The notes under the pieces: model-generated | Seen by the model: only the letters and a program-made list of their open reading frames with translations | Told to the model about the DNA's origin: nothing | Databases searched by the model: none | In this document: piece by piece, positions 1 to 64,000 of the stretch | Layout of the letters: every line of letters starts with the position of its first letter | How positions within the stretch are numbered: position 1 is the stretch's first letter | Program-made: the position numbers and the translations under genes | From: a virus | DNA: 64,000 bases | Direction: 5' to 3' (one strand) | Virus record (IMG/VR): IMGVR_UViG_3300050821_007659 | Span: 1-64,000 of that record

Positions 1-160
1 TCGTCAGCACGACACGGGAGCCTGTACGCGGGTTCGTGTCACCGTTCTGAATGCCACAGCCGGGCCATTCACAGCGGTGATCGGCGCGACCAAGGATCTG
101 CTGGCGGATCTCCTTCCAGTCCTTGGGATACCGCGCGAGGTTTTCAGGCTTTATCGGCAT
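1..160 (-). CDS. HNH endonuclease, N-terminal part (cut by window edge)
   Basis: Reading from the ATG at 160 towards the left edge gives a 53-residue open frame beginning MPIKPENLARYPKDW and continuing to a Cys-x5-Cys pair (residues about 32 and 37). This opening, a short basic stretch followed by the first zinc cysteines, is the usual start of small phage HNH nucleases that sit near terminase genes. The catalytic HNH residues would lie beyond the edge. It overlaps the end of the upstream gene by 17 bp, consistent with one leftward operon. Family call from pattern memory. Confidence 0.7.
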   Translation of the reverse strand, partial: MPIKPENLARYPKDWKEIRQQILGRADHRCEWPGCGIQNGDTNPRTGSRVVLT

Positions 161-335
161 GTTGCACGTCGTGCTGTGGATGCGTCGGTTCTAGTGGTCG
201 CATCTTCCCAGGCCCCTTGCACTCATCGTCGATGTTTCCGGGCTTTTCCTTGGTGCCTATGCGGCCGAGGATGAGGCACACTTTGCAGTGCACCCACCGA
301 ATCACTTTGTCGGGACCAACCCATTCATGTTTCAC
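144..335 (-). CDS. small Cys-containing phage protein
   Basis: A 63-residue protein of unknown function. I start it at the GTG at 335 because its GTGA overlaps the TGA of the preceding gene (332-334), the coupling used throughout this cluster; a longer frame reaching 458 would run back through that gene. It carries HCKVC near residue 17 and a third Cys near 38, suggesting metal binding, and a His-rich C-terminus. Function cannot be told. Confidence 0.6.
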   Translation of the reverse strand: MKHEWVGPDKVIRWVHCKVCLILGRIGTKEKPGNIDDECKGPGKMRPLEPTHPQHDVQHADKA

Positions 336-541
336 GGCTGTTGCTCGCTCTTGCCCGACGAGGGACGGTCCCACGTAGCGTCCTCGAGACCGTGTTCGTG
401 CAGGCTGTTGACCAGGCCCGAAATCACAAGCGTTGCGGCCACGGCGGACTGAGCACACTCCATTTCGTCAGCCTTGATGCACTCCGTCAGGAGCCACTTC
501 AGATCGTCCTGCATCGCCCGTAATCGTTCTTCCCAAGTCAT
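332..541 (-). CDS. hypothetical phage protein
   Basis: 69 residues beginning MTWEERLRAMQDDLKW, helical and acidic, with no motif I recognise. It overlaps the upstream gene by 4 bp (ATGA) and is overlapped by GTGA at its end, so it is translationally coupled on both sides. Role unknown. Confidence 0.6.
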   Translation of the reverse strand: MTWEERLRAMQDDLKWLLTECIKADEMECAQSAVAATLVISGLVNSLHEHGLEDATWDRPSSGKSEQQP

Positions 542-777
542 ACGTCCTCGCTCACCGGTGGCGGTTTAGCGGCGTTGATGCTGTCGGCAATACAAGTTGT
601 AACTGCCGATATGATCCGGTCTGGAATCGAATGCGTGAGCGGATAGCTGATATCGACCTTCATCGTGATACCCGGCGCCAGCGTCACGTCCCACGACATC
701 GAACTGGAAGCCTTGTGCTTGCGCAGAACTGCGATCAACTCCGCATCCACAGCGTCAACTTCGACCTTCATACTCAT
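538..777 (-). CDS. hypothetical phage protein
   Basis: 79 residues, beginning MSMKVEVDAVDAELIAVLRKH, probably alpha/beta. No recognisable domain. ATGA overlaps on both sides tie it to its neighbours in the leftward operon. Confidence 0.6.
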   Translation of the reverse strand: MSMKVEVDAVDAELIAVLRKHKASSSMSWDVTLAPGITMKVDISYPLTHSIPDRIISAVTTCIADSINAAKPPPVSEDV

Positions 778-1457
778 TCTTTAGTTTCCCATTTCGTACA
801 GCGGCGCCCCTGTTCATCGCGAAACTCGATCTTCTCAGATTGAGGCGCTCCGGCTTTCAGAGCGGGTCGGAGCTGAACGCCTTCGTTGCAATAGTCGCAA
901 CCCGTCCCCACGCAGCCTGGACACGGAGCCGTACGAAGCCCGTCATCGCAAGAGTGTCCTGTCATTTCAGAGACTTCCTCACTCGGCAGCGGGGTCGCGT
1001 TCGCTAACCTTCTGATGGCGGTAGCCGCCGCGTAGCCCGCTGTTGGGTCTGCGTGTTCCCGGCAGACTCGCTCTGCAATCGCCGCGCAGCGCATGATTGT
1101 CTGATAGCGTTCGTCCGTCTCGGCAGCGGTTCTCTGCTCGATCAATACCGCCAGCAGCTGAGTGCGAAAATCCTCCCATTCGGTGGAGCATCGGGAATTG
1201 CGCACCGGCTCGTTATCGAAGATGAACTCCTCGAGTGCCGTGAGCGACTGGCCGGAATTACGCTTGTCGGCGCACGCATCCCATGAGGGCAGCTCATTTG
1301 AGGTGAGCGGCTCAGTTTTCGGATTGTTGAGACTCGCCAATCGCAACCAGTTGGCCGGAGTCATTGCAACTGTAACCCCGGCCTGAAAGATGGCCAGTTC
1401 TGTGCCGTCGAATATGCGAATCTGCGCATCACCGATGGTGCAGACGTGAATATTCAT
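774..1457 (-). CDS. phage protein with C-terminal zinc-knuckle cysteines
   Basis: 227 residues. The N-terminal part (1-50) reads as beta strands, the middle is helical, and residues about 178-193 carry a CPGC...CDYC cluster of the DnaJ-like CxxCxGxG type, likely binding zinc. First gene of the leftward cluster 1-1457; upstream is a 19-bp palindrome shared with the divergent gene at 1537. Function unknown; early phage gene by context. Confidence 0.6.
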   Translation of the reverse strand: MNIHVCTIGDAQIRIFDGTELAIFQAGVTVAMTPANWLRLASLNNPKTEPLTSNELPSWDACADKRNSGQSLTALEEFIFDNEPVRNSRCSTEWEDFRTQLLAVLIEQRTAAETDERYQTIMRCAAIAERVCREHADPTAGYAAATAIRRLANATPLPSEEVSEMTGHSCDDGLRTAPCPGCVGTGCDYCNEGVQLRPALKAGAPQSEKIEFRDEQGRRCTKWETKE

Positions 1458-1488
1458 GGGATCGAACTTCTGGTAGTGGGTCAGTTTG

Positions 1489-1507
1489 CGTCAATTAGAA
1501 ATTGACG
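1489..1507. promoter_or_regulatory. 19-bp perfect dyad between divergent genes
   Basis: CGTCAATT-AGA-AATTGACG: 8-bp arms, 3-bp spacer, between the starts of the genes at 1457 (minus) and 1537 (plus). Size and location fit an operator for a dimeric HTH protein; the XRE-ImmA regulator at 1775-2860 is the obvious but unproven candidate. Confidence 0.5.
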
Positions 1508-1536
1508 GAGCGGGGCATTCCATGCAGGGTATCGTC

Positions 1537-1782
1537 ATGCCTAACCGCTCAAGCAAGCGTCCTCGGGACGTAAATTCACTAGCCAAGTTTATCGCAGACG
1601 TGGCCACGGGGCAGGCTGAGCTGCCCAAGACGGACGAGGGGAAGGACCCTGCTGCCGTAGCCCTCGGTCGCAAAGGCGGCCTTAAGGGAGGCAAGGCGCG
1701 CGCTGCCAAGCTATCCGATAAGCGTCGCTCGGAGATCGCCCAAAAGGCAGCCGCGAAGCGCTGGGCGAAGAAACCTATGTAA
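1537..1782 (+). CDS. basic Gly-Gly-Lys-rich protein (phage/accessory, histone-like tail)
   Basis: 81 residues. N-terminus MPNRSSKRPRDVNSLAKFI, then a Lys/Gly/Ala-rich half with GRKGGLKGGKARA and a KAAAKRW ending. Small proteins with this layout are common in proteobacterial genomes, sometimes labelled histone-like; I know of no firm function. Nucleic-acid binding is inferred from charge. I use the ATG at 1537 because homologue-like sequence begins there. Its end overlaps by 8 bp the end of the convergent XRE-ImmA gene. Confidence 0.65.
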   Translation: MPNRSSKRPRDVNSLAKFIADVATGQAELPKTDEGKDPAAVALGRKGGLKGGKARAAKLSDKRRSEIAQKAAAKRWAKKPM

Positions 1783-2860
1783 CCAACCGGAGGCGCGGTC
1801 GCTCGACGCGTTGCTGTCTAAACTTCACATCGTATAGAGCTTCAACATCTTGCTGAGATGTGCGAAGGAACGCTGCCAGAGCATCACCCGAATACCCCAT
1901 CTGCTCTGTAAAGCACTCGAACAATTTAACAACCACTTTTGCGGATTCGCGTTCGATCTGAATTGGCTCATTCGCGCGCTGTCCCATTGCGGACAATCGC
2001 TGGAAAATGTAACGAGCCTGATTTTCATTCGTGTATCCCAAATCGCGGGACCGACGCAGTACGGACTGCATGGCCACTTTCCAATATAACTTCAAGTTCG
2101 CAAGGTCAGCCATGCTGATCGACTTATAGCGCGCCAGTTGCAGTCGAATATCCTTTTCTGGCATCAAAAACTCAGCAGCGAATTGATCTGCCTCTGGTTC
2201 CATCGTTTCCTTGGGAAGTTCATGCATTAGTAAATGCCCGATTTCATGCGCCAACGTAAACCGCCATCTATCGCCTGAGAGATCGCGACGCATAAAAACA
2301 ATAGGTGGTAACTCCCCAAGCCACAGGCTCGTGCCGTCAATCTCGCGGGTTCCGAAATTACAAGGAACCACAATAATTCCGGCGGTCTCGGCTGCCGCAG
2401 TCAGGTCTGCAATCGGCCCATCGGGCAGACGCCAAAACGCTCTCAGCGCGCGCGCCACACCCGCAGGCGTACCGCCGTAATCCTCCGTCTCTAATCGTCG
2501 AAAAGGCCGCGAAAACTCCATATCTACCGCACTCAGCATTCGTTTCAAATGAATTCTGAAGAGATTCACGACCGACTGGATTCGCTTTCGGTCTGCTCCC
2601 GAAAGCGACGCGCGTTTGCGGTAGTAGTAAGAACTTGATCCGAATCCAACGCGGACTTCGTCTTGCAGAAAGAATTCTATTGGGAACTCCAATTCCCTGG
2701 CCAGCCGAGTCGCATCCTCGGCCTCCAAATCGGCGCCGATCCCGTTTTCAATACGCGCGATCTTCGGTTGGCTGAATCCAGTTTTTTTGCCCAATTGTCC
2801 TTGGGTTAGCCCTCTAAACTCGCGCGCTAGAATTACCATTTCTGGATTGAGCTTCATCAC
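1775..2860 (-). CDS. XRE-family regulator with ImmA/IrrE metallopeptidase domain
   Basis: 361 residues. Residues about 8-65 form an XRE helix-turn-helix (LTQGQLGKKTGFSQPKIARIENG). Residues about 170-260 form an ImmA/IrrE-type zinc peptidase with the HEIGHL motif near residue 205 and a following Glu-rich EADQFAAEFLMP helix. Such fusions act as derepression switches for mobile elements or as antitoxin-like regulators; the peptidase may cleave a partner repressor. It overlaps the 207-residue partner gene by 4 bp. Confidence 0.85.
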   Translation of the reverse strand: MMKLNPEMVILAREFRGLTQGQLGKKTGFSQPKIARIENGIGADLEAEDATRLARELEFPIEFFLQDEVRVGFGSSSYYYRKRASLSGADRKRIQSVVNLFRIHLKRMLSAVDMEFSRPFRRLETEDYGGTPAGVARALRAFWRLPDGPIADLTAAAETAGIIVVPCNFGTREIDGTSLWLGELPPIVFMRRDLSGDRWRFTLAHEIGHLLMHELPKETMEPEADQFAAEFLMPEKDIRLQLARYKSISMADLANLKLYWKVAMQSVLRRSRDLGYTNENQARYIFQRLSAMGQRANEPIQIERESAKVVVKLFECFTEQMGYSGDALAAFLRTSQQDVEALYDVKFRQQRVERPRLRLVT

Positions 2861-3480
2861 TTCTTTGGTTTGATCTTGACCGTTGGTTCACTAACACCGT
2901 CATCCGGCTGCTTGGGAGTCGGCTTCGGTCCCTGTAGATTCGGATCTGGCATCCCTTGGAGTAGATCATAAAGATTATGTGACGGATTCTCGATACTGTG
3001 GCTCCAGTAAACTCTGTGTCCGTTCAGGCAGACGAGCTGGACGTCATCCACAGCAGTACGCAGTAAATTGGGAACGTAGCCAAGTTCCAGATGAATATAT
3101 CGTGGTATGCCGGGAAGCGGCTGCTGAAAACGAAATCGCCGGTCCTGGCCTGAGCTGTGATTACTCGACCGTGAGTAGCGATCTAGTTTCTTTATGCGGA
3201 TTAGATACATCTCTTTGGCCACGAACAACTTCAGAAGGCCAAGCGTGTAAGTACGAACGTCCGAGTTGTCGCGCCAAAGTTTCTCTAGTTCCGCCACCGC
3301 ATAGTCGCGCGTGAGATTAGAGCCTGATCGAGACGTTCGATCTATCAAATCTTCTGGCGGGGCGTGTCGCATGCGCTTTACGGCATTGCGAAAGGCAGAC
3401 GGGGTTCCGACCAGCAGTGGTTCCAGATGCCTGAGGCATTCAGCGCGTTCGACGAGCGGCACGGCAGATTTCCTATGCAA
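2857..3480 (-). CDS. hypothetical partner of the XRE-ImmA gene
   Basis: 207 residues with no domain I recognise: a charged helical N-terminal half, a beta-rich middle (about 120-165) and a Pro/Lys-rich tail ending KIKPKK. It precedes and overlaps the XRE-ImmA gene by ATGA, so the two are co-expressed. By analogy with two-gene regulator modules it could be the effector or toxin, but nothing in the sequence proves that. Confidence 0.6.
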   Translation of the reverse strand: MHRKSAVPLVERAECLRHLEPLLVGTPSAFRNAVKRMRHAPPEDLIDRTSRSGSNLTRDYAVAELEKLWRDNSDVRTYTLGLLKLFVAKEMYLIRIKKLDRYSRSSNHSSGQDRRFRFQQPLPGIPRYIHLELGYVPNLLRTAVDDVQLVCLNGHRVYWSHSIENPSHNLYDLLQGMPDPNLQGPKPTPKQPDDGVSEPTVKIKPKK

Positions 3481-3522
3481 TGGACGGTCGCACCAGTATA
3501 GTTCTCGATCTGCAAAAGTGTG

Positions 3523-3544
3523 AAATTTTATTCAAATTTTATTC
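3523..3544. repeat. tandem 11-bp AT-rich repeat
   Basis: Two copies of AAATTTTATTC head to tail in the 124-bp gap between the divergent genes at 3480 and 3605. It may be an operator or an AT-rich insertion target of the neighbouring transposase; not decidable here. Confidence 0.45.
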
Positions 3545-3604
3545 ATAGACGCATTGCTTATGCCAGAGCGCTCAAGCATAATGGTCACATTGGAGAAGGT
3601 GGCC

Positions 3605-4435
3605 ATGAACAAGCTCGACATCAAGAAGCGCGCACAAATCCTCTCCTGCCTCGTGGAAGGCAATTCGATTCGCGCCACGGTCCGCATGACCGGCGCTGCA
3701 AAAAACACGGTAGTAAAGCTGCTGGCTGAAGTCGGCGCTGCCTGCGCCGAGTATCAGGACAAGACTCTCCGAAACTTGCCCTGCAAGCGTCTGCAGTGCG
3801 ACGAGATTTGGTCGTTCGTCTATGCCAAAGAGAAGAACGTCCGCACCGCAAAAGCCGCGCCACAGGGCGCTGGTGACGCCTGGACGTGGACCGCGATCGA
3901 TGCCGACACGAAACTCATAGCGGGATGGATCATCGGGCCGCGCGACGGTTGGGTTGCTTACGATTTCATGAACGATCTTGCGGGGCGATTGGCGAACCGC
4001 GTGCAGCTCACGACGGACGGCCATCACGCCTATCTGAGCGCGGTTGATATGGCCTTCGGTAATGACATCGATTTCGCGCAGCTCGTGAAGTTGTATGGCG
4101 AGAGCCGCAGCAAATCACCGGAGCGCCGATATAGTCCTGCGAATTTCTGTGGTACCAAAGTCTCGAAGGTAACCGGCGATCCCGATTCCAAACATATCAG
4201 TACGTCGTACGTAGAACGCCAGAATCTCACGATGCGGATGAGCATGCGCCGGATGACACGACTGACGAATGGCTTCTCAAAGAAGCTGGAAAACCTCGGC
4301 CATGCGGTTGCGCTGCACTTCATGTACTACAATTTCGGGCGCATCCATCAGACGCTTCGTGTGACTCCGGGTATGGAAGCCGGGATATCAGATCATGTGT
4401 GGTCACTGGAAGAAATCTGTGCTTTGGCAGAATAG
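3605..4435 (+). mobile_element. IS1-type (DDE) transposase
   Basis: 276 residues from the ATG at 3605, which has a GGAGAAGG ribosome site; an upstream in-frame ATG at 3554 would add 17 residues. N-terminal helix-turn-helix (about 10-45) followed by a DDE core: QCDEIWSF, WTAIDADTK, TTDGHHAY and a YVERQNLTMR segment with the final acidic residue. This matches proteins labelled IS1-family transposase. I could not find convincing terminal inverted repeats or target duplication, so element ends are undefined. Confidence 0.8.
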
Positions 4436-4737
4436 GCTTTGCGAGTAATCGTTTACCCGCGTGCTTTGCATCAAACATAGGAGGGTCAGTTTTTAGATTC
4501 ACGTGACGGGCAACAACCCTGCGCGTCTGACCGGTGAATGAGTCCGAGCTTTGTGATATCGTCCCTCGCGCGCTCGGGACGCTCATTGTACCCCTAAATT
4601 CTATCTTTTGTGGTCTAAATTTATTTAACATTCAAAGACTTGTAAAAATTGCGCATTTGGGTGATGGTAAGCTTGATTTCCGAGCAATTGTGTGCTCGGT
4701 CACGCACTTAAAGTGTAGACTGAGACAGAGTTAGGAA
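4436..4737. other. AT-richer intergenic region with two palindromes upstream of hicB-like gene
   Basis: 302 bp without a gene. It holds a GTCCC...GGGAC hairpin (4561-4580), a dyad CCGAGC-N8-GCTCGG (4680-4699) and an 11-bp palindrome CACTT-A-AAGTG (4705-4715). The last two lie 20-60 bp before the ATG at 4738, where HicB-type autoregulators bind. The 3' end of the transposon should also lie here but is not visible. Confidence 0.5.
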
Positions 4738-5070
4738 ATGCAAGTCATCAAGATAGAGACGAGACTTCAGTGGATGGTCACGGAGACCGCAAACGGGAGA
4801 TACGTAGCGTTCTGTGATCCGATTGGCCTTACTACTGAAGGCAACGATCAAGTAGATCTTTGGATGAATATCCAAGAGTCTATACAGCTACTCCTTAACG
4901 ATTTACTGAAGAACGGAGAGTTGGAGGGGTTCCTACGTGATAGAGGGTGGCGCAGTACGTTGTCTGACAGAGAGCAACACGACGGTCGCTTCCCTGTACC
5001 GTTTGAAGTGCCCTTTGAATTGATCGCGGCCCAGCAAAACCATCGTGATAAGGCGCCAGCACCTCATTAA
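4738..5070 (+). CDS. HicB-like antitoxin
   Basis: 110 residues. Residues about 5-65 read as the HicB partial RNase-H-like fold: two beta strands (MVTETANGRYVAFCDPIGL) followed by a helix (DLWMNIQESIQLLLNDLL). The C-terminal DNA-binding part is not clear; the tail is basic and short. AGGAA precedes the ATG at 4738. It overlaps the next gene by 26 bp, giving the order antitoxin then toxin. Family call by pattern; autorepression through the upstream palindromes is inferred. Confidence 0.6.
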   Translation: MQVIKIETRLQWMVTETANGRYVAFCDPIGLTTEGNDQVDLWMNIQESIQLLLNDLLKNGELEGFLRDRGWRSTLSDREQHDGRFPVPFEVPFELIAAQQNHRDKAPAPH

Positions 5071-5278
5071 CAAGATCGAAGACCTCGGTCTAACATGGGT
5101 TGCAAACTACCGTAATAACGATTTGTTCAGAGCTACGCGCAATGGTCGGATCATCCCGGCGTCCGTCCCGCGGCATGACCTCATTGAGGACGAGTACGTT
5201 CGCCAAGCACTCAGGCAAATTGGCTGCGATCTCGATGAGATCGAGATATTCATAGCTAACCATCAGGCTGGCAATTGA
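5045..5278 (+). CDS. HicA/YcfA-like small protein, likely toxin partner
   Basis: 77 residues from GTG 5045. It has the HicA-like order: N-terminal helix (RRQHLINKIEDLGL), strand, strand with VPRHDLIEDEYVRQALRQIG helix. The usual Gly-Ser-His-x segment after the first strand, which supplies the catalytic His, is here NYRNNDLF, so ribonuclease activity is doubtful; the only His in a similar place is in VPRH. It may be an inactive or diverged member. Confidence 0.5.
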   Translation: MIRRQHLINKIEDLGLTWVANYRNNDLFRATRNGRIIPASVPRHDLIEDEYVRQALRQIGCDLDEIEIFIANHQAGN

Positions 5279-5291
5279 GAGATGGGGTGAA

Positions 5292-5312
5292 AGCTGATGT
5301 CTAACATCAGCT
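5292..5312. terminator. 21-bp perfect hairpin between convergent genes
   Basis: AGCTGATGT-CTA-ACATCAGCT, a 9-bp stem with 3-nt loop, lies between the end of the HicA-like gene and the end of the XRE gene. No T-run follows on either strand, so it could be a bidirectional stop or roadblock rather than a classic intrinsic terminator. Confidence 0.45.
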
Positions 5313-5319
5313 CTGCCTC

Positions 5320-5556
5320 CTACCATTCGACTATGCGCTTAAACAGCGCTACCGGATCTTCCCCAAGCGCCTTGGCCATTTCGATGAACTCGACGACGTC
5401 CAAGCGCCGCTCGCCGGTCTCGGTCGTGGCGACAAATGATTGAGTGCGCTTCATCTTCGCGGCCAGATCATGCTGGGTAAGTCCCGCCGCCTTCCGGGCT
5501 CCGACGAGAACGGCAATCAAATTGCGATGCTTTCGGGATCGTAGAGACTTCGCCAA
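5320..5556 (-). CDS. small XRE-family repressor
   Basis: 78 residues, almost entirely an XRE helix-turn-helix (residues about 12-68; AGLTQHDLAAKMKRTQSFVATTETG). Single-domain Cro-like size. It faces the HicA-like gene and is divergent from the lipoprotein at 5678; a dyad just upstream (5563-5587) is a likely autoregulatory site. It may be the repressor of the left element. Confidence 0.8.
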   Translation of the reverse strand: MAKSLRSRKHRNLIAVLVGARKAAGLTQHDLAAKMKRTQSFVATTETGERRLDVVEFIEMAKALGEDPVALFKRIVEW

Positions 5557-5562
5557 CTTCTG

Positions 5563-5587
5563 ATGCTCTGCACAAAATGTGGAGCAT
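5563..5587. promoter_or_regulatory. candidate operator upstream of XRE gene
   Basis: ATGCTC-N13-GAGCAT with a nested CACA-AAA-TGTG, centred 20 bp upstream of the XRE start at 5556. Position fits autoregulation; binding is inferred. Confidence 0.45.
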
Positions 5588-5677
5588 TAATAAGTAGCGC
5601 ATCCATTCCTCTATTCGATTTCTCACTTTCCTAATAGAATTCCCACTAGGAGATGGAGGAAATCCCAGGAGGAAAGT

Positions 5678-6049
5678 ATGCATCCGTGCGTTTTATCGAC
5701 CATGGTCGTAGTCATACTGGTTGGTTGCGCTCCGGACCCGGCCATGCCTGAAATCAAAGCCGATTTCACCCTCGACATCGATCCCGACGGCAATGGCGTT
5801 GGCTGGGTTTTGATCGTCTCGCGAAGCAACCTGCACGTACTGGCACGCAAAGCTCTTCAGCACCCGGAACTCGGCAACGTAGATGACATTGCCCATCGCG
5901 ATATGGATGAGATCATCGCCCACGGACTTCAGAAGCACGGGTTCGCAGATTGTCCGACGACTCCAGCTGCGGTACAGGTTTCGAGCGATGGCGGTCTGAC
6001 GCTGATGGGCTCGTGCCGGAGGGCTGGTGCTGCGGCACTGGGGACGTAG
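5678..6049 (+). CDS. putative lipoprotein
   Basis: 123 residues with an N-terminal hydrophobic segment ending in the lipobox LVGC (Cys 17), followed by a soluble domain of unknown function with two further Cys that could form a disulphide. A strong AGGAGGAAAG ribosome site precedes the ATG. Its last 137 bp overlap the convergent end of the integrase gene, which is unusual and may mark remodelling near an attachment site. Confidence 0.6.
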   Translation: MHPCVLSTMVVVILVGCAPDPAMPEIKADFTLDIDPDGNGVGWVLIVSRSNLHVLARKALQHPELGNVDDIAHRDMDEIIAHGLQKHGFADCPTTPAAVQVSSDGGLTLMGSCRRAGAAALGT

Positions 6050-6914
6050 CCGCGACGTGGGCTAGGGCCGGGAATCCAAACTGACCCACTACCAAGGCTT
6101 GCACGCGCTCGACTCCGCGCCGATACACCCTCATAGTCATCGAGATGTTGGAATGTCCCAGGAGGCGCATCGCGATCTCGGGTGAAGCGCACCGAGTTGC
6201 AGCCAACGCGCGCAGATCGTGGAACGTGAAGCGAATCCCTCCGGCCTTGACGTACTTGCGCATGGTCCGCTGCCACATCGCGCGGAAGCCCTCGCCGGTA
6301 TAGCGACCGCCATAGCGGCGCGTCAGCACGTGATCGCTGCGGTTCGGCAGCTGCCAGCACTTGTCGAGTACGGCCTCGAGATCCGGCGTGATGCCGATCG
6401 CCAGCCGCTTGCCGGTCTTGGTCTGCGCGATGTGGATCTCCATGTCCTTGATGTCGGTCCACTTGAGGGCTAGCAGATCGCCCTGGCGCTGCCCGATCAT
6501 CACGGCCAGATCCATGGCGAGCCGCACGCGATAGGGCGCCAGTGTCCGCACGGCCGCGAATTCCTCGGCCGTCACCAGCCGGTCGCGGGGCTTCGACTTG
6601 GGCCGCTTCACGTCCCGCAGGACATTGCCGGGCAACCAGTACCAGAAGCTCACCGCCTGGGTGAACGCCGCCGACAGGACCGCCAGCTGCTTTACGCGCT
6701 GGCATTTGCCGCGCTTGACGTCCAGGAAGGGGCCGAAATCCTTCGGGCGCAGCTCGCAGGCAATTGCGGATCCGAATAGGGTCCGCAGCTTTGCGAGATG
6801 CCGGATGTAATCCTTCTGCGTACGCGGGGCGAGCTCCGGCAGGCAGTCCCGCTCGTAGCGCTCGAGGATCTGGTTGACCGTTATGACCTCGGTCTGCGGT
6901 GTTGTTTCGGTGGC
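5913..6914 (-). CDS. tyrosine-recombinase integrase of the left element
   Basis: 333 residues from the ATG at 6914. N-terminal SAM-like core-binding domain (about 15-100) and catalytic domain with Arg in IGQRQGDL, Lys in QTKTGKRL, HDLR, LLGH and the Tyr in MRVYRR. All catalytic residues are present. The Pro/Ser/Arg-rich tail after the Tyr is dispensable-looking and overlaps the lipoprotein gene. It should catalyse integration and excision of the element to its left. Confidence 0.85.
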   Translation of the reverse strand, partial: ATETTPQTEVITVNQILERYERDCLPELAPRTQKDYIRHLAKLRTLFGSAIACELRPKDFGPFLDVKRGKCQRVKQLAVLSAAFTQAVSFWYWLPGNVLRDVKRPKSKPRDRLVTAEEFAAVRTLAPYRVRLAMDLAVMIGQRQGDLLALKWTDIKDMEIHIAQTKTGKRLAIGITPDLEAVLDKCWQLPNRSDHVLTRRYGGRYTGEGFRAMWQRTMRKYVKAGGIRFTFHDLRALAATRCASPEIAMRLLGHSNISMTMRVYRRGVERVQALVVGQFGFPALAHVAATSPVPQHQPSGTSPSASDRHRSKPVPQLESSDNLRTRASEVRGR

Positions 6915-7164
6915 CATGGGGCCGCATGGAATCGCGCTCACCGCTGCTCTGTCGATGCAGTCGTATCGGCACTTCAGCGCTGTACGGCTCGCAGCAGCCT
7001 TTGCAGAGTTCGCGGCCCGCATTCAGGACCAGACGCACCGGCCAGCGAGATGACGCGCCGAGCCGACCCTCAACATTCTCACAGCGGCCCGTGTGCTGAC
7101 GGGCGCACACCCCATCGCATTCGCAGCGTCCGCCGGAACGTTCGCGAATATCTGCGCGGCTCAT
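6915..7164 (-). other. HNH-like zinc-binding reading frame without its own stop
   Basis: From the ATG at 7164 the frame starts MSRADIRERSGGRCECDGVC and continues with an HTGRC and an ELCKGCC cluster, the pattern of small phage zinc/HNH-like proteins. There is no stop before the integrase starts at 6914; the frame stays open to 5929 inside the integrase. Either the gene is decayed by a frameshift near its end or a long overprinted protein exists. The Cys-rich first 75 codons are the only convincing part. Confidence 0.4.
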
Positions 7165-7384
7165 CGGGGCACCTGATATACAGGCGCAAGCCGTTGATCG
7201 CATTGAAACGAATTGATACGTTTACGAACGTATTCAGAACGCCAGAATTCAGAGCAAGCACTTGATTCAGCGAGAATTGCTGCGCTTTTGTGCGCTATGC
7301 TATCGGTGCATCTGTTCCACGTGGATCGCAGCCGAAAAATAGCGTTCACGCAATATCTTGGTAAAACCCTGGTAATGGCGCGGC
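7165..7384. other. junction between two integrase modules, candidate attachment region
   Basis: 220 bp with no gene, between the left element and the 3' end of the lambda-type integrase. It contains a dyad ATACGTT-TACG-AACGTAT (7216-7233) and AT-richer stretches near 7330-7370. Attachment sites of this integrase type usually flank the int gene, so the core att site is expected here; no second copy is within the window to confirm it. Confidence 0.4.
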
Positions 7385-8485
7385 TCATACAGTACCCACC
7401 CTGACGCGCACCCATTCGCCGCGCCCATCCTCGTAGAGAAGCGTCGAACTCGCGCTCTTGTGTCCGAGCAACTCCTGGGTATTCACGCCGCCTTGCTTCT
7501 TGTAGAGCCGCGCGGACAGGCTTCGGATCTCATGGAAGGTCGGCGGGTTCTTGTCCTCGAAGGTCAGTCCCAGCGCCGCCAGCGCGCCCGTGAAGCGGCT
7601 GCTGATGGTGTCCTTCCAGATCTTCATGCCCGGAGTGCTCTTGCCACCCGGTACCCGCTCGGTCTGGTGCACCAGATATCGGCTCAGCACCCCGGTCGAG
7701 CGGCACTGGCGGATCACTTCCTCGAGACTCATGCCGAAGCAATTGAGCCGGAGCTCAAGCGGCAGACAGATGCGCGCGCCGGTCTTGCCCTGATCCACCC
7801 ACCAGAATCCCTCGCGGATATCCTTCACCTGGGCGAGCGCGATGTCTTCACGCCGCTGCGCGCTCACGATCGCCAGGGCCATGGCGTTCTTCAGCCAGGT
7901 GCAATCCGTGCTCGCATAGACCGCAGCGAATACCTCGTACGTGAGCCGCGCGCGCTTGACGGTGACCGAGGGACCTTTGATCGCCCGGACGGGATTCTCG
8001 TCCAGCCAGCCCTTGACGATCGCGGCATTGAAGCTATCGCGCAGGAAGCCGAACAGTGCCTGCGCGGTGCGCTCATGGCCCTGGGCAACGAGTTGCTCCA
8101 GTCCGTCAGAAACCTGCAGGGCCGTGACAGCGCGGACCTTGGTGTCGGCCCCCAGGATCTCCGTCATCCGTGCCGCAAGCTTGCGGTAGTGCTTGCGGGT
8201 GTTGGGCGCGAGGGCGCGCTTGGTGAGCATGCCTTCGTACTTGGCGCACCAAGTTGCAATCGTGCGGCTTTGATCGCCTGACAGGCGGTCTATCAGGCGC
8301 TCTGTGTGTAGCTGGCCAGCGAGATATAGGTTGGCCTCGATCGCCTGCGAGAAGGCGTATGCGCGATCCCGACCCAGCCCGAAGCGCTCGTCGGTCTTCG
8401 GGTTGCGATACGTGTAGTACCCGCCGTCCTCGTAGAGATTGGCCGGCCAACCGGCCTTGCGACTACTGCGCCTGCGTGGCGTCAC
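7385..8485 (-). CDS. int: lambda-type integrase of the main prophage
   Basis: 366 residues from a GTG at 8485, chosen because the lambda-Int-like arm-binding start (TPRRRSSRKAGWPANLY, then GGYYTYRNP) begins there and the gene then overlaps xis by 23 bp. Arm-binding domain (1-65), core-binding domain (about 75-165), catalytic domain with Arg in AQRRED, Lys in QGKTGAR, HEIR, LLGH and Tyr in TLLYED. Last gene of the leftward early operon, as in lambda. Confidence 0.88.
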   Translation of the reverse strand: MTPRRRSSRKAGWPANLYEDGGYYTYRNPKTDERFGLGRDRAYAFSQAIEANLYLAGQLHTERLIDRLSGDQSRTIATWCAKYEGMLTKRALAPNTRKHYRKLAARMTEILGADTKVRAVTALQVSDGLEQLVAQGHERTAQALFGFLRDSFNAAIVKGWLDENPVRAIKGPSVTVKRARLTYEVFAAVYASTDCTWLKNAMALAIVSAQRREDIALAQVKDIREGFWWVDQGKTGARICLPLELRLNCFGMSLEEVIRQCRSTGVLSRYLVHQTERVPGGKSTPGMKIWKDTISSRFTGALAALGLTFEDKNPPTFHEIRSLSARLYKKQGGVNTQELLGHKSASSTLLYEDGRGEWVRVRVGTV

Positions 8486-8678
8486 GCACCCTCCCCATGA
8501 ACGACGGGTCGTTGTAGTCCCCGACGTAGCGGGCCGTCTCCTCGACAAAGTAGGAGCGGCCGTGTTTTTGTGGAATCGGGAAGATCTTCCCATCGCGGCA
8601 CCAGCGGCGCAACGTTTGGACGGAAGGACTGCTTTCGCCATATTGCGCTGCGGCCCACTTTTCGAGGGTGACTCTCAC
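8463..8678 (-). CDS. xis: excisionase
   Basis: 71 residues from the GTG at 8678, whose GTGA overlaps the sigma-factor stop; an ATG at 8696 is the alternative. The sequence RVTLEKWAAAQYG...TLRRWCRDGKI...GRSYFVEE is the winged-helix layout of lambda-type Xis/excisionase proteins. It should bend attachment DNA and direct Int towards excision. Overlap with int couples their translation. Confidence 0.8.
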   Translation of the reverse strand: MRVTLEKWAAAQYGESSPSVQTLRRWCRDGKIFPIPQKHGRSYFVEETARYVGDYNDPSFMGRVRDATQAQ

Positions 8679-9307
8679 GCCCCACCCTTCTGCCATTCAT
8701 ACCCCCGCACCCCACCCCCATACCGCGACAGATCCCTTCCCAGAATCGCAGCCAGCTCCCGCACGCCCGCGCTGATGCGCCGCTCGATCATGTCGGCCGA
8801 GAGCTTCGTGCGCGCCCGGATCTGTGTCGTGGTTTCGCCATAGACCTTGCGCAGCACCAGCACCTCGCGGACCTGCGCGGGCAATTGGTTGATGGCGGAC
8901 ACGATGCGCTCGAGGTCCTGGTGCTGTGAGATCACATCTTCAATGAGTGTCTCATCGCATGCCGCTTCGAGATTTCCCAGATCCCTGATCGATTCGTCCT
9001 TGTCTTCATTCAGGGGCTTGCGCTGTACGAGCGTGCCCAGATCCGCGGCGAGCGTGATCGGAATCACCTTCTGCCGCTGCATATGCTCGAATCCCACGTG
9101 GAAGGCGGCGCGCGCGCAGTAGCCGCGCACGTTGCGGATACCTTCCAGGCCGCGACCGAGAAAGCGCACGTACACCTCCTGCAACAACTCATCGACGTCG
9201 GCCCAGTTGCGCGTATAGCGCCACAGGACCTTGCGCAGCAGAGATTCGTGCGCGAGGGCGGCGGCGAGGAGGGTGTTGGGAGCGGCGGGGTTGAGGAGGG
9301 CGTTCAT
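8675..9307 (-). CDS. ECF-type RNA polymerase sigma factor
   Basis: 210 residues. Residues about 18-75 match sigma region 2 (LLRKVLWRYTRNWADVDELLQEVYVRFLGRG), and about 135-185 match region 4 with its helix-turn-helix (LPAQVREVLVLRKVYGETT). Regions 1.1 and 3 are absent, as in ECF sigmas. It is embedded in the phage early operon, overlapping neighbours by 4 and 22 bp, so it is a phage gene rather than host cargo added later. Targets and any anti-sigma are unknown; the small neighbours are candidates for the latter. Confidence 0.8.
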   Translation of the reverse strand: MNALLNPAAPNTLLAAALAHESLLRKVLWRYTRNWADVDELLQEVYVRFLGRGLEGIRNVRGYCARAAFHVGFEHMQRQKVIPITLAADLGTLVQRKPLNEDKDESIRDLGNLEAACDETLIEDVISQHQDLERIVSAINQLPAQVREVLVLRKVYGETTTQIRARTKLSADMIERRISAGVRELAAILGRDLSRYGGGVRGYEWQKGGA

Positions 9308-9576
9308 CGCTTCAACCCCAGGTAGGTTCGCGCCGGTTTCAGAAAGCGGTTGTACTCTCGCAGCCAGCGGCGGGCGTCGTAGTCCGTGACCTTTCCGGTA
9401 CGCTCACCGATGCGCTCGGTGTAGCTCTGTGTAATGCTCTCGTGCTCGGCCTCAATGATCTTGACCGCCAGGGCTAGGAGCTTGCGAGGCCCTGGAATCA
9501 AACCCAACTCGCGAGCAACGGCCTTGAGTTCGGCATTTGTTCTCGATCGCCTACGGGGTTTAGAACGGGAGGTCAT
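9304..9576 (-). CDS. hypothetical basic phage protein
   Basis: 90 residues, very basic N-terminus (SRSKPRRRSR) then helices. No domain recognised. Its ATG lies inside the last codons of the upstream gene and its end overlaps the sigma factor by 4 bp; DNA binding or sigma regulation are guesses only. Confidence 0.55.
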   Translation of the reverse strand: MTSRSKPRRRSRTNAELKAVARELGLIPGPRKLLALAVKIIEAEHESITQSYTERIGERTGKVTDYDARRWLREYNRFLKPARTYLGLKR

Positions 9577-10042
9577 CGTCTTCCTCCTGGGCCGGTGCGG
9601 GAGCGGTCGGCGGCGGCACCAACTGCGGCGGCTCGATACGTTCGATCAAATCCCAGATCGGCTTGCAGTGCTTGCAGGGCTCGCTGTGGTCGTTCTCGGG
9701 ATTGCCGTCGCCGCGGATGATCTCCCCAGCGCCTTCGCATCCCTCACATCGGCTCGCAAGCTGACGCAGCAGCGGTGCAGCCTCGGCCAGCAACTCCTCT
9801 GGCTCGCGAGCAGCCAGCTTGCCGATATGCCGCCGCTGCCCCTCAATCGTCCGCAGCAGCGAGTTGATGTACTGCTGCACATCGATGCCATCGCCGGCCA
9901 GCTTCTCGACCTCCTGCCGGGAGAGCACGCGCATGTACTCGACGGGCTCCAGCGTGACGGCAGGCTTGGTGAGGGCCAATTGGAAGGCGCGCAGGCTGTC
10001 GCGATAGATCCAGATGCGGTCGGCGCAGATGTGGTCGCTCAT
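9560..10042 (-). CDS. phage protein with zinc knuckle and SSB-like acidic tail
   Basis: 160 residues. Helical N-terminal part, a CEGCEGAG...CKHC zinc knuckle (about 98-126), a Pro-rich linker and the C-terminus EEDDDLPF. The last residues closely resemble the conserved C-terminal peptide of bacterial single-strand binding proteins (DDDIPF), which docks onto RecO, RecQ, PriA and other repair proteins. There is no OB fold, so it is not an SSB; it may recruit or compete for the host SSB interactome. Lies in the recombination/early operon. Confidence 0.65.
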   Translation of the reverse strand: MSDHICADRIWIYRDSLRAFQLALTKPAVTLEPVEYMRVLSRQEVEKLAGDGIDVQQYINSLLRTIEGQRRHIGKLAAREPEELLAEAAPLLRQLASRCEGCEGAGEIIRGDGNPENDHSEPCKHCKPIWDLIERIEPPQLVPPPTAPAPAQEEDDDLPF

Positions 10043-10047
10043 GGCTG

Positions 10048-10560
10048 CTACGGCACAACTCCGGGCAATGGGAAGGTACTGACGATCACGCGCGGCTCAA
10101 CATAGACCGGCGCAACATCCTTCGATTCAGGATTCAGGCACAGCACCCATGTGCCTTCCGCTGCTGCTGGACTGAACAATCCATTCGGGTCAGCCTGAGG
10201 GATCGTGGCGATTGCGTGGTCGTACAAACTCACCGTCCGCTGAGGATTCGTGTACTGCGTGGAATAGGGAATGCCATAGCCCACCGAATCACACAGTTTG
10301 TGCAACTTAGCGTTGAAATCCTGCGTATATGTGATCGTCGAGAGCTTCGTGTCACGCAGTTCGAGAATCTGCTTCAGGAAGCGCTTTTCCTGAAAGTTGA
10401 CGATGGCGGGCATGCCAACGGATTGCACGGCTTGGAGTGACAATTGTTCCTGTTGTCGATTGGCCATTTGATCCGATGTCGGCGTTTTGTCATGGCAACT
10501 GTCAGCGCACAGAGCAAAGAACGCGACAGCAGCCAATGAGATGGCGGGAAGTATTCGCAT
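10048..10560 (-). CDS. exported hypothetical protein
   Basis: 170 residues with a clear N-terminal signal segment (MRILPAISLAAVAFFALCADSC); the Cys 22 context is not a canonical lipobox, so secretion or lipidation is uncertain. The mature part is soluble with no family I can name. Next to a membrane protein gene, suggesting an envelope role for the pair. Confidence 0.6.
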   Translation of the reverse strand: MRILPAISLAAVAFFALCADSCHDKTPTSDQMANRQQEQLSLQAVQSVGMPAIVNFQEKRFLKQILELRDTKLSTITYTQDFNAKLHKLCDSVGYGIPYSTQYTNPQRTVSLYDHAIATIPQADPNGLFSPAAAEGTWVLCLNPESKDVAPVYVEPRVIVSTFPLPGVVP

Positions 10561-10567
10561 GCATCAC

Positions 10568-10885
10568 CTAATTGTTGAGTGAGTCGTAGAAGTTCTGCAG
10601 ATCCGGCGGCAGGCGATCCCGTGGGTAGATCTCGAAGCGGTGAATGGCCGTAGCCTTTAGTGCGGCCTTTCCCTCGGGCGTGGCGCTCTGGTACTCCCGT
10701 TTGATGTTCTCCAGGTCGCGCAACATCCCGTCGTTGTACTGCTGCGACTCGTGGAACACTTTGTTCTGCACGGCGGTGTACTTCGGCGCGAAAAACGAGT
10801 AGTTGACGAAGCCGACGGCACTCAGCACAAAAAACACCACAACGATGCCGAGCAACGCCAATACGCCAATACCAAATTCTTTCAT
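10568..10885 (-). CDS. small membrane-anchored phage protein
   Basis: 105 residues from the ATG at 10885 (ATGA overlap with the upstream stop). One transmembrane helix (about 4-30, GIGVLALLGIVVVFFVL) then a charged, mostly helical periplasmic or cytoplasmic domain. I have seen similar proteins in proteobacterial phage clusters but know no function. Confidence 0.65.
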   Translation of the reverse strand: MKEFGIGVLALLGIVVVFFVLSAVGFVNYSFFAPKYTAVQNKVFHESQQYNDGMLRDLENIKREYQSATPEGKAALKATAIHRFEIYPRDRLPPDLQNFYDSLNN

Positions 10886-11130
10886 TGATGAATCTCCTCT
10901 GTAAGCATTTCCGGCGGCGTCCACCCGAGCCGCTGCACGCCATAAAATTCCGGCACCGATCGACTACGAAGCGGTCGCCCCTTGGGCTGATTGACCTGCG
11001 CGCACACCGTGCAGTGCGGGCGATCGAACGTGGTGCCATCGACGCGCCTGCAGACGGTCACGAGGATGACGGATTCCACGCCGGGGTGATTGCGTTGGCA
11101 GGCGGGCAATGACGTTCGGGCTGCCGTCAC
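10882..11130 (-). CDS. small Cys-containing phage protein
   Basis: 82 residues from a GTG at 11130 whose GTGA overlaps the stop of the coiled-coil gene; a longer upstream frame would overlap that gene. Contains VCRRVDGTTF and CTVCAQVNQ, possibly metal binding. Function unknown. Confidence 0.55.
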   Translation of the reverse strand: MTAARTSLPACQRNHPGVESVILVTVCRRVDGTTFDRPHCTVCAQVNQPKGRPLRSRSVPEFYGVQRLGWTPPEMLTEEIHQ

Positions 11131-12680
11131 AGCAACTGCTCCACCGCAATCAACAGGTTGTTCACCGCCTCGCGCGCACGGGCCGCCAGTTTGCGATCCG
11201 TCTTCTGATCCGCCTTGCTGTCCGGGTCCTGGAATACGGCCCATTCCTTTGCGGCTTTGCAGACGGATTCCATGGGCAGATATTCGGTGAGCCGGATGCT
11301 CATCAGCGTAGGTTCGTCAACCGCCGGTCCGGTCCTCAATATCTCGAGCGCTGGGCTCGCATCTGAGAGGAAGCCGAGAACCTCACCAGCGGGAGGCGCA
11401 ACGATTGCCGCACGCATCTGCTGAAACTCTTCTTGCCTTCGATTCAACTGCGCCCGCTCATCAGCAATGCACTGAGCTTCGGCTTGCTGAGCCGCTTCAA
11501 CCGCCGCGCGCTGGTTTGCCTCCTCCTGCCGCCGAGCCTCGAGGCGCGCTTCCTCGGCCTTCTGCGCATCAATGCGCGCTTGCAGGGCGGCGTTCTCGTC
11601 TGCGATACGCTGACGCTCGGCAGCCGCCTCAGCTTCTTGGATGGCCTTGGCTTCAGCCGCGGCCAGCAGTTCACGAATCGACTTCAGTGCGGCGTCCTTG
11701 GCCGCCTGAGCCACACCCGTCAGCGGCCCGAAGTTCGACTCCTCGATTGGCCAGCGCCCGGTCTCGGCCAGCGTCTCGCGGATGCATTCGATCGTGCCGC
11801 CCTTGCGCACGCCCAGCCGACCTACGGAGGCAATCATGACTTGGTGCTGGATGCCGTGAATCTCCGACATCCGGTTGTTGTGCAATTCAGCGGCGGCGCG
11901 TTGCTCGGCGTCAGCCTTCTCGCGTGCCTCCCGGGCGATGCGATCCGCCTCCGCCGCTGCGGCCCGCTGCTTCTCCAATTCTGCGCGCTCCTCCGCCAAC
12001 CGCTTCTGCTCCGCCTCCATCGCCAACGCCTTGGTATGCGCCGCCCGCAGCCGGATCAGCGTCGTGGCCTTTGCGCCTTCGGCCTCCTTCTGGAACTCGG
12101 CGAAAGTGTGATCGATGACCATCGATTCGATGTCAGCGATGAAGATCTCGATGTCTCGCGCGCTGCGACCCACGGCCGCCAACGGGACGGCGCGAATGTC
12201 ATCCTCGATGCGGCCCCGGATAGCGGCCACGCGCTGGCGCTCGGCTTCCTCCCGCGCGCGCTTCTCATCCTCCTTGCGCCGTTCCTCGTTGGAAATCTGC
12301 TCGTGAATCGGGTCCTCGATGGCCGTGATGCGCGCAATCACCGCATCGACTTGGTCATCGATACCCTTCTTCAGCGCGTTGAGCGGTGTCTTCGCGTCCT
12401 TCTGCATCTTCTGGATCGTGTAGCGCGGCTTGCGGATCGCCAGGCGCGCCTCGCATGCTGCCTTCATGCCGGCGGTCGTCTTCACATCAAACACGACACC
12501 CAGATATTTGGGTTCGAGCGCCGCAACCTCCAGGGCAACCCTGTTCAGTTCCGTGATCGACTGCGTGACCAGGGCGAGCGCGGTTGTGGTTTGCGTCTCG
12601 GGCAGTGAGACGGCGGGCGGCTGTTTCGGTTCCTCCGTCTTGGTGGGGGGCTGCATGGCGGTTGCGGACTTCGCGCTCAT
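11127..12680 (-). CDS. large coiled-coil phage protein
   Basis: 517 residues. Residues about 125-260 and 330-430 are long Ala/Glu/Arg-rich coiled coils; the N-terminal part (35-125, VALEVAALEPKYLGVVFDV...) and a middle segment (about 265-320) look globular. Such proteins often accompany phage exonuclease/annealing gene pairs; role unknown, possibly scaffolding of recombination complexes. ATGA overlap with the upstream gene. Confidence 0.65.
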   Translation of the reverse strand: MSAKSATAMQPPTKTEEPKQPPAVSLPETQTTTALALVTQSITELNRVALEVAALEPKYLGVVFDVKTTAGMKAACEARLAIRKPRYTIQKMQKDAKTPLNALKKGIDDQVDAVIARITAIEDPIHEQISNEERRKEDEKRAREEAERQRVAAIRGRIEDDIRAVPLAAVGRSARDIEIFIADIESMVIDHTFAEFQKEAEGAKATTLIRLRAAHTKALAMEAEQKRLAEERAELEKQRAAAAEADRIAREAREKADAEQRAAAELHNNRMSEIHGIQHQVMIASVGRLGVRKGGTIECIRETLAETGRWPIEESNFGPLTGVAQAAKDAALKSIRELLAAAEAKAIQEAEAAAERQRIADENAALQARIDAQKAEEARLEARRQEEANQRAAVEAAQQAEAQCIADERAQLNRRQEEFQQMRAAIVAPPAGEVLGFLSDASPALEILRTGPAVDEPTLMSIRLTEYLPMESVCKAAKEWAVFQDPDSKADQKTDRKLAARAREAVNNLLIAVEQLL

Positions 12681-13798
12681 GATTCCTGCGACTCCAAATG
12701 AGCCATCCAGTCTGCAAACGCCGTTTCAACCTCGGCTGGCACCTGACGGTTGGTGTTGACGAAATCAAACACAATAAGCTCGTAGCCAGCAGTCAATTCC
12801 TTGCGTGTTTTGAACGCGCGGATCGCGGCCACGGCAGTCTTGGCGTCGTGCTGGGGAATGTTGCCGGCGAGGTCGGCGTCCTTCGCAGACGCCTTCGGCT
12901 TATCCTTCTCGGCCGGTTTGTCCGTAGCCGTCTTGGCTCGCAGCGCCTCCTTGGCCGCATCCGTTTGAGTCTTCGGCTTGTCACCCTCGGTGGGTTGCGC
13001 AGCTGCCGGCATATCGAACCAGTCGGCAGCCGTGCTCATGCCATCCTTCATCGAATTGTAAATGCGGCCCAGGCCCAGCAGCTGCGCGGGTTGCATGGCA
13101 TCCAGTCCGCGCTGGATTCGCTTTTCGATCATTTCGCGCGTGACGTTGTACGTCGCGAATTTCTCCAGCAGGCTTCTCAAGCGTTCGGGAGTGACTTCCG
13201 CCTTGGTTTTGAGTGTCATTTCACACTGCGTTAGCGCCGCTTCCTGCACATCGCTCGGGATCACGGCCAGAATGCAGGCGCGTTTGCGACGAGCGCCCAT
13301 GTTGGCCACGATCTCGTAGATGTCACGCTCCTCGGTGATCGCCTTGCCGCCGCTGCGCGTGTCGCGCCAGTGGCGCACCTGAAAGCGCTTCTCGTCGCGG
13401 AAACCTGTCTCGAGATCCCAGGCATACGCCAAGCACTCCGACACGCCGTTGGCCCGCGACAATTCCGTGACGCCGCACCAGATGTTGCCCCAGCTGCGCG
13501 CCAGTTCCTCGGCGAGACGAATGCTGGCGCCGGTCACGGGCGTACCTCCGCGTGCATACTCGTAGGTCGCATCCTCGGCGAGTCCTGCGCGCTGGCAGTT
13601 GGTCAGTATCTTGTCCAGGGCCTTGCGCTCGTTGCGCGGGAAACGCTGGGCAATGACCATGCCGGCCTGGATCTCGGCAATCTCTCGCTGGGCCAGGGCG
13701 GCAGCAGAGGCGCCAGGGGCGGCAACGACTGGTGCGTTACCGAAAGGATTGTCGGCGCGCGGAATGATGTCCCGGGCGGCGGCTTCGTTGGTGCTCAT
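12677..13798 (-). CDS. putative phage recombination protein (single-strand annealing partner of YqaJ)
   Basis: 373 residues. I choose ATG 13798 because GGAG lies 6 nt upstream; a TTG five codons earlier is possible. The conserved-looking core (about 40-240: AEIQAGMVIAQRFPRN, YARGGTPVTGASIRLAEEL, DIYEIVANMGARRKRACILAVIP) occurs in phages next to YqaJ exonucleases, where RecT- or Erf-like annealing is expected. The C-terminus is a charged, low-complexity tail. The annealing role is inferred from position, not from a motif I can prove. Confidence 0.55.
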   Translation of the reverse strand: MSTNEAAARDIIPRADNPFGNAPVVAAPGASAAALAQREIAEIQAGMVIAQRFPRNERKALDKILTNCQRAGLAEDATYEYARGGTPVTGASIRLAEELARSWGNIWCGVTELSRANGVSECLAYAWDLETGFRDEKRFQVRHWRDTRSGGKAITEERDIYEIVANMGARRKRACILAVIPSDVQEAALTQCEMTLKTKAEVTPERLRSLLEKFATYNVTREMIEKRIQRGLDAMQPAQLLGLGRIYNSMKDGMSTAADWFDMPAAAQPTEGDKPKTQTDAAKEALRAKTATDKPAEKDKPKASAKDADLAGNIPQHDAKTAVAAIRAFKTRKELTAGYELIVFDFVNTNRQVPAEVETAFADWMAHLESQES

Positions 13799-13826
13799 CG
13801 TATCTCCTGACAAATGGAAAAAAGGG

Positions 13827-14708
13827 TTATCCGCGATCGTTCACGAACCGGACATCTATGAATTCGGTGGCATCAACCGAGTAGTCGGCCCGCTTGGTTT
13901 TCTGCCGGCGAAAAGCCTTGCCGTCAGCGAAGGCCAGCAGCGCGGCTTCGCCCATGATGTCGAGCAGCTGCGCCTTGCAAGCCTCCTTGTTGCGCTTCGC
14001 TTGTGCTTCGTCCGCAGCCCACTTAGCCATTGCCTCCCGACAGGTGATGGCATCGGCGTCAGCGACCATTCGCTTGCCGTTGGTGCCCGGATAGATCTTC
14101 TTGACCACGTCAATGGCAGTGCGATGTTTGTAGTCGAGCGGCGGCGGATCGCCCTCGCGGACGCGCCGCATGAAATCGCGCTCACCCTCGATCATCATTT
14201 CGCGGAATTCGGCATCCCCTGCCTCGATCTCGTAGAAGGCGAATTTGCGACCGATCAGGCAGCACACATCGAACACGGGCAACTCCGTGACGATCATGTA
14301 GTGCTGGACCTGCATGAGATAATCGATCGGCACCTGGTCGGTACCCTCATCCCCCCAGCCCGTGGAGTGGAAAGCCGTCTTGCCCTCGTAGCCACGGCGC
14401 GGCGTCGTGTTGTCGATGTAGCCATCGATGTGCGCGCACATGAAATCGTGCTGCGGATGCCAGATGGTGTCGAGGGGCAGGCGCACGATGTTGCCCGTCA
14501 CCTCGGCGTATTTCTGCCGCACGACAGGTTCCAGCGCGTTGCCCCACCAGATGACTTCCTCGTCATAGATGTCCGGGGCAATCTCGCCGCGCTTTTCGTG
14601 GTAGAGCTGGCGCGCCGTTTTGCGCGAGGACAGGCCCAGCGCCGTTGCGGCATCGGAACCGCCCACGGCCACTTGGCGGGATTGAACCTGTTCTGCAGTG
14701 AGGCTCAT
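13827..14708 (-). CDS. YqaJ-type viral exonuclease (lambda Exo superfamily)
   Basis: 293 residues. PD-(D/E)xK core: GGSDAATALG (18-27), EEVIWWGNALEP, HIDGYID with catalytic Asp near 94, and EGKTA with Glu/Lys near 108-110. It should degrade one strand of double-stranded ends for phage recombination, working with the neighbouring annealing candidate. Helical C-terminal extension. 13-bp-scale gap to the next gene with no terminator. Confidence 0.85.
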   Translation of the reverse strand: MSLTAEQVQSRQVAVGGSDAATALGLSSRKTARQLYHEKRGEIAPDIYDEEVIWWGNALEPVVRQKYAEVTGNIVRLPLDTIWHPQHDFMCAHIDGYIDNTTPRRGYEGKTAFHSTGWGDEGTDQVPIDYLMQVQHYMIVTELPVFDVCCLIGRKFAFYEIEAGDAEFREMMIEGERDFMRRVREGDPPPLDYKHRTAIDVVKKIYPGTNGKRMVADADAITCREAMAKWAADEAQAKRNKEACKAQLLDIMGEAALLAFADGKAFRRQKTKRADYSVDATEFIDVRFVNDRG

Positions 14709-14896
14709 CGAAGCTCCCGCCGCGTCTCAACGCGCGTGTTGTCATCCCAGGCCGGGAAGCGATTGCAGGCCGGCGACGGCAGTCCGAGTCGCCGGTTTTT
14801 CTTTTTGGCGCGTCGCCGCGTGCCCACCGCGATCAGCACCCCGGATGAGACGAGGCAGAGGAGGGTCAGCGCCGCGGACCAGCTGAGATCGCTCAT
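14705..14896 (-). CDS. small single-span membrane protein
   Basis: 63 residues: one transmembrane helix (about 5-25) followed by a very basic stretch (RRRAKKKNRR) and a charged tail. ATGA overlaps on both sides support reality. Function unknown. Confidence 0.55.
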   Translation of the reverse strand: MSDLSWSAALTLLCLVSSGVLIAVGTRRRAKKKNRRLGLPSPACNRFPAWDDNTRVETRRELR

Positions 14897-15486
14897 GGCT
14901 GTCGCCTCGTATGTACCTGAGGCTTTGTCGTTAAGGCCCTGTCAACTGGCCAGCCCCTCTCCAATCTACTCTCAATGGTCGCACGGCTGATACCAACACG
15001 CTTTGACCATCCCTTGGCGCTTAGGGTCTCGCCTCGAAACGAGATACTCGGGAATTGCGTGCTGAGGTCTGCGGGCTCAGATAGCGCCTTTTCAGCTGGC
15101 CACTTGCGACACCATCGAGCGGCCAATGCACGGACACTGATCCCTGTCAGCACCGACCATTCCTTCAGATCATGAGTGACGCCATTGAGCGTGAACGTCC
15201 GAGTAGTGCGCCGATTACGGTGCTGCTCGGTTTGCGTCGCCCACCGGCAATTGCCCGGTTCGTAGTTGCCATCGTTATTTGGATATCTATCCAACGTCGT
15301 ACCCGGAGGACGTTCACGCATATCCGCCAGGAAGTTCTCGAACTTCAGCCAGCGCTCACAGACGGTGATGTTACGACCGCAATAGTTTGTTCTTCTGTGA
15401 TCGGTACACCGCACAATCATTGCTTGCCACGAGCGATAGGTTGGTGATCGGGTCGAGTGAGTAGTATGGCCGTGAATGAAAGTCAT
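14893..15486 (-). CDS. HNH endonuclease with C-terminal DNA-binding repeats
   Basis: 197 residues. The N-terminal half has the free-standing phage HNH pattern: RSWQAMIVRC, CERWLKFENFLADM, LDRYPNNDGNYEPGNCRW. Residues about 95-190 contain two similar helix-turn-helix-like modules (LNGVTHDLKEWSVLTGIS and FRGETLSAKGWSKRVGIS), as in NUMOD-bearing homing endonucleases. Likely a mobile gene in the operon; it overlaps both neighbours by 4 bp. Confidence 0.75.
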   Translation of the reverse strand: MTFIHGHTTHSTRSPTYRSWQAMIVRCTDHRRTNYCGRNITVCERWLKFENFLADMRERPPGTTLDRYPNNDGNYEPGNCRWATQTEQHRNRRTTRTFTLNGVTHDLKEWSVLTGISVRALAARWCRKWPAEKALSEPADLSTQFPSISFRGETLSAKGWSKRVGISRATIESRLERGWPVDRALTTKPQVHTRRQP

Positions 15487-15698
15487 TGCAGATACTCCAA
15501 CTCCCGTACCCGTACCGCCTCATCGCCCGCGAAGGTGATGACGTGGCTGTACATTTCCCGCCCCCGCGCAGCCCGCACGCGATTCAACGTGAACGCCGCT
15601 GTCTCGGCCGCTTCGGGCGCGAAATAGCCATACTCAGACATCTGGTAGGCGTCACCATCCGGGTAGGCCAATCGGAAAGCTTGAGTAGATTCAATCAT
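15483..15698 (-). CDS. hypothetical phage protein
   Basis: 71 residues from ATG 15698, which overlaps the upstream stop (ATGA). Begins MIESTQAFRLAYPDGDAY. Alpha/beta, no known domain. Confidence 0.55.
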   Translation of the reverse strand: MIESTQAFRLAYPDGDAYQMSEYGYFAPEAAETAAFTLNRVRAARGREMYSHVITFAGDEAVRVRELEYLQ

Positions 15699-15961
15699 GT
15701 CAACTTCCCGACGGGTCCGGAGTGATCCCATTCATTGCGCGCGTGCCGCCACATCCAGATCCACACTGCGTACGGGACGTCATCACGCAGTTGATTCCAC
15801 TGACGCTGAGCGGCGTCACGTTCTAACCGCTCGCCCGTCTTGGCATCCAGACCTGAATTCGCGCGGCAGATCCGGGCTGCCTGCAGGCGCTCGTCTGGCG
15901 TGCGCGGCTCGATGGCAACGCTTGCGACTGGTACGCCGACGGTGATGTCGGTGGCGGTCAT
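15695..15961 (-). CDS. hypothetical phage protein
   Basis: 88 residues; beta-like start then helices with Trp-rich YAVWIWMWRHARNEW. No domain recognised. ATGA overlaps on both sides. Confidence 0.55.
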   Translation of the reverse strand: MTATDITVGVPVASVAIEPRTPDERLQAARICRANSGLDAKTGERLERDAAQRQWNQLRDDVPYAVWIWMWRHARNEWDHSGPVGKLT

Positions 15962-16713
15962 GATCCCTCCTCCGGTGCCTCATCCGCCCAACCCGGGTGC
16001 AACCGCGAGCACATCTCATGCAGCACCAGCATCGCGGTATGGCTCGTATCGGCAAAGGTATCGGCAAAGGTTTCTGCGATCGCGATGGCCACCAACTCCG
16101 GATTCGAGAGTTTCGTCAGGCGCTGCGCGGTGTCGATGACGTTGAGCACCCTTTGTTCGCCGCCGGGTGGGGGAGCGGCTCGCAGCTTATCCGGCGACTT
16201 CCAGCCACACTCCTGCAGCAATTCGATGGCATCAGACCATGCCGGATTGCAGCCACAGAAGGGCGCGTCACAATCCACTTCGCCGAAGCGCTGGAAGCAC
16301 TTCTTGGTGGGCCCCGAACGACACCAAACAACAGCAGCCTTGAAGGATTCCGATGCTTCGTAAGTCGTTTCAGAAGCGTATTCGCCCGTGGCTTCGCGCG
16401 CGAGATTCAGTTGATGACCTTTCGCCCAAGACACAAACTTCTCGTCCACTGAGGGAAGGTGCGCTACCTCCATCTGCGGAGCGACTCCTTCCAACGTCTG
16501 CGCCGCCTCCTCGCAGAGCGGATCGACGGCGTAAACGTGCTCCTGCACTTGGCCACCGATCCCGACACTGCGCAATCCTGCGGAGTCGCCTGCCTTGTGT
16601 TCGCCGCCAAACCAAAATGTAATGTTCTCGTGCGGCTGAAGGCTGCGTCGCTCTGTACCGGGTTTCGGTACAACCACCAACTTGTTTCGCAGGCGTTCGA
16701 TCAACGTGCTCAC
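15958..16713 (-). CDS. hypothetical phage protein
   Basis: 251 residues. Cys residues cluster near 131-155 (WCRSGPTKKC, CDAPFCGC), possibly a metal site. Includes a short direct repeat AETFADTFADT. No family recognised. Coupled to neighbours by ATGA. Confidence 0.55.
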   Translation of the reverse strand: MSTLIERLRNKLVVVPKPGTERRSLQPHENITFWFGGEHKAGDSAGLRSVGIGGQVQEHVYAVDPLCEEAAQTLEGVAPQMEVAHLPSVDEKFVSWAKGHQLNLAREATGEYASETTYEASESFKAAVVWCRSGPTKKCFQRFGEVDCDAPFCGCNPAWSDAIELLQECGWKSPDKLRAAPPPGGEQRVLNVIDTAQRLTKLSNPELVAIAIAETFADTFADTSHTAMLVLHEMCSRLHPGWADEAPEEGS

Positions 16714-17042
16714 AACAGTTTCCTCCGCGCCAATTCAAACATGTAGGCAGTCAGACTCCCAGCCGGTTCGCTCCCGTTGCGAGGACAATCGGTCTTAGTG
16801 ATTGTTGGAACGCGGGCCGGCTGGGAATTCAGTGCGCGCTCGATGAACTGGATTCGCAACCACGCATAGGCTTCGTCCTGATAGTCAGGATGGTCGTTCG
16901 ATACGTCGGAAGCGCAGCCGCGCAACCACATGATGTTGGCGCGAATCCAGTTGGCCAGCATTATCGGATCGATGCGGGTGGCGCGCGACAGGCCGTTTTT
17001 GACCTTCAGCAACTCCGGGGCTTCGGGACGGAAGGGTTTCAT
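16710..17042 (-). CDS. hypothetical phage protein
   Basis: 110 residues from ATG 17042 (ATGA overlap); the longer upstream frame overlaps a better gene. Helical, begins MKPFRPEAPELLKVKNG. Function unknown. Confidence 0.55.
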   Translation of the reverse strand: MKPFRPEAPELLKVKNGLSRATRIDPIMLANWIRANIMWLRGCASDVSNDHPDYQDEAYAWLRIQFIERALNSQPARVPTITKTDCPRNGSEPAGSLTAYMFELARRKLL

Positions 17043-17353
17043 ACCACCACTCCGGCCTGAGCCAACAGTGCGCGGGCAGGCGTACATTCGGGGCAAGGTT
17101 GGTCGTCCGCATCCCACGCGGCCACCGTGTCGTGACCGGGAATGTGGCGGCTCACGAGGCCTGTGTGATTGCACTCGCCGCACTCGGAAATGAACTGAAG
17201 TGTGATCTCGATCAGTCCCTCGACCACCGCGAACTTCTTCGCCCAGGCTTTGCCCGTGACGACCGCAACCTCGGTGCGCTGCTCATCGAGCAGGCTGTAC
17301 TCGCCGGCCGGGTCCTCGGGTTGGGTGACGGGCTCGATGCGGAGGGCGGTCAT
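17039..17353 (-). CDS. zinc-knuckle phage protein
   Basis: 104 residues from ATG 17353 (ATGA). CGECNHTG and CPECTPAR near residues 58-95 make a DnaJ-like zinc knuckle. Beta-rich N-terminus. Function unknown. Confidence 0.55.
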   Translation of the reverse strand: MTALRIEPVTQPEDPAGEYSLLDEQRTEVAVVTGKAWAKKFAVVEGLIEITLQFISECGECNHTGLVSRHIPGHDTVAAWDADDQPCPECTPARALLAQAGVVV

Positions 17354-17730
17354 TTGGCCTCCCGGATAACCAAGCCCAAGGGCTCGAACGTGGCGCGGAT
17401 CTGCGTGGCTTCGCTGGCCGACAGCATAAAGCTTGCATGAGGGCCAAGGCACAGAAACAAACAGTTGGCTTGGCTGACATCCAGATAGCAATCAGCCAAT
17501 CGTTCACCCGTGAGGACGAGCAGAGAGTGAGTTTTTGCATGCACTCTCGCGTACAGCCAGCCGCCCGCGCTCAGTTCCAGGTGTAATTTGCGCGGAAGCT
17601 TGGGTGAGGACATCAACCAGAGATCGGTTTTCGACGCAGCAGGGGCTTGGTCGCAAATCGCGCCACCGGTCCTGACGGTATCTTGTGGTTTGTTCACGGC
17701 CAAGCCCAGACTTGTTGGTTCGGTGCTCAT
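17350..17730 (-). CDS. hypothetical phage protein
   Basis: 126 residues from ATG 17730, whose ATGA overlaps the stop of the 33-residue membrane gene. Beta-rich C-terminal half (LHLELSAGGWLYARVH). No known domain. Confidence 0.5.
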   Translation of the reverse strand: MSTEPTSLGLAVNKPQDTVRTGGAICDQAPAASKTDLWLMSSPKLPRKLHLELSAGGWLYARVHAKTHSLLVLTGERLADCYLDVSQANCLFLCLGPHASFMLSASEATQIRATFEPLGLVIREAK

Positions 17731-17828
17731 TGATGCTGACACCCGGCCAGTTTCGAGATCACGCCGCAGACCACGACGAAGACCACTACGCCCAGCATCG
17801 GCAGCCACGGATCGGGTTGGCGTTTCAT
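17727..17828 (-). CDS. 33-residue membrane peptide
   Basis: Very short gene: MKRQPDPWLPMLGV then a hydrophobic helix to KLAGC and QHQ end. One transmembrane segment. ATGA overlap with the next gene and tight packing support it; still only a small open frame. Confidence 0.45.
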   Translation of the reverse strand: MKRQPDPWLPMLGVVVFVVVCGVISKLAGCQHQ

Positions 17829-17838
17829 CAACAGGCTC

Positions 17839-17925
17839 CTAGGCGGCGGGTGAATAGATCCAGATCCACGCGAGCAGTAACACGGCGACGGCGATGATGA
17901 GGGCCCAGCGCAGGGTGTTGTTCAT
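17839..17925 (-). CDS. 28-residue membrane peptide
   Basis: MNNTLRWALIIAVAVLLLAW and seven more residues: a single transmembrane helix. It lies 2 bp after the upstream stop and 10 bp before the next start. Function unknown; two such peptides in a row suggest a membrane-acting pair. Confidence 0.45.
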   Translation of the reverse strand: MNNTLRWALIIAVAVLLLAWIWIYSPAA

Positions 17926-17927
17926 GG

Positions 17928-18152
17928 TCACTCGTTGAGCGAGTCAGCCGTGAAGAACCGATCGCCCTTACCGTTGGGCCGCACCGTCATGTGATCGAAG
18001 CCCATCTCCTCACCGAGCGCCTTCCATGCGTCGTTTGCATTCTCCTGTGGCGAGCGCGGCTCCCTACCGCCAAACACCATGTAGGGCACTGGCTTGCAGG
18101 CCTCCAGGATCTTGTCGAGTTGGGTCTGCGTCATTTCGTATTCTTTGCGCAT
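17928..18152 (-). CDS. hypothetical phage protein
   Basis: 74 residues beginning MRKEYEMTQTQLDKILEACKP; an internal Met at residue 7 is an alternative start. Charged helix then mixed structure. No domain recognised. Confidence 0.55.
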   Translation of the reverse strand: MRKEYEMTQTQLDKILEACKPVPYMVFGGREPRSPQENANDAWKALGEEMGFDHMTVRPNGKGDRFFTADSLNE

Positions 18153-18153
18153 G

Positions 18154-18342
18154 TCAGTTGTTCTCCGCTATTGGTCCGCAGTCGCAATCCGCTTGTGTAC
18201 GCGCGCCGCAGCCGTTGCACCACAGAGTGGGATCGATGTCACCCATGGTGTGATCACCATCGCGCGTATCCTCGCAGTCGCACCAGGTCTGCATGCCGCA
18301 GTTGGCATGGTCGCCGCGTTGGCAGGCTTCGCACATGCTCAT
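18154..18342 (-). CDS. Cys-rich zinc-binding mini-protein
   Basis: 62 residues from ATG 18342 (ATGA overlap). Ten Cys in CxxC-like groups (CEACQRGDHANC, WCDCE, CNGCG, CDCG). Strong zinc-binding signature, otherwise unknown; acidic. Confidence 0.55.
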   Translation of the reverse strand: MSMCEACQRGDHANCGMQTWCDCEDTRDGDHTMGDIDPTLWCNGCGARTQADCDCGPIAENN

Positions 18343-18488
18343 CGCGGATCTCCCGCTTGAGGCCTTGTCAGAAATCCCGGCAGGCACGGCGATGCCATCG
18401 GCTCAATCGGCTTCACGGGCGCGGTGAGCGCGAACATGAAGGCGCTGTCGGCGGCGGCTAGTTTGGCGCGGGTGCCGGGAGTTATCAC
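18339..18488 (-). CDS. 49-residue hypothetical protein
   Basis: Starts at a GTG (18488) overlapping the upstream stop by GTGA and ends in an ATGA overlap. Sequence ITPGTRAKLAAADSAFMFAL then a Pro-rich tail. Coupling is the main evidence. Confidence 0.45.
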   Translation of the reverse strand: MITPGTRAKLAAADSAFMFALTAPVKPIEPMASPCLPGFLTRPQAGDPR

Positions 18489-18655
18489 AGCGCGAAACCT
18501 CCCAGCCACCAGCCGATCACAGCAGCGATCGCGACGATGGCCGCAATGACCCACCAGCGCAGGCGGTAGCGAACCGGAGCATCGCGGGCGCCGCACGAGA
18601 CACAGCGCCCCTGCCATGAGCCCATGCCACAGTTGCAGGTGGGGCGGCGGTTCAC
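18485..18655 (-). CDS. zinc-ribbon plus transmembrane mini-protein
   Basis: 56 residues from a GTG at 18655 (GTGA overlap). N-terminal CNCGMGSWQGRCVSCG zinc ribbon, then a transmembrane helix (about 34-53) ending GGFAL. Resembles zinc-ribbon membrane proteins in miniature. Function unknown. Confidence 0.55.
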   Translation of the reverse strand: MNRRPTCNCGMGSWQGRCVSCGARDAPVRYRLRWWVIAAIVAIAAVIGWWLGGFAL

Positions 18656-19107
18656 GGCGTCCACACTCCACGCACCGCCGCCGACATGGAGGCGAGGTAG
18701 CGCTCATCGGATTCATCGGCGCGCTTCTTCTCCTCGTCGCGCGCAATCTCCTCCTGCACCGTCTGCAGCAGCGCCACCCTGGCATGCGCCATCAATGCCG
18801 CGATCAGCGACGCACCGACCAGCATGGCTTGCTCAAGGGTCGTGTACTCGGCGCGCGCCAGGATGTTGACGAGCGCGGTATTGAGCGCGCGGTGGGTCGC
18901 GGCATCGGCTAGCAGGGTCTCATCGGACTCGAGGACGGCGGCGAGCTCCGGACCGGTCAACGAGGCGATCTGGGCGGGGTCGGAGTAGCCGGCGTTGGGC
19001 TGCTGGGCGACCAGGCGATCGAGCAAGCGGCGGTGCGTTTGCTGCAGGCCGGTGCTGATCGCGGCCTCGGCGATGGGTTGGCGCAGGTCGGTGCTGGCGG
19101 CGCTCAT
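18652..19107 (-). CDS. hypothetical helical phage protein
   Basis: 151 residues from ATG 19107 (ATGA). All-helical, with a hydrophobic stretch about 108-125 (LEQAMLVGASLIAALMAHA) and a charged coiled segment. No domain recognised. Confidence 0.55.
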   Translation of the reverse strand: MSAASTDLRQPIAEAAISTGLQQTHRRLLDRLVAQQPNAGYSDPAQIASLTGPELAAVLESDETLLADAATHRALNTALVNILARAEYTTLEQAMLVGASLIAALMAHARVALLQTVQEEIARDEEKKRADESDERYLASMSAAVRGVWTP

Positions 19108-19424
19108 AAATCCACCGCATTGGTGAAGCCAACCGCCTGGATAATGCGGGTGCAAACGTCCCGGTATAGACCCTCAGCCTTGCTAGCTTTGGCGGATAAC
19201 ATTCGGGCCGCCCCCTGCATGCCTACGGCCGCCGCGTTGCATGCCGCACGTCGATTAGCTTGAGCTGCCGCGCGGGCCTTGTCCGCCGTTTCACGGAGCT
19301 GTATCAATCGGTGCGCGGATACCACGGCCGGTACAGACATGCGGCAGACGGGTGGCTGGCCCCGCTCGAGGCGGCCTTGGCACTGGGCGTTGCCGCAGGT
19401 GCAGGGTTGAGGGGTGGTGGACAT
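19104..19424 (-). CDS. first gene of the PL operon, N-terminal Cys cluster
   Basis: 106 residues from ATG 19424, which has a GGAGG ribosome site. N-terminal CTCGNAQCQG...C cluster followed by an Ala/Arg-rich helix and a mixed C-terminus. As the first product of the leftward early transcript it occupies the position of lambda N, but the fold looks different; antitermination is only a possibility. Confidence 0.6.
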   Translation of the reverse strand: MSTTPQPCTCGNAQCQGRLERGQPPVCRMSVPAVVSAHRLIQLRETADKARAAAQANRRAACNAAAVGMQGAARMLSAKASKAEGLYRDVCTRIIQAVGFTNAVDL

Positions 19425-19448
19425 GATGCCTCCGGGTCGATGGGAGGC

Positions 19449-19477
19449 AATATACAACCCAGGTTGTGCGCTGTCAA
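19449..19477 (-). promoter_or_regulatory. early left promoter PL
   Basis: On the minus strand: TTGACA (19477-19472), 17-bp spacer, TATATT (19454-19449), then a GGAGG and the ATG at 19424. Near-consensus sigma-70 promoter with one operator in its spacer and another overlapping the upstream edge of the -35. Confidence 0.75.
19454..19467. promoter_or_regulatory. operator OL1
   Basis: ACAACC-CA-GGTTGT, perfect dyad lying in the PL spacer. One of five sites of the same design around the repressor gene. Confidence 0.75.
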
Positions 19478-19490
19478 CAACCCCGGTTGT
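19477..19490. promoter_or_regulatory. operator OL2
   Basis: ACAACC-CC-GGTTGT, perfect dyad, centre 23 bp from OL1, about two helical turns away, so cooperative repressor binding on one DNA face is plausible. Confidence 0.75.
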
Positions 19491-19508
19491 GCGCTGGCCC
19501 GCAAATAT

Positions 19509-20207
19509 TTATGGCTGGGGGGCGGCTTCCTGCTCCTGGGTCGCTGGCGCTGGCGATACATGCTGCAATGTACAATCTGAGCCGAGCGGATCGTCCATGA
19601 CTCCGCGCCGCATCTGCAGGCACTGCGCTACGATTCGCTGCCCCTTTTGCAGACGTGCGATGCTCGGTCGATCCGGATTGGCCAGTGTTAGTCCTACACT
19701 TTCGAATGAGTTGTCATCAGATACCACGAGATGCAGCACAATATCGTGGAGTACTTCATCGATGGATTTTATGGTGCCCGTGACTTCGATAACAGAGTCG
19801 CCAATCTTATCGTTCATCGCAACTTCGTTCGCAGCGTAGCCTTTGTATAGAGCGGCGGCGCTCGTCCTGAAGATATTCCGAACGGGCTCTGCAGGCGCGG
19901 GCGCAGGGGCATCCGCCATGGGCTGCGGCAAGTTGTTTTCGTCTGGCGCCGTTGTTGCAGGCGCCTCGGGCGATGGGGTTTCGACCGCTGGGTGTGGGTC
20001 GTCATGGCCGCTGTTATGGCCAATTACCAAGACAACTACGAATATCGCCGCCAACAGGGCGATGACTCTTTTAACAGGCAACGATAGTCGGGGGGTCGTT
20101 TCTTGATCGGCGGCGGTGGCTTTCAGCTCCGAGCCACAATGCTTGCACTTGATTGCCGCCGCCAGGATCTCTTCGGCGCAGAAGGGACATCGCTTAGTTG
20201 ACTGCAT
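19509..20207 (-). CDS. membrane protein with zinc ribbon and OB-fold (tRNA_anti-like) domain, co-lysogenic
   Basis: 232 residues from ATG 20207. N-terminal zinc ribbon (CPFCAEEI...CKHCGSEL), transmembrane helix (about 48-66), Pro/Ala linker, and a C-terminal beta domain (about 115-215, NDKIGDSVIEVTGTIKSI) of the tRNA_anti-like OB type. It follows the repressor gene by 11 bp on the same strand, the place of rex genes in lambda, so it is likely expressed in the lysogen. Superinfection exclusion is inferred from position and membrane anchoring only. Confidence 0.65.
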   Translation of the reverse strand: MQSTKRCPFCAEEILAAAIKCKHCGSELKATAADQETTPRLSLPVKRVIALLAAIFVVVLVIGHNSGHDDPHPAVETPSPEAPATTAPDENNLPQPMADAPAPAPAEPVRNIFRTSAAALYKGYAANEVAMNDKIGDSVIEVTGTIKSIDEVLHDIVLHLVVSDDNSFESVGLTLANPDRPSIARLQKGQRIVAQCLQMRRGVMDDPLGSDCTLQHVSPAPATQEQEAAPQP

Positions 20208-20218
20208 TTGAGTAATTG

Positions 20219-20611
20219 TTATGTTGAGTTCAACAATCGATTGAGATAGCTCTGTGGTCCAATGCCGTACTGAAGCCACGCTGGCTCGACACCGAATACC
20301 ATAGCGAAAGCGATCGAGGCATGTGACTCAGAGACTTTGTTTTTGAGAATCAGGCTGAGTGCCTGCTGGGTCATGATCGGTTTATCGCCCGCCTGAAGAT
20401 TTCGACCCGTCACGCGGCTTGCCTCGGCAATCAGTTCCTCTTGAGTGTATTTGGCCGGATCGACTCCCAGCTGCCGAGCGCGAACGATCATGCAAGCCCG
20501 TACGCGTTCCCCTAGCGTCTTGCCGTCAGGGCCGAGATCGGCCTGACGTACCCTGATCTTGCCCGGGGCCTTTGCGGGCGCGGCGGCGGTATTGGAGCGT
20601 CTTGGAGACAT
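20219..20611 (-). CDS. CI-like prophage repressor without peptidase domain
   Basis: 130 residues from ATG 20611. Basic N-terminal tail, then a helix-turn-helix domain (about 38-122) ending in the typical MVFGVEPAWLQYGIGP of phage repressors. No S24 self-cleavage domain, so RecA-dependent induction by autoproteolysis is not expected. It lies divergent from the Cro-like gene with three operators between. No ribosome site precedes the ATG; a TACTGT -10-like box ends 7 nt upstream, suggesting a near-leaderless transcript as for lambda PRM. Confidence 0.75.
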   Translation of the reverse strand: MSPRRSNTAAAPAKAPGKIRVRQADLGPDGKTLGERVRACMIVRARQLGVDPAKYTQEELIAEASRVTGRNLQAGDKPIMTQQALSLILKNKVSESHASIAFAMVFGVEPAWLQYGIGPQSYLNRLLNST

Positions 20612-20623
20612 GGGCAGGACAGT

Positions 20624-20637
20624 ACAACCGCCGTTGT
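20624..20637. promoter_or_regulatory. operator OR3-like site
   Basis: ACAACC-GC-CGTTGT (one mismatch). It abuts the putative -10 of the repressor promoter, where occupancy would shut off repressor synthesis. Confidence 0.65.
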
Positions 20638-20647
20638 GACCGGTCAC

Positions 20648-20661
20648 ACGACCGGGGTTGT
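20648..20661. promoter_or_regulatory. operator OR2-like site
   Basis: ACGACC-GG-GGTTGT (one mismatch), 24 bp centre-to-centre from the first site; touches the -35 of PR. Confidence 0.65.
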
Positions 20662-20690
20662 TGACGCGCACAACCGGGGTTGTGTATCGT
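20661..20690 (+). promoter_or_regulatory. early right promoter PR
   Basis: TTGACG (20661-20666), 18-bp spacer, TATCGT (20685-20690), 8 bp before the ATG of the Cro-like gene, which therefore has almost no leader. Same architecture as PL, with an operator in the spacer. Confidence 0.65.
20670..20683. promoter_or_regulatory. operator OR1-like site
   Basis: ACAACC-GG-GGTTGT, perfect dyad within the PR spacer, 22 bp from the middle site. Confidence 0.75.
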
Positions 20691-20698
20691 GGGTGATC

Positions 20699-20962
20699 AT
20701 GGATAAACCTCACGTTGCTGCCCTGAAGCGCGCCATTGTGATTGCCGGTAGCCAAGCCGCCCTGGCCAAGGGGCTCGCGGAGTTCCTCCAGCGTCCCACC
20801 TTGGGGCAGCAGACTGTCTCCAAATGGGTGCGTCAGGAAATCCTGATCGAAGCGGAGTACTGGCCTGCTTTCGAGCATGTCACTGGGGGTGTGATCACTG
20901 GCGCTGATTTGCGCCCCGATGTTTTCCGGCGAGCCGTTGTTCTTCGTGACCATGTTGCCTAA
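20699..20962 (+). CDS. Cro/YdaS-like repressor
   Basis: 87 residues from ATG 20699. Helix-turn-helix (about 14-45, GSQAALAKGLAEF...TLGQQTVSKWVRQE) and the YdaS/Cro-typical ending EHVTGGVITGADLRPDVF. First gene of the rightward early operon and divergent from the repressor, the Cro position. It should compete for the same five operators. Confidence 0.8.
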   Translation: MDKPHVAALKRAIVIAGSQAALAKGLAEFLQRPTLGQQTVSKWVRQEILIEAEYWPAFEHVTGGVITGADLRPDVFRRAVVLRDHVA

Positions 20963-20990
20963 CCCCGTTTTTTTTGCCAAGTGAAGCTAC

Positions 20991-21434
20991 GTGCAACCAC
21001 GAACAACAAAGTTGCGCGTCGATGCTCCTGAGGAGCAGCTGTCACTGATACCGGCCCGAAAGCCCAGCCGCCCCGTCAATCTGGAACACATCGCCGTCCT
21101 CAAGAGCACGAAGCATGCCCTGGAGTACGCCTGCCAGCTCGCCGAACTCGCGCCCAAAGAGATCTACCTCGACATGGACTGCGAGAAAAGCGTCTGGTCG
21201 CGCATCTGTGGCGGTGACCTCGATCTCGACGGCCGTGACATCCCGCGCTTCAACCGTGTGGTCGGCAACAGCGCCTATTTGCTGTATCTGATGCACACCG
21301 ATGGCTGGGATTTGACCAACCTGCGCAAGGTCCAGGATGACAAGGACCGCGAGATTGCGGAATTACGCAAGCACATCGCCGACCAGGAGCGCGCGATCCG
21401 GCTGATGGTCGACTACCAGAAAGGGCGGGGCTGA
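20991..21434 (+). CDS. hypothetical early regulator at the CII position
   Basis: 147 residues from GTG 20991. Central conserved-looking helical part (about 30-115: HALEYACQLAELAPKEIYLDM...YLLYLMHTDGWDL) and a C-terminal coiled coil. It may bind DNA, and its place after cro is that of CII-type activators, but I cannot show a helix-turn-helix. Function unknown. Confidence 0.6.
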   Translation: MQPRTTKLRVDAPEEQLSLIPARKPSRPVNLEHIAVLKSTKHALEYACQLAELAPKEIYLDMDCEKSVWSRICGGDLDLDGRDIPRFNRVVGNSAYLLYLMHTDGWDLTNLRKVQDDKDREIAELRKHIADQERAIRLMVDYQKGRG

Positions 21435-21833
21435 GGTGGTGGACGTGTGCGAACCGGTCCATTGCAATGCTGCTCCCTCCGCTTCAATGCGGATGTTGAA
21501 TGTGAACCAACATGAGCCGCGCTCAATGACGCCGTCTCGGAAGCGCTCCCTGCTGTGTTGGTTTAGTACTTATCACAGGTTAAGGTCGAATCACTTTGTA
21601 CGCTGCCGCACGCAAAGCCGCAACGCGAATTTAGCGATTCGTGCGAATTATTCTGCTGCGAGCCGTCTGAATATCTCAGCTCGCAATCCTAAGAAAGCTC
21701 AAGCCTACAGTCGTGGGCGTGGGCGTTCCCGCAACTCAACGGCGCTGCGCTGCGCAAACATTCGGTCGATGTGCGCAGCAGCAATGCGTAGGAGTTCTAC
21801 GCGCGTGGACGAAGTTGAATGGAGGCTTGGCCC
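21435..21833. other. 399-bp intergenic region in the early right operon
   Basis: No convincing gene on either strand; a plus-strand open frame here has poor composition. It includes an AT-richer stretch (about 21555-21660) and a hairpin GCGTAG-GAGTT-CTACGC (21786-21802) close to the next start. It could hold a lysogeny-establishment promoter or antitermination site, or be debris of a lost gene. Confidence 0.4.
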
Positions 21834-22022
21834 ATGAAGTACCGCGTCCGCGAAAACCTCACCGCCAAGCCTGAGGAGCGCTACATCGTGCAGTCCACTC
21901 ACTACGGCCACACGTGGGCCGACGAGGCGTACTTCCCCGATCAACTGAGCGCCGAGATTGACATGGAAAGACGGGTCTCGCCGCGTGTCGTGGCAGAGGC
22001 GCGAGACCCGTCATGCCGCTAA
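21834..22022 (+). CDS. small hypothetical protein
   Basis: 62 residues from ATG 21834, preceded by GGAGG. Begins MKYRVRENLTAKPEERYIVQ. Its stop overlaps the stop of the minus-strand gene 22019-22204. Function unknown. Confidence 0.55.
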   Translation: MKYRVRENLTAKPEERYIVQSTHYGHTWADEAYFPDQLSAEIDMERRVSPRVVAEARDPSCR

Positions 22023-22204
22023 CCCTTGTCCTTCATCCGACAGAGGATGGAGCGCATGGCCGACAGGTCATCGGCAATGTGCTCCAGGGCCAGGGCGACG
22101 CGCGCCTCGGCAGAGTTGGCGCGTTCGTCTTTGCGCAGCTCGGCGTATTGCTTGGGATCGAAGTAAAAGCCGTGCGTGTCCGGCGTATCAGTGGAATTTT
22201 CCAT
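22019..22204 (-). CDS. minus-strand small gene inside the rightward operon
   Basis: 61 residues, MENSTDTPDTHGFYFDPKQY and a helical acidic remainder. GAGGAAA lies 7 nt before the ATG, and composition is protein-like, whereas the plus strand here has no good gene. It is antisense to the early right transcript, with a structured segment upstream (22228-22298). No domain recognised. Confidence 0.5.
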   Translation of the reverse strand: MENSTDTPDTHGFYFDPKQYAELRKDERANSAEARVALALEHIADDLSAMRSILCRMKDKG

Positions 22205-22227
22205 CGTCGTTTTCCTCGTGGTGTTTG

Positions 22228-22298
22228 GCGGGCGACCGAAAGGCTGGTTACCGAAGGTCGCCCGCTGAGCACCCAGCTTACCGGAGGTCCGCTCAGCG
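22228..22298. promoter_or_regulatory. two adjacent hairpins with similar loops
   Basis: Stem 1: GCGGGCGACC (22228-22237) with GGTCGCCCGC (22256-22265), 18-nt loop. Stem 2: CGCTGAGC (22263-22270) with GCTCAGCG (22291-22298), 20-nt loop; the stems share 3 nt. The loops contain the related strings TTACCGAAGGTC and TTACCGGAGGTC. Located between divergent genes at 22204 and 22371; a structured RNA or protein-binding site is likely. Confidence 0.5.
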
Positions 22299-22370
22299 CG
22301 TAGGCGCTCGGTTACAACGAAGAATTGAAGCGACCGCATGTGTGTGGAGCGGTCATCGAGGGGTCCCATC

Positions 22371-22556
22371 ATGGCCAGCCTGAACGCTCGGTCACCGTTC
22401 GCTGCATTCGATGCCCACGCTGCTGAGCTTGTGGCGGCGCACACCTGTGTCAATGCGCAGGATGTGGAGCGCAGGTTGCGTGAGGCTCGGCGGCTCGCTG
22501 CCGTGTTGCTTGCGGAGGCGGTGCTCGCGCGGGCGAGACGGAGGCTGCGGGCGTGA
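22371..22556 (+). CDS. small Ala/Arg-rich protein
   Basis: 61 residues from ATG 22371; helical, ends in an Arg-rich stretch. GTGA overlap with the next gene. Function unknown. Confidence 0.5.
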   Translation: MASLNARSPFAAFDAHAAELVAAHTCVNAQDVERRLREARRLAAVLLAEAVLARARRRLRA

Positions 22557-22747
22557 GAGCAATCATTGCGCCCATGCGCCCTGTGCCGCCCGGCGCCTCC
22601 GACGAGGTTCGACGGCGCATGCACCGACAAGCGGTTGCCGAGTTGGTCCGGCTCAATCCGCAGAGCTTTTTACCGCCCGGCGTGCGGGCGCGATGGTGGC
22701 ATCGACTGTTGGGGCTGAATGAATATCCCAGGGTGCTGTTGCCATGA
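22553..22747 (+). CDS. small hypothetical protein
   Basis: 64 residues from GTG 22553 (GTGA overlap upstream, ATGA downstream). Contains ARWWHRLLGLNEYP. Function unknown. Confidence 0.5.
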   Translation: MRAIIAPMRPVPPGASDEVRRRMHRQAVAELVRLNPQSFLPPGVRARWWHRLLGLNEYPRVLLP

Positions 22748-22914
22748 GCGCCCCACGCATCCCGAAGCAGCCGCGCGCGATGTTGACCCCAGGCCAAGTG
22801 GCGTGGTGCCTCCTGGGTGCGCTGGTCGCATCCGGGCTCGTGATGATCGTCGTGATGGTGGTCGCGGCGCTGTTTAGATTGTTGAGCTGGATGGTTTGGG
22901 TGCCGCCGGCATGA
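22744..22914 (+). CDS. 56-residue membrane protein
   Basis: N-terminal basic segment then a long hydrophobic helix (about 20-50, VAWCLLGALVASGLVMIVVM). ATGA overlap with both neighbours. Function unknown. Confidence 0.5.
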   Translation: MSAPRIPKQPRAMLTPGQVAWCLLGALVASGLVMIVVMVVAALFRLLSWMVWVPPA

Positions 22915-22991
22915 TCCTAGCCCAACGCATCCTCGATTGCCTGCGCGACAACGGCCCGATCGCGTCCAGCGAGCTGCCCAAGGAGGCGTGA
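22911..22991 (+). pseudogene. 26-codon remnant, probable start of a winged-helix gene
   Basis: MILAQRILDCLRDNGPIASS and six more residues, then TGA, 2 bp before the HNH gene. The sequence looks like the first helix-turn of a wHTH protein and then ends abruptly, as if truncated when the HNH gene inserted. Could also be a leader peptide. Confidence 0.35.
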
Positions 22992-22993
22992 GA

Positions 22994-23488
22994 GTGAGCG
23001 AGCATGTGCAATTGCCAATCCGCGGCGGCTTTACTCTGATAGACGCGGCTGATTTACCACTTATTGAAAAGCGCTCTTGGCGACTTCACAAGTGTAAGGA
23101 CGGGCATCTATACGCGCGCGCTACTGAGAGCGTCGATGGCGCATCTCGGACGTTACTGATGCATCGCGTGTTGATGGAATTGGAGACAGGTGACCCGTTA
23201 GAAGTGGATCATCGGGACGGTAATGGACTCAACAATACTCGCATGAACCTGCGGATCGCGACGCGTGCTCAGAATGCGAAAAATCGCAAACCGCAAGCTA
23301 ATCGACATGGCTTCAAGGGCGTGATGTGGGATGGATGGGCTTATCGAGGTCGTATTTACGTGGACGGCCGGCGCATTGCGGGGCCGGCAGTTACCACCGC
23401 GGTTGATGCGGCAGCGTGGTATGACCAGATGTCGATGCGGCATTACGGAGAATTTGCAGCACCGAACGGCATAAGGCGACCCGGCTAA
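22994..23488 (+). CDS. HNH endonuclease with AP2-like domain
   Basis: 164 residues from GTG 22994, with AAGGAGG upstream inside the preceding frame. HNH core: LLMHRVLME...DHRDGNGLNNTRMNLR, with His/Asp and Asn residues of the motif, then an AP2-like DNA-binding tail (about 105-150, HGFKGVMWDGWAYRGRI). Typical mobile phage nuclease. It overlaps the initiator gene by 1 bp (TAATG). Confidence 0.8.
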   Translation: MSEHVQLPIRGGFTLIDAADLPLIEKRSWRLHKCKDGHLYARATESVDGASRTLLMHRVLMELETGDPLEVDHRDGNGLNNTRMNLRIATRAQNAKNRKPQANRHGFKGVMWDGWAYRGRIYVDGRRIAGPAVTTAVDAAAWYDQMSMRHYGEFAAPNGIRRPG

Positions 23489-24390
23489 TGGCGAGAATCC
23501 GGACCGTGAAGCCAGAGCTCGCCAAGCACGAACTGCTATTCGCACTTGAGCAAGAATTGAAGGCGCCGGTGCGATTTGCCTGGGTGATGCTATTCGGTCA
23601 CGCCGATCGGGAGGGTCGTTTTAAGTGGCGCCCCAATGCACTGAAGACCGACATCCTGCCCTATGACGAGATCGACTTTTCACGCGTGCTCGACGCGTGG
23701 GTCACGCGTGGCTTACTCGTCAGGTACCGCGTCAGGAACGAGTGGTACGGGTGCATTCCGACCTTTCGCAAGCATCAAGCCATCAATCCGCGTGAGTCAG
23801 CGTCAGAACTGCCCAGCCCCGATAAGGCTGATGAGGTTATCGACTTTACGGATCAGGAACCTACGCACGCGTCAGTCACGCGTCAGTCACGCGTCGATGA
23901 CGCGTCAGTCACGCGTCAGGTGCATGCACGTGGGGAAGGGAAGGAGATCTGGGAAGGGAAGGAGATCTGGGAAGGGAAGGAGTGTGCAAGCGTGGATATC
24001 CGAGATCGCAACGGCAGTCATGGGGAAGGGAAGGACGGCAATGGATGCGATTGGGTGGTGGAGTTCGAGCGGGTCAAGGCAGCATACCCGGAGCGAGCCG
24101 GGCGCACCGACTGGGGTAGGGCGCAGCATTTCTGCCATGTGCTGATCGAAAAACACAACGAGACGTGGGAGTCCCTCGAAGCGGCGGCTCAGCGGTACGC
24201 GCAGTACACGCGAGCGACAGAGGCCGAGAGGACGCAGCACGTGCTCATGCCGGGCAACTTCTTCAACCCCACGGATCTTGATAAGCCCTGGTCGCAATTA
24301 TGGAACCTGCCTGCGACTAAGGGTCAACTCAAACAGGACGCCAACATCGACGCAGCCCGCACATGGCTCGCAGAGAGTGGTGACACATGA
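23488..24390 (+). CDS. O-like replication initiator
   Basis: 300 residues. N-terminal winged-helix domain of phage replisome organisers (about 1-110: ARIRTVKPELAKHE, VMLFGHADREGRFKWRPNALK, RVRNEWYGCIPTFRKHQ), a low-complexity linker (125-185) encoded by DNA repeats, and a C-terminal helical domain (190-300). It should bind origin repeats and recruit the helicase through the next gene. The repeats inside the gene mirror the lambda arrangement of ori within O. Confidence 0.7.
   Translation: MARIRTVKPELAKHELLFALEQELKAPVRFAWVMLFGHADREGRFKWRPNALKTDILPYDEIDFSRVLDAWVTRGLLVRYRVRNEWYGCIPTFRKHQAINPRESASELPSPDKADEVIDFTDQEPTHASVTRQSRVDDASVTRQVHARGEGKEIWEGKEIWEGKECASVDIRDRNGSHGEGKDGNGCDWVVEFERVKAAYPERAGRTDWGRAQHFCHVLIEKHNETWESLEAAAQRYAQYTRATEAERTQHVLMPGNFFNPTDLDKPWSQLWNLPATKGQLKQDANIDAARTWLAESGDT
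23682..23714. repeat. three ACGCGT-containing 11-bp repeats
   Basis: ACGCGT begins at 23682, 23693 and 23704, exactly 11 bp apart, within the N-terminal coding part of the initiator. Could be part of the origin or a coincidence of coding sequence. Confidence 0.4.
23867..23921. repeat. five tandem 11-bp iterons, candidate replication origin
   Basis: Units start at 23867, 23878, 23889, 23900 and 23911; consensus ACGCGTCAGTC, with the third and fifth degenerate. An 11-bp period puts the sites on one face of the helix. They sit in the linker-coding part of the O-like gene, the same place as lambda iterons. Confidence 0.6.
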
Positions 24391-24890
24391 CGCCTACCGA
24401 CAAATCGAAGTTCATCAAGCAACTCGTAGGCCTCGCCGCGATCAAGCCCGGCAAGGATCTGACACCGGAAGCCTACGAGATCTGGTGGCAGGCCATGCAG
24501 AGCTGGTCGATGGAGGATTTCACAGCCGCCGCCGCACAGCTGGCGCGCAGTGTCGAGTTCATGCCGTCCCCGTATCACTTCGAGCAACTGCGGAAGGCCG
24601 GTAGACCGACAGCCGGGGAGGCCTGGGCCTCGGTGTTGCGTTACGTGCGCAGCGACTACAGCCCAAGTGGCTTGTCCATCGTCAACGGCGGCGACACGAA
24701 GCCGAAAAGTGAGTTGATCGATCGGGCAGTTGCCGCATTGGGAGGCTATCGAACTATTGCGCTGTCGAGCACCGAGAACACACAGTTTCTCGAGCGCCGG
24801 TTCTGCGAACACTACGCCACGATCGAGGATGCCACTGACGTTCGCAAAGCCGTCCCGCAGATCGCGCAGGACCGAAGGCTGCTGACATGA
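24387..24890 (+). CDS. P-like replication protein, probable helicase loader
   Basis: 167 residues, helical, overlapping the initiator by 4 bp. Contains YEIWWQAMQSWSMEDFTAAA and an RKAGRPTAGEAW segment of the kind seen in phage proteins after the initiator. No AAA motif. Helicase loading is inferred from order (O then P). Confidence 0.55.
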   Translation: MTPTDKSKFIKQLVGLAAIKPGKDLTPEAYEIWWQAMQSWSMEDFTAAAAQLARSVEFMPSPYHFEQLRKAGRPTAGEAWASVLRYVRSDYSPSGLSIVNGGDTKPKSELIDRAVAALGGYRTIALSSTENTQFLERRFCEHYATIEDATDVRKAVPQIAQDRRLLT

Positions 24891-25201
24891 GGCGCCCCGT
24901 CAAACCTCAGCCCTCAGACGCATTTGTGGCCTTCCGCGAACTCGACGCCGAACTCTGGCTGGCCTCGCGCCTGAAATCGCACGGCGTCGAGATCTTCGAC
25001 GGCGACACGACGCGCGAGGTGAGGGCGGAGCGCGCCCGGGCGGCGATCCTTGAGCGCAAGTTGGCGGCGGTCGTGTTGGGCAATTATCACGGCAAGCTTG
25101 AGAACTACGAACTGGCCTTCGCGAGAATCTACAACCAACCGCTCGTGGCCAAGGCGCCGCGGGCAAAGCATTCACGAACCGAAACTACGGGAGCAACCTG
25201 A
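24887..25201 (+). CDS. hypothetical phage protein
   Basis: 104 residues, ATGA overlap upstream. Charged and helical; ends in a basic tail. No domain recognised. Confidence 0.5.
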   Translation: MRRPVKPQPSDAFVAFRELDAELWLASRLKSHGVEIFDGDTTREVRAERARAAILERKLAAVVLGNYHGKLENYELAFARIYNQPLVAKAPRAKHSRTETTGAT

Positions 25202-25202
25202 C

Positions 25203-26072
25203 ATGCTGGACCTCGACAACAAACACGCCCAAGTCGGCGTCATCAATAACCGAATCGAAAAGCACGGCGACAAGGACGTCACCGCGTTCGACATCCCACT
25301 CACCGTGCTACTCGACCCAAAGGAACTCAACAACCTGCTCGATGACCCGTACAAACATCGGGCCTTGTTCGAAACCAAGGGAGATGTCGCGACGCCGATG
25401 TTTCCGGAGTTCAGCGAATTCGCGATGAAGCACGACCTTGAGGGCGCGACTGTCACGCTACACATCGGTCACAGCGGTTTCGAGATCGAGTACAAGGATT
25501 CGTGTCTCAAGGGGTTGGTGTTGGCGCCACTCCATGGCGGTGAGACGCAACTCGACTTCAAGCTTCAGTGCAATCCACAGACCAAGCACATCGTCAAGTT
25601 GCTGGATGCGCAGAATACCGAGATCAAACTCAGTGTTGCGGATGCGAAGGTTGCGGAGAAGAAAAAACGCAAGCAGCGTGAGCTTCCATTGGGCCCGGAC
25701 CCAAAGGCCGACCAGGACGACGAAGGTGGCGACAGCAGCACCACGACCGTGTTGACCGGCGAGCACCTGATCGCAGCCGCTGAGCGAGACACAACGCACG
25801 TCTGGTGGCAACAGGGCGAGAATGGCGAGACGGGCAACGGCCCGCGCTGTGAAAAGCCGGCCGATTGCGTGGAGATCGATCCGCCGGCCGGGAGTAGGAG
25901 TGAGGCCGACCAGATGGCGGCGATCTCCGGTGAGGCTGCCAGCGAGGACAACGAACGGTTCGCTGAAGGTGTTGCGAACGCCCTCGGCGCTCACAAGAAG
26001 CGCGGCCGTGCCATTGACGGCCGCTCAGAGCGGGTGAAGCATCGGGATTCCAAACGCGACGGCGCGCACTGA
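25203..26072 (+). CDS. hypothetical phage early protein
   Basis: 289 residues from ATG 25203. Beta-rich N-terminal domain (about 1-155: MLDLDNKHAQVGVINNRIEK, TAFDIPLTVLLDPKELN, LHIGHSGFEIEY) then a charged low-complexity tail. I recall related proteins in temperate phages without assigned function. Confidence 0.6.
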   Translation: MLDLDNKHAQVGVINNRIEKHGDKDVTAFDIPLTVLLDPKELNNLLDDPYKHRALFETKGDVATPMFPEFSEFAMKHDLEGATVTLHIGHSGFEIEYKDSCLKGLVLAPLHGGETQLDFKLQCNPQTKHIVKLLDAQNTEIKLSVADAKVAEKKKRKQRELPLGPDPKADQDDEGGDSSTTTVLTGEHLIAAAERDTTHVWWQQGENGETGNGPRCEKPADCVEIDPPAGSRSEADQMAAISGEAASEDNERFAEGVANALGAHKKRGRAIDGRSERVKHRDSKRDGAH

Positions 26073-26083
26073 GGACATCCAAC

Positions 26084-26605
26084 ATGCTAATCCTTGGAGT
26101 GGACTGCGGGATCACGGGCGGGATCGCCGCTCTCACCGAGGACGGCGTATTCATGGACGTGCACGATTTGCCGATCATGGTTCACGGCAAAGGCAAGTGG
26201 GTGGACGGTGTTGAGTTGCTCAAGATGGTTCGCGACATGCGGCAAGGTCAGCCAGCACGCGCCATGGTCGAGCGCATTCACGCGATGCCGGCCATGGGCG
26301 CGGTGGCCAACAACTCGAAAGGCATGACGTTGGGCTCAACGCTTGCCACGCTGCAGATTGCAGGTTGCGCGATTGAACTCGTCGAGCCGGGCATATGGAA
26401 GCGGGCGCTTGGGTTGCTTGCGCCCAACTCCAGCGACCGCGAGAAAAAGCACGCGAGCTTGTGCCGCGCCCGTCAGTTGTTTCCGATGGCGCCACTGACG
26501 CGGATTGCGGATAGCGGGAGAGCTGAGGCGTTGTTGATAGCCCACTACACGCAGCGCTTTCGGCAGGGCGAAGTGCAGCCACGGCAACAGGAGTTGGTGG
26601 CATGA
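26084..26605 (+). CDS. RuvC-like Holliday junction resolvase
   Basis: 173 residues. RNase-H-fold motifs: VDCGITGGIA (first Asp), VERIHAMP (Glu), and C-terminal DSGRAEALLIAHY (acidic pair). These match RuvC-type resolvases of phages, which resolve recombination and replication intermediates before packaging. Placed after the replication genes, as resolvases are in lambdoid phages. Confidence 0.75.
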   Translation: MLILGVDCGITGGIAALTEDGVFMDVHDLPIMVHGKGKWVDGVELLKMVRDMRQGQPARAMVERIHAMPAMGAVANNSKGMTLGSTLATLQIAGCAIELVEPGIWKRALGLLAPNSSDREKKHASLCRARQLFPMAPLTRIADSGRAEALLIAHYTQRFRQGEVQPRQQELVA

Positions 26606-26793
26606 ACTCGTTCGTCTGCTTCTGCCGCTGCTGCGGTAAACCGGTGGGAAGCTATCGCCAGGCGAACGCGCCAGAAGGCTGCTGCGATGCCGTATGCTTT
26701 GCTGCGGTGAGCGTACTGTCGGCATCCGCGCTCAAGATCTGGAGAAGTCTATGTTGGAAACTGGACGTGGCTCCGACGAGGACGGTCTCATGA
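26602..26793 (+). CDS. small Cys-rich protein
   Basis: 63 residues, ATGA overlap with the resolvase gene. CFCRCCGKPVG and CCDAVC suggest zinc binding in the first half; the second half is less convincing and overlaps the next gene. Confidence 0.45.
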   Translation: MNSFVCFCRCCGKPVGSYRQANAPEGCCDAVCFAAVSVLSASALKIWRSLCWKLDVAPTRTVS

Positions 26794-27005
26794 CGTCGCT
26801 GATCAAACCCGAGGACGAAGCCCACGTGCGGCTGTTGGTATTTGGAGCGGCGCTGTTGGCGATTGCGACGAGAGGTGATGTTAGAGATGGTGGAGGAACG
26901 ACAAAACAAATAGCTTGCCACGTGGAAGGAGAGGCATTAGCCATTGCTGACGCGGTCGTGGCCGAGGCCAAGCGGTTGGACGAACAAAGGAAACAAACAA
27001 CTTGA
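26751..27005 (+). CDS. hypothetical helical protein
   Basis: 84 residues from ATG 26751, which has GGAG 6 nt upstream; ATG 26790 (ATGA overlap) is the alternative. One hydrophobic segment (VRLLVFGAALLAIAT) and a C-terminal helix. Function unknown. Confidence 0.5.
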   Translation: MLETGRGSDEDGLMTSLIKPEDEAHVRLLVFGAALLAIATRGDVRDGGGTTKQIACHVEGEALAIADAVVAEAKRLDEQRKQTT

Positions 27006-27703
27006 ACGCAGCTGAACTCATCGCTCTCGCCGATGCCCACGGCATCGACTTCATCCGAGTGGCTGGAGGCAGTAACAAACCCGACGGCATCGCCGGTAAG
27101 CGTCGCCGCGTCACGATCGAGATCTCCGCCGGCATCACGGAGGAGAGCCGCAGGAAGCAGCGCATTGAGGCACCGGATACCGCCAAGGGCAAAGGCTCGC
27201 GCGTGGCCAAAGCAGCCGCCTACTCGCACGCCGAGCTCGGGATTGCCGCGATGGGCGTGGAGGCGCTGCACTGGTCGGCTGCGCAACACACGATTGCGAA
27301 TGATCGGCGCCCGCAAACCATCCGCACGCTCATGTGCGGGCTGCGGTATTACGCCAACAAGGCGGCGACGAAAGACAATTGGGAAGCGACCGTGCCGGCC
27401 CGCCGTGAGCCAGCCAAGCGCGATCCGAAAACCGGCGTGAAGCTCGCGGCGGAACCCAAGCGCGCAGTGTTGTACCTGGAATCGCTGTGCATGCTGGTGC
27501 TCGATGAGATCGCGTTTCAGCGCGCCTTTATGGAGGCGCCCGGGCTGTACGCGATCTACCTCGGTGTCGATGAGCGCACCTGGGAGAAGCCCCTGGAGGA
27601 GCGCTTCCGGGTGTTGCAGCAAGAGTATGCTGGGTGGTACCGAGCGGGATTGAGTATGATTCAGCGGGGGATCAATGGGGATGAGGGGGATCGGGCGGCG
27701 TGA
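27002..27703 (+). CDS. hypothetical protein near the end of the early right operon
   Basis: 233 residues from TTG 27002, with AAGGAAAC upstream. A basic N-terminal region (GKRRRVTIEI) and a C-terminal helical region (about 160-225). The last positions before the late genes usually hold a Q-like antiterminator, so this or the next gene is a candidate; I see no diagnostic motif. Confidence 0.5.
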   Translation: MNAAELIALADAHGIDFIRVAGGSNKPDGIAGKRRRVTIEISAGITEESRRKQRIEAPDTAKGKGSRVAKAAAYSHAELGIAAMGVEALHWSAAQHTIANDRRPQTIRTLMCGLRYYANKAATKDNWEATVPARREPAKRDPKTGVKLAAEPKRAVLYLESLCMLVLDEIAFQRAFMEAPGLYAIYLGVDERTWEKPLEERFRVLQQEYAGWYRAGLSMIQRGINGDEGDRAA

Positions 27704-28023
27704 CTCTGTGGCCAGACTGGTATGTGCCAAAGCAGACAGCCGTTAACTCTCGGGAGTGGCGCCGCCTGTACGAGCAGGAATGGAGGCCTAGCCCACGCGA
27801 TCTGCTGCGGGAAATCGGCCAGCGCTATCACGAGGAATGCGAGGCTTACGACCGCACCGTATGCACGGGACCCATTACGCGAGACGGGATCATGCCGCGA
27901 ACTCATGAGGAGCTCGGGCGCGTCAATCCCAATGCCAGGGCTGTGATGACCCGATTACATCGCCAGTATCCGCAACTCAGCTGGCTGGAGCTCATGCGGG
28001 CAATTAGCGACTATCGCGGGTGA
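27700..28023 (+). CDS. hypothetical protein, last early gene
   Basis: 107 residues from GTG 27700 (GTGA overlap). Contains a REWRRLYEQEWRPSPRDLL helix and a C-terminal helix-turn-helix-like LSWLELMRAISDYRG. Could take part in late regulation; unproven. Confidence 0.5.
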   Translation: MTLWPDWYVPKQTAVNSREWRRLYEQEWRPSPRDLLREIGQRYHEECEAYDRTVCTGPITRDGIMPRTHEELGRVNPNARAVMTRLHRQYPQLSWLELMRAISDYRG

Positions 28024-28211
28024 TCCCTTGCGCCCAAGCCCCTGATTGCGTTACGTTCGCCACAAATCTGACGCCGGTTCTCAAAAAGGCCCGCTGCGCT
28101 TCGAGCGAAAACCCCGTGTTCTACACACGCGCTCTGAAGATCTGCAGACTCGCGTAACTACCGGATTTCCTTAGAAGTTTTTCCAACGCGGCCCATCTGC
28201 CGCATCGGCCC
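28024..28211. other. early/late boundary region
   Basis: 188 bp between the last early gene and terS. No clear promoter or T-run terminator; an AAAAAGGCC and GCTGCGCTTCGAGCG hairpin-like stretch occurs near 28085-28110. A packaging site or late promoter would be expected here. Confidence 0.3.
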
Positions 28212-28793
28212 ATGAAGACCTACAACCGCCTGCGGGCCCGCCTGCGCGCCTTCGTGCGCGCGTACGTCGAGACCGGGGTGGGCGCCAAATCGTTACGCGC
28301 GATCGGCTTTACCGGCACAAGGCCCGATGTGGCGGCGAGCAAGCTGCTGGCGAAGCCGAAGATTCGCGAGGCCATCGCGGAGTACGAGGCCTACGCGGTC
28401 GGCGAATCCAAGGCGCGTATTTTCGCGACCGTGCTCGGACTTGAGCAGACAGCGAATCTCGATCCGCGCCGTCTATTGGACTCGGACGGTCTCTACCTGC
28501 CCCTGGACAAGCTCCCGGACGACATCTGCGCGGCGATTCAGGGCATTGACGTCGAGGAGTTGTACGAGGGACGCGGGAGCGAGCGTAAGGCGATTGGCGT
28601 AGTCAAAAAATACAAATTCGCCCCGCGCAACGAAGCGCGCAAATTGCTGTTGCAGTACAAGGGTATGTTGGCCGACGTCCACAAGCACCAACAACTCGAT
28701 GCCAACGGGAATCCGATCACCCCGGGCCCCACGTTCGTCATCGCGCGCGAGGAAGCGAAGCAAATCGCCGAGGACCTCGACACGAAGGTTTAG
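28212..28793 (+). CDS. terS: terminase small subunit
   Basis: 193 residues. N-terminal helix-turn-helix (about 10-60: FVRAYVETGVGAKSLRAIGF, AASKLLAKPKIREAI) and oligomerisation/C-terminal part with PRNEARKLLLQYKGM, as in the Terminase_2/TerS group. Recognises packaging sites and activates TerL, which follows 9 bp downstream. First gene of the late operon; no clear ribosome site. Confidence 0.8.
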   Translation: MKTYNRLRARLRAFVRAYVETGVGAKSLRAIGFTGTRPDVAASKLLAKPKIREAIAEYEAYAVGESKARIFATVLGLEQTANLDPRRLLDSDGLYLPLDKLPDDICAAIQGIDVEELYEGRGSERKAIGVVKKYKFAPRNEARKLLLQYKGMLADVHKHQQLDANGNPITPGPTFVIAREEAKQIAEDLDTKV

Positions 28794-28802
28794 ACCGCAC
28801 AC

Positions 28803-30266
28803 ATGATCGACTTCAGCCCGAAAGAGCGGGCTGTGGCCATCGATCGGGCACGCACCGACTTTTGGTTCTACGTGCGCTGGAAGATGCTCCAGCGCCACGG
28901 CCGCCGCTGGATTCGCGGTCCGCATCACGCCGTGATCTGCAACGCGCTCATGCGCGTGTACCTGGGCGAATGGCTGCGCGTGATCATCAACATCCCGCCG
29001 CGGTACAGCAAGACCCAGCTGATCGAAGACTTCATCAGTTGGACGCTGGGGCGGCATCCTGACTCGGAGTACATGTACCTGAGTTACGGCGCGCTGCTGG
29101 CCGCCGACAAGACGGGTGAGATTCGCGCCGATGTCCAGCATCCGTGCTACCGGGAGATCTTTCCGGAAGTTCATCTGGCGACCGAAGGCCAGGGCCACTG
29201 GAAGACGACGGCCGGCGGTGTGGTGTATGCCTCGGGAACCGGCGGCACCATCACGGGCCTCGGCGCCGGCAAGATGCGCGAAGGCTTTGGCGGCGCGCTG
29301 ATCTACGACGATCCGCACAAGCCCGACGAAGTCTACAGCGAGGACATTCGCGAGAAGGTCAAGCGCAACTTCCAAGACACCGGTGAAAGCCGTCTCAACT
29401 GGAGGCATACGCCGATCATCGTGATCATGCAGGGATTGCATGAGGAAGACATCACGCAGTGGCTGCTCGCCGGTGGTAACGGCGAGAAGTGGGAACGTGT
29501 GTGTTTGCCGGCCATCAACGAGGATGGGACGGCGCTGTGGCCGGAGAAGCACAGCATCGAGGACCTGCGGCGCATGCAGGCCGCCAAGCCCTACACCTTC
29601 AGCGGCCAGTACATGCAGCGGCCGACGCCGCTGGGCGGTTCGTTCTTCACCGAGGCCAAGCTACTGGTGGACGGCAAGCCCGTACCCACCCCGCAGCGCG
29701 TCGATTTCGTCTTCGCGATCATTGATACGGCGGTCAAGACGGGCAAGAAAAACGACGGTCTGGCCGTGACCTACTTCGCGCGATCGATCCTGAACAGCAT
29801 CAACACGCCGCTTGCGGTCCTGGATTACGACCTGAAGCAGATCGAGGGCGCGCTGCTCGAGGTGTGGCTGCCCAATGTGTTCAAGTACCTGGAGGAGCTC
29901 GCCAAGGAATGCCAGGCCTTCAAGGGCTCGGCCGGCGCGCTCATCGAGGACAAAACCTCGGGCAGTGTGTTGCTGCAGCAGGCGCGCAACAAACACCTGC
30001 CGGCGCGTCCCATCGACAGCAAGCTGACCTCGCTCGGTAAAAGTGAGCGCGCCATCAATTGCGAAGGCTACGTGTACGGCGATCAGGTGAAATTTACCGA
30101 GCGCGCATACAACCGCGTCGTGACCTACAAGGGCATCACGAAGAATCACCTGCTCGCACAGATTCTGCGGTTCAGCGCGGCGACCGGTGACCAGGGTAGT
30201 GACGACGCTTTGGATACGTTCACGTATGGGTGCGCCCTGTCGCTCGGCAACTCAAAAGGTTTCTAA
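28803..30266 (+). CDS. terL: terminase large subunit
   Basis: 487 residues. ATPase domain with a Walker-A-like NIPPRYSKTQ (about 61-70) and Walker-B-like GGALIYDDPHK (about 164-174), then an RNase-H-like nuclease domain starting FAIIDTAVKTGKKND (about 302). Complete motor and headful/cos nuclease. Confidence 0.92.
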   Translation: MIDFSPKERAVAIDRARTDFWFYVRWKMLQRHGRRWIRGPHHAVICNALMRVYLGEWLRVIINIPPRYSKTQLIEDFISWTLGRHPDSEYMYLSYGALLAADKTGEIRADVQHPCYREIFPEVHLATEGQGHWKTTAGGVVYASGTGGTITGLGAGKMREGFGGALIYDDPHKPDEVYSEDIREKVKRNFQDTGESRLNWRHTPIIVIMQGLHEEDITQWLLAGGNGEKWERVCLPAINEDGTALWPEKHSIEDLRRMQAAKPYTFSGQYMQRPTPLGGSFFTEAKLLVDGKPVPTPQRVDFVFAIIDTAVKTGKKNDGLAVTYFARSILNSINTPLAVLDYDLKQIEGALLEVWLPNVFKYLEELAKECQAFKGSAGALIEDKTSGSVLLQQARNKHLPARPIDSKLTSLGKSERAINCEGYVYGDQVKFTERAYNRVVTYKGITKNHLLAQILRFSAATGDQGSDDALDTFTYGCALSLGNSKGF

Positions 30267-30286
30267 CACACAGGAGCGTCCCCCTC

Positions 30287-30427
30287 ATGTCGCTATTCAC
30301 GGTGCTCCTGATCGTGTTGATCATCCTCGCGCTCGGCGGCAGCTTTGGTGGCTACTATCCGCACACGTATGGCATTGGCCTCGGCACGATTCTGCTGATT
30401 GTGTTGATCGTGCTGTTGCTGAGGTAA
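30287..30427 (+). CDS. DUF3309-like small hydrophobic protein
   Basis: 46 residues from ATG 30287 with AGGAGCGT upstream: two hydrophobic helices separated by GGSFGGYYPHTYGIGLG. This matches the DUF3309 layout of tiny membrane proteins. Function unknown; a holin-like action is possible but unsupported. Confidence 0.6.
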   Translation: MSLFTVLLIVLIILALGGSFGGYYPHTYGIGLGTILLIVLIVLLLR

Positions 30428-30440
30428 CGGAGGTTATCCC

Positions 30441-30620
30441 ATGAACATCGTGCCTCTGTTTCTGCAAATCGCTGCACTGGTCTGTTTCATCATGGCCTTC
30501 CTCGGGGTTGCGGCACCTAAGTCGCGACCGCTCAATTGGGAGGCGTGTGGACTGCTGCTGTGGCTCCTGTCGCTAATGATCTCGGGAATACAACTTCACC
30601 AAACATCGGGTGTTCACTAA
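30441..30620 (+). CDS. 59-residue two-span membrane protein
   Basis: From ATG 30441 with GGAGG upstream. Hydrophobic segments about 4-24 and 36-51 separated by a polar loop. Holin-like size and topology, but no family match known to me. Downstream gene starts 10 bp later. Confidence 0.55.
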   Translation: MNIVPLFLQIAALVCFIMAFLGVAAPKSRPLNWEACGLLLWLLSLMISGIQLHQTSGVH

Positions 30621-30630
30621 GGAGACGTTC

Positions 30631-31744
30631 ATGTTGAATCGGTTTCGCAAACTTTTCATGCCGCTGGTGCTCGTTGCGCTCGGGCTGGTGTCGGTGATGG
30701 CTGCGCCGCCCAGTCAGGCAGCCGCTACGTCCAACTACTTCCAGAATCACATCATCGACCAGGTGTTCCGCGCGCAGACGGCACTTGCACCGGCGACGAT
30801 CTATGTGGAGCTGGCGACCTCGACTGCCACGGCACAGGCCTGCGGCACCGAGGTCAGCGGTGGAAGCTACGCACGGCAGGCGATCACGTCGAGTCTTGCC
30901 AACTGGGCGGGCACGCAAGGCGCCGGCACAACCTCGGCATCCACTAACTCGTCGGGCTCAAGTGGTACGACGAGCAACAACGCGGCCATCACCTATCCCG
31001 CACCAACAGCAAACTGGACGACAATTACCACCTTCTGCCTGATGGACGCGAGTTCGGGCGGCAACGAGCTGGTATACGCTGGATAATGCGGCGTCTCTCG
31101 CAGCAATGCGGGATGTTAGGAGTCAAATCTGGCATTGACGACTCCGAAGACAGTGTTGTTTTAATGTTCGCTGTCTCTAAATCGGCTCAAATCGGTGAAC
31201 CCCTCCCGTGAAAGCGCGGGGAATCCCGAGGGTAAGGCTCAGAGAAAGCTGAGAATCCCGTAACGACTCAGGATTGAGATTCCTGGATGGCCCAACAAAA
31301 GAGGCCATAACACGCCGACCCTGATCATGACCAAGTGAATCGAGCGTTCTGCACTCGACACGATCAGGTGAATGTATAGTCTGGCCCGCTGGAAACAGCG
31401 CGGATTTTCGGAACAACGGTGATGCTAGAAGTCAGAGATTCGCGATCTGACAGTGGCTCACTCAGCAGCAATGTTGAGATGATAACGGCGTGAATTGCTG
31501 GAAACCCTAACGTAAAGTCGAGGGCAATCAGCAAGCAAGCGTGTTAGGAATAACACGAAGCTTCAGAGACTAGGACGTACGATCCAGAACGGATTATGAG
31601 GTCCCACGAGCGCGCCGCACCCCACGAGGGTGAAGATATAGTCCGATTCTCCGTTGAAAAGCGGAGTGGCCAGATAAAGAGCTGGCCTATAACATGTTGG
31701 CACCGAGTTTTGCAGCTGGAGCCCTAACAGTCACAATTGGTTAG
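30631..31744 (+). CDS. intron-split exported phage structural/fibre-type protein
   Basis: Three exons: 30631-31080, 31403-31423 and 31700-31744, giving a 171-residue product. Exon 1 has a signal peptide (to about residue 31, ending PPSQAA) and the SNYFQNHIIDQVFR, EVSGGSYARQAITSS, NWTTITTFCLMDASSGGNEL core of a common phage tail/decoration-type family. Exon 2 encodes DFRNNGD and exon 3 APSFAAGALTVTIG-stop; joined they give the continuous family ending. Unspliced, the frame stops two codons into intron 1. Virion role inferred. Confidence 0.75.
31081..31402 (+). ncRNA. group I intron 1
   Basis: 322 nt. Splice-site T (31080) before it and G (31402) at its end. P1: exon ACGCT (31076-31080) pairs with GGCGT (31090-31094), ending in the hallmark U.G pair. 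P6-like CAGGA...TCCTG; P7 GCCGAC (31314-31319) with GTCTGGC (31379-31385); P8 CCTGATC/GATCAGG (31320-31326, 31362-31368); P9 CGCTG-GAAA-CAGCG (31387-31400). No internal ORF. Confidence 0.8.
31424..31699 (+). ncRNA. group I intron 2
   Basis: 276 nt with classic core elements: P (AATTGCTGGAAACCC, from 31493), Q (CAATCAGCAAGC), R (CAGAGACTAGG) and S (AGATATAGTCC). P4 TTGCTG/CAGCAA (31495-31500, 31529-31534), P5 CCCT/AGGG, P6 GTGTTA-GGAA-TAACAC (31541-31556), P7 GACTA/TAGTC (31568-31572, 31639-31643), P9 CTCCG/CGGAG. Preceded by T 31423, ends with G 31699. P1 is weak (TGAT with GTCA), so the 5' site could shift by a codon. Confidence 0.85.
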
Positions 31745-31765
31745 GGGGAATTGTTGAGTTATAAT
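31737..31765 (+). promoter_or_regulatory. candidate promoter of the free-standing HNH gene
   Basis: TTGGTT (31737-31742), 17-bp spacer, consensus TATAAT (31760-31765). It overlaps the end of exon 3 and is followed by a hairpin CCCGGAT...ATCCGGG before the HNH ATG at 31835. Gives the nuclease its own expression outside the late operon. Confidence 0.45.
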
Positions 31766-31834
31766 GGACGGACCCGGATCGCGCTACCAACGCAATCCGG
31801 GCCCTAACCACTACCCGCTTTCTCGGAGTGAGCA

Positions 31835-32452
31835 ATGGCTACCCATGAGACTATCACGGCGAAGATCTGTTCTCGTTGTAAACGAGATCTACCTTTGGAC
31901 CAATTCTATAAGGACGCGCGTAAGCCCAATAGAAGGGCTCATTGCAGGGATTGCTGCAACCGAGCGCGCAAAGCGGCGCGAGAAAATGCCACTCCCGAAG
32001 AGCAGAAACGCGCTCTTGAGATGGCCCGCCAGTGGAAGCTGGATAATGCGGAACGCACTGCGAAGGTAAAGCGCGCATGGGATGCTGCCAATCCAGAGAA
32101 GGCGGCCGAGTCCTCTCGAAAAGCATCCACTAAATACCGCGCCAGCAATGGTGCAGTATTTTCCGCTCGTCTTTTGCCCCATCGATTTCGACGAAGCAAG
32201 CGCAAGCGCCCGCCGAAAGCCGAATTGAAGATCGTGCCGGCGTGGGCTGATTTCGCGCAGATCGACGAAGTTTATCGGCTATGCGCAGAGCGTAATGCGT
32301 CTGACGTAGATGGTGTTGAATGGCAGGTGGACCATATAGTTCCCTTGCAATCGAGTGCCGTGTGCGGCCTCCACGTTCAAGACAATCTTTCGATCATTCC
32401 GAAACGTCAGAATATCGTCAAAGGCAACCGGCACTGGCCCGACATGCCCTAA
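31835..32452 (+). CDS. free-standing HNH endonuclease next to the introns
   Basis: 205 residues. N-terminal zinc cluster (CSRCKRDLPLDQFY, CRDCCNRARK), a basic helical middle, and a C-terminal HNH domain with QVDHIVPLQ and GLHVQDNLSIIP. Codons and AT content differ from the neighbours, suggesting separate acquisition. It may cut intronless alleles of the neighbouring gene and so spread the introns; proximity is the only evidence. Confidence 0.8.
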   Translation: MATHETITAKICSRCKRDLPLDQFYKDARKPNRRAHCRDCCNRARKAARENATPEEQKRALEMARQWKLDNAERTAKVKRAWDAANPEKAAESSRKASTKYRASNGAVFSARLLPHRFRRSKRKRPPKAELKIVPAWADFAQIDEVYRLCAERNASDVDGVEWQVDHIVPLQSSAVCGLHVQDNLSIIPKRQNIVKGNRHWPDMP

Positions 32453-32467
32453 CCATTCGAGGTTCCC

Positions 32468-32911
32468 ATGATTTCAAAACTGACGGCGGCCCTAGTGGCC
32501 GCCGCTCTCTTTGCACTGTCCGGCTGCGGCCACTCGGATGTGAAACCCCAGCACATCCCCCCGATCTCCGCCGAATACGACGCCACCGCGCTCGCCGGTG
32601 AGGCCAAGGGCGAGGTCATCGTCATCGGCACACTCGCGACCATCGGCTCGTTCGAGTACGGCAATGCCTCGCTCGCCACGGTGGCCGCTGTCAACCTCAA
32701 GCACATCCCGCAGCTGCTGCACGACAAGCAGATCACGACCGATGAGGCGCAGGCGAAGATCAACGCGGCCGTTCAGGTGCGTGATCTACTGAAGAAAGCG
32801 AACGCGGTGTGCAAACAGAACGGCGCGGGTAAGTGCACGGGCAACCAGGCGCAAGCCGAGGCACTGGCCGATCAGGCGCGCAGCGTCATGGCGAAAGCCG
32901 GCTTGAACTAA
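32468..32911 (+). CDS. phage-encoded lipoprotein
   Basis: 147 residues with a lipobox LSGC (Cys 20) after a hydrophobic segment. Mature part helical, with Cys pair CKQNGAGKC. Secreted to the envelope; lysis or exclusion roles are possible but not shown. Confidence 0.65.
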   Translation: MISKLTAALVAAALFALSGCGHSDVKPQHIPPISAEYDATALAGEAKGEVIVIGTLATIGSFEYGNASLATVAAVNLKHIPQLLHDKQITTDEAQAKINAAVQVRDLLKKANAVCKQNGAGKCTGNQAQAEALADQARSVMAKAGLN

Positions 32912-32923
32912 GGGAAACACACC

Positions 32924-33109
32924 ATGAGTGCACCGATCACAGTGACCCAGGCCCGTGCGATTGCCGCCGGATTGAATGCCGGCGCCGATGCCGCCGAGGC
33001 TGCGGGCAAGACCGAGTTCGATCTCACGGAAGTGGCCTTTGCCGATCTCGACACGTCCATCGAGCAGGCCCAAGCCGCCGTCGACGCCGCCAAGGCCCAA
33101 GGCCAGTAA
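32924..33109 (+). CDS. small acidic helical protein
   Basis: 61 residues, Ala-rich, two helices; ATG 32924 preceded by AAGGGAAAC. Function unknown. Next gene starts 4 bp after its stop. Confidence 0.55.
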   Translation: MSAPITVTQARAIAAGLNAGADAAEAAGKTEFDLTEVAFADLDTSIEQAQAAVDAAKAQGQ

Positions 33110-33112
33110 TCC

Positions 33113-34153
33113 GTGCTGCTCCTCACCTCCGCCTCCGATCTCGTCCAGCTCGTGACGGGGTCGATAGGGGCGATCGCCGTCCACGAGGATCACGTGGACA
33201 ATTCGTCCGGCACCATCACGCCCGGGCGTACGAATACGCCTTCTATTACGACGGCGACGACCACGACCATCGTGGGCAGCCCGGCGGCGAGCACGCAGCG
33301 CAACGTCAAGCACCTGTCGATCTTCAACACGCATGCGACGGTTTCGAACCTGATTCAGGTCAACCACACTGACGGGACCAACGTCTGTGAGCAATGGTCT
33401 GGCACGTTACTGGCCGGCGAGAGCGTCGTTCTGGATGAAGCCGGGGTGTGGTGGAAGTACAGCGCCAACGGGCAGCTACAGACGGTTGGGCTGCCAATCA
33501 CCACCAAGGGCGATCTGCTCGTCTTCGATACGCTGCCGGATCGGCTGGCGGTGGGGGCAGACGGCCTGTCGTTATTTGCGGCCTCATCGGCCGCCGCCGG
33601 CGTCAAGTACGCAGCGCCATACCGCACCAACCGCTCCACCACCACCGTAAGCGCCGGGTACGCCGCGGACACGTATCTGGCCGGATCCGCAATCACGATG
33701 CCCGCCGGCGGCCCGGTTTCCTCGGGCTCGACGGCCACGGTATACAAGTGCAAGTTCGACATGGCCAAGACCGGAGCGGGCACAGCGGCCTTCACGGTCA
33801 ATGTCCGCTACGGTACCGCCGGCACGACGGCCGATGCCTCGGTGTTGAGTCTGGCATTCGCCGCCGGAACAGCCGCCGCCGACACCGGGTTGTTTGAGTT
33901 GCTGTTGCACTTTCGCACGGTGGGCTCAGGCACCGCGGCCGTCATCGCCGCACTCATCGATTGCAGTCATCATCTCGCGGCGACGGGTCTCGTATCGACC
34001 GGGGCGGCCGGCTATGGTCTGGTCGAAGGTGTCTCTGCCGGCTTTGACTCCACGCCCGCGGGATCGATTCTGGGAATTTCGGTCAACGGTGGCGCCTCAT
34101 TCTCCGGCACGAACACGATCGCTCAGGCTGAATGTTTCAACGCGATTATCTGA
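33113..34153 (+). CDS. putative structural/fibre protein
   Basis: 346 residues from GTG 33113. Beta-rich, Thr/Ala/Gly-rich; N-terminal part (1-115) with HLSIFNTHATVSNLIQV and KGDLLVFDT, a C-terminal jelly-roll-like domain (175-346). The layout resembles phage tail-fibre or head-fibre proteins. Part of the cassette between TerL and portal. Confidence 0.55.
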   Translation: MLLLTSASDLVQLVTGSIGAIAVHEDHVDNSSGTITPGRTNTPSITTATTTTIVGSPAASTQRNVKHLSIFNTHATVSNLIQVNHTDGTNVCEQWSGTLLAGESVVLDEAGVWWKYSANGQLQTVGLPITTKGDLLVFDTLPDRLAVGADGLSLFAASSAAAGVKYAAPYRTNRSTTTVSAGYAADTYLAGSAITMPAGGPVSSGSTATVYKCKFDMAKTGAGTAAFTVNVRYGTAGTTADASVLSLAFAAGTAAADTGLFELLLHFRTVGSGTAAVIAALIDCSHHLAATGLVSTGAAGYGLVEGVSAGFDSTPAGSILGISVNGGASFSGTNTIAQAECFNAII

Positions 34154-34159
34154 GATCCC

Positions 34160-35206
34160 ATGGGGATCGTTCAGATAGTCACGACCGACCCGGCGCCGAG
34201 CAACATCGGTGATCTGGGCGGGGCCGGTGATCCGGGCGGTGCGGGCGGATCCGGGCATCTTTGTGTGGCCTCGGCCTCGGGGTTCGCGGCCGGCAATTTG
34301 CTGTTAGGTCTCGGCGAGACCGCGAATTTCGCGACCACGACCGCGGTCAAATGGTCGGACCCCGTTAATGGCGACTGGCAGCCACTGATTCACCTGAACT
34401 GCCGAACGCCCCCAGGCAACGTCACGGACGATCTGGATGTGATCCTGGCCTGCATGCCGGTCACGCAGGCGATCGCCCCGGGGTTCGTGGGCAAGATCAG
34501 CGCCTCGAGCGCGGGCTCCGCAACCTGCACCAACTTCGATGCCACGACGCCGAACCTCAGCGCGTTCGTCGGCGCGACGTTCATCGAGTATTCAACCGGG
34601 GTGACGGGCACGGTGTCCTCGGTCACCGGCGCCGGCAATAACGTGCTGAACTTCAGCGGTGGAGGAACGCCCCCGGTCGGCAATCCGATGGTGGTGGGTG
34701 GCTTCATCAAGTTCGTCAATACGAGCTCCGGTGAGGATTACACCGCAGCAACGGTTGTCAACATCAATCAGATCGATGCGACGAACCCGATCATCGGGTA
34801 TTGCGCCCGGCAGAATATCTATGCCTTGGGGGCAAACCTCTCCACCGGGACGATCAAGCCGTGGATCGGGCCTGCGCTCGCGATCTCCTTCGGCATGGAC
34901 GGCGAAGACAACAGCGCCGGACCGTTTAACCCGCTCGCCGACACACGTAACATCGATGACGGCGTGTTTTGGAAGTTCAACTTGTCGAGCGCGATCATGC
35001 GCATGCAACACGCCGTCGTTACCTCGCCCGATGGTGTGTACGGGATGAACTTCACCGTGCAAGGTGGCGGTGATCATCATATGGCGTTTCTGATTGTTCT
35101 CAGACTCGCGGCGGCGGCAACGCCAGCGACACCCTCGGGGATCATCCTGCCACGGCGACGGGCGGGCGGACTGTCGATGGATCTCAACATCAAAGAATGG
35201 TGGTAA
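34160..35206 (+). CDS. putative structural protein of the TerL-portal cassette
   Basis: 348 residues, Gly/Ala/Thr-rich and beta-rich; ends GLSMDLNIKEWW. No domain I can name. Likely virion surface protein by composition and neighbours. Confidence 0.5.
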   Translation: MGIVQIVTTDPAPSNIGDLGGAGDPGGAGGSGHLCVASASGFAAGNLLLGLGETANFATTTAVKWSDPVNGDWQPLIHLNCRTPPGNVTDDLDVILACMPVTQAIAPGFVGKISASSAGSATCTNFDATTPNLSAFVGATFIEYSTGVTGTVSSVTGAGNNVLNFSGGGTPPVGNPMVVGGFIKFVNTSSGEDYTAATVVNINQIDATNPIIGYCARQNIYALGANLSTGTIKPWIGPALAISFGMDGEDNSAGPFNPLADTRNIDDGVFWKFNLSSAIMRMQHAVVTSPDGVYGMNFTVQGGGDHHMAFLIVLRLAAAATPATPSGIILPRRRAGGLSMDLNIKEWW

Positions 35207-35222
35207 CGGAGGGTCGTAGCCG

Positions 35223-36962
35223 ATGAGTTACGACCTGCTGCCCGCAAAGTGGTTCGACCTGGATGAGCCAGCGGCCGGTCCCGCTGCCGCCTTGGCAGGC
35301 TCGGCAAGCGCCTCTATCTCGGCAGGTGCGCCGCTCAGTACAGGTATCCCGTTGGCGGGTGTGGCGGCGAGCACAGTCAGTGCAACCGCCGCCTTAAACT
35401 CCGGTGTCCTGATGGCCGGGAGTGCCGCCGTGGGTATTGCGGCGACAGCACCCCTGAGTACCGGCATTCCGCTCTCAGGCGCCGGCGTCGTGGGCTCTAC
35501 TATCGCAGCGCCGTTGACCACGGGGATTGCGTTGGGGGGAGCGCCCACGGCCTCCTCGAGCGCCGCGGCCGATCTCAGCACACAGATTGAAGCGGCCGGC
35601 AGTGCAGTGGCGGCCGTCTCGGTCGTCGGCAGTTTCGCCAGCCGCACCTACCGGGCCGCGCGCCTCGCCGTGTCGATCCAGAAGCCGAGCTCCGATGGCT
35701 TCTTCTGGGGTCGCTATCCGCAGGGAGACAAGCCGCCGTTGTCGGGAGCTGCGGTCATTGCGAGTGCCGCCGCAGCGGGCTTGAGCACCGGCATCCGGTT
35801 GGCGATCGCGGCCTCGGCTGCCGCCAGTGCGAGCGCGAGTCTGACGACCGGGGGCGGTAGTCTATCGGCCGTCGGTAACTTCACGCTCTCCAATCAGGGT
35901 GGCTCGACCAACGGTCAGTTCCCCGTCACATCGCCACTGATGCAGATGACGATGACGTGGACTGCAGCCACTGGTCCCGTGCATCACTACCGGGCAAAAC
36001 GCGGCGTCAATGGCGGCGTCAAGACCACCTACGACGACACCATTGCAAGTAGCGCCACCTCGTGGACCGATACGGCGGCGACCAACTTCTACAATGCGAT
36101 GAACATCCAGGAGGCCTCCAGCGGCAACGTCCTGGGTCTCACCACGTGGTACGACTACGATATCGTGGCGGTGGATGCGAGTGGCAACGAAGGTCCTACG
36201 CCCGCGCAATTCACGGCTTACATCTATTACAACGGCGTCAGTTACTGCAGTAGCGAGGACCTGTCCTTCGGGATGCTTTCAGCGCCCAATTACAGCGCAA
36301 TCGATCCGCTGGGGGGTACAGCGATCAAATGCATCAAGGGCAGCGGCGGCTGCGGTCTGCAGACAGCGAGCTTCAACCCGACGTATTTCAACTTCGGGCT
36401 CGAAGTGAACATGTTCAATTATTTGAACGTGGAGATACTGCCAGGGCTCTCGGGCGAAGTCTTTGACTTGGCGCATCTAACACGCTCGCCTGTTGGAGAC
36501 GTGTTTCCGCACATCAATCTAGGGAATTTCGCCAACTCAGGCGTGTACGGTTCCGCGCCGGTCGCAGGGCAGTACGCTCTTTACAAAGTGCCGCTATCGG
36601 CGTTCGGATTTGGCGAGACCGTTTTTGATGCCACGATTGTCAGTGGCGTCATGAACGTGACTAACATTGTGTCGGGGCCGGGCATAGACCCAACCTGTTG
36701 GATTGCAACTCAAGCAGGAGGCGCGCTCACCACTCCAGGAGCAAGCCAAGGCGTTTGGGTTTCGTCTGAGCCCAGTCAAAGCGGAGTGGGCACGTATCAG
36801 GTCAGCATGGGGCCGACTGCGGGAACGAACCCGCCCGACGTCCCGACGACGACTCGCTTTGTATGTCACAAGTCCAATGCGTACAAACTGGACTTGAAGG
36901 ATTTCACGAGCGCATCGGGTACGACGTTCTATGTGCGCAAGTATTACTTCACGAGGAACTAA
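35223..36962 (+). CDS. repeat-rich surface protein with C-terminal carbohydrate-binding-like domain
   Basis: 579 residues. Residues about 20-215 hold Ala/Ser repeats of about 22 residues around LSTGIPLAGVA, interrupted by a GFFWGRYPQGDKPP module (about 160) also found in the glycosidase-like gene. Residues 220-330 resemble a fibronectin-type fold (TGPVHHYRAKRGVNG...WYDYDIVAVDASGNEGP). Residues 350-579 are similar to the next gene's C-terminal domain. Probably a modular fibre. Confidence 0.6.
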   Translation: MSYDLLPAKWFDLDEPAAGPAAALAGSASASISAGAPLSTGIPLAGVAASTVSATAALNSGVLMAGSAAVGIAATAPLSTGIPLSGAGVVGSTIAAPLTTGIALGGAPTASSSAAADLSTQIEAAGSAVAAVSVVGSFASRTYRAARLAVSIQKPSSDGFFWGRYPQGDKPPLSGAAVIASAAAAGLSTGIRLAIAASAAASASASLTTGGGSLSAVGNFTLSNQGGSTNGQFPVTSPLMQMTMTWTAATGPVHHYRAKRGVNGGVKTTYDDTIASSATSWTDTAATNFYNAMNIQEASSGNVLGLTTWYDYDIVAVDASGNEGPTPAQFTAYIYYNGVSYCSSEDLSFGMLSAPNYSAIDPLGGTAIKCIKGSGGCGLQTASFNPTYFNFGLEVNMFNYLNVEILPGLSGEVFDLAHLTRSPVGDVFPHINLGNFANSGVYGSAPVAGQYALYKVPLSAFGFGETVFDATIVSGVMNVTNIVSGPGIDPTCWIATQAGGALTTPGASQGVWVSSEPSQSGVGTYQVSMGPTAGTNPPDVPTTTRFVCHKSNAYKLDLKDFTSASGTTFYVRKYYFTRN

Positions 36963-36963
36963 C

Positions 36964-37659
36964 ATGCGCCGACTAACTGCTATTCTCGCGTTGCTCGCCG
37001 GCAGCGTTCAGGCGCAGACCATATCGATCCCGGCCCAGACGGCCTGCAGTACGATCCCCGCGCAGACCGTTTGTGTAACGTTGCCCGCACGCACACTGCC
37101 AGTCACGAATACGCCGCCGACTCCGCCGGTCTGCGTGCTACCGCAGGTGCTGATCAATGGCGTGTGCGTTACGCCGGCACCCCCTCCGCCGCCCTCGGGC
37201 GTGAAGTGGATGTACCTGAATGGTGTGAAAACTCTGGCCGGCGATTTCACAGGCTCCGGTGAAGCAACCAACTATCAGAACCTCACGACTGCCGGTTTCA
37301 ATGGCGACACCCGGGACATTCTGATTACCTCCAGCGTCCCGTGGGGGTACTTCATTCCGTACTGGTCGGCTGACTACAAGCTACCCAACCCCGGCTACAC
37401 GAACCTGCTGCTCAGCCTCAAGCCCACGATCACGGGCGACACCTTCGGCATCCATGCGGAGCGGGTGGGCGATGTCGGTCTGTCGTCCATCGAACTGCTG
37501 AAATACGGCCCTCCCTGTGTCGCCGGCAAGTGGGCGAGCTATGTAATTCCGCTGAAGGACCTGGGCGTATACGGCGATGCCACACTGTACAAGGTCGTGT
37601 TGGGCACGCATACCAACGGGCCTGACGCCTTTGAGCTGGACGCGATCGGGTTCCAATAG
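36964..37659 (+). CDS. exported protein with carbohydrate-binding-like domain
   Basis: 231 residues from ATG 36964, overlapping none but starting 1 bp after the upstream stop. Signal peptide (MRRLTAILALLAGSVQAQ), IPAQT-type repeats, a Pro-rich linker (about 60-80) and a beta domain ending ASYVIPLKDLGVYG. Paralogous to the end of the preceding protein. A secreted or periplasmic glycan-binding protein is my best guess. Confidence 0.55.
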   Translation: MRRLTAILALLAGSVQAQTISIPAQTACSTIPAQTVCVTLPARTLPVTNTPPTPPVCVLPQVLINGVCVTPAPPPPPSGVKWMYLNGVKTLAGDFTGSGEATNYQNLTTAGFNGDTRDILITSSVPWGYFIPYWSADYKLPNPGYTNLLLSLKPTITGDTFGIHAERVGDVGLSSIELLKYGPPCVAGKWASYVIPLKDLGVYGDATLYKVVLGTHTNGPDAFELDAIGFQ

Positions 37660-37680
37660 TCGCGCGGAACCCATGAGCGC

Positions 37681-39192
37681 ATGCCGACCCCACCGTATTC
37701 TCCCGCGCGGATCGAGATCCCGATCTACCGCGCGAGCTATGACGGGCACTACTGGGGCCGCTACCCCAACGGTGACAAACCCGGCGGGATGGCGGGCGGT
37801 GGCTCGATCATCGCTTCCGCATCGGGTGCGTTAAGCACACACGCCCAACTCGCCGGTGGCGCCTCGCTGAGTGCCGCGGCGATGGGGACATTGAGCGGCG
37901 GCACGGCGGGCGGGCAGATCATCTGGCGGCCGGGTTGGTATTTGAGGCTATCCGCTTCGCCCGGCATGGATTCTCTGGCCACGATCAAATCGCAAATGGA
38001 TGCGGCGGTCGCCGCCGATGTCAACAACAGGGTCCTGGGCTTTGCGTTCCATATGCTGTGGTCGCAGTTGGAGACGCCGAATGCCCCTGCCAACCTGACA
38101 GACGCCACGGCATCGCGGTACGACGGCTCCTGGGATACGTCGGGCCCGGGGGGCACCACTGAGAGCGGCTTTCCGAAAATAGCTGCGATCATTGCGCACG
38201 CGAAGTCGTACAACCCGCCGCGCAGTATCGTGCCGCTGCTCAACATGGGGGCCAATGGTTTAACGGATATCAACGAGACCTCCTACCCGAAGTGGTTCGC
38301 GCCGGCCTACCTGAATAGCCCGGTGTATGCCGGTGGATGCCTGTACTACCCAGGCAACTGGAGCGACCCGGCCATCGGGACGGTCAAGGTCATCTACTGG
38401 AACGCGAACGTCCAGCATCGCGAAGCCGCGCTGGTGCAGGCGATGTATACGCGGTTTGGTCCGGATACGCCGACAGGCGGTATCTACATGGTGGACCTGT
38501 TCAACGAGGTGACGGCGGCACACACCTCGCTCGGCAACTCGGAGTTTGTCAACAACTGCGCCAACATTCTGTTTCCAGCGATCAGGTCGGCCGCTCCCCA
38601 GTGGATGTTTACGGCGCGCCCCACGTTCCTCAATGGCACGGACGCCCAATCGTGGTACCAGCCACTTTTCAACGCGATGATCGCCAACAAAATCGCCCTG
38701 GGCGACGAGGACATGTGCAATGTCGTGGTGGGCTACGGGGATGGGGCCTACGAAGGATTGTGGAGCGGAGTCGCGCAGCCCGGCTGGCCTAACTACACGG
38801 CTGACACAATTCCTCGGTTTCCTCATGTCGCCAACATCGAGGCCGCGGAGTTGTTCCAGGCGGGCAACCAGTCTACCTACAACAACCCCGTGCCACCGGC
38901 GACCAAGGGCACGGGCACGTGGTATGACCTCCCGGGAAACCCCGGCATGATGACGGGCGTGCGGCGCATGAAGTCCTCGCACGTCATTGTGTTGAGCGGT
39001 GGCTATGGAGGGCCGCCAGTCAATCGTATGGGGCATACCGGGGCGCCGGCCAACCCGACCCCGGGGCCGGGCGCAGGACTGACCTCGGCGCTGCCTAACA
39101 TCGTGAGCGTGATTACAGAAGACACGCGGTATCCGGGCATCATCCCGGGGTCGATGGCGATCCCGTCTACCGCACGGCCTGTGGGTTACTGA
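37681..39192 (+). CDS. putative glycoside hydrolase-like virion protein
   Basis: 503 residues. N-terminal module HYWGRYPNGDKP plus one Ala-rich repeat (to about 80), then a domain that reads like a TIM-barrel glycosidase: RVLGFAFHMLWSQLE, NPPRSIVPLLNMG, GGIYMVDLFNEVTAAH (candidate catalytic Glu) and later Glu/Asp-bearing segments. May degrade host capsule or cell-surface glycan. The family is not certain. Confidence 0.5.
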   Translation: MPTPPYSPARIEIPIYRASYDGHYWGRYPNGDKPGGMAGGGSIIASASGALSTHAQLAGGASLSAAAMGTLSGGTAGGQIIWRPGWYLRLSASPGMDSLATIKSQMDAAVAADVNNRVLGFAFHMLWSQLETPNAPANLTDATASRYDGSWDTSGPGGTTESGFPKIAAIIAHAKSYNPPRSIVPLLNMGANGLTDINETSYPKWFAPAYLNSPVYAGGCLYYPGNWSDPAIGTVKVIYWNANVQHREAALVQAMYTRFGPDTPTGGIYMVDLFNEVTAAHTSLGNSEFVNNCANILFPAIRSAAPQWMFTARPTFLNGTDAQSWYQPLFNAMIANKIALGDEDMCNVVVGYGDGAYEGLWSGVAQPGWPNYTADTIPRFPHVANIEAAELFQAGNQSTYNNPVPPATKGTGTWYDLPGNPGMMTGVRRMKSSHVIVLSGGYGGPPVNRMGHTGAPANPTPGPGAGLTSALPNIVSVITEDTRYPGIIPGSMAIPSTARPVGY

Positions 39193-39196
39193 GGCT

Positions 39197-39376
39197 GTGA
39201 TTGACATTCTGAAATTACCGCACGGCCTCGGTAAGGACTGTGCGGGCTGCTATGGCTGCGCGCATGGACTGCCGCTGAATAACGGCTATCACATCGAGAC
39301 TTTCAAGGATGGCAGGACGCAGCCGTTCAAGTGCGCATGCGAGTCGCCGGATTTACCGGTTAGATTGGTGAGCTGA
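39197..39376 (+). CDS. 59-residue Cys-rich protein
   Basis: From GTG 39197. CAGCYGCAHG and KCACES give five Cys and a His, likely a zinc site. It lies between two large structural genes with 4- and 1-bp gaps. Function unknown. Confidence 0.5.
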   Translation: MIDILKLPHGLGKDCAGCYGCAHGLPLNNGYHIETFKDGRTQPFKCACESPDLPVRLVS

Positions 39377-39377
39377 C

Positions 39378-41390
39378 GTGGCCATCACGCGCGTTGGCAC
39401 GGGGACGCCTCACTACGTCTTCAACGGCGCGAACACGCCGGTGTTCCCAAGCTTCAGCGCGGGGCAAACGCTGATCTATGCGACCGGCATCCCCATTGGC
39501 AGCGTGACCCTGACAACGCCCTCGGGATGGCAACTGCTATCGCCCAATAACCACGCGCAGCAGGTCGCGGTCTTCGGCCGCACGGCGACCAGCAGCAGCG
39601 ACACCATTCCCAGTGTCAACTGGGGCAACAGCGATTGGAGCTGGGCCGTGGGCATCGTGCTCAACGGCGCGCTGTCCGATATCACGCAGATCGTGGATGT
39701 GGCGGGCGATCGTGCTGCCAGTGGTGTCAGCATCATCGGGCCTTCATCGGCTCTGACACCGGCGGCCAACGGCGAATACGCGCTCTTCTGCGGGACCGTC
39801 AACGGCAGCACGGACACGTTCACAGCGCCCAGTGGCTTTACCATGGTCGCGCAATCGACCGGCAGCGCTGGGCCTTCGATGGGGATCTGTGAGCAGATCC
39901 AGACGACCGCCACGACGATCGCGGGCAACCAGGTGATGACCGGCAGCGCGACTGGCACGCCGGCAATGCAGGGCATCCTCATCCTGCTCAAGCCCGCCAG
40001 CGCAGCCGCCCTCGCGGGATCGGCGAGTGCAAGCGCGAGTGGGGCAGGTAATCTCTCGACCGGCATCCAGGCGGCCGGCAACGCGCTTCTCAGCACTGCG
40101 GCGGTCGCAGCGCTCACCAACTGGGCGACCGTGACGCTGTCGGGCACGCAGTACACCGGCCCCGGCGGCATTCACGACCCGAATTTTTGGCTGGATGTTG
40201 ATCCGCCCGTCGGCTCGGTCCTCTACTACGACGCCGCCCACATCACGATCTACGCCAATGGCGAGATCAGCTCCACGACCAACAACTGCTCGGCCGTGGT
40301 GCAGTTCTTCGACGGCACCGCCTGGTCGGTCGGTATCGTCATCATCACGCCGCAGATGGTCACCTACGCGCACGTGCTGGCCGCAGCCGCAGGCGCCCTG
40401 AGTACGGGTATCGTGCTGGCGGGAGCCGCGCTGGTCGCCTCCCAAGCGGCGGGCGGGCTGTCTACCGGCATTCAACTGGCGGGCATTGCGCTCACGGTCG
40501 CGAATGCGGCGGCCACGCTCACCACGGCCGTGCAACTGAATGCGGCGGCGCTGATCAACGTCAGTGCGAGTGGCGCCCTCACGGGGGGCGTCGCCTCGCT
40601 ACAGGGCTCAGCCCCCGTGCTCAGCCAGGCCTTGGGTGCGCTCACCACGCAGATCCAGGACGCCGGCCAGGTCTTGATCAACTCGCAGGCCACGGGCTCG
40701 TTCTCAGCGCTGATCCAGTTCCAGGGTGTGGCGAGCTCACTCACGCAGGCGAGCGGCCAACTCACCGCAGCCATCCAATTCGTCGGCAACGCCAACGTCG
40801 TGGTGACGGCCGCCGGTGCCGCCCTGATCTCGAGCGCTTTCCAGAGCGCGGCCAATGTGGTGTCGAACGCGCTCGGAGCTTTGCAGACGGGCCTGCTGAT
40901 CGCGGGCAACGCGCTCGTGCAGGTCTCGGCCGCAGGCGATCTCAGCACCGGGGTCACGCTCTCGGGCGCGGCGGTGGTGGACACGGCGGCGGCGCTCAAG
41001 CCGGTGGGGCTCGAGGGGCAGTTCGGCAAGGCCGATATCGTGGTGTTGAGCACGACGGGACTGCCCGTGGCACTCGCGACCTTCATCCAGGGCTCGCAAT
41101 GCATCGTCAGCGTCTCGTACTTCAACGCGGAAGGATTGCCATTCGTGCCGAGTGCCGTGAACTACCGCGTGGACGATGTGGCGAGCGGGGTGAATCTCGT
41201 GCCGTTTACACCGATCCCACTGCCCTCCATGGCCAATGCGATCACGATCACGGGCACACAGAATTCCATGGTCAACCTGACACGCGCTTCCGAGGAGCAT
41301 GAGATTCTTTTCCAGATCACCGATGGCGTGGGCAACGTGAGCTATCAATCGGCGGTGTATGACTTGATTCGGACGACGGGGACGAACTGA
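39378..41390 (+). CDS. large repeat-rich surface protein
   Basis: 670 residues from GTG 39378. N-terminal beta domain (1-210), then about a dozen 20-23-residue repeats of the type GALSTGIVLAGAALVASQA (210-550) broken by a beta insert (about 245-335), and a C-terminal Ig-like domain (about 555-670, FVPSAVNYRVDDVASG). Composition suggests an extended fibre. Shares repeats with the genes at 35223 and 37681. Confidence 0.6.
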   Translation: MAITRVGTGTPHYVFNGANTPVFPSFSAGQTLIYATGIPIGSVTLTTPSGWQLLSPNNHAQQVAVFGRTATSSSDTIPSVNWGNSDWSWAVGIVLNGALSDITQIVDVAGDRAASGVSIIGPSSALTPAANGEYALFCGTVNGSTDTFTAPSGFTMVAQSTGSAGPSMGICEQIQTTATTIAGNQVMTGSATGTPAMQGILILLKPASAAALAGSASASASGAGNLSTGIQAAGNALLSTAAVAALTNWATVTLSGTQYTGPGGIHDPNFWLDVDPPVGSVLYYDAAHITIYANGEISSTTNNCSAVVQFFDGTAWSVGIVIITPQMVTYAHVLAAAAGALSTGIVLAGAALVASQAAGGLSTGIQLAGIALTVANAAATLTTAVQLNAAALINVSASGALTGGVASLQGSAPVLSQALGALTTQIQDAGQVLINSQATGSFSALIQFQGVASSLTQASGQLTAAIQFVGNANVVVTAAGAALISSAFQSAANVVSNALGALQTGLLIAGNALVQVSAAGDLSTGVTLSGAAVVDTAAALKPVGLEGQFGKADIVVLSTTGLPVALATFIQGSQCIVSVSYFNAEGLPFVPSAVNYRVDDVASGVNLVPFTPIPLPSMANAITITGTQNSMVNLTRASEEHEILFQITDGVGNVSYQSAVYDLIRTTGTN

Positions 41391-41392
41391 GC

Positions 41393-42925
41393 GTGTCGAG
41401 AATCTCAATCTCTGGAGGATCTAACAATTCTCCACTGATGGACATATTGATGTCCGAGCATATCGAGCCCGGAACCGAGCCCGGATATCACCTATGTAAA
41501 GAGATATTTTTAGCGCATCCGCTCGGCGCCAAGATGACGGAAGGCCCCATCAGCATGGCGCAGAGTCAACCGCGCACCATCACGGTCGGTAGCGGTACGC
41601 CCGTCGAAGTGGTGGAAGTGTTCCATGAGTGTTGGGAGAATACGGAGGTTGACGGCTACATTTTAAACGCGGCCACGATCTCGCGGATCTATGGCCTGTC
41701 GTCGCTCGTCTTGGGCTGCAAGGAGCAACCGGCCGGCAAGCCGCTCGACATGGAGAAGATCTGGGAGCAAGACATCTTTTTCAACGCGCTGGACCCGCTC
41801 AACACCGCCGGCTCGCTCGTGCTCTCGCAGATTCCGGGAACCGCGGACTTCGCCAAGCCCGTGACCGTCACGACCAATGGCGAGCGCTTCCACTCATCGC
41901 GCTTCCAGGTGCTGATGAATGAGTCGCCGATCTACATCGCGTATACGAATTCTGCATTCGGGTTCGTGGGGCGCAGCGTCTACCAGCGCGCGCTGTTTCC
42001 GATGAAGTCGTTCATCAACACGATGGTCGTTGACGACTTCATCACGACGAAGAACGGTTTGCTCATCGCAAAGCAAGAGTCTCCAGGTTCCATCCTCGAC
42101 GACATCATGGCCGGCGTCATGGCTCTCAAGCGGAGGATGTTCAAGCAGGCGCATACAGGGCAGGTAGTCTCGATCGGCAAGGAAGAAGCGGTCGAGACGC
42201 TCAACATGCAGAACGTGGACGGCGCCGGTACGTTCGCGCGAAACAACATCCTGAAGAACATCGCCACGGCTGCGGACATGCCGGCGAAACTGCTGGAGAA
42301 CGAGACGCTCGTGCAGGGCTTCGGTGAGGGCACGGAGGATGCCAAGAACATCGCCGCCTATATCGACAGCATCCGCAAGAAGCTGACGCGAATCTACAAG
42401 TGGTTTGACGGCGTGATCATGTATCGCGCGTGGACGCCGGAATTCTTCTCGCGCATCCAAAGACTCTATCCGGATCTATACAAGGGCCGCGAGTATCGCG
42501 ACGTCTTCAGCGAATGGCGGCGTAACTTCAAGGCTGAATGGCCGTCGGTACTGAGAGAGCCGGAAAGTGAGCGCGTCAAGGTCTCGGCTGTGAAGTTCGA
42601 AATGGCGATTGCCACATTGCAGCTCACACTACCGCACTTGGACCCTGTCAATAAGGGACTTGCCATTCAGTGGCTCTGCGACACCATCAACGAAGAAGAG
42701 ATGCTATTCCCGCGCGAGATTGAGCTCGATATCGACGGTTTGGTTGCCAGCATGGAGGCCGATAAGCGAGCCGCTCAGAAGATGCAGGAGCAATCGCTTG
42801 CCGGCGAGGAGGGTGACCAGAAGAAGTTCCCGAAATTCGATTCGGCAAGTCAGCCGATGCTGATGGCCAATCTACGCCGCTCGCTGGATCAGTTGCCGCA
42901 TAGAGTAGCGGAGAAACGAGCATGA
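41393..42925 (+). CDS. portal protein (DUF1073 type)
   Basis: 510 residues from GTG 41393. Portal-like core: NAATISRIYGLSSLVLG, PIYIAYTNSAFGFVGRSVYQRAL, and a C-terminal PAKLLENETLVQGFGEGTEDAKN segment characteristic of gp6-like/DUF1073 portals. Forms the dodecameric vertex for DNA packaging. It is separated from terL by about 11 kb, which is unusual. Confidence 0.85.
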   Translation: MSRISISGGSNNSPLMDILMSEHIEPGTEPGYHLCKEIFLAHPLGAKMTEGPISMAQSQPRTITVGSGTPVEVVEVFHECWENTEVDGYILNAATISRIYGLSSLVLGCKEQPAGKPLDMEKIWEQDIFFNALDPLNTAGSLVLSQIPGTADFAKPVTVTTNGERFHSSRFQVLMNESPIYIAYTNSAFGFVGRSVYQRALFPMKSFINTMVVDDFITTKNGLLIAKQESPGSILDDIMAGVMALKRRMFKQAHTGQVVSIGKEEAVETLNMQNVDGAGTFARNNILKNIATAADMPAKLLENETLVQGFGEGTEDAKNIAAYIDSIRKKLTRIYKWFDGVIMYRAWTPEFFSRIQRLYPDLYKGREYRDVFSEWRRNFKAEWPSVLREPESERVKVSAVKFEMAIATLQLTLPHLDPVNKGLAIQWLCDTINEEEMLFPREIELDIDGLVASMEADKRAAQKMQEQSLAGEEGDQKKFPKFDSASQPMLMANLRRSLDQLPHRVAEKRA

Positions 42926-43317
42926 CGCAGAGAGTTGGGATTCATCATATCCCCGCTGGCAAAGCCCAGACCTGCGAGTGGCCAGCACATGATGTCATCA
43001 GGATCGAAGTTCCCGAAGTGCCCGTCCTCGGGCAGATGCGGTTCGAGGCTGACAAACTTCCAACTGATCTGGCCGCATTCAATAAAGAGATGCAGCGCAA
43101 GATTTCAAAGGCCATTGCCTTTGGTTACGATCACGGAGTGATGGCGGCCAGGGCTGATCCGAACGCGCCATTTATCGATAAGGGATACGGGCGCATTTTC
43201 GAAATGCTGCATTCGGATGATCCCACCCGGCACGCGGAACACGTCGAGCGCAGTACAAAAGGTTGGCGCGACGACACCGGCGACAGCATCGAATGGGTTG
43301 AGTTCCCCGACCGGTGA
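42922..43317 (+). CDS. hypothetical head-region protein
   Basis: 131 residues, ATGA overlap with portal. Alpha/beta, includes FGYDHGVMAARADPNAPFID. No domain known to me. Confidence 0.55.
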   Translation: MTQRVGIHHIPAGKAQTCEWPAHDVIRIEVPEVPVLGQMRFEADKLPTDLAAFNKEMQRKISKAIAFGYDHGVMAARADPNAPFIDKGYGRIFEMLHSDDPTRHAEHVERSTKGWRDDTGDSIEWVEFPDR

Positions 43318-43329
43318 GAGTGGATCGCA

Positions 43330-44148
43330 ATGCCTCCGCCCCCGCGTAACCAGTTCTATCAGGTCCTGAGCGATGCGATCGCCGACCTCATCGAGCACGG
43401 CTTCGACTCCCAGGAACGCCTTGACGAGTGGCTTCGCCGCCTGGAAACCGCGGCCCGGGCACTGCTGGTCCCGCGATCCGTACTTGAGAACGCGCTACGC
43501 GATGGCCTACAGCGAGTCTTCGCGCGCAGCACCACGACTGCGAATCTACTGAAGGTCCACCGGGGCATCAGTCAGTACACGATCGAGATGATCAAGCCGA
43601 AGCTGCGGGCGGAGTTGGATCGCAGGATTTTGGCGAGCGCGAGTTTAATCAAGTTGAATCGTGAGACAGCCATCCAGCAGACGCTGCAGCGCTTCGCAGG
43701 TTGGGCGACGTCGATACCGATTGGCGGCAGCGATGTGGTCAATAGGGCGGAAGAGAAAGCCAATATCAGGCGTGGAATCGCTGGCCTCACTTTTATCGAC
43801 CGCCGCGTTGTCATCGACCAGGGGCACAAGCTCAGTTCGGCTATCAGCGAGATAGTTTCGCGCGATGGCGGGGCAATCGCCGGCCGCTGGCGCCATGTCA
43901 TGGAGGGAGGAGATTATCAGGCACGGCCTGAGCACGTTGCCCGCAATAACAAGGTCTACCTGATTCGAGATAGCTGGGCGAAGCAACAGGGGTTGGTGAA
44001 GCCCGGTCCTCCAGGGTACGCAGATGACATCACCGCTCCCGGCGAGGAAGTCTACTGCCGCTGCACGATGGTCTACCTGTACAACCTCCGCGACCTAGCG
44101 CCTGAGATGTTGACCAATAAGGGCCGCGACGAACTGGCACGAGGATGA
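43330..44148 (+). CDS. head morphogenesis protein (Mu gpF-like)
   Basis: 272 residues. C-terminal part has the gpF-like pattern WRHVMEGGDYQARPEHVARN...PGEEVYCRCTMVY, a Cys/His site usual in phage minor head proteins after the portal. N-terminal helices. Expected in procapsid assembly or DNA ejection. Confidence 0.75.
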   Translation: MPPPPRNQFYQVLSDAIADLIEHGFDSQERLDEWLRRLETAARALLVPRSVLENALRDGLQRVFARSTTTANLLKVHRGISQYTIEMIKPKLRAELDRRILASASLIKLNRETAIQQTLQRFAGWATSIPIGGSDVVNRAEEKANIRRGIAGLTFIDRRVVIDQGHKLSSAISEIVSRDGGAIAGRWRHVMEGGDYQARPEHVARNNKVYLIRDSWAKQQGLVKPGPPGYADDITAPGEEVYCRCTMVYLYNLRDLAPEMLTNKGRDELARG

Positions 44149-44152
44149 GCTA

Positions 44153-44428
44153 ATGATCGACCTAACCATAGCGCTACACGCCAGCGCCCCCGCCGGCCAC
44201 AAATGCGCCGATTGCAGCATCGACGGCGTGCCGTGCCCAGCCTGCTATGCGGCGTGGTGGCCGACGCGGCTCACGGGACCTCGCGGAAGTGCCATGCGGC
44301 AGTTCGATGCGCAGCGCGAGACGGCATCGAAGCGGGTGATAGACGGATGTACGTGTAACAGCCTTCCACACCTACCGGAATGCCCCGCTAGCGCGTTCAG
44401 TGCATTCAAACGCGAGGGGTACGGTTAG
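44153..44428 (+). CDS. Cys-rich small protein
   Basis: 91 residues with CADCSIDGVPCPAC, CTC and HLPEC groups; zinc binding likely. Lies between head genes with 2-4 bp gaps. Function unknown. Confidence 0.5.
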   Translation: MIDLTIALHASAPAGHKCADCSIDGVPCPACYAAWWPTRLTGPRGSAMRQFDAQRETASKRVIDGCTCNSLPHLPECPASAFSAFKREGYG

Positions 44429-44430
44429 TT

Positions 44431-45477
44431 GTGATCCGCGCCGCCGGCATTCTCTTCGTCGCACCCAATGGCCACGTTCTGCTCGTCCATCGCACAGACG
44501 GCCAAGGCTGGGCATTCCCTGGCGGGGGCATTGAGGATGGCGAGTCCGCGGAGGATGCCGCGCGGCGCGAGCTGTTCGAGGAAACGGGCGAAAAGTTTGA
44601 GAGTTCCCTGACGCTGTGGACGCGGCGGGTGTCACCAGTCGCAGGCGCCATCCCGAATACACCTGAGGGCGCGCCGTCGGCCCTCGGCGAGGAAGTGGAC
44701 TTCACGACGTTCCTCGCGAAGGGGCCCGAATTCGAGCCCAAGCTGAACGGCGAGCACGATGCCTGGCAGTGGGTGGATCGCGCATTTGCGCTCGGCTCAG
44801 GTCAGTTGCATCCCGGCTGTTACGTCGCGCTGCGGCGATTCGAGATGGATGAGTTGGACGTTGCCAAGGCCATCGCGGCCGGCGAACTCACCAGCCCGCA
44901 GCGCTACCGCAATTTACTGCTGATCGCGATTCGTATCACGGGCACGGGCGCCGCCTATCGCTCGACCGGTGATGAATTCGTGTGGCGCGACCCGTCGATC
45001 TACATGAACGACGAGTTTCTGCAGCGCTGCAACGGCCTATTCGTGATTCTCGAGCATCCGCCGAAAGAGCCGATGCTGAACACCCAGGAGTTTCGCAAGC
45101 GCATTGTGGGCACGATCTTCTTGCCGTACCTGAAGCCCGAAGTCAATGAGGTGTGGGGTATCGCGAAGATTGCCGATATGGAGGTCGCGGAACTATTGGA
45201 AACCGAGCAGATGTCAACCTCGCCGGGCGTCATCTTCATCAAGTCCGAACTCAAGCGGGAGTTGGAAGTTCAGGACGGCAAGACACTCGTGATCGAGGGT
45301 GAGCCGTGTTTGCTCGATCACGTCTGCATATGCCCCTACGGCGTATGGGACAAGGGCGGCGAGCCAGCGGGCGTTGACTCGATCGAAACCCGCAACGACA
45401 GCATGGATATCAAGTTGGATTTCCTGCTGCAGCATTTGAAAGTGGATGAAATTCACCGGCGTGTAAGCCGGTTTTAA
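44431..45477 (+). CDS. NUDIX hydrolase fused to DUF2213-type prohead protease
   Basis: 348 residues from GTG 44431. Residues 1-130 form a NUDIX domain with a full Nudix box (GGGIEDGESAEDAARRELFE-ETGE). Residues about 140-348 match DUF2213 phage proteins (SIYMNDEFLQRCNGLFVILEHPP, GVIFIKSELKRELEVQDGKTLVIEG), which take the prohead-protease place. Why a nucleotide-type hydrolase is joined to a head protein is unclear. Confidence 0.75.
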   Translation: MIRAAGILFVAPNGHVLLVHRTDGQGWAFPGGGIEDGESAEDAARRELFEETGEKFESSLTLWTRRVSPVAGAIPNTPEGAPSALGEEVDFTTFLAKGPEFEPKLNGEHDAWQWVDRAFALGSGQLHPGCYVALRRFEMDELDVAKAIAAGELTSPQRYRNLLLIAIRITGTGAAYRSTGDEFVWRDPSIYMNDEFLQRCNGLFVILEHPPKEPMLNTQEFRKRIVGTIFLPYLKPEVNEVWGIAKIADMEVAELLETEQMSTSPGVIFIKSELKRELEVQDGKTLVIEGEPCLLDHVCICPYGVWDKGGEPAGVDSIETRNDSMDIKLDFLLQHLKVDEIHRRVSRF

Positions 45478-45505
45478 CGAACCCTTACTCGTCAGGAGCA
45501 TTGCG

Positions 45506-46297
45506 ATGGCCGATAAGACTGTTGAAGATAAGCTGGACGCGATTTTTGATTCCATCAGCAAGCGGATGGACGCTGCCGACGCGCGATTGGATGCGGCCTG
45601 CTCGCGCATGGACTCGTTCGCGAAGAAAGATGCCGAGAAGGACGCCGAAGCCAAGGCGAAGAAGGACGCCGAGGACAAGGAGGCTGAGGAAAAAGCCCAA
45701 AAGGATGCTGCCGAGAAGGAGGAAGCGGCCAAGAAAGACGCCGCGGAGGCCGCCAAAAAGGATGCGGCAGAGAAGGAGGAGCAGGCCAAAAAAGACGCCG
45801 CCCCTCGCGCACCCGACACCGCACTGGCGACTCGTCTTGCCGACATCGAGAAACGCTTGCCGCCGCAGCTGGCTTCAGAAGACCGCCAGCGTTTCGTCAC
45901 CGCGCAATTCAAGGCAGAGCCTGTCTACCAGGCCTTCGGCGACTCCGCAGGCGCGCCAGCCTTCCTGAATGGCGAAGCGCTGCCCGACTACCAGCGCCGA
46001 TTGCTGACCAAGGTCAAGCAGCACAGCCCGCGGTGGAAGGACAAGGATCTCTCCCGGGTCGATGCGAGCGTGCTCGATATCGCCGAGGAGCAGATCTATG
46101 CGGATGCCATGCAGGCGGCCCTGCATCCGACCGATCTGCCCGTCGGCGTTCTGCGCGAGATCAAGAAGATTGATGAGGCCAATCGCGTCGTCCGTCATTT
46201 CGTCAGCAATGACGAAGCGGCGTGCTGGCGCCAGTTCGGTACGCCCGGCGGCGCGCGTCTAGGCTGCATCAACGCCAACGTCGGCAAGACTCACTAA
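45506..46297 (+). CDS. scaffold-like coiled-coil head protein
   Basis: 263 residues. Residues about 35-105 are a Lys/Asp/Glu/Ala repeat coil (AAEKEEAAKKDAAEAAK); residues 120-263 are a globular helical domain. Position between protease and capsid gene plus the charged coil fit a scaffolding protein. An AGGAG site precedes the ATG. Confidence 0.6.
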   Translation: MADKTVEDKLDAIFDSISKRMDAADARLDAACSRMDSFAKKDAEKDAEAKAKKDAEDKEAEEKAQKDAAEKEEAAKKDAAEAAKKDAAEKEEQAKKDAAPRAPDTALATRLADIEKRLPPQLASEDRQRFVTAQFKAEPVYQAFGDSAGAPAFLNGEALPDYQRRLLTKVKQHSPRWKDKDLSRVDASVLDIAEEQIYADAMQAALHPTDLPVGVLREIKKIDEANRVVRHFVSNDEAACWRQFGTPGGARLGCINANVGKTH

Positions 46298-46353
46298 CTC
46301 TCTCTCCCTCAAAGGTCCCGGGCGCCTCCACGGAGGCGGCATCGGTATGGCAA

Positions 46354-46379
46354 GGCCACCCGTCGCGGTGGCCTTTTTA
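46354..46379 (+). terminator. intrinsic terminator
   Basis: GGCCACC-CGTCGC-GGTGGCC followed by five T. Located 18 bp before the next gene inside the late operon, so probably a partial terminator or processing site. Confidence 0.75.
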
Positions 46380-46396
46380 TTTGGAGCATACACAAC

Positions 46397-47065
46397 ATGA
46401 CTGCTGCTGCCGTTTCCATCAACCCGTTCATTCAATCGAACTTCCCGGGTACGTTCTTTTCGTCCTCCAGCGGATTCACGCAGGGTGATGCGCTGGATGA
46501 TCCGGCGATTCGCTTCACGCTGCGCAAGGGCTATGTCGATCCCGCTGCGACTGTGCCAATGTGGGGCGGCCTTGCCATCACGGAGTCGCTTGCGGGAGGC
46601 GCCGCCTTCCAGGTGGGCGGTACGAATGCACCTTCCGAGAATCTAGACTCGAAGCTCAATGCCGCCACCACGCTCGCCAACCTGACCGGCTTCACCGTGT
46701 TCAACCAAGCCACCGCGCTGATTCAGAGCGCGCAATCGCGCGTGCCGTCTGCCCCTGCAGGCGGCGCCATCAACTTCTATCGCTTGGGTAGCGGTGCACG
46801 CATACCGCTGCGCGCCTCGGCAGCGGCAATCACAGCGTGGTTGGGCGGCGTTGTGAATCCCAACGTGTATTGGGACACAACCAACTTGGTGCTCACCAAT
46901 GCGGGGGGTTCAGGCATTGTCGGTCCGATCGTGGGTGTTCTGCTCGATAGCGTTATCGCCGGAAATTCCCGGGGCGTCAACTACAACGACAACTCCAGCG
47001 GCTTTGCAACGACCGGATTTCTCAACTGGCTCGAAAGCGTCGCCATGGTGGTTCTGAAGATCTAA
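46397..47065 (+). CDS. head decoration-type structural protein
   Basis: 222 residues, beta-rich, beginning MTAAAVSINPFIQSNFPGTFF. Directly upstream of the capsid gene, the usual place of cement/decoration proteins in this gene order. No diagnostic motif; call by position. Confidence 0.55.
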   Translation: MTAAAVSINPFIQSNFPGTFFSSSSGFTQGDALDDPAIRFTLRKGYVDPAATVPMWGGLAITESLAGGAAFQVGGTNAPSENLDSKLNAATTLANLTGFTVFNQATALIQSAQSRVPSAPAGGAINFYRLGSGARIPLRASAAAITAWLGGVVNPNVYWDTTNLVLTNAGGSGIVGPIVGVLLDSVIAGNSRGVNYNDNSSGFATTGFLNWLESVAMVVLKI

Positions 47066-47118
47066 CTTCCGACAGGCTTTCTCTTTAACCGTCACTTCCG
47101 TTCTCGGAGAACAAGTCA

Positions 47119-48138
47119 ATGTCAACCGATGCATCCACGTGGGTCATTACCCAGCCGTCGTTCATGGAGCCCGAACTGCTCTTGCAGTACAACCAACGAT
47201 CGGATTTCATCGAGCTCCTGGCAGGCGGCGCCCCGCGGGTGCGTCTGGGTGAGGAAGACAAGGCCGTCTATCTGCGCCAGCTCGCCGTGCGCACGAAGGT
47301 CTCAAGCGGTGCCGCAGGAGCCAATCAGGTGCCCTCGTGCTCGGTCACGACCGGCATGGCGATGGCTCCCACGTACCTGCAGCAGGTCCGCGCGATCTAT
47401 GACCGCCACCAGACCAACATGCTGGCGCAGTGGGGCGTGTCCATTGTCGAGGCGCAGCGTCTCGGCATGCGCCAGGGTCATCACCAGCAGTTGCGCAACA
47501 AGGCCCTATTCGGCGAGTTCCCAGCGAATGGCGAAGGCTTTCTCTCCACCACCGGTGCCACGTACATCACTTTGCCCGCCGACTCCTTCGGCAATACGCG
47601 CATCTCGACGTACGACAACGGTCAGATGGCACTGTTCCTGCTCTCCATCGTGCAGCAAATTCTCACGCGCACCTACAATTTGGGCATGCCGCAGAAAATC
47701 ACGGTGCTGGGTCCGCAGCAGGATATCGCCCAGTGGCAGATCCAGGGGGTCGTGCAGTTGACCAATTTCCAGCGCGCGGGCGCGGGCTCCGACACGATTG
47801 CCGGCATGGTCAAGGAGATCCTGGAGCGCCACGGCATCGAGATCCGCTTTGGCTATGACGATACATTGATCGGCGCCGGCGCGGGCGGCACCGATGCGAT
47901 CATCTTCGCCATGCCCGAGGTGAAGAAGCCCGAGGGCGAGTCGTGGACTACCAACGAATTCGCCAAGATCGCGCCGGGGTTCAATGCATGCACGTTGCAA
48001 TACACGGACGTCGCCGCGCCCATTGAGATTGTGACCCCCATTGAGGGAGGCGCGACAGATGTGCTGTCGGAGATGCGGGCAACTTCAGGATGGTCGCCAC
48101 GCCCGGAAGCTTTGACCATCCTCAGCGCTACGAACTAA
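47119..48138 (+). CDS. major capsid protein (DUF2184 type)
   Basis: 339 residues. HK97-like capsid proteins of the DUF2184 group have this length and features such as LRNKALFGEFPANGEGFLST, YDNGQMALFLLSIVQQI and the late VKEILERHGIEIRFGYDD. A GGAG site precedes the ATG. Confidence 0.8.
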   Translation: MSTDASTWVITQPSFMEPELLLQYNQRSDFIELLAGGAPRVRLGEEDKAVYLRQLAVRTKVSSGAAGANQVPSCSVTTGMAMAPTYLQQVRAIYDRHQTNMLAQWGVSIVEAQRLGMRQGHHQQLRNKALFGEFPANGEGFLSTTGATYITLPADSFGNTRISTYDNGQMALFLLSIVQQILTRTYNLGMPQKITVLGPQQDIAQWQIQGVVQLTNFQRAGAGSDTIAGMVKEILERHGIEIRFGYDDTLIGAGAGGTDAIIFAMPEVKKPEGESWTTNEFAKIAPGFNACTLQYTDVAAPIEIVTPIEGGATDVLSEMRATSGWSPRPEALTILSATN

Positions 48139-48152
48139 CTCAGGAATCCCAC

Positions 48153-48680
48153 ATGCTGAAGAATCTGTTGTATATCGCGAACTGTAGTAAGCAGGTATGG
48201 ATGTTCACGTTTCGCGTGCCGGGCATGCAGAGCGGGTACTTCGTCAAAGCGATTCCGGCGGGGCAGCAAATCTGCCTGGATCATTTGACCTCTGACGAAA
48301 TCGCCCTCGTGATCGCGCATTGGGAGATCTATGGCATGAAGTCGGCGGAGGAGATGAGCCGGCGCAAGGGGTACACCGGACTCTGCTACCGCTTGGAGAA
48401 GCCTGTCGTGATGGACGCGATGCTCGCGACCTACGAGCAAAATGACGACGCCCTCACGCAGGCGGCGGACGAACGCCGCGTCAAGACCGCAACCCGCATT
48501 GCGACGGACATTGCCACCGACATCAGCAACAAGACGGGTATCGACAAACATAAGTTGGTGCCGCAGCGTTTGGAAGTCGAGACTGTCGAGGAAACCGACG
48601 GCACACCAAGCGTATCGGCAGGTGTGGAAGTCTTGCGCAATCCTGGCACAGACAAGCCGCGCCGCGCCCGCATGAGCTGA
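48153..48680 (+). CDS. hypothetical head/neck protein
   Basis: 175 residues from ATG 48153. N-terminal beta domain (FTFRVPGMQSGYFVKAIPAGQQ) and helical, charged C-terminus. Immediately after the capsid gene; head-completion role inferred. Confidence 0.55.
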   Translation: MLKNLLYIANCSKQVWMFTFRVPGMQSGYFVKAIPAGQQICLDHLTSDEIALVIAHWEIYGMKSAEEMSRRKGYTGLCYRLEKPVVMDAMLATYEQNDDALTQAADERRVKTATRIATDIATDISNKTGIDKHKLVPQRLEVETVEETDGTPSVSAGVEVLRNPGTDKPRRARMS

Positions 48681-48689
48681 TCGGACTTC

Positions 48690-49361
48690 GTGTTCTCGAA
48701 TCCCACCACCCCGAACCTCGCCGACTACCTCACCTTCCTGGCCGGCATCGGCATCCCGCCGATCGCAACGCCGGCCGTCTTCCCCATGGTGAGCGGCGCG
48801 GCGACTCAGGGGGGCGATCCGGCGAGCCTGACCGACTTCACGCAGTCGTGGCGGACCAATCAGTGGGCTGGGTCCTTTCTCACCGACTCGACGCAAGGCG
48901 CGACAACATACCTGACCTCCAATACCTCGGTCACGGTGCTGTTTGCGACGCCCTTCGCTAACCCGGTGGTGGCGGGTGATGACTATCAGATCGTGCCCGG
49001 CATCGCGCCGGTCTCGTTGTCGATCGCGCTCGAGATCGTGAACCAGACCCTCGCCCAGGTGTCGCCCACGATCTACACGCTCGCCGTCTACAACCTGGCG
49101 GCGGATCGGCTGATCAACTATGCGCCGGATGTGGCGGGGCAGACGTTCTTTCAGGACCTGCGCAAGAAGTTGAGGCTGAGTGAGATTTCGGTTGGGGTGC
49201 CGTCTCAGGCGAGCACCGATGGTTTGGCTACCGGGATTCTGAATCCAGAGCAGATGAAGCTGTTCACGCTCGGAGACCTTCAGACTTTGAAGACCGGTCC
49301 AGGCAGACAATACATGTCCTTTGCTCAGATGGTTGGGCGAACCGTATATGGATTGAGTTAG
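48690..49361 (+). CDS. head-tail connector-type protein
   Basis: 223 residues from GTG 48690. Helical bundle ending with QVSPTIYTLAVYNLAADRLINY and an RKKLRLSEI segment, as in adaptor proteins that attach below the portal. Call by position and shape. Confidence 0.5.
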   Translation: MFSNPTTPNLADYLTFLAGIGIPPIATPAVFPMVSGAATQGGDPASLTDFTQSWRTNQWAGSFLTDSTQGATTYLTSNTSVTVLFATPFANPVVAGDDYQIVPGIAPVSLSIALEIVNQTLAQVSPTIYTLAVYNLAADRLINYAPDVAGQTFFQDLRKKLRLSEISVGVPSQASTDGLATGILNPEQMKLFTLGDLQTLKTGPGRQYMSFAQMVGRTVYGLS

Positions 49362-49859
49362 ATGGCGCCCGACGACAGTTCCCAAGGCGCCCCGAGCTCC
49401 CCGTTACAGGTGGGTGGCTCTGGTCGGCTGACGCTCCATTTGGGAATACTCGACCAACCGTACCGAACGCCGGGCAAGAAGGCCGGGGCCATGACTACCG
49501 GCGACGTCGCCGAGATCCTCGAAGCCAAGTACAAAATCCTGGAGAACTTCTGGCGCGTGCACGGCCAAGACTGTGCGGGCGATTTAGAAGTGTCGTTGGG
49601 CGGCGCGATGGAGTCGCTTCTGATGGGGCGCGCGGTTGATCCGTGGGGCTCCGCTGGCCAAGCGATTGCTCAGCGGATGAGGGATTTCATCTCAAGTCGC
49701 GAGGTCGAGACGGTTGGAATACCGGGCACGCCGACCAAGGCAGCTCTCATGGGTGTAAGTCACAGGCGAAAACACCCGTACCGGAAATCTAACCCCCAGC
49801 GGCCGAGTTTTCGTGATACAGGCCTCATGACCGCGTCGTATCGCGCCTGGGTTGACTGA
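49362..49859 (+). CDS. head-tail/neck protein
   Basis: 165 residues starting directly after the upstream stop. Helix-rich core (VAEILEAKYKILENFWRVHG) and a basic C-terminus. Possibly a tail-completion protein; no motif. Confidence 0.5.
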   Translation: MAPDDSSQGAPSSPLQVGGSGRLTLHLGILDQPYRTPGKKAGAMTTGDVAEILEAKYKILENFWRVHGQDCAGDLEVSLGGAMESLLMGRAVDPWGSAGQAIAQRMRDFISSREVETVGIPGTPTKAALMGVSHRRKHPYRKSNPQRPSFRDTGLMTASYRAWVD

Positions 49860-50833
49860 TGGCCCAAATCAGCGAATCCGGCCCCGATCCGAATGCAGTC
49901 TCGGGCGCGCTCGGCGATGGTCTGGCAGTCCTGCCGCTGCAGACGATCAGATTCGCCGCCTATACGCGCGCGGTCCTGCCGCTCGACGGGTTCGTCTTCT
50001 GGGTGCCGAAGCAAGAGTACATCGACATCATCGGCGCGCTGAGCTACAGCCAAACAATGGAGCAGGCCGAGGACGAGACGCGGGGCTATGTCACGGTCCA
50101 GTTCGCCACCCGCGAACAGATTACCGAGTTTGAGACTGCGCCGCCCAACACGCTCTATGTCGGCACCGTCAATGATTTTCGCTTCGCATTCTCGCAGCAG
50201 ACCGGGCGTTTTGACCCGAGCGGCGCATGGCACTACTTCGGCCACAGCATTCAGCCGGCCATGGCCTCGCAGCTGCTCGACCGCCCGGGCAGCATCGATC
50301 TCAACCAGGCAGTCACGTCCAACAGTCTCGCGCTGTGGCTCGGGCTGAATGGCTACAACTCGCCCTTTGACGATGAGCTGTCACTGACCGGCGTGCCGTT
50401 CTTTGTGGCACCGCCGACGCTGTATCCGTCGGGTATGGTGCCGCCCAACCTGATTCCGCCGTATGGGGTGGTGCATATCGGCGAGAACGATACGCGCGCG
50501 CTCCAATCAGTGCCCTACATCGATGCGAACCGCAGCCACTATCAGCTGGTGTCTGATCGCGTGCGCATCACGCTCTACGGCCTGCAGAACGACGCCTGCC
50601 TGGATTTTCAGGACACCGTGAACAAGTACAGCCTGCTGACCGACAACTTCGGGATCATGAACATGCCGGTAGTGCGCGATGCGATTCGCACGCAGGCCGA
50701 GTTGCAGACGCGCGCGATGAAGAAAACATTGGAATACGAAATCTCATACAACCAAACCCGCGTCGCCCAGGTCGCGCGCAAGTTGATCCTGTCGTGTGTG
50801 CCCACCTACATCATTGCGGGTGGCGCTCAATAG
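49859..50833 (+). CDS. conserved structural protein before the tail module
   Basis: 324 residues. The C-terminal half has a strongly patterned SDRVRITLYGLQND...DNFGIMNMPVVRD...AMKKTLEYEISYNQTR, which I associate with a conserved myovirus protein between neck and sheath genes. Function not established. 1-bp overlap upstream. Confidence 0.55.
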   Translation: MAQISESGPDPNAVSGALGDGLAVLPLQTIRFAAYTRAVLPLDGFVFWVPKQEYIDIIGALSYSQTMEQAEDETRGYVTVQFATREQITEFETAPPNTLYVGTVNDFRFAFSQQTGRFDPSGAWHYFGHSIQPAMASQLLDRPGSIDLNQAVTSNSLALWLGLNGYNSPFDDELSLTGVPFFVAPPTLYPSGMVPPNLIPPYGVVHIGENDTRALQSVPYIDANRSHYQLVSDRVRITLYGLQNDACLDFQDTVNKYSLLTDNFGIMNMPVVRDAIRTQAELQTRAMKKTLEYEISYNQTRVAQVARKLILSCVPTYIIAGGAQ

Positions 50834-50866
50834 CTCTTTCCGTTGCCGCCCTGATATCTCCCCTTG

Positions 50867-50889
50867 ACCCCGCCTCGTGCGGGGTTTTT
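50867..50889 (+). terminator. intrinsic terminator
   Basis: ACCCCGC-CTCGT-GCGGGGT followed by a T-run, 21 bp before the gene at 50910. Closes the head module or tunes tail expression. Confidence 0.8.
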
Positions 50890-50909
50890 CTTTTCAGGAG
50901 TTCATGTAA

Positions 50910-51236
50910 ATGTCTCAGAACGCCATTCCGGTCTATTCCCAATATCCAGGCGGCCTCACGCCGATCTACGACATTGCGGCAACAGGTTCTGTGAAAGCAT
51001 CGAACGGATGTCTCTATCAGATCATCGTGCAGAATGCTGGTAGTGGCGGGTCAATCACCTTCAGCGACATGCTCCAAGGCGGAACGCCCGCCGCCGGCAA
51101 TCAGATCATCACCCTGACGACCGCGCAGTTGACGGCGGCTCCCGGCGGCATTCTCAAAATAGAATGGCCCTTCAAGACGGGACTGAACGTGTCAGCCATC
51201 AGTGGCGGCATCATCGTTAATGCGTCGATAGCCTGA
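50910..51236 (+). CDS. small beta-rich structural protein
   Basis: 108 residues, beginning MSQNAIPVYSQYPGGLTPIY, beta-sandwich-like. A CAGGAG site precedes it. First gene after the terminator, before the tailspike. Function unknown. Confidence 0.55.
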   Translation: MSQNAIPVYSQYPGGLTPIYDIAATGSVKASNGCLYQIIVQNAGSGGSITFSDMLQGGTPAAGNQIITLTTAQLTAAPGGILKIEWPFKTGLNVSAISGGIIVNASIA

Positions 51237-51242
51237 GCCGCC

Positions 51243-51617
51243 ATGTTTGTTCCTCAAGCGCCGACCGGCTGGTCTCAGGGCCAGTCCCACGGATTGCCCG
51301 CCGTCATTCCGGCAGGCAGTCCAGGTCAGATCGTCTCAAACGTCATCAACACGTTCGGACTGAACAAGGGAGCAGTGGGCCTGCAGAGCACGCAGGCAGG
51401 CAATCTGACCGTGCAGCGCTATGCCGATGCGGCTGGCCAAATCCCATTGCCTGCGGTCGTCAACGGCGCTCCCACGGTCGCCATCGTGGCCAATACGCCG
51501 ATCTGCGTCACGTGGGCTGACGGCACGCCGACCGGCTCGATTCAGATCACGATCACCAATTCCTCGGGCTCGACGGCGGCGAATCTCACCAACCTCACGG
51601 TCAACCTCGGGCCATGA
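51243..51617 (+). CDS. small beta-rich structural protein
   Basis: 124 residues with a VWADGTPTGSIQITITNSSG-like beta pattern; overlaps the tailspike gene by 4 bp. Possibly a tailspike partner or head fibre. Confidence 0.5.
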   Translation: MFVPQAPTGWSQGQSHGLPAVIPAGSPGQIVSNVINTFGLNKGAVGLQSTQAGNLTVQRYADAAGQIPLPAVVNGAPTVAIVANTPICVTWADGTPTGSIQITITNSSGSTAANLTNLTVNLGP

Positions 51618-53680
51618 AGCGCCTTGCCATCTTTCTGGCCGCGCTCGCCATGGCCACGGGCGCCTATGGCCAGCAGCAATCCTCACTGCCGTTCCCGCTG
51701 ACTACGATCACGGCACCCGCCAACAACCAGTGCCTCGTCTATCAGTCGAGTTCGAAGACGTGGGTCAACGGCTCGTGTGCATCCGGCGGTGGCGCGACCG
51801 TCACGGGCTCTCCCACTGCGGGCCAAGTCACCAAATTCTCCGGCGCCGGCACGATCACGAACGCGGTGGCAGGCACGGATTACCAGGCTCCGCTGTCGAT
51901 CGCGACCGGCAATCTTCTTGGCAATGTCAGCGGATCGACGGCCACCCCCGTCGCGTTGCCGCTGCCTACCATCAATCTCGCGCAGCTCGGCGCCTGCGGC
52001 ATCACCGACGGCACCACGATTTTCAACGCGGCAGCGACCGCCGCGGCCTCGACCGGCCAAGCGCTGTATATCCCGGGCAACTGCACGCTCAATCACACCG
52101 GGACGCTGACGCTGAATGGCCTCACGCTCGTTGGCGACGGTGTCGGCTCCATACTCAAGGGCACCGATTCCGCGAGTTCCGATCCCCACTTGGCGCTCTA
52201 CATCCAAGGGACCGGCACAACGGTGCGCGGGATCAATTTCCAGACCTCCAACACGGCCGCTCGATCGTCCCAGGTGTATGCCGCCGCCATTACGGTGCCT
52301 GTCGGCGTCGGCGCGACGCTGAGCCAGTTCCGCATTCAGGACAACTATTTCACCTCGTCCTTCGCCGGTCCCGACATCCAGCTGGCGTATGCCGGCAGCT
52401 ACGGCGACATCTCGCGCAACTTCATGCTGGCAGGTTCCAAGTCGAACCCGATGATCGTGCAGGCCAATGGCGCCGCAGTGACCAACCTCACGATCAGCCA
52501 GAACACCATGACGGGCACGAGCGGTGATACGTGCATCGAGCTGGTGGACTACTCGAATGGCGCAACAATTTTCTTACAGAACGTTCTCGTGGAGAACAAC
52601 AACCTCGAGATGTGCGGGGCCGAGGGCGTTTCCGCGGTCGGTGGCTCGCACATCAGTTTTATTGGCAACTCCATCAAGACGGTCTCGGATCGCGGCATCC
52701 TGATCCTGTCGGACGTGACGTTCACGAGTCCCGCCGTCAACCACATCCTCGTGAAGGGCAATCAGGTGCAGGCGGCTTCTGCAGCGGATGCCTACATTCT
52801 CGTGTCCGGCCGCTCGGGCTTTCCGGCCTCAGATGTCGTAGTGGAGGGCAACATCCTCGACATCACGACCACCACGGCGGCCGGGATCAAGGTGGGCGCC
52901 TGCGACACGTGCTCGTCGGCCGACATCCGCACAAGCCGAGTCGATGTCATCGGCAACCACATCAACGGCGACGGCACGCACGGCACGACCGGCATCACGG
53001 TACGCGGCGCCAACGATGTCAGCATTCTCGGCAATGACATCAGCGCCATCCAGCAGCAGGCGGTCTACAGCTTCGTCGGCAACAGCGGCGCTCTCAAGGT
53101 CAACAATAACCATTTCCAGAACCTGAGCATTGCATCCTCGGGCGCCAACGAGGCGGTGTACCTCGGCAACAGCGGCTTTGCCATCCAGCAGGTGATGGGT
53201 AACAGCTACGTGGCAGGCGCGAATACCATCTCACACTTCGCGACGTGCAGCGGCTCGCCCACGCTGATGATGGATTTTAATCTCGGCGCCAACGATTTGA
53301 GCGGTTGCAGTGACAGCAACATCACGGCCAACGGCGGCCTTGGCACGAACTTCACGAATTTCGGCGGTCGATTTCAGATCGTCGGCACCAACAGCGCCTC
53401 CGGCGATGCTCTGTACCGCACGGGCGCCGGCAACGTCTGCATCAGCACCGGCGGCGTACAGGCGGGCTGTTTCGATGCCAGCCAGAACCTCAATCTCGTG
53501 GCCGCCGCGACGCTCGTCACCAAAACGGTCGCGACGCTGCCGACGTGCAACTCGGGAGCCAAGGGGCAGATGTATGCCGTGTCGGATGCCAGCTCCCCGA
53601 CCTACAACGCAACGCTGACCGGTAGCAGCACGACGTGGGCGTTGGCGGTTTGTAACGGGGTCAACTGGACCGCTCATTAG
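51614..53680 (+). CDS. signal-peptide-bearing beta-helix tailspike-like protein
   Basis: 688 residues. N-terminal signal peptide (MKRLAIFLAALAMATGAYGQ), a linker (20-120), then a right-handed parallel beta-helix of the pectate-lyase type (about 125-560) opening with CGITDGTTIFNAAATAAA and showing repeated coils such as NNNLEM and GNHINGD. The C-terminal part is a small beta domain with CNSGAKGQMYAVSDAS. Depolymerase activity plausible; the signal peptide is odd for a virion protein. Confidence 0.65.
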   Translation: MKRLAIFLAALAMATGAYGQQQSSLPFPLTTITAPANNQCLVYQSSSKTWVNGSCASGGGATVTGSPTAGQVTKFSGAGTITNAVAGTDYQAPLSIATGNLLGNVSGSTATPVALPLPTINLAQLGACGITDGTTIFNAAATAAASTGQALYIPGNCTLNHTGTLTLNGLTLVGDGVGSILKGTDSASSDPHLALYIQGTGTTVRGINFQTSNTAARSSQVYAAAITVPVGVGATLSQFRIQDNYFTSSFAGPDIQLAYAGSYGDISRNFMLAGSKSNPMIVQANGAAVTNLTISQNTMTGTSGDTCIELVDYSNGATIFLQNVLVENNNLEMCGAEGVSAVGGSHISFIGNSIKTVSDRGILILSDVTFTSPAVNHILVKGNQVQAASAADAYILVSGRSGFPASDVVVEGNILDITTTTAAGIKVGACDTCSSADIRTSRVDVIGNHINGDGTHGTTGITVRGANDVSILGNDISAIQQQAVYSFVGNSGALKVNNNHFQNLSIASSGANEAVYLGNSGFAIQQVMGNSYVAGANTISHFATCSGSPTLMMDFNLGANDLSGCSDSNITANGGLGTNFTNFGGRFQIVGTNSASGDALYRTGAGNVCISTGGVQAGCFDASQNLNLVAAATLVTKTVATLPTCNSGAKGQMYAVSDASSPTYNATLTGSSTTWALAVCNGVNWTAH

Positions 53681-53741
53681 CTGACCCGCTTGGCCATCGC
53701 GCACCTACACACTCACCTGATCAGTTGAGGGATCGCTCCCC

Positions 53742-55124
53742 ATGTCGTATCAAATCGTCCAGCTGAATGTCTCACAGACGTTCGCCCCAGCGCCCATCAC
53801 CCTGCAATCAAGCGGTGCCTTCATTTCCCAGGGCGGGACGACTCTGGCAAACGGCACCTCGGCGTTGCTCACACAGAATTCGGATCTCACGCCGTTGCTC
53901 GCCGCGCCGCTCGCGATCACGTCCCTGGCGTGGAGCTCCAGTGTGGTGCTGGCGACCACGACAGCTGCGATTCCAGGACTGTCAACCGGCGATACCTTTA
54001 TCACGACGGTCACGGGAGCCACTCCGGCGGCCTACAACGGGCTCGTGCTGGCCACCGTGACGGGCGCCAATACGTTCACCTACGCGCTGGCCGCCAATCC
54101 CGGCGCGGAGACGGTTCCCGGTACCTACACACCGCCGGGCCAGGGTGAGCTCGTATCGATGGTCGGGACGTTCTTTGGACAAGGTACCGCGCAATCCGCA
54201 TACGTGCTCGAGCTGGGACCCGGAGATGAAGCGAACGGCACGACCGCGCTGGCTGCGTGGATCATCGCCAATCCCGGGGTGTACTACTCCTATCTCGTGC
54301 CGCGGATCTGGGATGTCTCCTCGGGTCTGCTGGCACTGATTGCAGCCTACGAGGCCCCGACCGCCAAAGTCTATTTCTGGGTCACGACGACGCTCGCCAA
54401 TTGGTCGACCTACACCAAGCTGATGAAGTGCGTCAATGCGCGCATTGAGGCGCCGGGGATTCCGCTCACCGAATTCAGCCAAGCGGTCGCCTTCCAGAAG
54501 TCGCTGTCGTACGCGCCTTCGAGCGGCAATCGCATGACTCCGCTCGCCTTCTCGTACTACAACGGCGTGACACCGTATCCGACGAGGGGAAATAACGCGC
54601 TGCTCACGACACTGCAGAATGCCAACATCAACGTGATTGGCACCGGTGCGGAGGGCGGCAGCAGTACAGCGCTGGACTGGTGGGGCAAGATGCTCGACGG
54701 CAATGACTTCTCCTATTGGTATTCGGTGGACTGGTATCAGTTGGCTGCCGCCCAAGCACTGGCGGCGGATGTTCAAAACGGGTCCAACAGCAGTCTGAAT
54801 CCGCTGACCTACGATCAGCACGGCATCGACACGCTGCAGGATTCGTTGATCCAGGTGAACAATGACGCGATCACGTTCAACCTGGCCAACGGCACCGTGG
54901 CGCGGGCAGCGCTTGACGGGCCGGCGTTCCAGCAGGCGCTCGATAGCGGGGCGTACGTGGATCAGGACGTCGTCAACGCCGTGCCATTCAAAATCTATGT
55001 AGCCGAGAATCCGAGTGACTTCCAGGCCGAGACCTACAAGGGCTTGTCGTCGGTCTACATCCCACAGCGCGGGTTCATGAAGATTGTCTTCAATCTCAAT
55101 GTGTCGAGTTTTCTGGGGATCTGA
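53742..55124 (+). CDS. contractile tail sheath protein (DUF3383 type)
   Basis: 460 residues. Features of DUF3383 sheaths: YFWVTTTLANWSTYTKLMK, PSSGNRMTPLAFSYYNGVTPYPTRGN, VIGTGAEGG, DWWGKMLDGNDFSYWYSVDW. Establishes a myovirus-type tail. Two beta repeats in the N-terminal 130 residues form an outer domain. Confidence 0.85.
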   Translation: MSYQIVQLNVSQTFAPAPITLQSSGAFISQGGTTLANGTSALLTQNSDLTPLLAAPLAITSLAWSSSVVLATTTAAIPGLSTGDTFITTVTGATPAAYNGLVLATVTGANTFTYALAANPGAETVPGTYTPPGQGELVSMVGTFFGQGTAQSAYVLELGPGDEANGTTALAAWIIANPGVYYSYLVPRIWDVSSGLLALIAAYEAPTAKVYFWVTTTLANWSTYTKLMKCVNARIEAPGIPLTEFSQAVAFQKSLSYAPSSGNRMTPLAFSYYNGVTPYPTRGNNALLTTLQNANINVIGTGAEGGSSTALDWWGKMLDGNDFSYWYSVDWYQLAAAQALAADVQNGSNSSLNPLTYDQHGIDTLQDSLIQVNNDAITFNLANGTVARAALDGPAFQQALDSGAYVDQDVVNAVPFKIYVAENPSDFQAETYKGLSSVYIPQRGFMKIVFNLNVSSFLGI

Positions 55125-55155
55125 GCGCGAATCTATCAACTGAGGTGCAGCAATC

Positions 55156-55596
55156 GTGAGCAATCCCCTGGTCGATCTCGGCACACTGAACAAGCTTCGT
55201 GCGAGCGTCATCTGGCAGAATGTCAACAATCTCAACGTCTCGGCCTCCTTCCTGGGTACCGAGCAAATTGCGCTGTCGCTGGATGGGGAGGCCACGCAAT
55301 TCGTTCCGGTCAGTGTCGGGATGGTGCCTTCACCGCAGTTCTATCAACCGGTGACGCTCAGCATCCACTTGGTGAAGACGCTCAGCATCGCTGCGCAGTA
55401 CCAGAGCCGGTGGAAGACGAATTGCCTCCTGGGCCCCGGGACTGTGCGTCCGGATGTGTCCACGGGCATCCAGCCCTACGATCTCGTCAATATGGCGATC
55501 GAAGGCATGCGGCAGATGACCTTCAACGGCCAGGATGCGGGCTTCATGGTCAATTGCCGCGGCTACGTGTACATCAACTCTGATCTCTTCGGGTGA
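55156..55596 (+). CDS. tail tube protein
   Basis: 146 residues from GTG 55156. Immediately after the sheath, beta-rich (FVPVSVGMVPSPQFYQPVTLSI), the usual length and place of myovirus tube proteins. Overlaps the chaperone gene by 4 bp. Confidence 0.75.
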   Translation: MSNPLVDLGTLNKLRASVIWQNVNNLNVSASFLGTEQIALSLDGEATQFVPVSVGMVPSPQFYQPVTLSIHLVKTLSIAAQYQSRWKTNCLLGPGTVRPDVSTGIQPYDLVNMAIEGMRQMTFNGQDAGFMVNCRGYVYINSDLFG

Positions 55597-56165
55597 TATC
55601 CGTGCGTATCGACAAGCGGCTCAACCTCGTGATTCCCGTCACTCGCTCAGACGAGACACAGATCTTCGTCCACTCCACGCCGATCGACTCGGCCGTGTTC
55701 GACGTCTACTACAAGCCCATTGCGCGCGCCTTCAACGAGTTGTTCACCGGCGGGTACGGCATCTATTCGGGTCCGCGTATCGCCAACAAGCTGCTGCGCG
55801 ATGTCGCGAAGGACATGGGGCTGTGGGACGGCCTGGCCGGGGTCGAGAAGGGACTGCTCGCCGAAATATACCGCCGAACGACTGTCCTCGGCCCAGCCAA
55901 GCGCGGCGGCTGGGAGCCGGTGCTGTACGAGGACGCGCTTGCGAACGGTTTGTTGGAGCCGGCGGACGCCGCGGAGGTGGAGGGCGCCATCTGTTTTTTT
56001 ACGGTTGTCTCGTGCATGAACCGCAAGGAGGATCTGCCGAAGGTGTTGGACGGCGCTGCGAAACTCTGGGGTGCGCAGACCACATTATCGAACTCTACGG
56101 AATACATGAGTTCCTTGCCGATCTTGATCACAGCCGCGAGTACTGGCGCGAAGGCGGCGGCATAG
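55593..56165 (+). CDS. tail assembly chaperone, short form
   Basis: 190 residues from GTG 55593, beginning MISVRIDKRLNLVIPVTR. Between tube and tape measure, where G-type chaperones lie. An in-frame T-TTT-TTT heptamer at 55994-56000 and an overlapping -1 frame open to 56308 suggest a longer frameshift product. Confidence 0.7.
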   Translation: MISVRIDKRLNLVIPVTRSDETQIFVHSTPIDSAVFDVYYKPIARAFNELFTGGYGIYSGPRIANKLLRDVAKDMGLWDGLAGVEKGLLAEIYRRTTVLGPAKRGGWEPVLYEDALANGLLEPADAAEVEGAICFFTVVSCMNRKEDLPKVLDGAAKLWGAQTTLSNSTEYMSSLPILITAASTGAKAAA

Positions 56166-56308
56166 TCGCGGATGTGCTGCAGTGGCTGGCGGGCCCCGGG
56201 TTCGCGCCGTTCTTCGAGCGCTGGGATCAGTTTGAGCATCGCTCAGCCGTGGAGTTCCGGCAGCGCTATCTGATCAGGGCGTTGCGCGGTTTTGTGCCGG
56301 TAAAGTAA
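55994..56308 (+). other. -1 frameshift extension of the chaperone (T-like part)
   Basis: The frame one base back runs past the short-form stop at 56163-56165 to 56308. Its last 65 residues are protein-like (IIELYGIHEFLADLDHSREY, then WLAGPGFAPFF) and have no start codon of their own. Slippage on TTT-TTT would fuse them to the short form, as in lambda G/GT. The slip site is the best candidate; a later one is possible. Confidence 0.55.
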
Positions 56309-56324
56309 CTCCAGGAGTAGTGCC

Positions 56325-57995
56325 ATTACTGTCCGGTCGGTAATTGACGTCGAGGTGAACGACGGCGAGTTCCAGCGCTTTCAAGAGTTGTTCAACAAGT
56401 ACCAGGAGCAACTCGCCAAGACTCCTAGCGCCTGGGCCAAGGTCTCCAAAGAAAACGCAGTTACCGCCTCGAACTTCGAGCGCATTGCCGCCGCTCTGAT
56501 GGCGCAAAATCGCATCAGCCATGAGGCGGCCGAGGCCAACAAGGCGCAGGCGAAGCACCTGACCTTGAGCGAGCGCCTGTGGACCAGCATGGCGCACTCC
56601 ACCAAGGATGTGGCCAAGAGCATCCTGGGGGCCACGGAGGGGCTCTTGAAGTGGTCCGGTATCTTGGGCGCCGTCGGTGGCTTGCTCGGCGCCGGTGGTC
56701 TGTGGGGCATCGATCGCATGGCCATGGCAGCGGCCGGCCAGCGCAGTTCCGGCATGGGCCTTGGGATGTCCACCGGCGCGCAGAAGGCCTTCAACATCAA
56801 CTTTGGCGGCGGGCGGCTGCTGGACAACGCGGATGCGTTTTTGGATTGGGTCAACCAGATGGAGACCGACCGGTCCAAGCAGGGGCCGGCCTACGCGCTG
56901 ACCCGCGGCGTGGGTTTGTCAGGCGACACTGAGAAGGATGCGCTGCGCCTGATGAAAGGGATTCGGACCCTGGCACAGCAAACGGAACTCGGCAATCTCG
57001 GCACCATCATGGGCGGCTTCGGCGCGCCCTTGAGCTCGGCCGAGCAGCGGCGCTTCAAGACGATGGGCAATCCGGAATATGGCGGCTTGTTCATGAACTA
57101 TGCGAAGGATGCGACCAGGCTGAACACGCCGGATGACATCGGCAAGAAGTGGGCTGATTTCACGCAGCAGATGGAGCGAGCAGGGCAATCGATCTTCAAC
57201 ACGTTTGTGAAAGGTCTCGCGCCACTGGCCGATCCGCTGGCGCATTTGTCAGCCGGAATCGTAAAGTTCACCGAGACTTTGCTGAAGAGCGATCTCGTCA
57301 AGGACGCCATCAACAATCTGGCGAGTTGGCTGGAAAAGTTCTCCGGCACCATCAGTGCGCCCGCGTTTCTGGATGATGTGAAGACGTTCACCTCGGATGT
57401 GGGAGATCTCGCGGATGCGATTCACACGATTACGCATCCGGGGCAGGCGATAGCGAATTTCGGCTCCAACATCAAATCATTCTTTGCTCCCACCCCAGAC
57501 GATCTCAAATCTCATCCAGGCCTGATGCAGAGGTATATGGGCCGGCTGGATTCGCATTTTGATCTGCCAACAGGATTAGTCGAGACCGTAAAGGCGCTTG
57601 AGAATTCTGCGGCGAATGCCGTTTCTCCTAAAGGTGCAATGGGGGTCATGCAGTTGATGCCGGGGACGGCTGCGCAATATGGCGCTACCAATCCATTTGA
57701 TCCAGTCCAGAATCTGAACGCGGGCGCGAAATATCTGGCGCATCTCGAAGATCGATATCACGGCGATATTGCAAAGGTGCTTGCGGCCTACAACTACGGC
57801 GAAGGCAGACTGGATAAGTTGATTTCCGAGCACCCAAAGGACTGGGGGCAGCAGTTGCCGCGCGAAACTCGCCAATATCTGATGAACGCGAATCCCCTGC
57901 TGGCAGCCTATGGATCTCCAATCAGGGTAGACGTAACCATTCATTCGCCGCCCGGCACCTCTGCGACCGCCACCGTGAATGCACTGGCGCACTGA
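56325..57995 (+). CDS. tape measure protein with lytic transglycosylase domain
   Basis: 556 residues if started at the ATT at 56325, which has AGGAG 7 nt upstream and includes the native-looking TVRSVIDVEV; the first standard start is GTG 56355. Coil and hydrophobic helices (about 100-130), then an SLT-type transglycosylase domain (about 420-530) with the Glu in KALENSAANAVSPKGAMGVMQL and NYGEGRLDK. Short for a tape measure, implying a short tail if that role holds. Cuts peptidoglycan at entry. Confidence 0.75.
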   Translation: MTVRSVIDVEVNDGEFQRFQELFNKYQEQLAKTPSAWAKVSKENAVTASNFERIAAALMAQNRISHEAAEANKAQAKHLTLSERLWTSMAHSTKDVAKSILGATEGLLKWSGILGAVGGLLGAGGLWGIDRMAMAAAGQRSSGMGLGMSTGAQKAFNINFGGGRLLDNADAFLDWVNQMETDRSKQGPAYALTRGVGLSGDTEKDALRLMKGIRTLAQQTELGNLGTIMGGFGAPLSSAEQRRFKTMGNPEYGGLFMNYAKDATRLNTPDDIGKKWADFTQQMERAGQSIFNTFVKGLAPLADPLAHLSAGIVKFTETLLKSDLVKDAINNLASWLEKFSGTISAPAFLDDVKTFTSDVGDLADAIHTITHPGQAIANFGSNIKSFFAPTPDDLKSHPGLMQRYMGRLDSHFDLPTGLVETVKALENSAANAVSPKGAMGVMQLMPGTAAQYGATNPFDPVQNLNAGAKYLAHLEDRYHGDIAKVLAAYNYGEGRLDKLISEHPKDWGQQLPRETRQYLMNANPLLAAYGSPIRVDVTIHSPPGTSATATVNALAH

Positions 57996-57998
57996 CCC

Positions 57999-58745
57999 AT
58001 GAGCTTCAGTGCAGGTCGCGCTGCGTGGATGATCGCCATGCAGCTATCGCCGATCGTCCTGACGCGCGGGATTGCGGCCAGCCTCGGGGGCGCGCTGCCG
58101 ATCGTGGCGCTCACCGAAGGCGCCAACTTCATCGGCCAGATCGGCAACCTCATCAACGCCTTCTCAGGCGCCCCGCCGAACCTTGAGGACTTCTTCGCGC
58201 ACTTCGATGTGCTGCCCGGGGGCACGCTGATCAACAATCAGGCGGCCACCATGCCGTTCGCCAACCAGTCGGTTGCGGCCAACGCCATCATCACGCAGCC
58301 GCTCAATATCTCGCTGAAGATGGTCTGCCCCGCGCGCAACCTGGCCGGCGTGTTCACAAAGCTCGCCACCTTGATGGCGCTCAAACTGACGCTCGCGCAG
58401 CACAACAACCTCGGCGGCACCTACACGATCATGACGCCAGCGGGCATCTTCAACGACTGCATCATGACGCCGGCCATGCGCGATATCACGGGCGGCAGCG
58501 GAGACCAGAAACAGCAGGAGTGGCAGTTGGACTTCCTGCAGCCGCTCGTGACGCTGGATGCGGCGCAGAATGCCTTGAACGGGCTGATGCAAAAGCTCAC
58601 CAATGGCACGGCCCTGAGCGGTACGCCGAGCTGGCTCACCGGCGCGGGGCTGCCGGTTGGCAATCCGCTCAGCCTCCTGTCCTCGAGTCTCGTGCCGCAG
58701 TCATCGTTGGGGGCGGGTTCCGCGCTGCAAGCGGCCACACAGTGA
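57999..58745 (+). CDS. baseplate/tail protein
   Basis: 248 residues. Hydrophobic Ala-rich N-terminus and beta domain (LNISLKMVCPARNLAGVFTKL). Between tape measure and hub genes; typical place of a tail-tip or baseplate protein. No motif. Confidence 0.55.
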   Translation: MSFSAGRAAWMIAMQLSPIVLTRGIAASLGGALPIVALTEGANFIGQIGNLINAFSGAPPNLEDFFAHFDVLPGGTLINNQAATMPFANQSVAANAIITQPLNISLKMVCPARNLAGVFTKLATLMALKLTLAQHNNLGGTYTIMTPAGIFNDCIMTPAMRDITGGSGDQKQQEWQLDFLQPLVTLDAAQNALNGLMQKLTNGTALSGTPSWLTGAGLPVGNPLSLLSSSLVPQSSLGAGSALQAATQ

Positions 58746-59224
58746 GCACGTTTGTTGACTTCACGCCGTCCACGACGGAAGTCTTTGCATTCCAGCCCAC
58801 GCTTTCGAATGGCGTGCAATACGCCGCGACCGTGACCTGGAATGTCTTTGGGCAACGCTGGTATCTCACGCTGGCGGATCTGCAGGGTAATCAGATCGTG
58901 ACGCGCGCGCTGTGTGCCAGCGGCCCGCAATTGCCGGGCTCTTTCACCTGGGATGACGGCGTGGCGAGCGTCACGACGACGGGCAACCACAACGTTCCGA
59001 TCGCCTCGCAGGCAGCGATCCGGGTGCTGCAGACCGACAGCGGTTTTGACGGGCAGTACCTTGCGCTTGCAACGGATGCCGCTGCCTTCACTTACCCGTT
59101 GCCAACGGACCCGGGGCAGTCGGCCCCGATCAGCGGGACCGTGAGCTTCGATCTGGATCTACTGGCCGGGTATGGCATCGGGTCGCTTTTCTTCCACTAC
59201 GAGACGCAACAGTTCGAATTCTGA
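58742..59224 (+). CDS. baseplate-associated protein
   Basis: 160 residues from GTG 58742 (GTGA overlap). Beta-rich, DUF-type tail protein pattern (TVTWNVFGQRWYLTLADLQGN). Role unknown; conserved place upstream of the hub. Confidence 0.6.
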   Translation: MSTFVDFTPSTTEVFAFQPTLSNGVQYAATVTWNVFGQRWYLTLADLQGNQIVTRALCASGPQLPGSFTWDDGVASVTTTGNHNVPIASQAAIRVLQTDSGFDGQYLALATDAAAFTYPLPTDPGQSAPISGTVSFDLDLLAGYGIGSLFFHYETQQFEF

Positions 59225-59230
59225 TTTGCT

Positions 59231-60244
59231 GTGAGATATTACGAGCTAACCTGTAGTGACCCCCAGACGGGCGATATCTGGAAGCCCAACTCTACAGACG
59301 GAAAATTGACCAAGAGCGCAGGCGGCTCGACATTCTCCAGCGTCCTGAATGGCAAGAACAATCCGGGCGCACTTAACATCGAGTTTGACCTGCCGAACGT
59401 AGTGCTCGCCAATCCGCAAGGGCAGGCGATCATTCGCGTGTGGGGCGTCGGGCTACAGATGCTCGGACAGGCAGCCGATCTGAACGGACAGAACTTCGTA
59501 TTGCGCGCCGGCATGGGCAAGGGACTGCCACTTGCGAATCCGGCGCAGGCGGGCGTGATCGTTCAGGGGCAGATTTTCCAGGCCTTCGGCAATTGGCAGG
59601 GCACCAATCAAACATTGGATTTGGTCTGCAATCCCGGAGCGCTGCTGCCCGATCAGAATGTCTCGTTCACGTGGAAGGCGGGCAAGACGCTGGCCAGCGC
59701 GTTGTTCGCAACGTTGGCGCAGGCCTTTCCGACCTACAAGGCCAAGATCAATATCTCGCCCAGCTTGGTGCTGGCGAGCGATGAGTACGGCCACTACGAC
59801 ACACTCGCCGACTTCGCGGATTACATTTCCCAGATCAGCAAAATGGTCGGCGGAAAGGCGGTCGGCCCCGACTATCCCGGCGTTGATTTCCACATCGCCG
59901 GTGACACGATCACGGTGACCGATCAAACGACGCCTCCCAAACTCGTGCAGTTGGCCTTCCAGGATCTGATTGGCCAGCCAACGTGGATCGGCGCCACTGC
60001 GATCAGCTTCAAAACGGTGCTGCGTGCGGACATCTCTGTCGGCGATCAGGTGCAGTTCCCGCAAGGCGTGGTGCTGCCCTACGCACTCACCTCCGCCAAG
60101 GCGGCGATCCCGAACGCGCCTTCGCGCAGCAAGATTGCCTTCCAGGGGAAGTTCGTTATCAACGAGGTGCATTACTTCGCCAACTTCCGGCAGCCTGATG
60201 CGGACAGTTGGAATACGTCATTCACGGCGGTGTCGGCCTCATGA
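59231..60244 (+). CDS. baseplate hub protein
   Basis: 337 residues from GTG 59231. Four-domain hub-like beta layout (FDLPNVVLANPQGQAIIRVWG, then a LysM-like turn region) before the spike gene, equivalent to gpD/gp27. ATGA overlap with the spike gene. Confidence 0.6.
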   Translation: MRYYELTCSDPQTGDIWKPNSTDGKLTKSAGGSTFSSVLNGKNNPGALNIEFDLPNVVLANPQGQAIIRVWGVGLQMLGQAADLNGQNFVLRAGMGKGLPLANPAQAGVIVQGQIFQAFGNWQGTNQTLDLVCNPGALLPDQNVSFTWKAGKTLASALFATLAQAFPTYKAKINISPSLVLASDEYGHYDTLADFADYISQISKMVGGKAVGPDYPGVDFHIAGDTITVTDQTTPPKLVQLAFQDLIGQPTWIGATAISFKTVLRADISVGDQVQFPQGVVLPYALTSAKAAIPNAPSRSKIAFQGKFVINEVHYFANFRQPDADSWNTSFTAVSAS

Positions 60245-60873
60245 GCAGCGAGCAGAAGATACCGCTGTCGCGCGCGCTAAGTGCCTTCACGCGCAGCAAG
60301 GCGTTGAGTGAGATCGTCAAGCGCTGGCGCGTACTGCCGGGGCACGTGGTGGCGGTCGCAGGCTCGATCGTCACCATCAATTTCGATGTGCAGGGGCAGA
60401 CGCTGCCGCAGGTGACCATGCCGCTCGCGGGCCCGGAGTACATACGCTATCCCATCCAGGTGGGGGACATGGGCGTTGCTTTGCCCGCCTCCGTCTATCT
60501 CGGGGGTGTGAGCGGGCTCGGCGGCGGAATGGCTGATAAGACGCTGCGGGGTAATCTTGCGACGTTGTGGTGGGTACCAATCAGTAACGCCAACTGGTCT
60601 GCGGTCGATCCGAACGCGGTCACGATCTACGGGCCGAATGGCGTGGCGCTCATGGACACCGCCGGCCACACAAAAGCAACCCTAACACCTGCAGGACTCG
60701 CCGTCACCGCACAGACCTCGATATCGCTCACCGTCGGATCTCACAACATCACGATCGACTCGGCCGGCGTACACATCGATGGGCGCCTGTTCCTGGCACA
60801 CGAGCACACGCCGGGTACGTATGCAGAAAGCGGCGGTTCTGCGGTCACGGGCAACAGCGGCGGTGTGGTCTGA
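60241..60873 (+). CDS. baseplate spike (gpV/gp45-like)
   Basis: 210 residues from ATG 60241. OB-fold N-terminal part (about 30-85), beta-helical middle with DSAGVHIDG-like turns, and a tip with LAHEHTPGTY, the HxH metal site of membrane-piercing spikes. Should form the trimeric needle. Confidence 0.75.
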   Translation: MSSEQKIPLSRALSAFTRSKALSEIVKRWRVLPGHVVAVAGSIVTINFDVQGQTLPQVTMPLAGPEYIRYPIQVGDMGVALPASVYLGGVSGLGGGMADKTLRGNLATLWWVPISNANWSAVDPNAVTIYGPNGVALMDTAGHTKATLTPAGLAVTAQTSISLTVGSHNITIDSAGVHIDGRLFLAHEHTPGTYAESGGSAVTGNSGGVV

Positions 60874-61247
60874 TGCCGCGAACTTGGGGCAGGGTGCCGC
60901 CCGTCCCGGGCGGTAAACCCACGATATGGGTTGAGGTATCGACTGACCCCAACGGAAATAATGACGGGGTGTGGTTGACAACACTCGCGCAGACGCTGCT
61001 GCTCAACCTCGGAGAAAGCCCGTTCAATGCGTCGTTGGGGATTCCGGCCGTGCCGGATGTCATGCAGCAGGTATTTCCGGACTACTACGTGACGCAGATC
61101 CAGCAGATCTATGCGCCGTACTTTGCCTCCTTGAAGATAACGAAACGTGCCACCTCCACGCCCACCTACGACATCCTGGCGATCACGCACCAGGGTGTGG
61201 TGCTGAGCAAGAGCGTATCGCCTACCAGCAGCAACATCCCGGTATAA
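60873..61247 (+). CDS. gp25-like baseplate wedge protein
   Basis: 124 residues, 1-bp overlap with the spike gene. TLAQTLLLNLGESPFNASLGIP is the W/gp25-type EPR-like region (here less canonical). Followed by the J-like gene, the standard order. Confidence 0.65.
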   Translation: MPRTWGRVPPVPGGKPTIWVEVSTDPNGNNDGVWLTTLAQTLLLNLGESPFNASLGIPAVPDVMQQVFPDYYVTQIQQIYAPYFASLKITKRATSTPTYDILAITHQGVVLSKSVSPTSSNIPV

Positions 61248-61248
61248 C

Positions 61249-62469
61249 ATGCCAACCGCCTTCAGCTACAACTTCCCGGTCGTGCTGACGGCGAACGGGC
61301 TGCAGCCACAAAGCCCGCAGTCCCTATTGGATCAGCTGGTCGCGAACGTGACCGTGAGCGCTCCGGGCTACACGATATTGCCCTCGGGATTGGTTGACGA
61401 TATCAGCGGCACGGATGTCGCCGCGATCTCGCTGATTGACCAGGCGAAGGTGGAGACGGTCAATTCTCTGACCCCCTACGGCGCCAACGTCTTCACGCTG
61501 CAGCAGTTGGGCCAGATCTACATTGGGCAGCCGCAGCCAGGCCAGACGACGAACACCTCCGTGCTGGTGGTCTTTACCTCCGTGAGTTACGGGCTCGTGA
61601 TCCCTCAGGGAATCTTGGTCGGGGACGGCACGAACGTCTTCCAAACGCAGACGGGCGGGGTCATCAATAGCCTCGGCAACAGCGCGCCCATCCTGGCCGT
61701 TGCCGTCACTCCGGGGTCCACCTTCGGAGTGCCGCTCAATACTGTGATTCATATCTTGAGCTCGGTACCCGCCGGGCTCGGCGTGAACAATCCCACCGCC
61801 GGCACGCCCGGGGGGGCCTTCGAAACATACTATTCGTATCGCACGCGAGTCTTGCAGGCGGGACTGGTGGCCTGCGTGGGAACGCCCCGCTGCATCAAGA
61901 CACTGATCGGAAAACTGCAACCGGCACAGGCGAACCTCATCGCGGTGCAGCCCGCCAGCGGTGGTCTGCGCGTCATCGTCGCCGTGAACGCAGATCTAAA
62001 CGATATTGCCTACGCGATTTTTTCCTCGGTTGCAGATCCGGCCACATTGCAGGGTTCTGCGGTGTCCTCAGGACGGAATGTCACGGTCAGCCTGTCTGAT
62101 CCTCCGGATACATACAACATCCTCTTGGTCTCGGCACCTTTCCAGAATGTGACGATGGCCATCACATGGAACACGGTGCTGACGAGTTTCACGGGAGGTT
62201 CCGCTTTTGCCTCGTTGGTCCAGGCACCGCTGGCGGCCTACATCAATGGCCTTGGCATTGGGCAGGTTATCAACGTGCTCGAGATGGAAAGAATCTTCCA
62301 GCAAGCCGTAGCCGCCTCGCTTGATCCTGCGCTCCTGACGCGGCTGGTATTCGTCGTGTCGATTAACCTCACGCCAACGGCCCCCGCCTCGGGAACGTTT
62401 GCGATCTCCGGAGATCCTGAGAGCTATTTCACCTGTCTGCCCAGCAACATCGTGGTTGCGCAGGGATAA
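61249..62469 (+). CDS. baseplate J-like protein
   Basis: 406 residues. N-terminal helical start, LDQLVANVTVSAPGY, a central beta domain with GILVGDGTNVFQT, and ASGGLRVIVAVN near 235. Pattern of J/gp47-like wedge proteins. Confidence 0.8.
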   Translation: MPTAFSYNFPVVLTANGLQPQSPQSLLDQLVANVTVSAPGYTILPSGLVDDISGTDVAAISLIDQAKVETVNSLTPYGANVFTLQQLGQIYIGQPQPGQTTNTSVLVVFTSVSYGLVIPQGILVGDGTNVFQTQTGGVINSLGNSAPILAVAVTPGSTFGVPLNTVIHILSSVPAGLGVNNPTAGTPGGAFETYYSYRTRVLQAGLVACVGTPRCIKTLIGKLQPAQANLIAVQPASGGLRVIVAVNADLNDIAYAIFSSVADPATLQGSAVSSGRNVTVSLSDPPDTYNILLVSAPFQNVTMAITWNTVLTSFTGGSAFASLVQAPLAAYINGLGIGQVINVLEMERIFQQAVAASLDPALLTRLVFVVSINLTPTAPASGTFAISGDPESYFTCLPSNIVVAQG

Positions 62470-62475
62470 GAGTTT

Positions 62476-63129
62476 GTGCTGACGACCACAATCCCCGCGT
62501 ATCTCTATCAGGAGTACGCGGACGATGACAATCTGCAGGCGTTCATCGATGCCTACAACCAAGCCACGCAAACCTACGTCGATTGGTTCAACACCGTCGG
62601 CCTGCCGTTCTATCCGGGACTGAACGGGCCGCTGCTCGACTGGGTGGTGCAGGGCCTCTACGGCATGACGCGGCCGTCATTCCTGTCACCTGCGATTGCG
62701 CTGGGGCCGCTCAACACCGTGCCTCTCAATACGCCGGGCTATCCGCTCAATGCCTTTACGCCGGCCGCCGGCTATTCGATCAGCGACGACGCATTCAAAC
62801 GCATCGTCACCTGGAATTTCTTCAAGGGCGACGGCAAGCGATTCTGCATGCGCTGGTTGAAGCGCCGTGTCATGCGCTTCCTGGTGGGCACCAATGGCCT
62901 GGACCCGAATCCCGCGCTGCCGGGATTCATTGTGGGCACCGAGAACACGTCCGCCATCAGTGCGCACGTGGTGAGCGGCACACTGACAGTCGCCATCAGT
63001 CAATCGCAATTGTCGGCCGTGGGGGGCGCCATGCCCGGGATTCTGAATCTGTTTCAGCTCGCCTTCCAAGGTGGCGTGCTCGATTTGCCCGCCCAATTTA
63101 CTTCGTACATCGTCAGCATCAACCCGTGA
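62476..63129 (+). CDS. tail protein I-like baseplate protein
   Basis: 217 residues from GTG 62476. Helical YLYQEYADDDNLQAFIDAYN and LDWVVQGLYGM, then KRIVTWNFFKGDGKRFCMRW; matches gpI/DUF2612-type proteins placed between J and the fibre. Confidence 0.7.
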   Translation: MLTTTIPAYLYQEYADDDNLQAFIDAYNQATQTYVDWFNTVGLPFYPGLNGPLLDWVVQGLYGMTRPSFLSPAIALGPLNTVPLNTPGYPLNAFTPAAGYSISDDAFKRIVTWNFFKGDGKRFCMRWLKRRVMRFLVGTNGLDPNPALPGFIVGTENTSAISAHVVSGTLTVAISQSQLSAVGGAMPGILNLFQLAFQGGVLDLPAQFTSYIVSINP

Positions 63130-63139
63130 GGAGAGCGTC

Positions 63140-64000
63140 TTGACCCGCCGGCTGTACACCAACAGGACCTCTACGACTCTCGCGGCCGGCATTTCCAACA
63201 CCGCTACGAGCCTCTCGGTGACGCCCGGCGGGGGGGCGTCATTTCCAAATCCCGGAGCGGGTTACGAATTCACGGCGACCTTGCAGAGCGCCACTACGCC
63301 TAGCATCAACGAAGTGGTTCTCGTGTCCGTTCGCTCGAGTGATGTGTTCACGATCGCGCGTGGCCAGGAAGGAACGACCGCACTGGCCTGGAGTGCCGGC
63401 GATATTCTGGCCCTCCTACCCACGGCCGGCGACATGGCCGCCTTCGCGCAGTTCGATGATTTGCAGGCGCAGGGGGCGAACTATGCGATCGACACCGGGG
63501 CGGCCAATGCCTACGTCGTAGGGCTCACGCCTGCGGTCACGAGTCACGTCGTCGGCATGCCGATCCGCTGGAAGGCCACGCACGCCAACGTGGCGGGCGC
63601 CTCGACGTTCAACGACGGGGCGGGTGCAGCAGCCCTGGTGCTGAATTCGGGGACGCCACCACCCGCCGGTGCCATTCTTCCGGGCGCCCTCTACACCTCG
63701 GTCTGGAACGGCACGAGTTTCTTCCTGTATGGGTCGGTGACGGTCTACGGCTTGAGCGCCCAGGAGCTCGCGGCCACGGGCGGCACCTCTCCGGCCGATT
63801 ACAGTTATCCGCCCGGGCACATACTGAGGTACGGGATCAACACGACTCCGGGCACCACCGACATGACGGCGGCCTTCAATGCGGCCTGCATGTACACCAC
63901 GCCGTATACGCTGCCCGGCATGTTGGCCGACATCAACGCCCCGCCTGGCCAGTACGCGATCAACGGCACGGTCTACGTACGCAAGGGCCAACGGATTCGC
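63140..64000 (+). CDS. tail fibre/spike, N-terminal part (cut by window edge)
   Basis: Open frame of 287 codons from TTG 63140, with GAGGAG 6-10 nt upstream, running off the right edge. N-terminal baseplate-attachment region (1-90: SVTPGGGASFP, FTIARGQEGTTALAW), then DYSYPPGHILRYGI and a TTDMTAAFNAAC segment that opens pectate-lyase-like spikes. Likely the main receptor-binding protein. Confidence 0.65.
   Translation, partial: MTRRLYTNRTSTTLAAGISNTATSLSVTPGGGASFPNPGAGYEFTATLQSATTPSINEVVLVSVRSSDVFTIARGQEGTTALAWSAGDILALLPTAGDMAAFAQFDDLQAQGANYAIDTGAANAYVVGLTPAVTSHVVGMPIRWKATHANVAGASTFNDGAGAAALVLNSGTPPPAGAILPGALYTSVWNGTSFFLYGSVTVYGLSAQELAATGGTSPADYSYPPGHILRYGINTTPGTTDMTAAFNAACMYTTPYTLPGMLADINAPPGQYAINGTVYVRKGQRIR

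Follow-up and report, generated by a model that had tools for sequence, protein, structure and literature searches.

Three insertions of group I intron origin very probably divide a phage structural gene of the tail-fibre type into four exons, and the first of these insertions carries no catalytic core. The gene lies in a single metagenomic record of 71.9 kb (IMG/VR record IMGVR_UViG_3300050821_007659), whose positions 1 to 64,000 are called the window here, and the three insertions, of 51 nt (31081-31131), 256 nt (31155-31410, intron A) and 273 nt (31427-31699, intron B), all fall within a stretch of 84 coding letters. In the reading that we favor, to which we give, its anatomy included, a little less than an even chance, the 51-nt element is excised from the RNA by the ordinary reactions of group I splicing in a core borrowed from a neighboring intron, and introns A and B excise themselves.

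The Split Gene and Its Homologues

The split gene is a homologue of Gp80 / podophage GP4 fibre I, as the joined protein matches PF23140 with 136.5 bits (Pfam; cut-off 27). A PHROG search with the 171-aa join of the original prediction as query returned phrog_240 ("head protein"), and PDB 8jou_a was matched both by the sequence profile of this gene and by fold (Foldseek of the model of the homologue L006). L006, which serves as the reference homologue, is 79% identical over exon 1 and reads GGNELIYS-ALTTPKTV-NSGDA-APAFAAGALTITIG across the interrupted region. Relatives of the gene are encoded at 80 viral loci; those readable to their end are uninterrupted in this region, and most of them have in common the motif YxxL(T)TxKT(V/I)NNGDxAPSFAAGALT (in the alignment, YxxLTTPKTVNNGDAAPSF). 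No Rfam group I match above the gathering score was found in 14 homologous loci. The splice junctions were set by protein homology, without any RNA model, and the features are as follows.

30631-31080, + strand: exon 1, 450 nt; Gp80 / podophage GP4 fibre I homologue
31081-31131, + strand: putative coreless group I element, 51 nt; follows U31080 and ends in G31131; ends from protein homology
31119-31145, + strand: pairing between the element and exon 2, GGAGUC (31119-31124) with GACUCC (31140-31145), 6 bp; MFE and centroid folds
31132-31154, + strand: exon 2, 23 nt, GCATTGACGACTCCGAAGACAGT; ALTTPKTV with 1 nt of exon 3; residues identical in L006
31155-31410, + strand: group I intron A, 256 nt, without P2 and without ORF; ends from homology and from P1/P10
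31411-31426, + strand: exon 3, 16 nt, GAACAACGGTGATGCT; NNGDA, 1 nt completing the V codon; from the homologue alignment
31427-31699, + strand: group I intron B, 273 nt, without ORF; RF00028, 70.8 bits
31700-31744, + strand: exon 4, 45 nt with stop, starting GCACCG, APSFAAGALTVTIG; from the homologue alignment
31835-32452, + strand: HNH / endonuclease VII-like ORF, 205 aa; phrog_1035 endonuclease VII, 3e-18

In the homologue alignment exon 3 continues into GCACCGAGT at 31700. The four-exon coding sequence has 534 nt and encodes 177 residues (MLNRF...GGNELVYAALTTPKTVNNGDAAPSFAAGALTVTIG), which align without gaps with L006 up to the end of L006 itself, and the downstream exons are conserved, 24 of their 27 residues being equal to those of L006.

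Introns A and B

The core of intron B (31439-31666) matches RF00028 with 70.8 bits (E 6e-16; gathering score 50) and is 72-83% identical to introns of Enterococcus, Vibrio, Bacillus, and Pseudomonas phages. In the MFE fold its P1 is made up of 31424-31427/31454-31457 and 31418-31422/31458-31462, with the bulged U31423 between them and U31426.G31455 at the splice site; P2 (31461-31467/31472-31478) has a GCAA loop, P10 is weak, and the terminal G is G31699. We regard intron B as a complete ribozyme that should splice itself. In the Enterococcus phage Pumpjack (L086), the DNA polymerase gene has an intron whose core shares 77% identity with intron B over 124 nt; that intron holds an annotated HNH gene, whereas intron B has no ORF.

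For intron A the same family gave 23.6 bits within 31134-31402, under the gathering score of 50, with an E of 0.0012 over the 951 bases searched and of 0.083 over the whole window. Its P1 of 6 bp (31149-31154/31170-31175) pairs the exon sequence GACAGU with GCUGUC and places U31154.G31170 at the end given by homology, and its P10 of 5 bp (31165-31169/31411-31415) pairs the guide UGUUC with GAACA, the start of exon 3, again at the end given by homology. The intron has a terminal G and contains P3 (31182-31186/31314-31318), P4, P7 (31265-31268/31378-31381), P8 (31320-31326/31362-31368), and P9 (31387-31391/31396-31400). A relative in the locus L099 aligns locally with a score of 182 (chance, up to 54), and differences between the two that preserve the helices fall in P3 (U-A/C-G), P4 (U-A/A-U), and P9 (G-C/A-U). 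Since the L099 intron gave no Rfam match at E<=1, the Rfam model covers this branch of phage introns poorly. We expect intron A, too, to be a complete ribozyme that should splice itself.

The pattern GTGAATGTATAGTCTG occurs at 21 loci, among which L099 holds the one true relative, and a scan of viral and genome contigs with the pattern CCCGTAACGACTCA brought up nothing as closely related to intron A as the L099 intron. Exact patterns taken from the 51-nt element and from intron A had no match in viral contigs, and blastn of 31060-31412 against phages (E 10) returned nothing beyond chance matches of 25 nt. The L099 intron (- strand, ~8930-9250) is compact and group I-like and seems to lie close to where another phage gene (MAEILATG...SSRISIGGTALAY) starts, and a protein search made to check the joining of its exons gave no match. 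The CCCGTAACGACTCA motif is also present in apparent rRNA-gene group I introns of three other loci (L198, L168, and L205; judged by eye from the flanks), and in that of L198 P1 seems to lead directly into P3 with no P2, like in intron A.

The 51-nt Coreless Element

Judging from its sequence, the 51-nt element appears to be a group I intron cut down to its recognition parts, namely P1, the guide with P10, P2, and the terminal G. P1 (31076-31080/31090-31094) places U31080.G31090 at the splice site, and P10 (31084-31089/31132-31137) gives 6 bp to the exon 2 defined by homology. The guide UAAUGC-GGCGU pairs with exon 1 (ACGCU, P1) and with exon 2 (GCAUUG, P10), so that the 5 bp of P1 and the 6 bp of P10 make 11 contiguous pairs across the homology-defined junction (p ~0.0008, dinucleotide shuffling). 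P2 (31096-31102/31107-31113), a 7-bp hairpin with a GCAA (GNRA) loop, begins one nucleotide after P1, at the usual place of this helix. The combination of a P1 with U.G and a GNRA hairpin of at least 7 bp occurs once in 143.8 kb (both strands of the 71.9-kb genome), at 31080, its background being 8 per Mb, and with P10 and the terminal G added the full anatomy is expected at ~1 chance site per Mb. The pairing of GGAGUC with GACUCC, which alone has a p of ~0.09, coexists with P1 and P2 of the element and with P1 of intron A in both the MFE and the centroid fold; the folding energy as a whole is no more than modestly low (z -1.7).

The group I core (P3-P7 and the G-binding site) is missing from the element, which is too short at 51 nt and has no Rfam core match over it, and no third group I core was detected elsewhere in the 71.9-kb record at Rfam sensitivity. 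After a 5-nt joint following P2 the element ends in GGAGUCAAAUCUGG, a sequence similar to the P3/P4 entry of intron A and of the L099 intron, and the latter shares the 5' anatomy of the element (9-nt L1, GNRA-capped P2, and 5-nt J2/3). This comparison was made by structure, as the element and the 5' ends of intron A, intron B, and the L099 intron could not be usefully aligned with MAFFT. No sibling genome with the element was found among viral contigs. In the open-licence literature we found no coreless group I intron reported from a phage or from a protein gene.

In-frame TAA and TAG codons lie inside the element, and every product of an RNA retaining the 51 nt is a protein of 151 residues ending in NELVYAG. 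The predicted fold of L006 (mean pLDDT 62.7 overall, 82-88 in the part with the breaks) has a strand at residues 145-158 (NELIYSALTTPKTV); intron A falls at the end of this strand and the element in its middle, so that any product keeping the 51 nt stops mid-strand. The full protein of 177 residues needs exact removal of the 51 nt and, because the catalytic center has been lost from the element, something else must remove or skip them.

The original prediction had placed two closely spaced group I introns in a phage structural gene, which agrees with the Rfam matches (one strong, the other weaker and under the gathering score) and with the P1, P10, and core helices of introns A and B; its last exon (31700-31744) was likewise confirmed by the homologue alignment. 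The same alignment contradicts the boundaries of its first intron and its second exon. As drawn, the first intron (31081-31402) swallows the conserved ALTTPKTV exon, and the P1 assigned to it (ACGCU/GGCGU) belongs to the separate 51-nt element, a third interruption that had been missed and is the more unusual feature. The proposed exon of 21 nt (31403-31423) has no P10 at 31403, and the homologues give in its place the 16-nt exon 3; the product (...YA DFRNNGD APSF...) lacks eight conserved residues, gains three unrelated ones (DFR), and misses one Ala of the homologues. Although this arrangement, with its second intron at 31424-31699, leaves an open frame and has U before and G at the end of each intron, we hold it to be extremely improbable. 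The concern that the splice sites are crowded was justified and applies even more strongly to the four-exon map, in which exon nucleotides are taken up by P10 and P1: exon 2 gives 6 of its 23 nt to P10 of the element and 6 to P1 of intron A, and exon 3 gives 5 of its 16 nt to P10 of intron A and up to 9 to P1 of intron B. These pairings do not overlap, and sequential use is thus possible.

Proposed Removal of the Element

With a borrowed core, splicing would begin with the attack of GTP after U31080 while P1 of the element is docked in the core of the neighboring intron; the freed exon end, positioned by the 6-bp P10, would then attack after G31131, and introns A and B would subsequently cut themselves out. 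Because P1, the guide, and P10 are all on the excised piece, the serving core would need only to dock P1, to bind GTP, and then to bind the terminal G. Both the removal itself and the identity of the serving core, for which intron A at a distance of 23 nt is the most likely source, are inferred. We know of no natural group I core that excises a separate coreless intron, and the position of the 3' site of the element, upstream of the core of intron A, is unusual and speaks against this route. It is supported by the location of P1, P10, and P2 of the element at the junctions given by homology and by the conservation of the downstream exons. Engineered group I cores remove a separate intron in trans, both in vitro and in E. 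coli (PMC4094466).

The main rival of borrowed-core splicing is a dead remnant, that is, a full intron from which an internal deletion has recently taken the core, leaving 51 nt behind, the gene now encoding the 151-residue protein (...NELVYAG) or being non-functional. P1, P2, and P10 would persist in such a dead intron as well, and their presence is thus no proof of activity. The element indeed looks like the 5' part of a group I intron (P1, GNRA P2, 5-nt joint, and GGAGUCAAAUCUGG), one deletion would leave exactly such a piece with P1 and P10 intact, and the in-frame stops terminate all products that retain it. Decay of this kind is, on the other hand, hard to match with exons 2-4, intron A, and intron B, all of which are intact, and with the loss, on truncation, of half of a predicted beta strand and of a C-terminus kept in nearly all homologues checked; we regard it as a serious but rather doubtful explanation.

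The 51 nt might also be skipped at translation, as in T4 gene 60, by a peptidyl-tRNA-Ala moving from GCU (31078-31080) to GCA (31132-31134). The size is close to that of the T4 insert (51 vs 50 nt), a stop is near the take-off site (GGA UAA), a hairpin lies at that site, and AGGAG precedes GCA by 9 nt. Passage from GCU to GCA, however, leaves the product one residue short of the homologues, GCU is followed by the sense codon GGA instead of a stop, and a take-off at GGA has no matching in-frame GGA on which to land; since no matched codon pair yields the right product, and since P1, P10, P2, and the terminal G are accounted for by splicing and not by bypass, we consider bypass unlikely. Direct splicing from the first 5' site (31080) to 31700, the 3' site of intron B, would drop exons 2 and 3, and stays in frame because these amount to 39 nt, giving 164 residues (...NELVYAAPSFAAGALTVTIG); exon 4 also starts with GCA and offers 3 bp to the guide of the element, and there are known cases of exon skipping with group I introns of phages (PMC11878797). 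Such a product would nevertheless lack 13 conserved residues, the guide makes 6 bp with exon 2 as opposed to 3 bp with exon 4, and exons 2 and 3 fit the homologue consensus, all of which makes skipping improbable as well. Even less probable, and in our opinion very unlikely, is that the element is an autonomous minimal self-splicing ribozyme comparable to the claimed 67-nt PaSSU intron of Phialophora, with which it shares a plan of P1 with G.U, P10, an internal hairpin, and a pairing between mid-intron and 3' exon (PMC3160393): the hairpin of the element is fully paired and without the bulged P7-like G-binding site of the fungal introns, and its mid-intron pairing by itself falls short of significance (p 0.09).

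Group II introns have given rise to coreless introns that are served by a shared machine, the spliceosome. We know of no comparable coreless step for group I introns outside engineered systems and, to our knowledge, the machinery that removes the coreless group I introns in rRNA of lichens and related fungi is unknown. The coreless element of the phage gene, with an intact core at a distance of 23 nt, would lend itself to study in the test tube. If true, removal by the core of a neighbor would be the first instance in nature in which a group I intron is spliced by another one; we tentatively suggest, at distinctly less than an even chance, that the gene displays such a natural division of labor, a coreless 51-nt intron being cut from a phage mRNA by the core next to it, and that this might represent an intermediate towards bypassed inserts like that of T4 gene 60.

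Neighborhood of the Gene

The HNH / endonuclease VII-like ORF stands free directly after the split gene and is a candidate homing endonuclease. Its relatives were found at 66 viral loci, none of which (0/66) has a Gp80 gene nearby; no shared homing cassette is thus shown, and a role of this putative enzyme in moving the introns is merely possible. The N-terminus of the ORF has a weak Stc1-like zinc-binding match, below the cut-off. The segment 31769-31842, with a GC-rich hairpin just before the ORF, gave a sub-threshold Rfam match to an R1162-like plasmid antisense RNA (29.5 bits; gathering score 55), which is probably due to chance or to a terminator. Further downstream of the split gene, two long predicted proteins (35223-36962 and 39378-41390) contain many degenerate repeats of the form AG.A.....A.G.LSTGI.LAG.

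Comparison with Known Systems

Degenerate group I introns in the range of 56-81 nt are present in fungal rRNA genes; they have P1, P10, and a mid-intron segment that pairs with the 3' exon, and for one of them splicing in vitro was reported (PMC3160393). The small introns of fungal SSU rRNA include those of Arthonia lapidicola (63 nt), Porpidia (78 nt), and Phialophora (63-75 nt; PMC3160393). The 51-nt element resembles them in its size class (<~80 nt), in its P1 with G.U, its P10, and its internal hairpin, in having no standard core, and in a mid-intron/3' exon pairing comparable to their "PM," which in the element has alone a p of 0.09. It differs from them in that its hairpin is a fully paired 7-bp stem without an unpaired P7-like G-binding position, in its slightly smaller size, and in having a complete group I intron 23 nt away. 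The fungal introns, moreover, belong to nuclear rRNA and, where tested, have U as their last nucleotide, while the element resides in a phage protein gene and ends in G.

The 50 nt bypassed in T4 gene 60 have been proposed to be the relic of such an intron (PMC5009743); in the element, by comparison, P1, P2, and P10 are still readable, and there is no matched pair of take-off and landing codons that gives the right product. Tiny exons between phage group I introns, together with exon skipping, are documented in phiNIT1 rNDPL, SIOphi TerL, and Twort orf142 (PMC11878797), which are like the present gene in having two complete group I introns with a very small exon between them, but unlike it in that the gene described here is structural and has a coreless third element. 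Free-standing homing endonucleases of the Endo VII type are also known, such as F-CphI of the cyanophage S-PM2 (PMC6083498); like F-CphI, the HNH ORF matches the phage endonuclease VII family (phrog_1035) and lies beside an intron-containing gene, its activity and its target being putative. The closest functional parallel to what is proposed here is with the group I spliceozymes (PMC4094466), in which, as in our proposal, a core removes a separate intron without a core of its own; the spliceozymes are engineered and carry the guide on the ribozyme, whereas the present system is natural and carries it on the excised piece.
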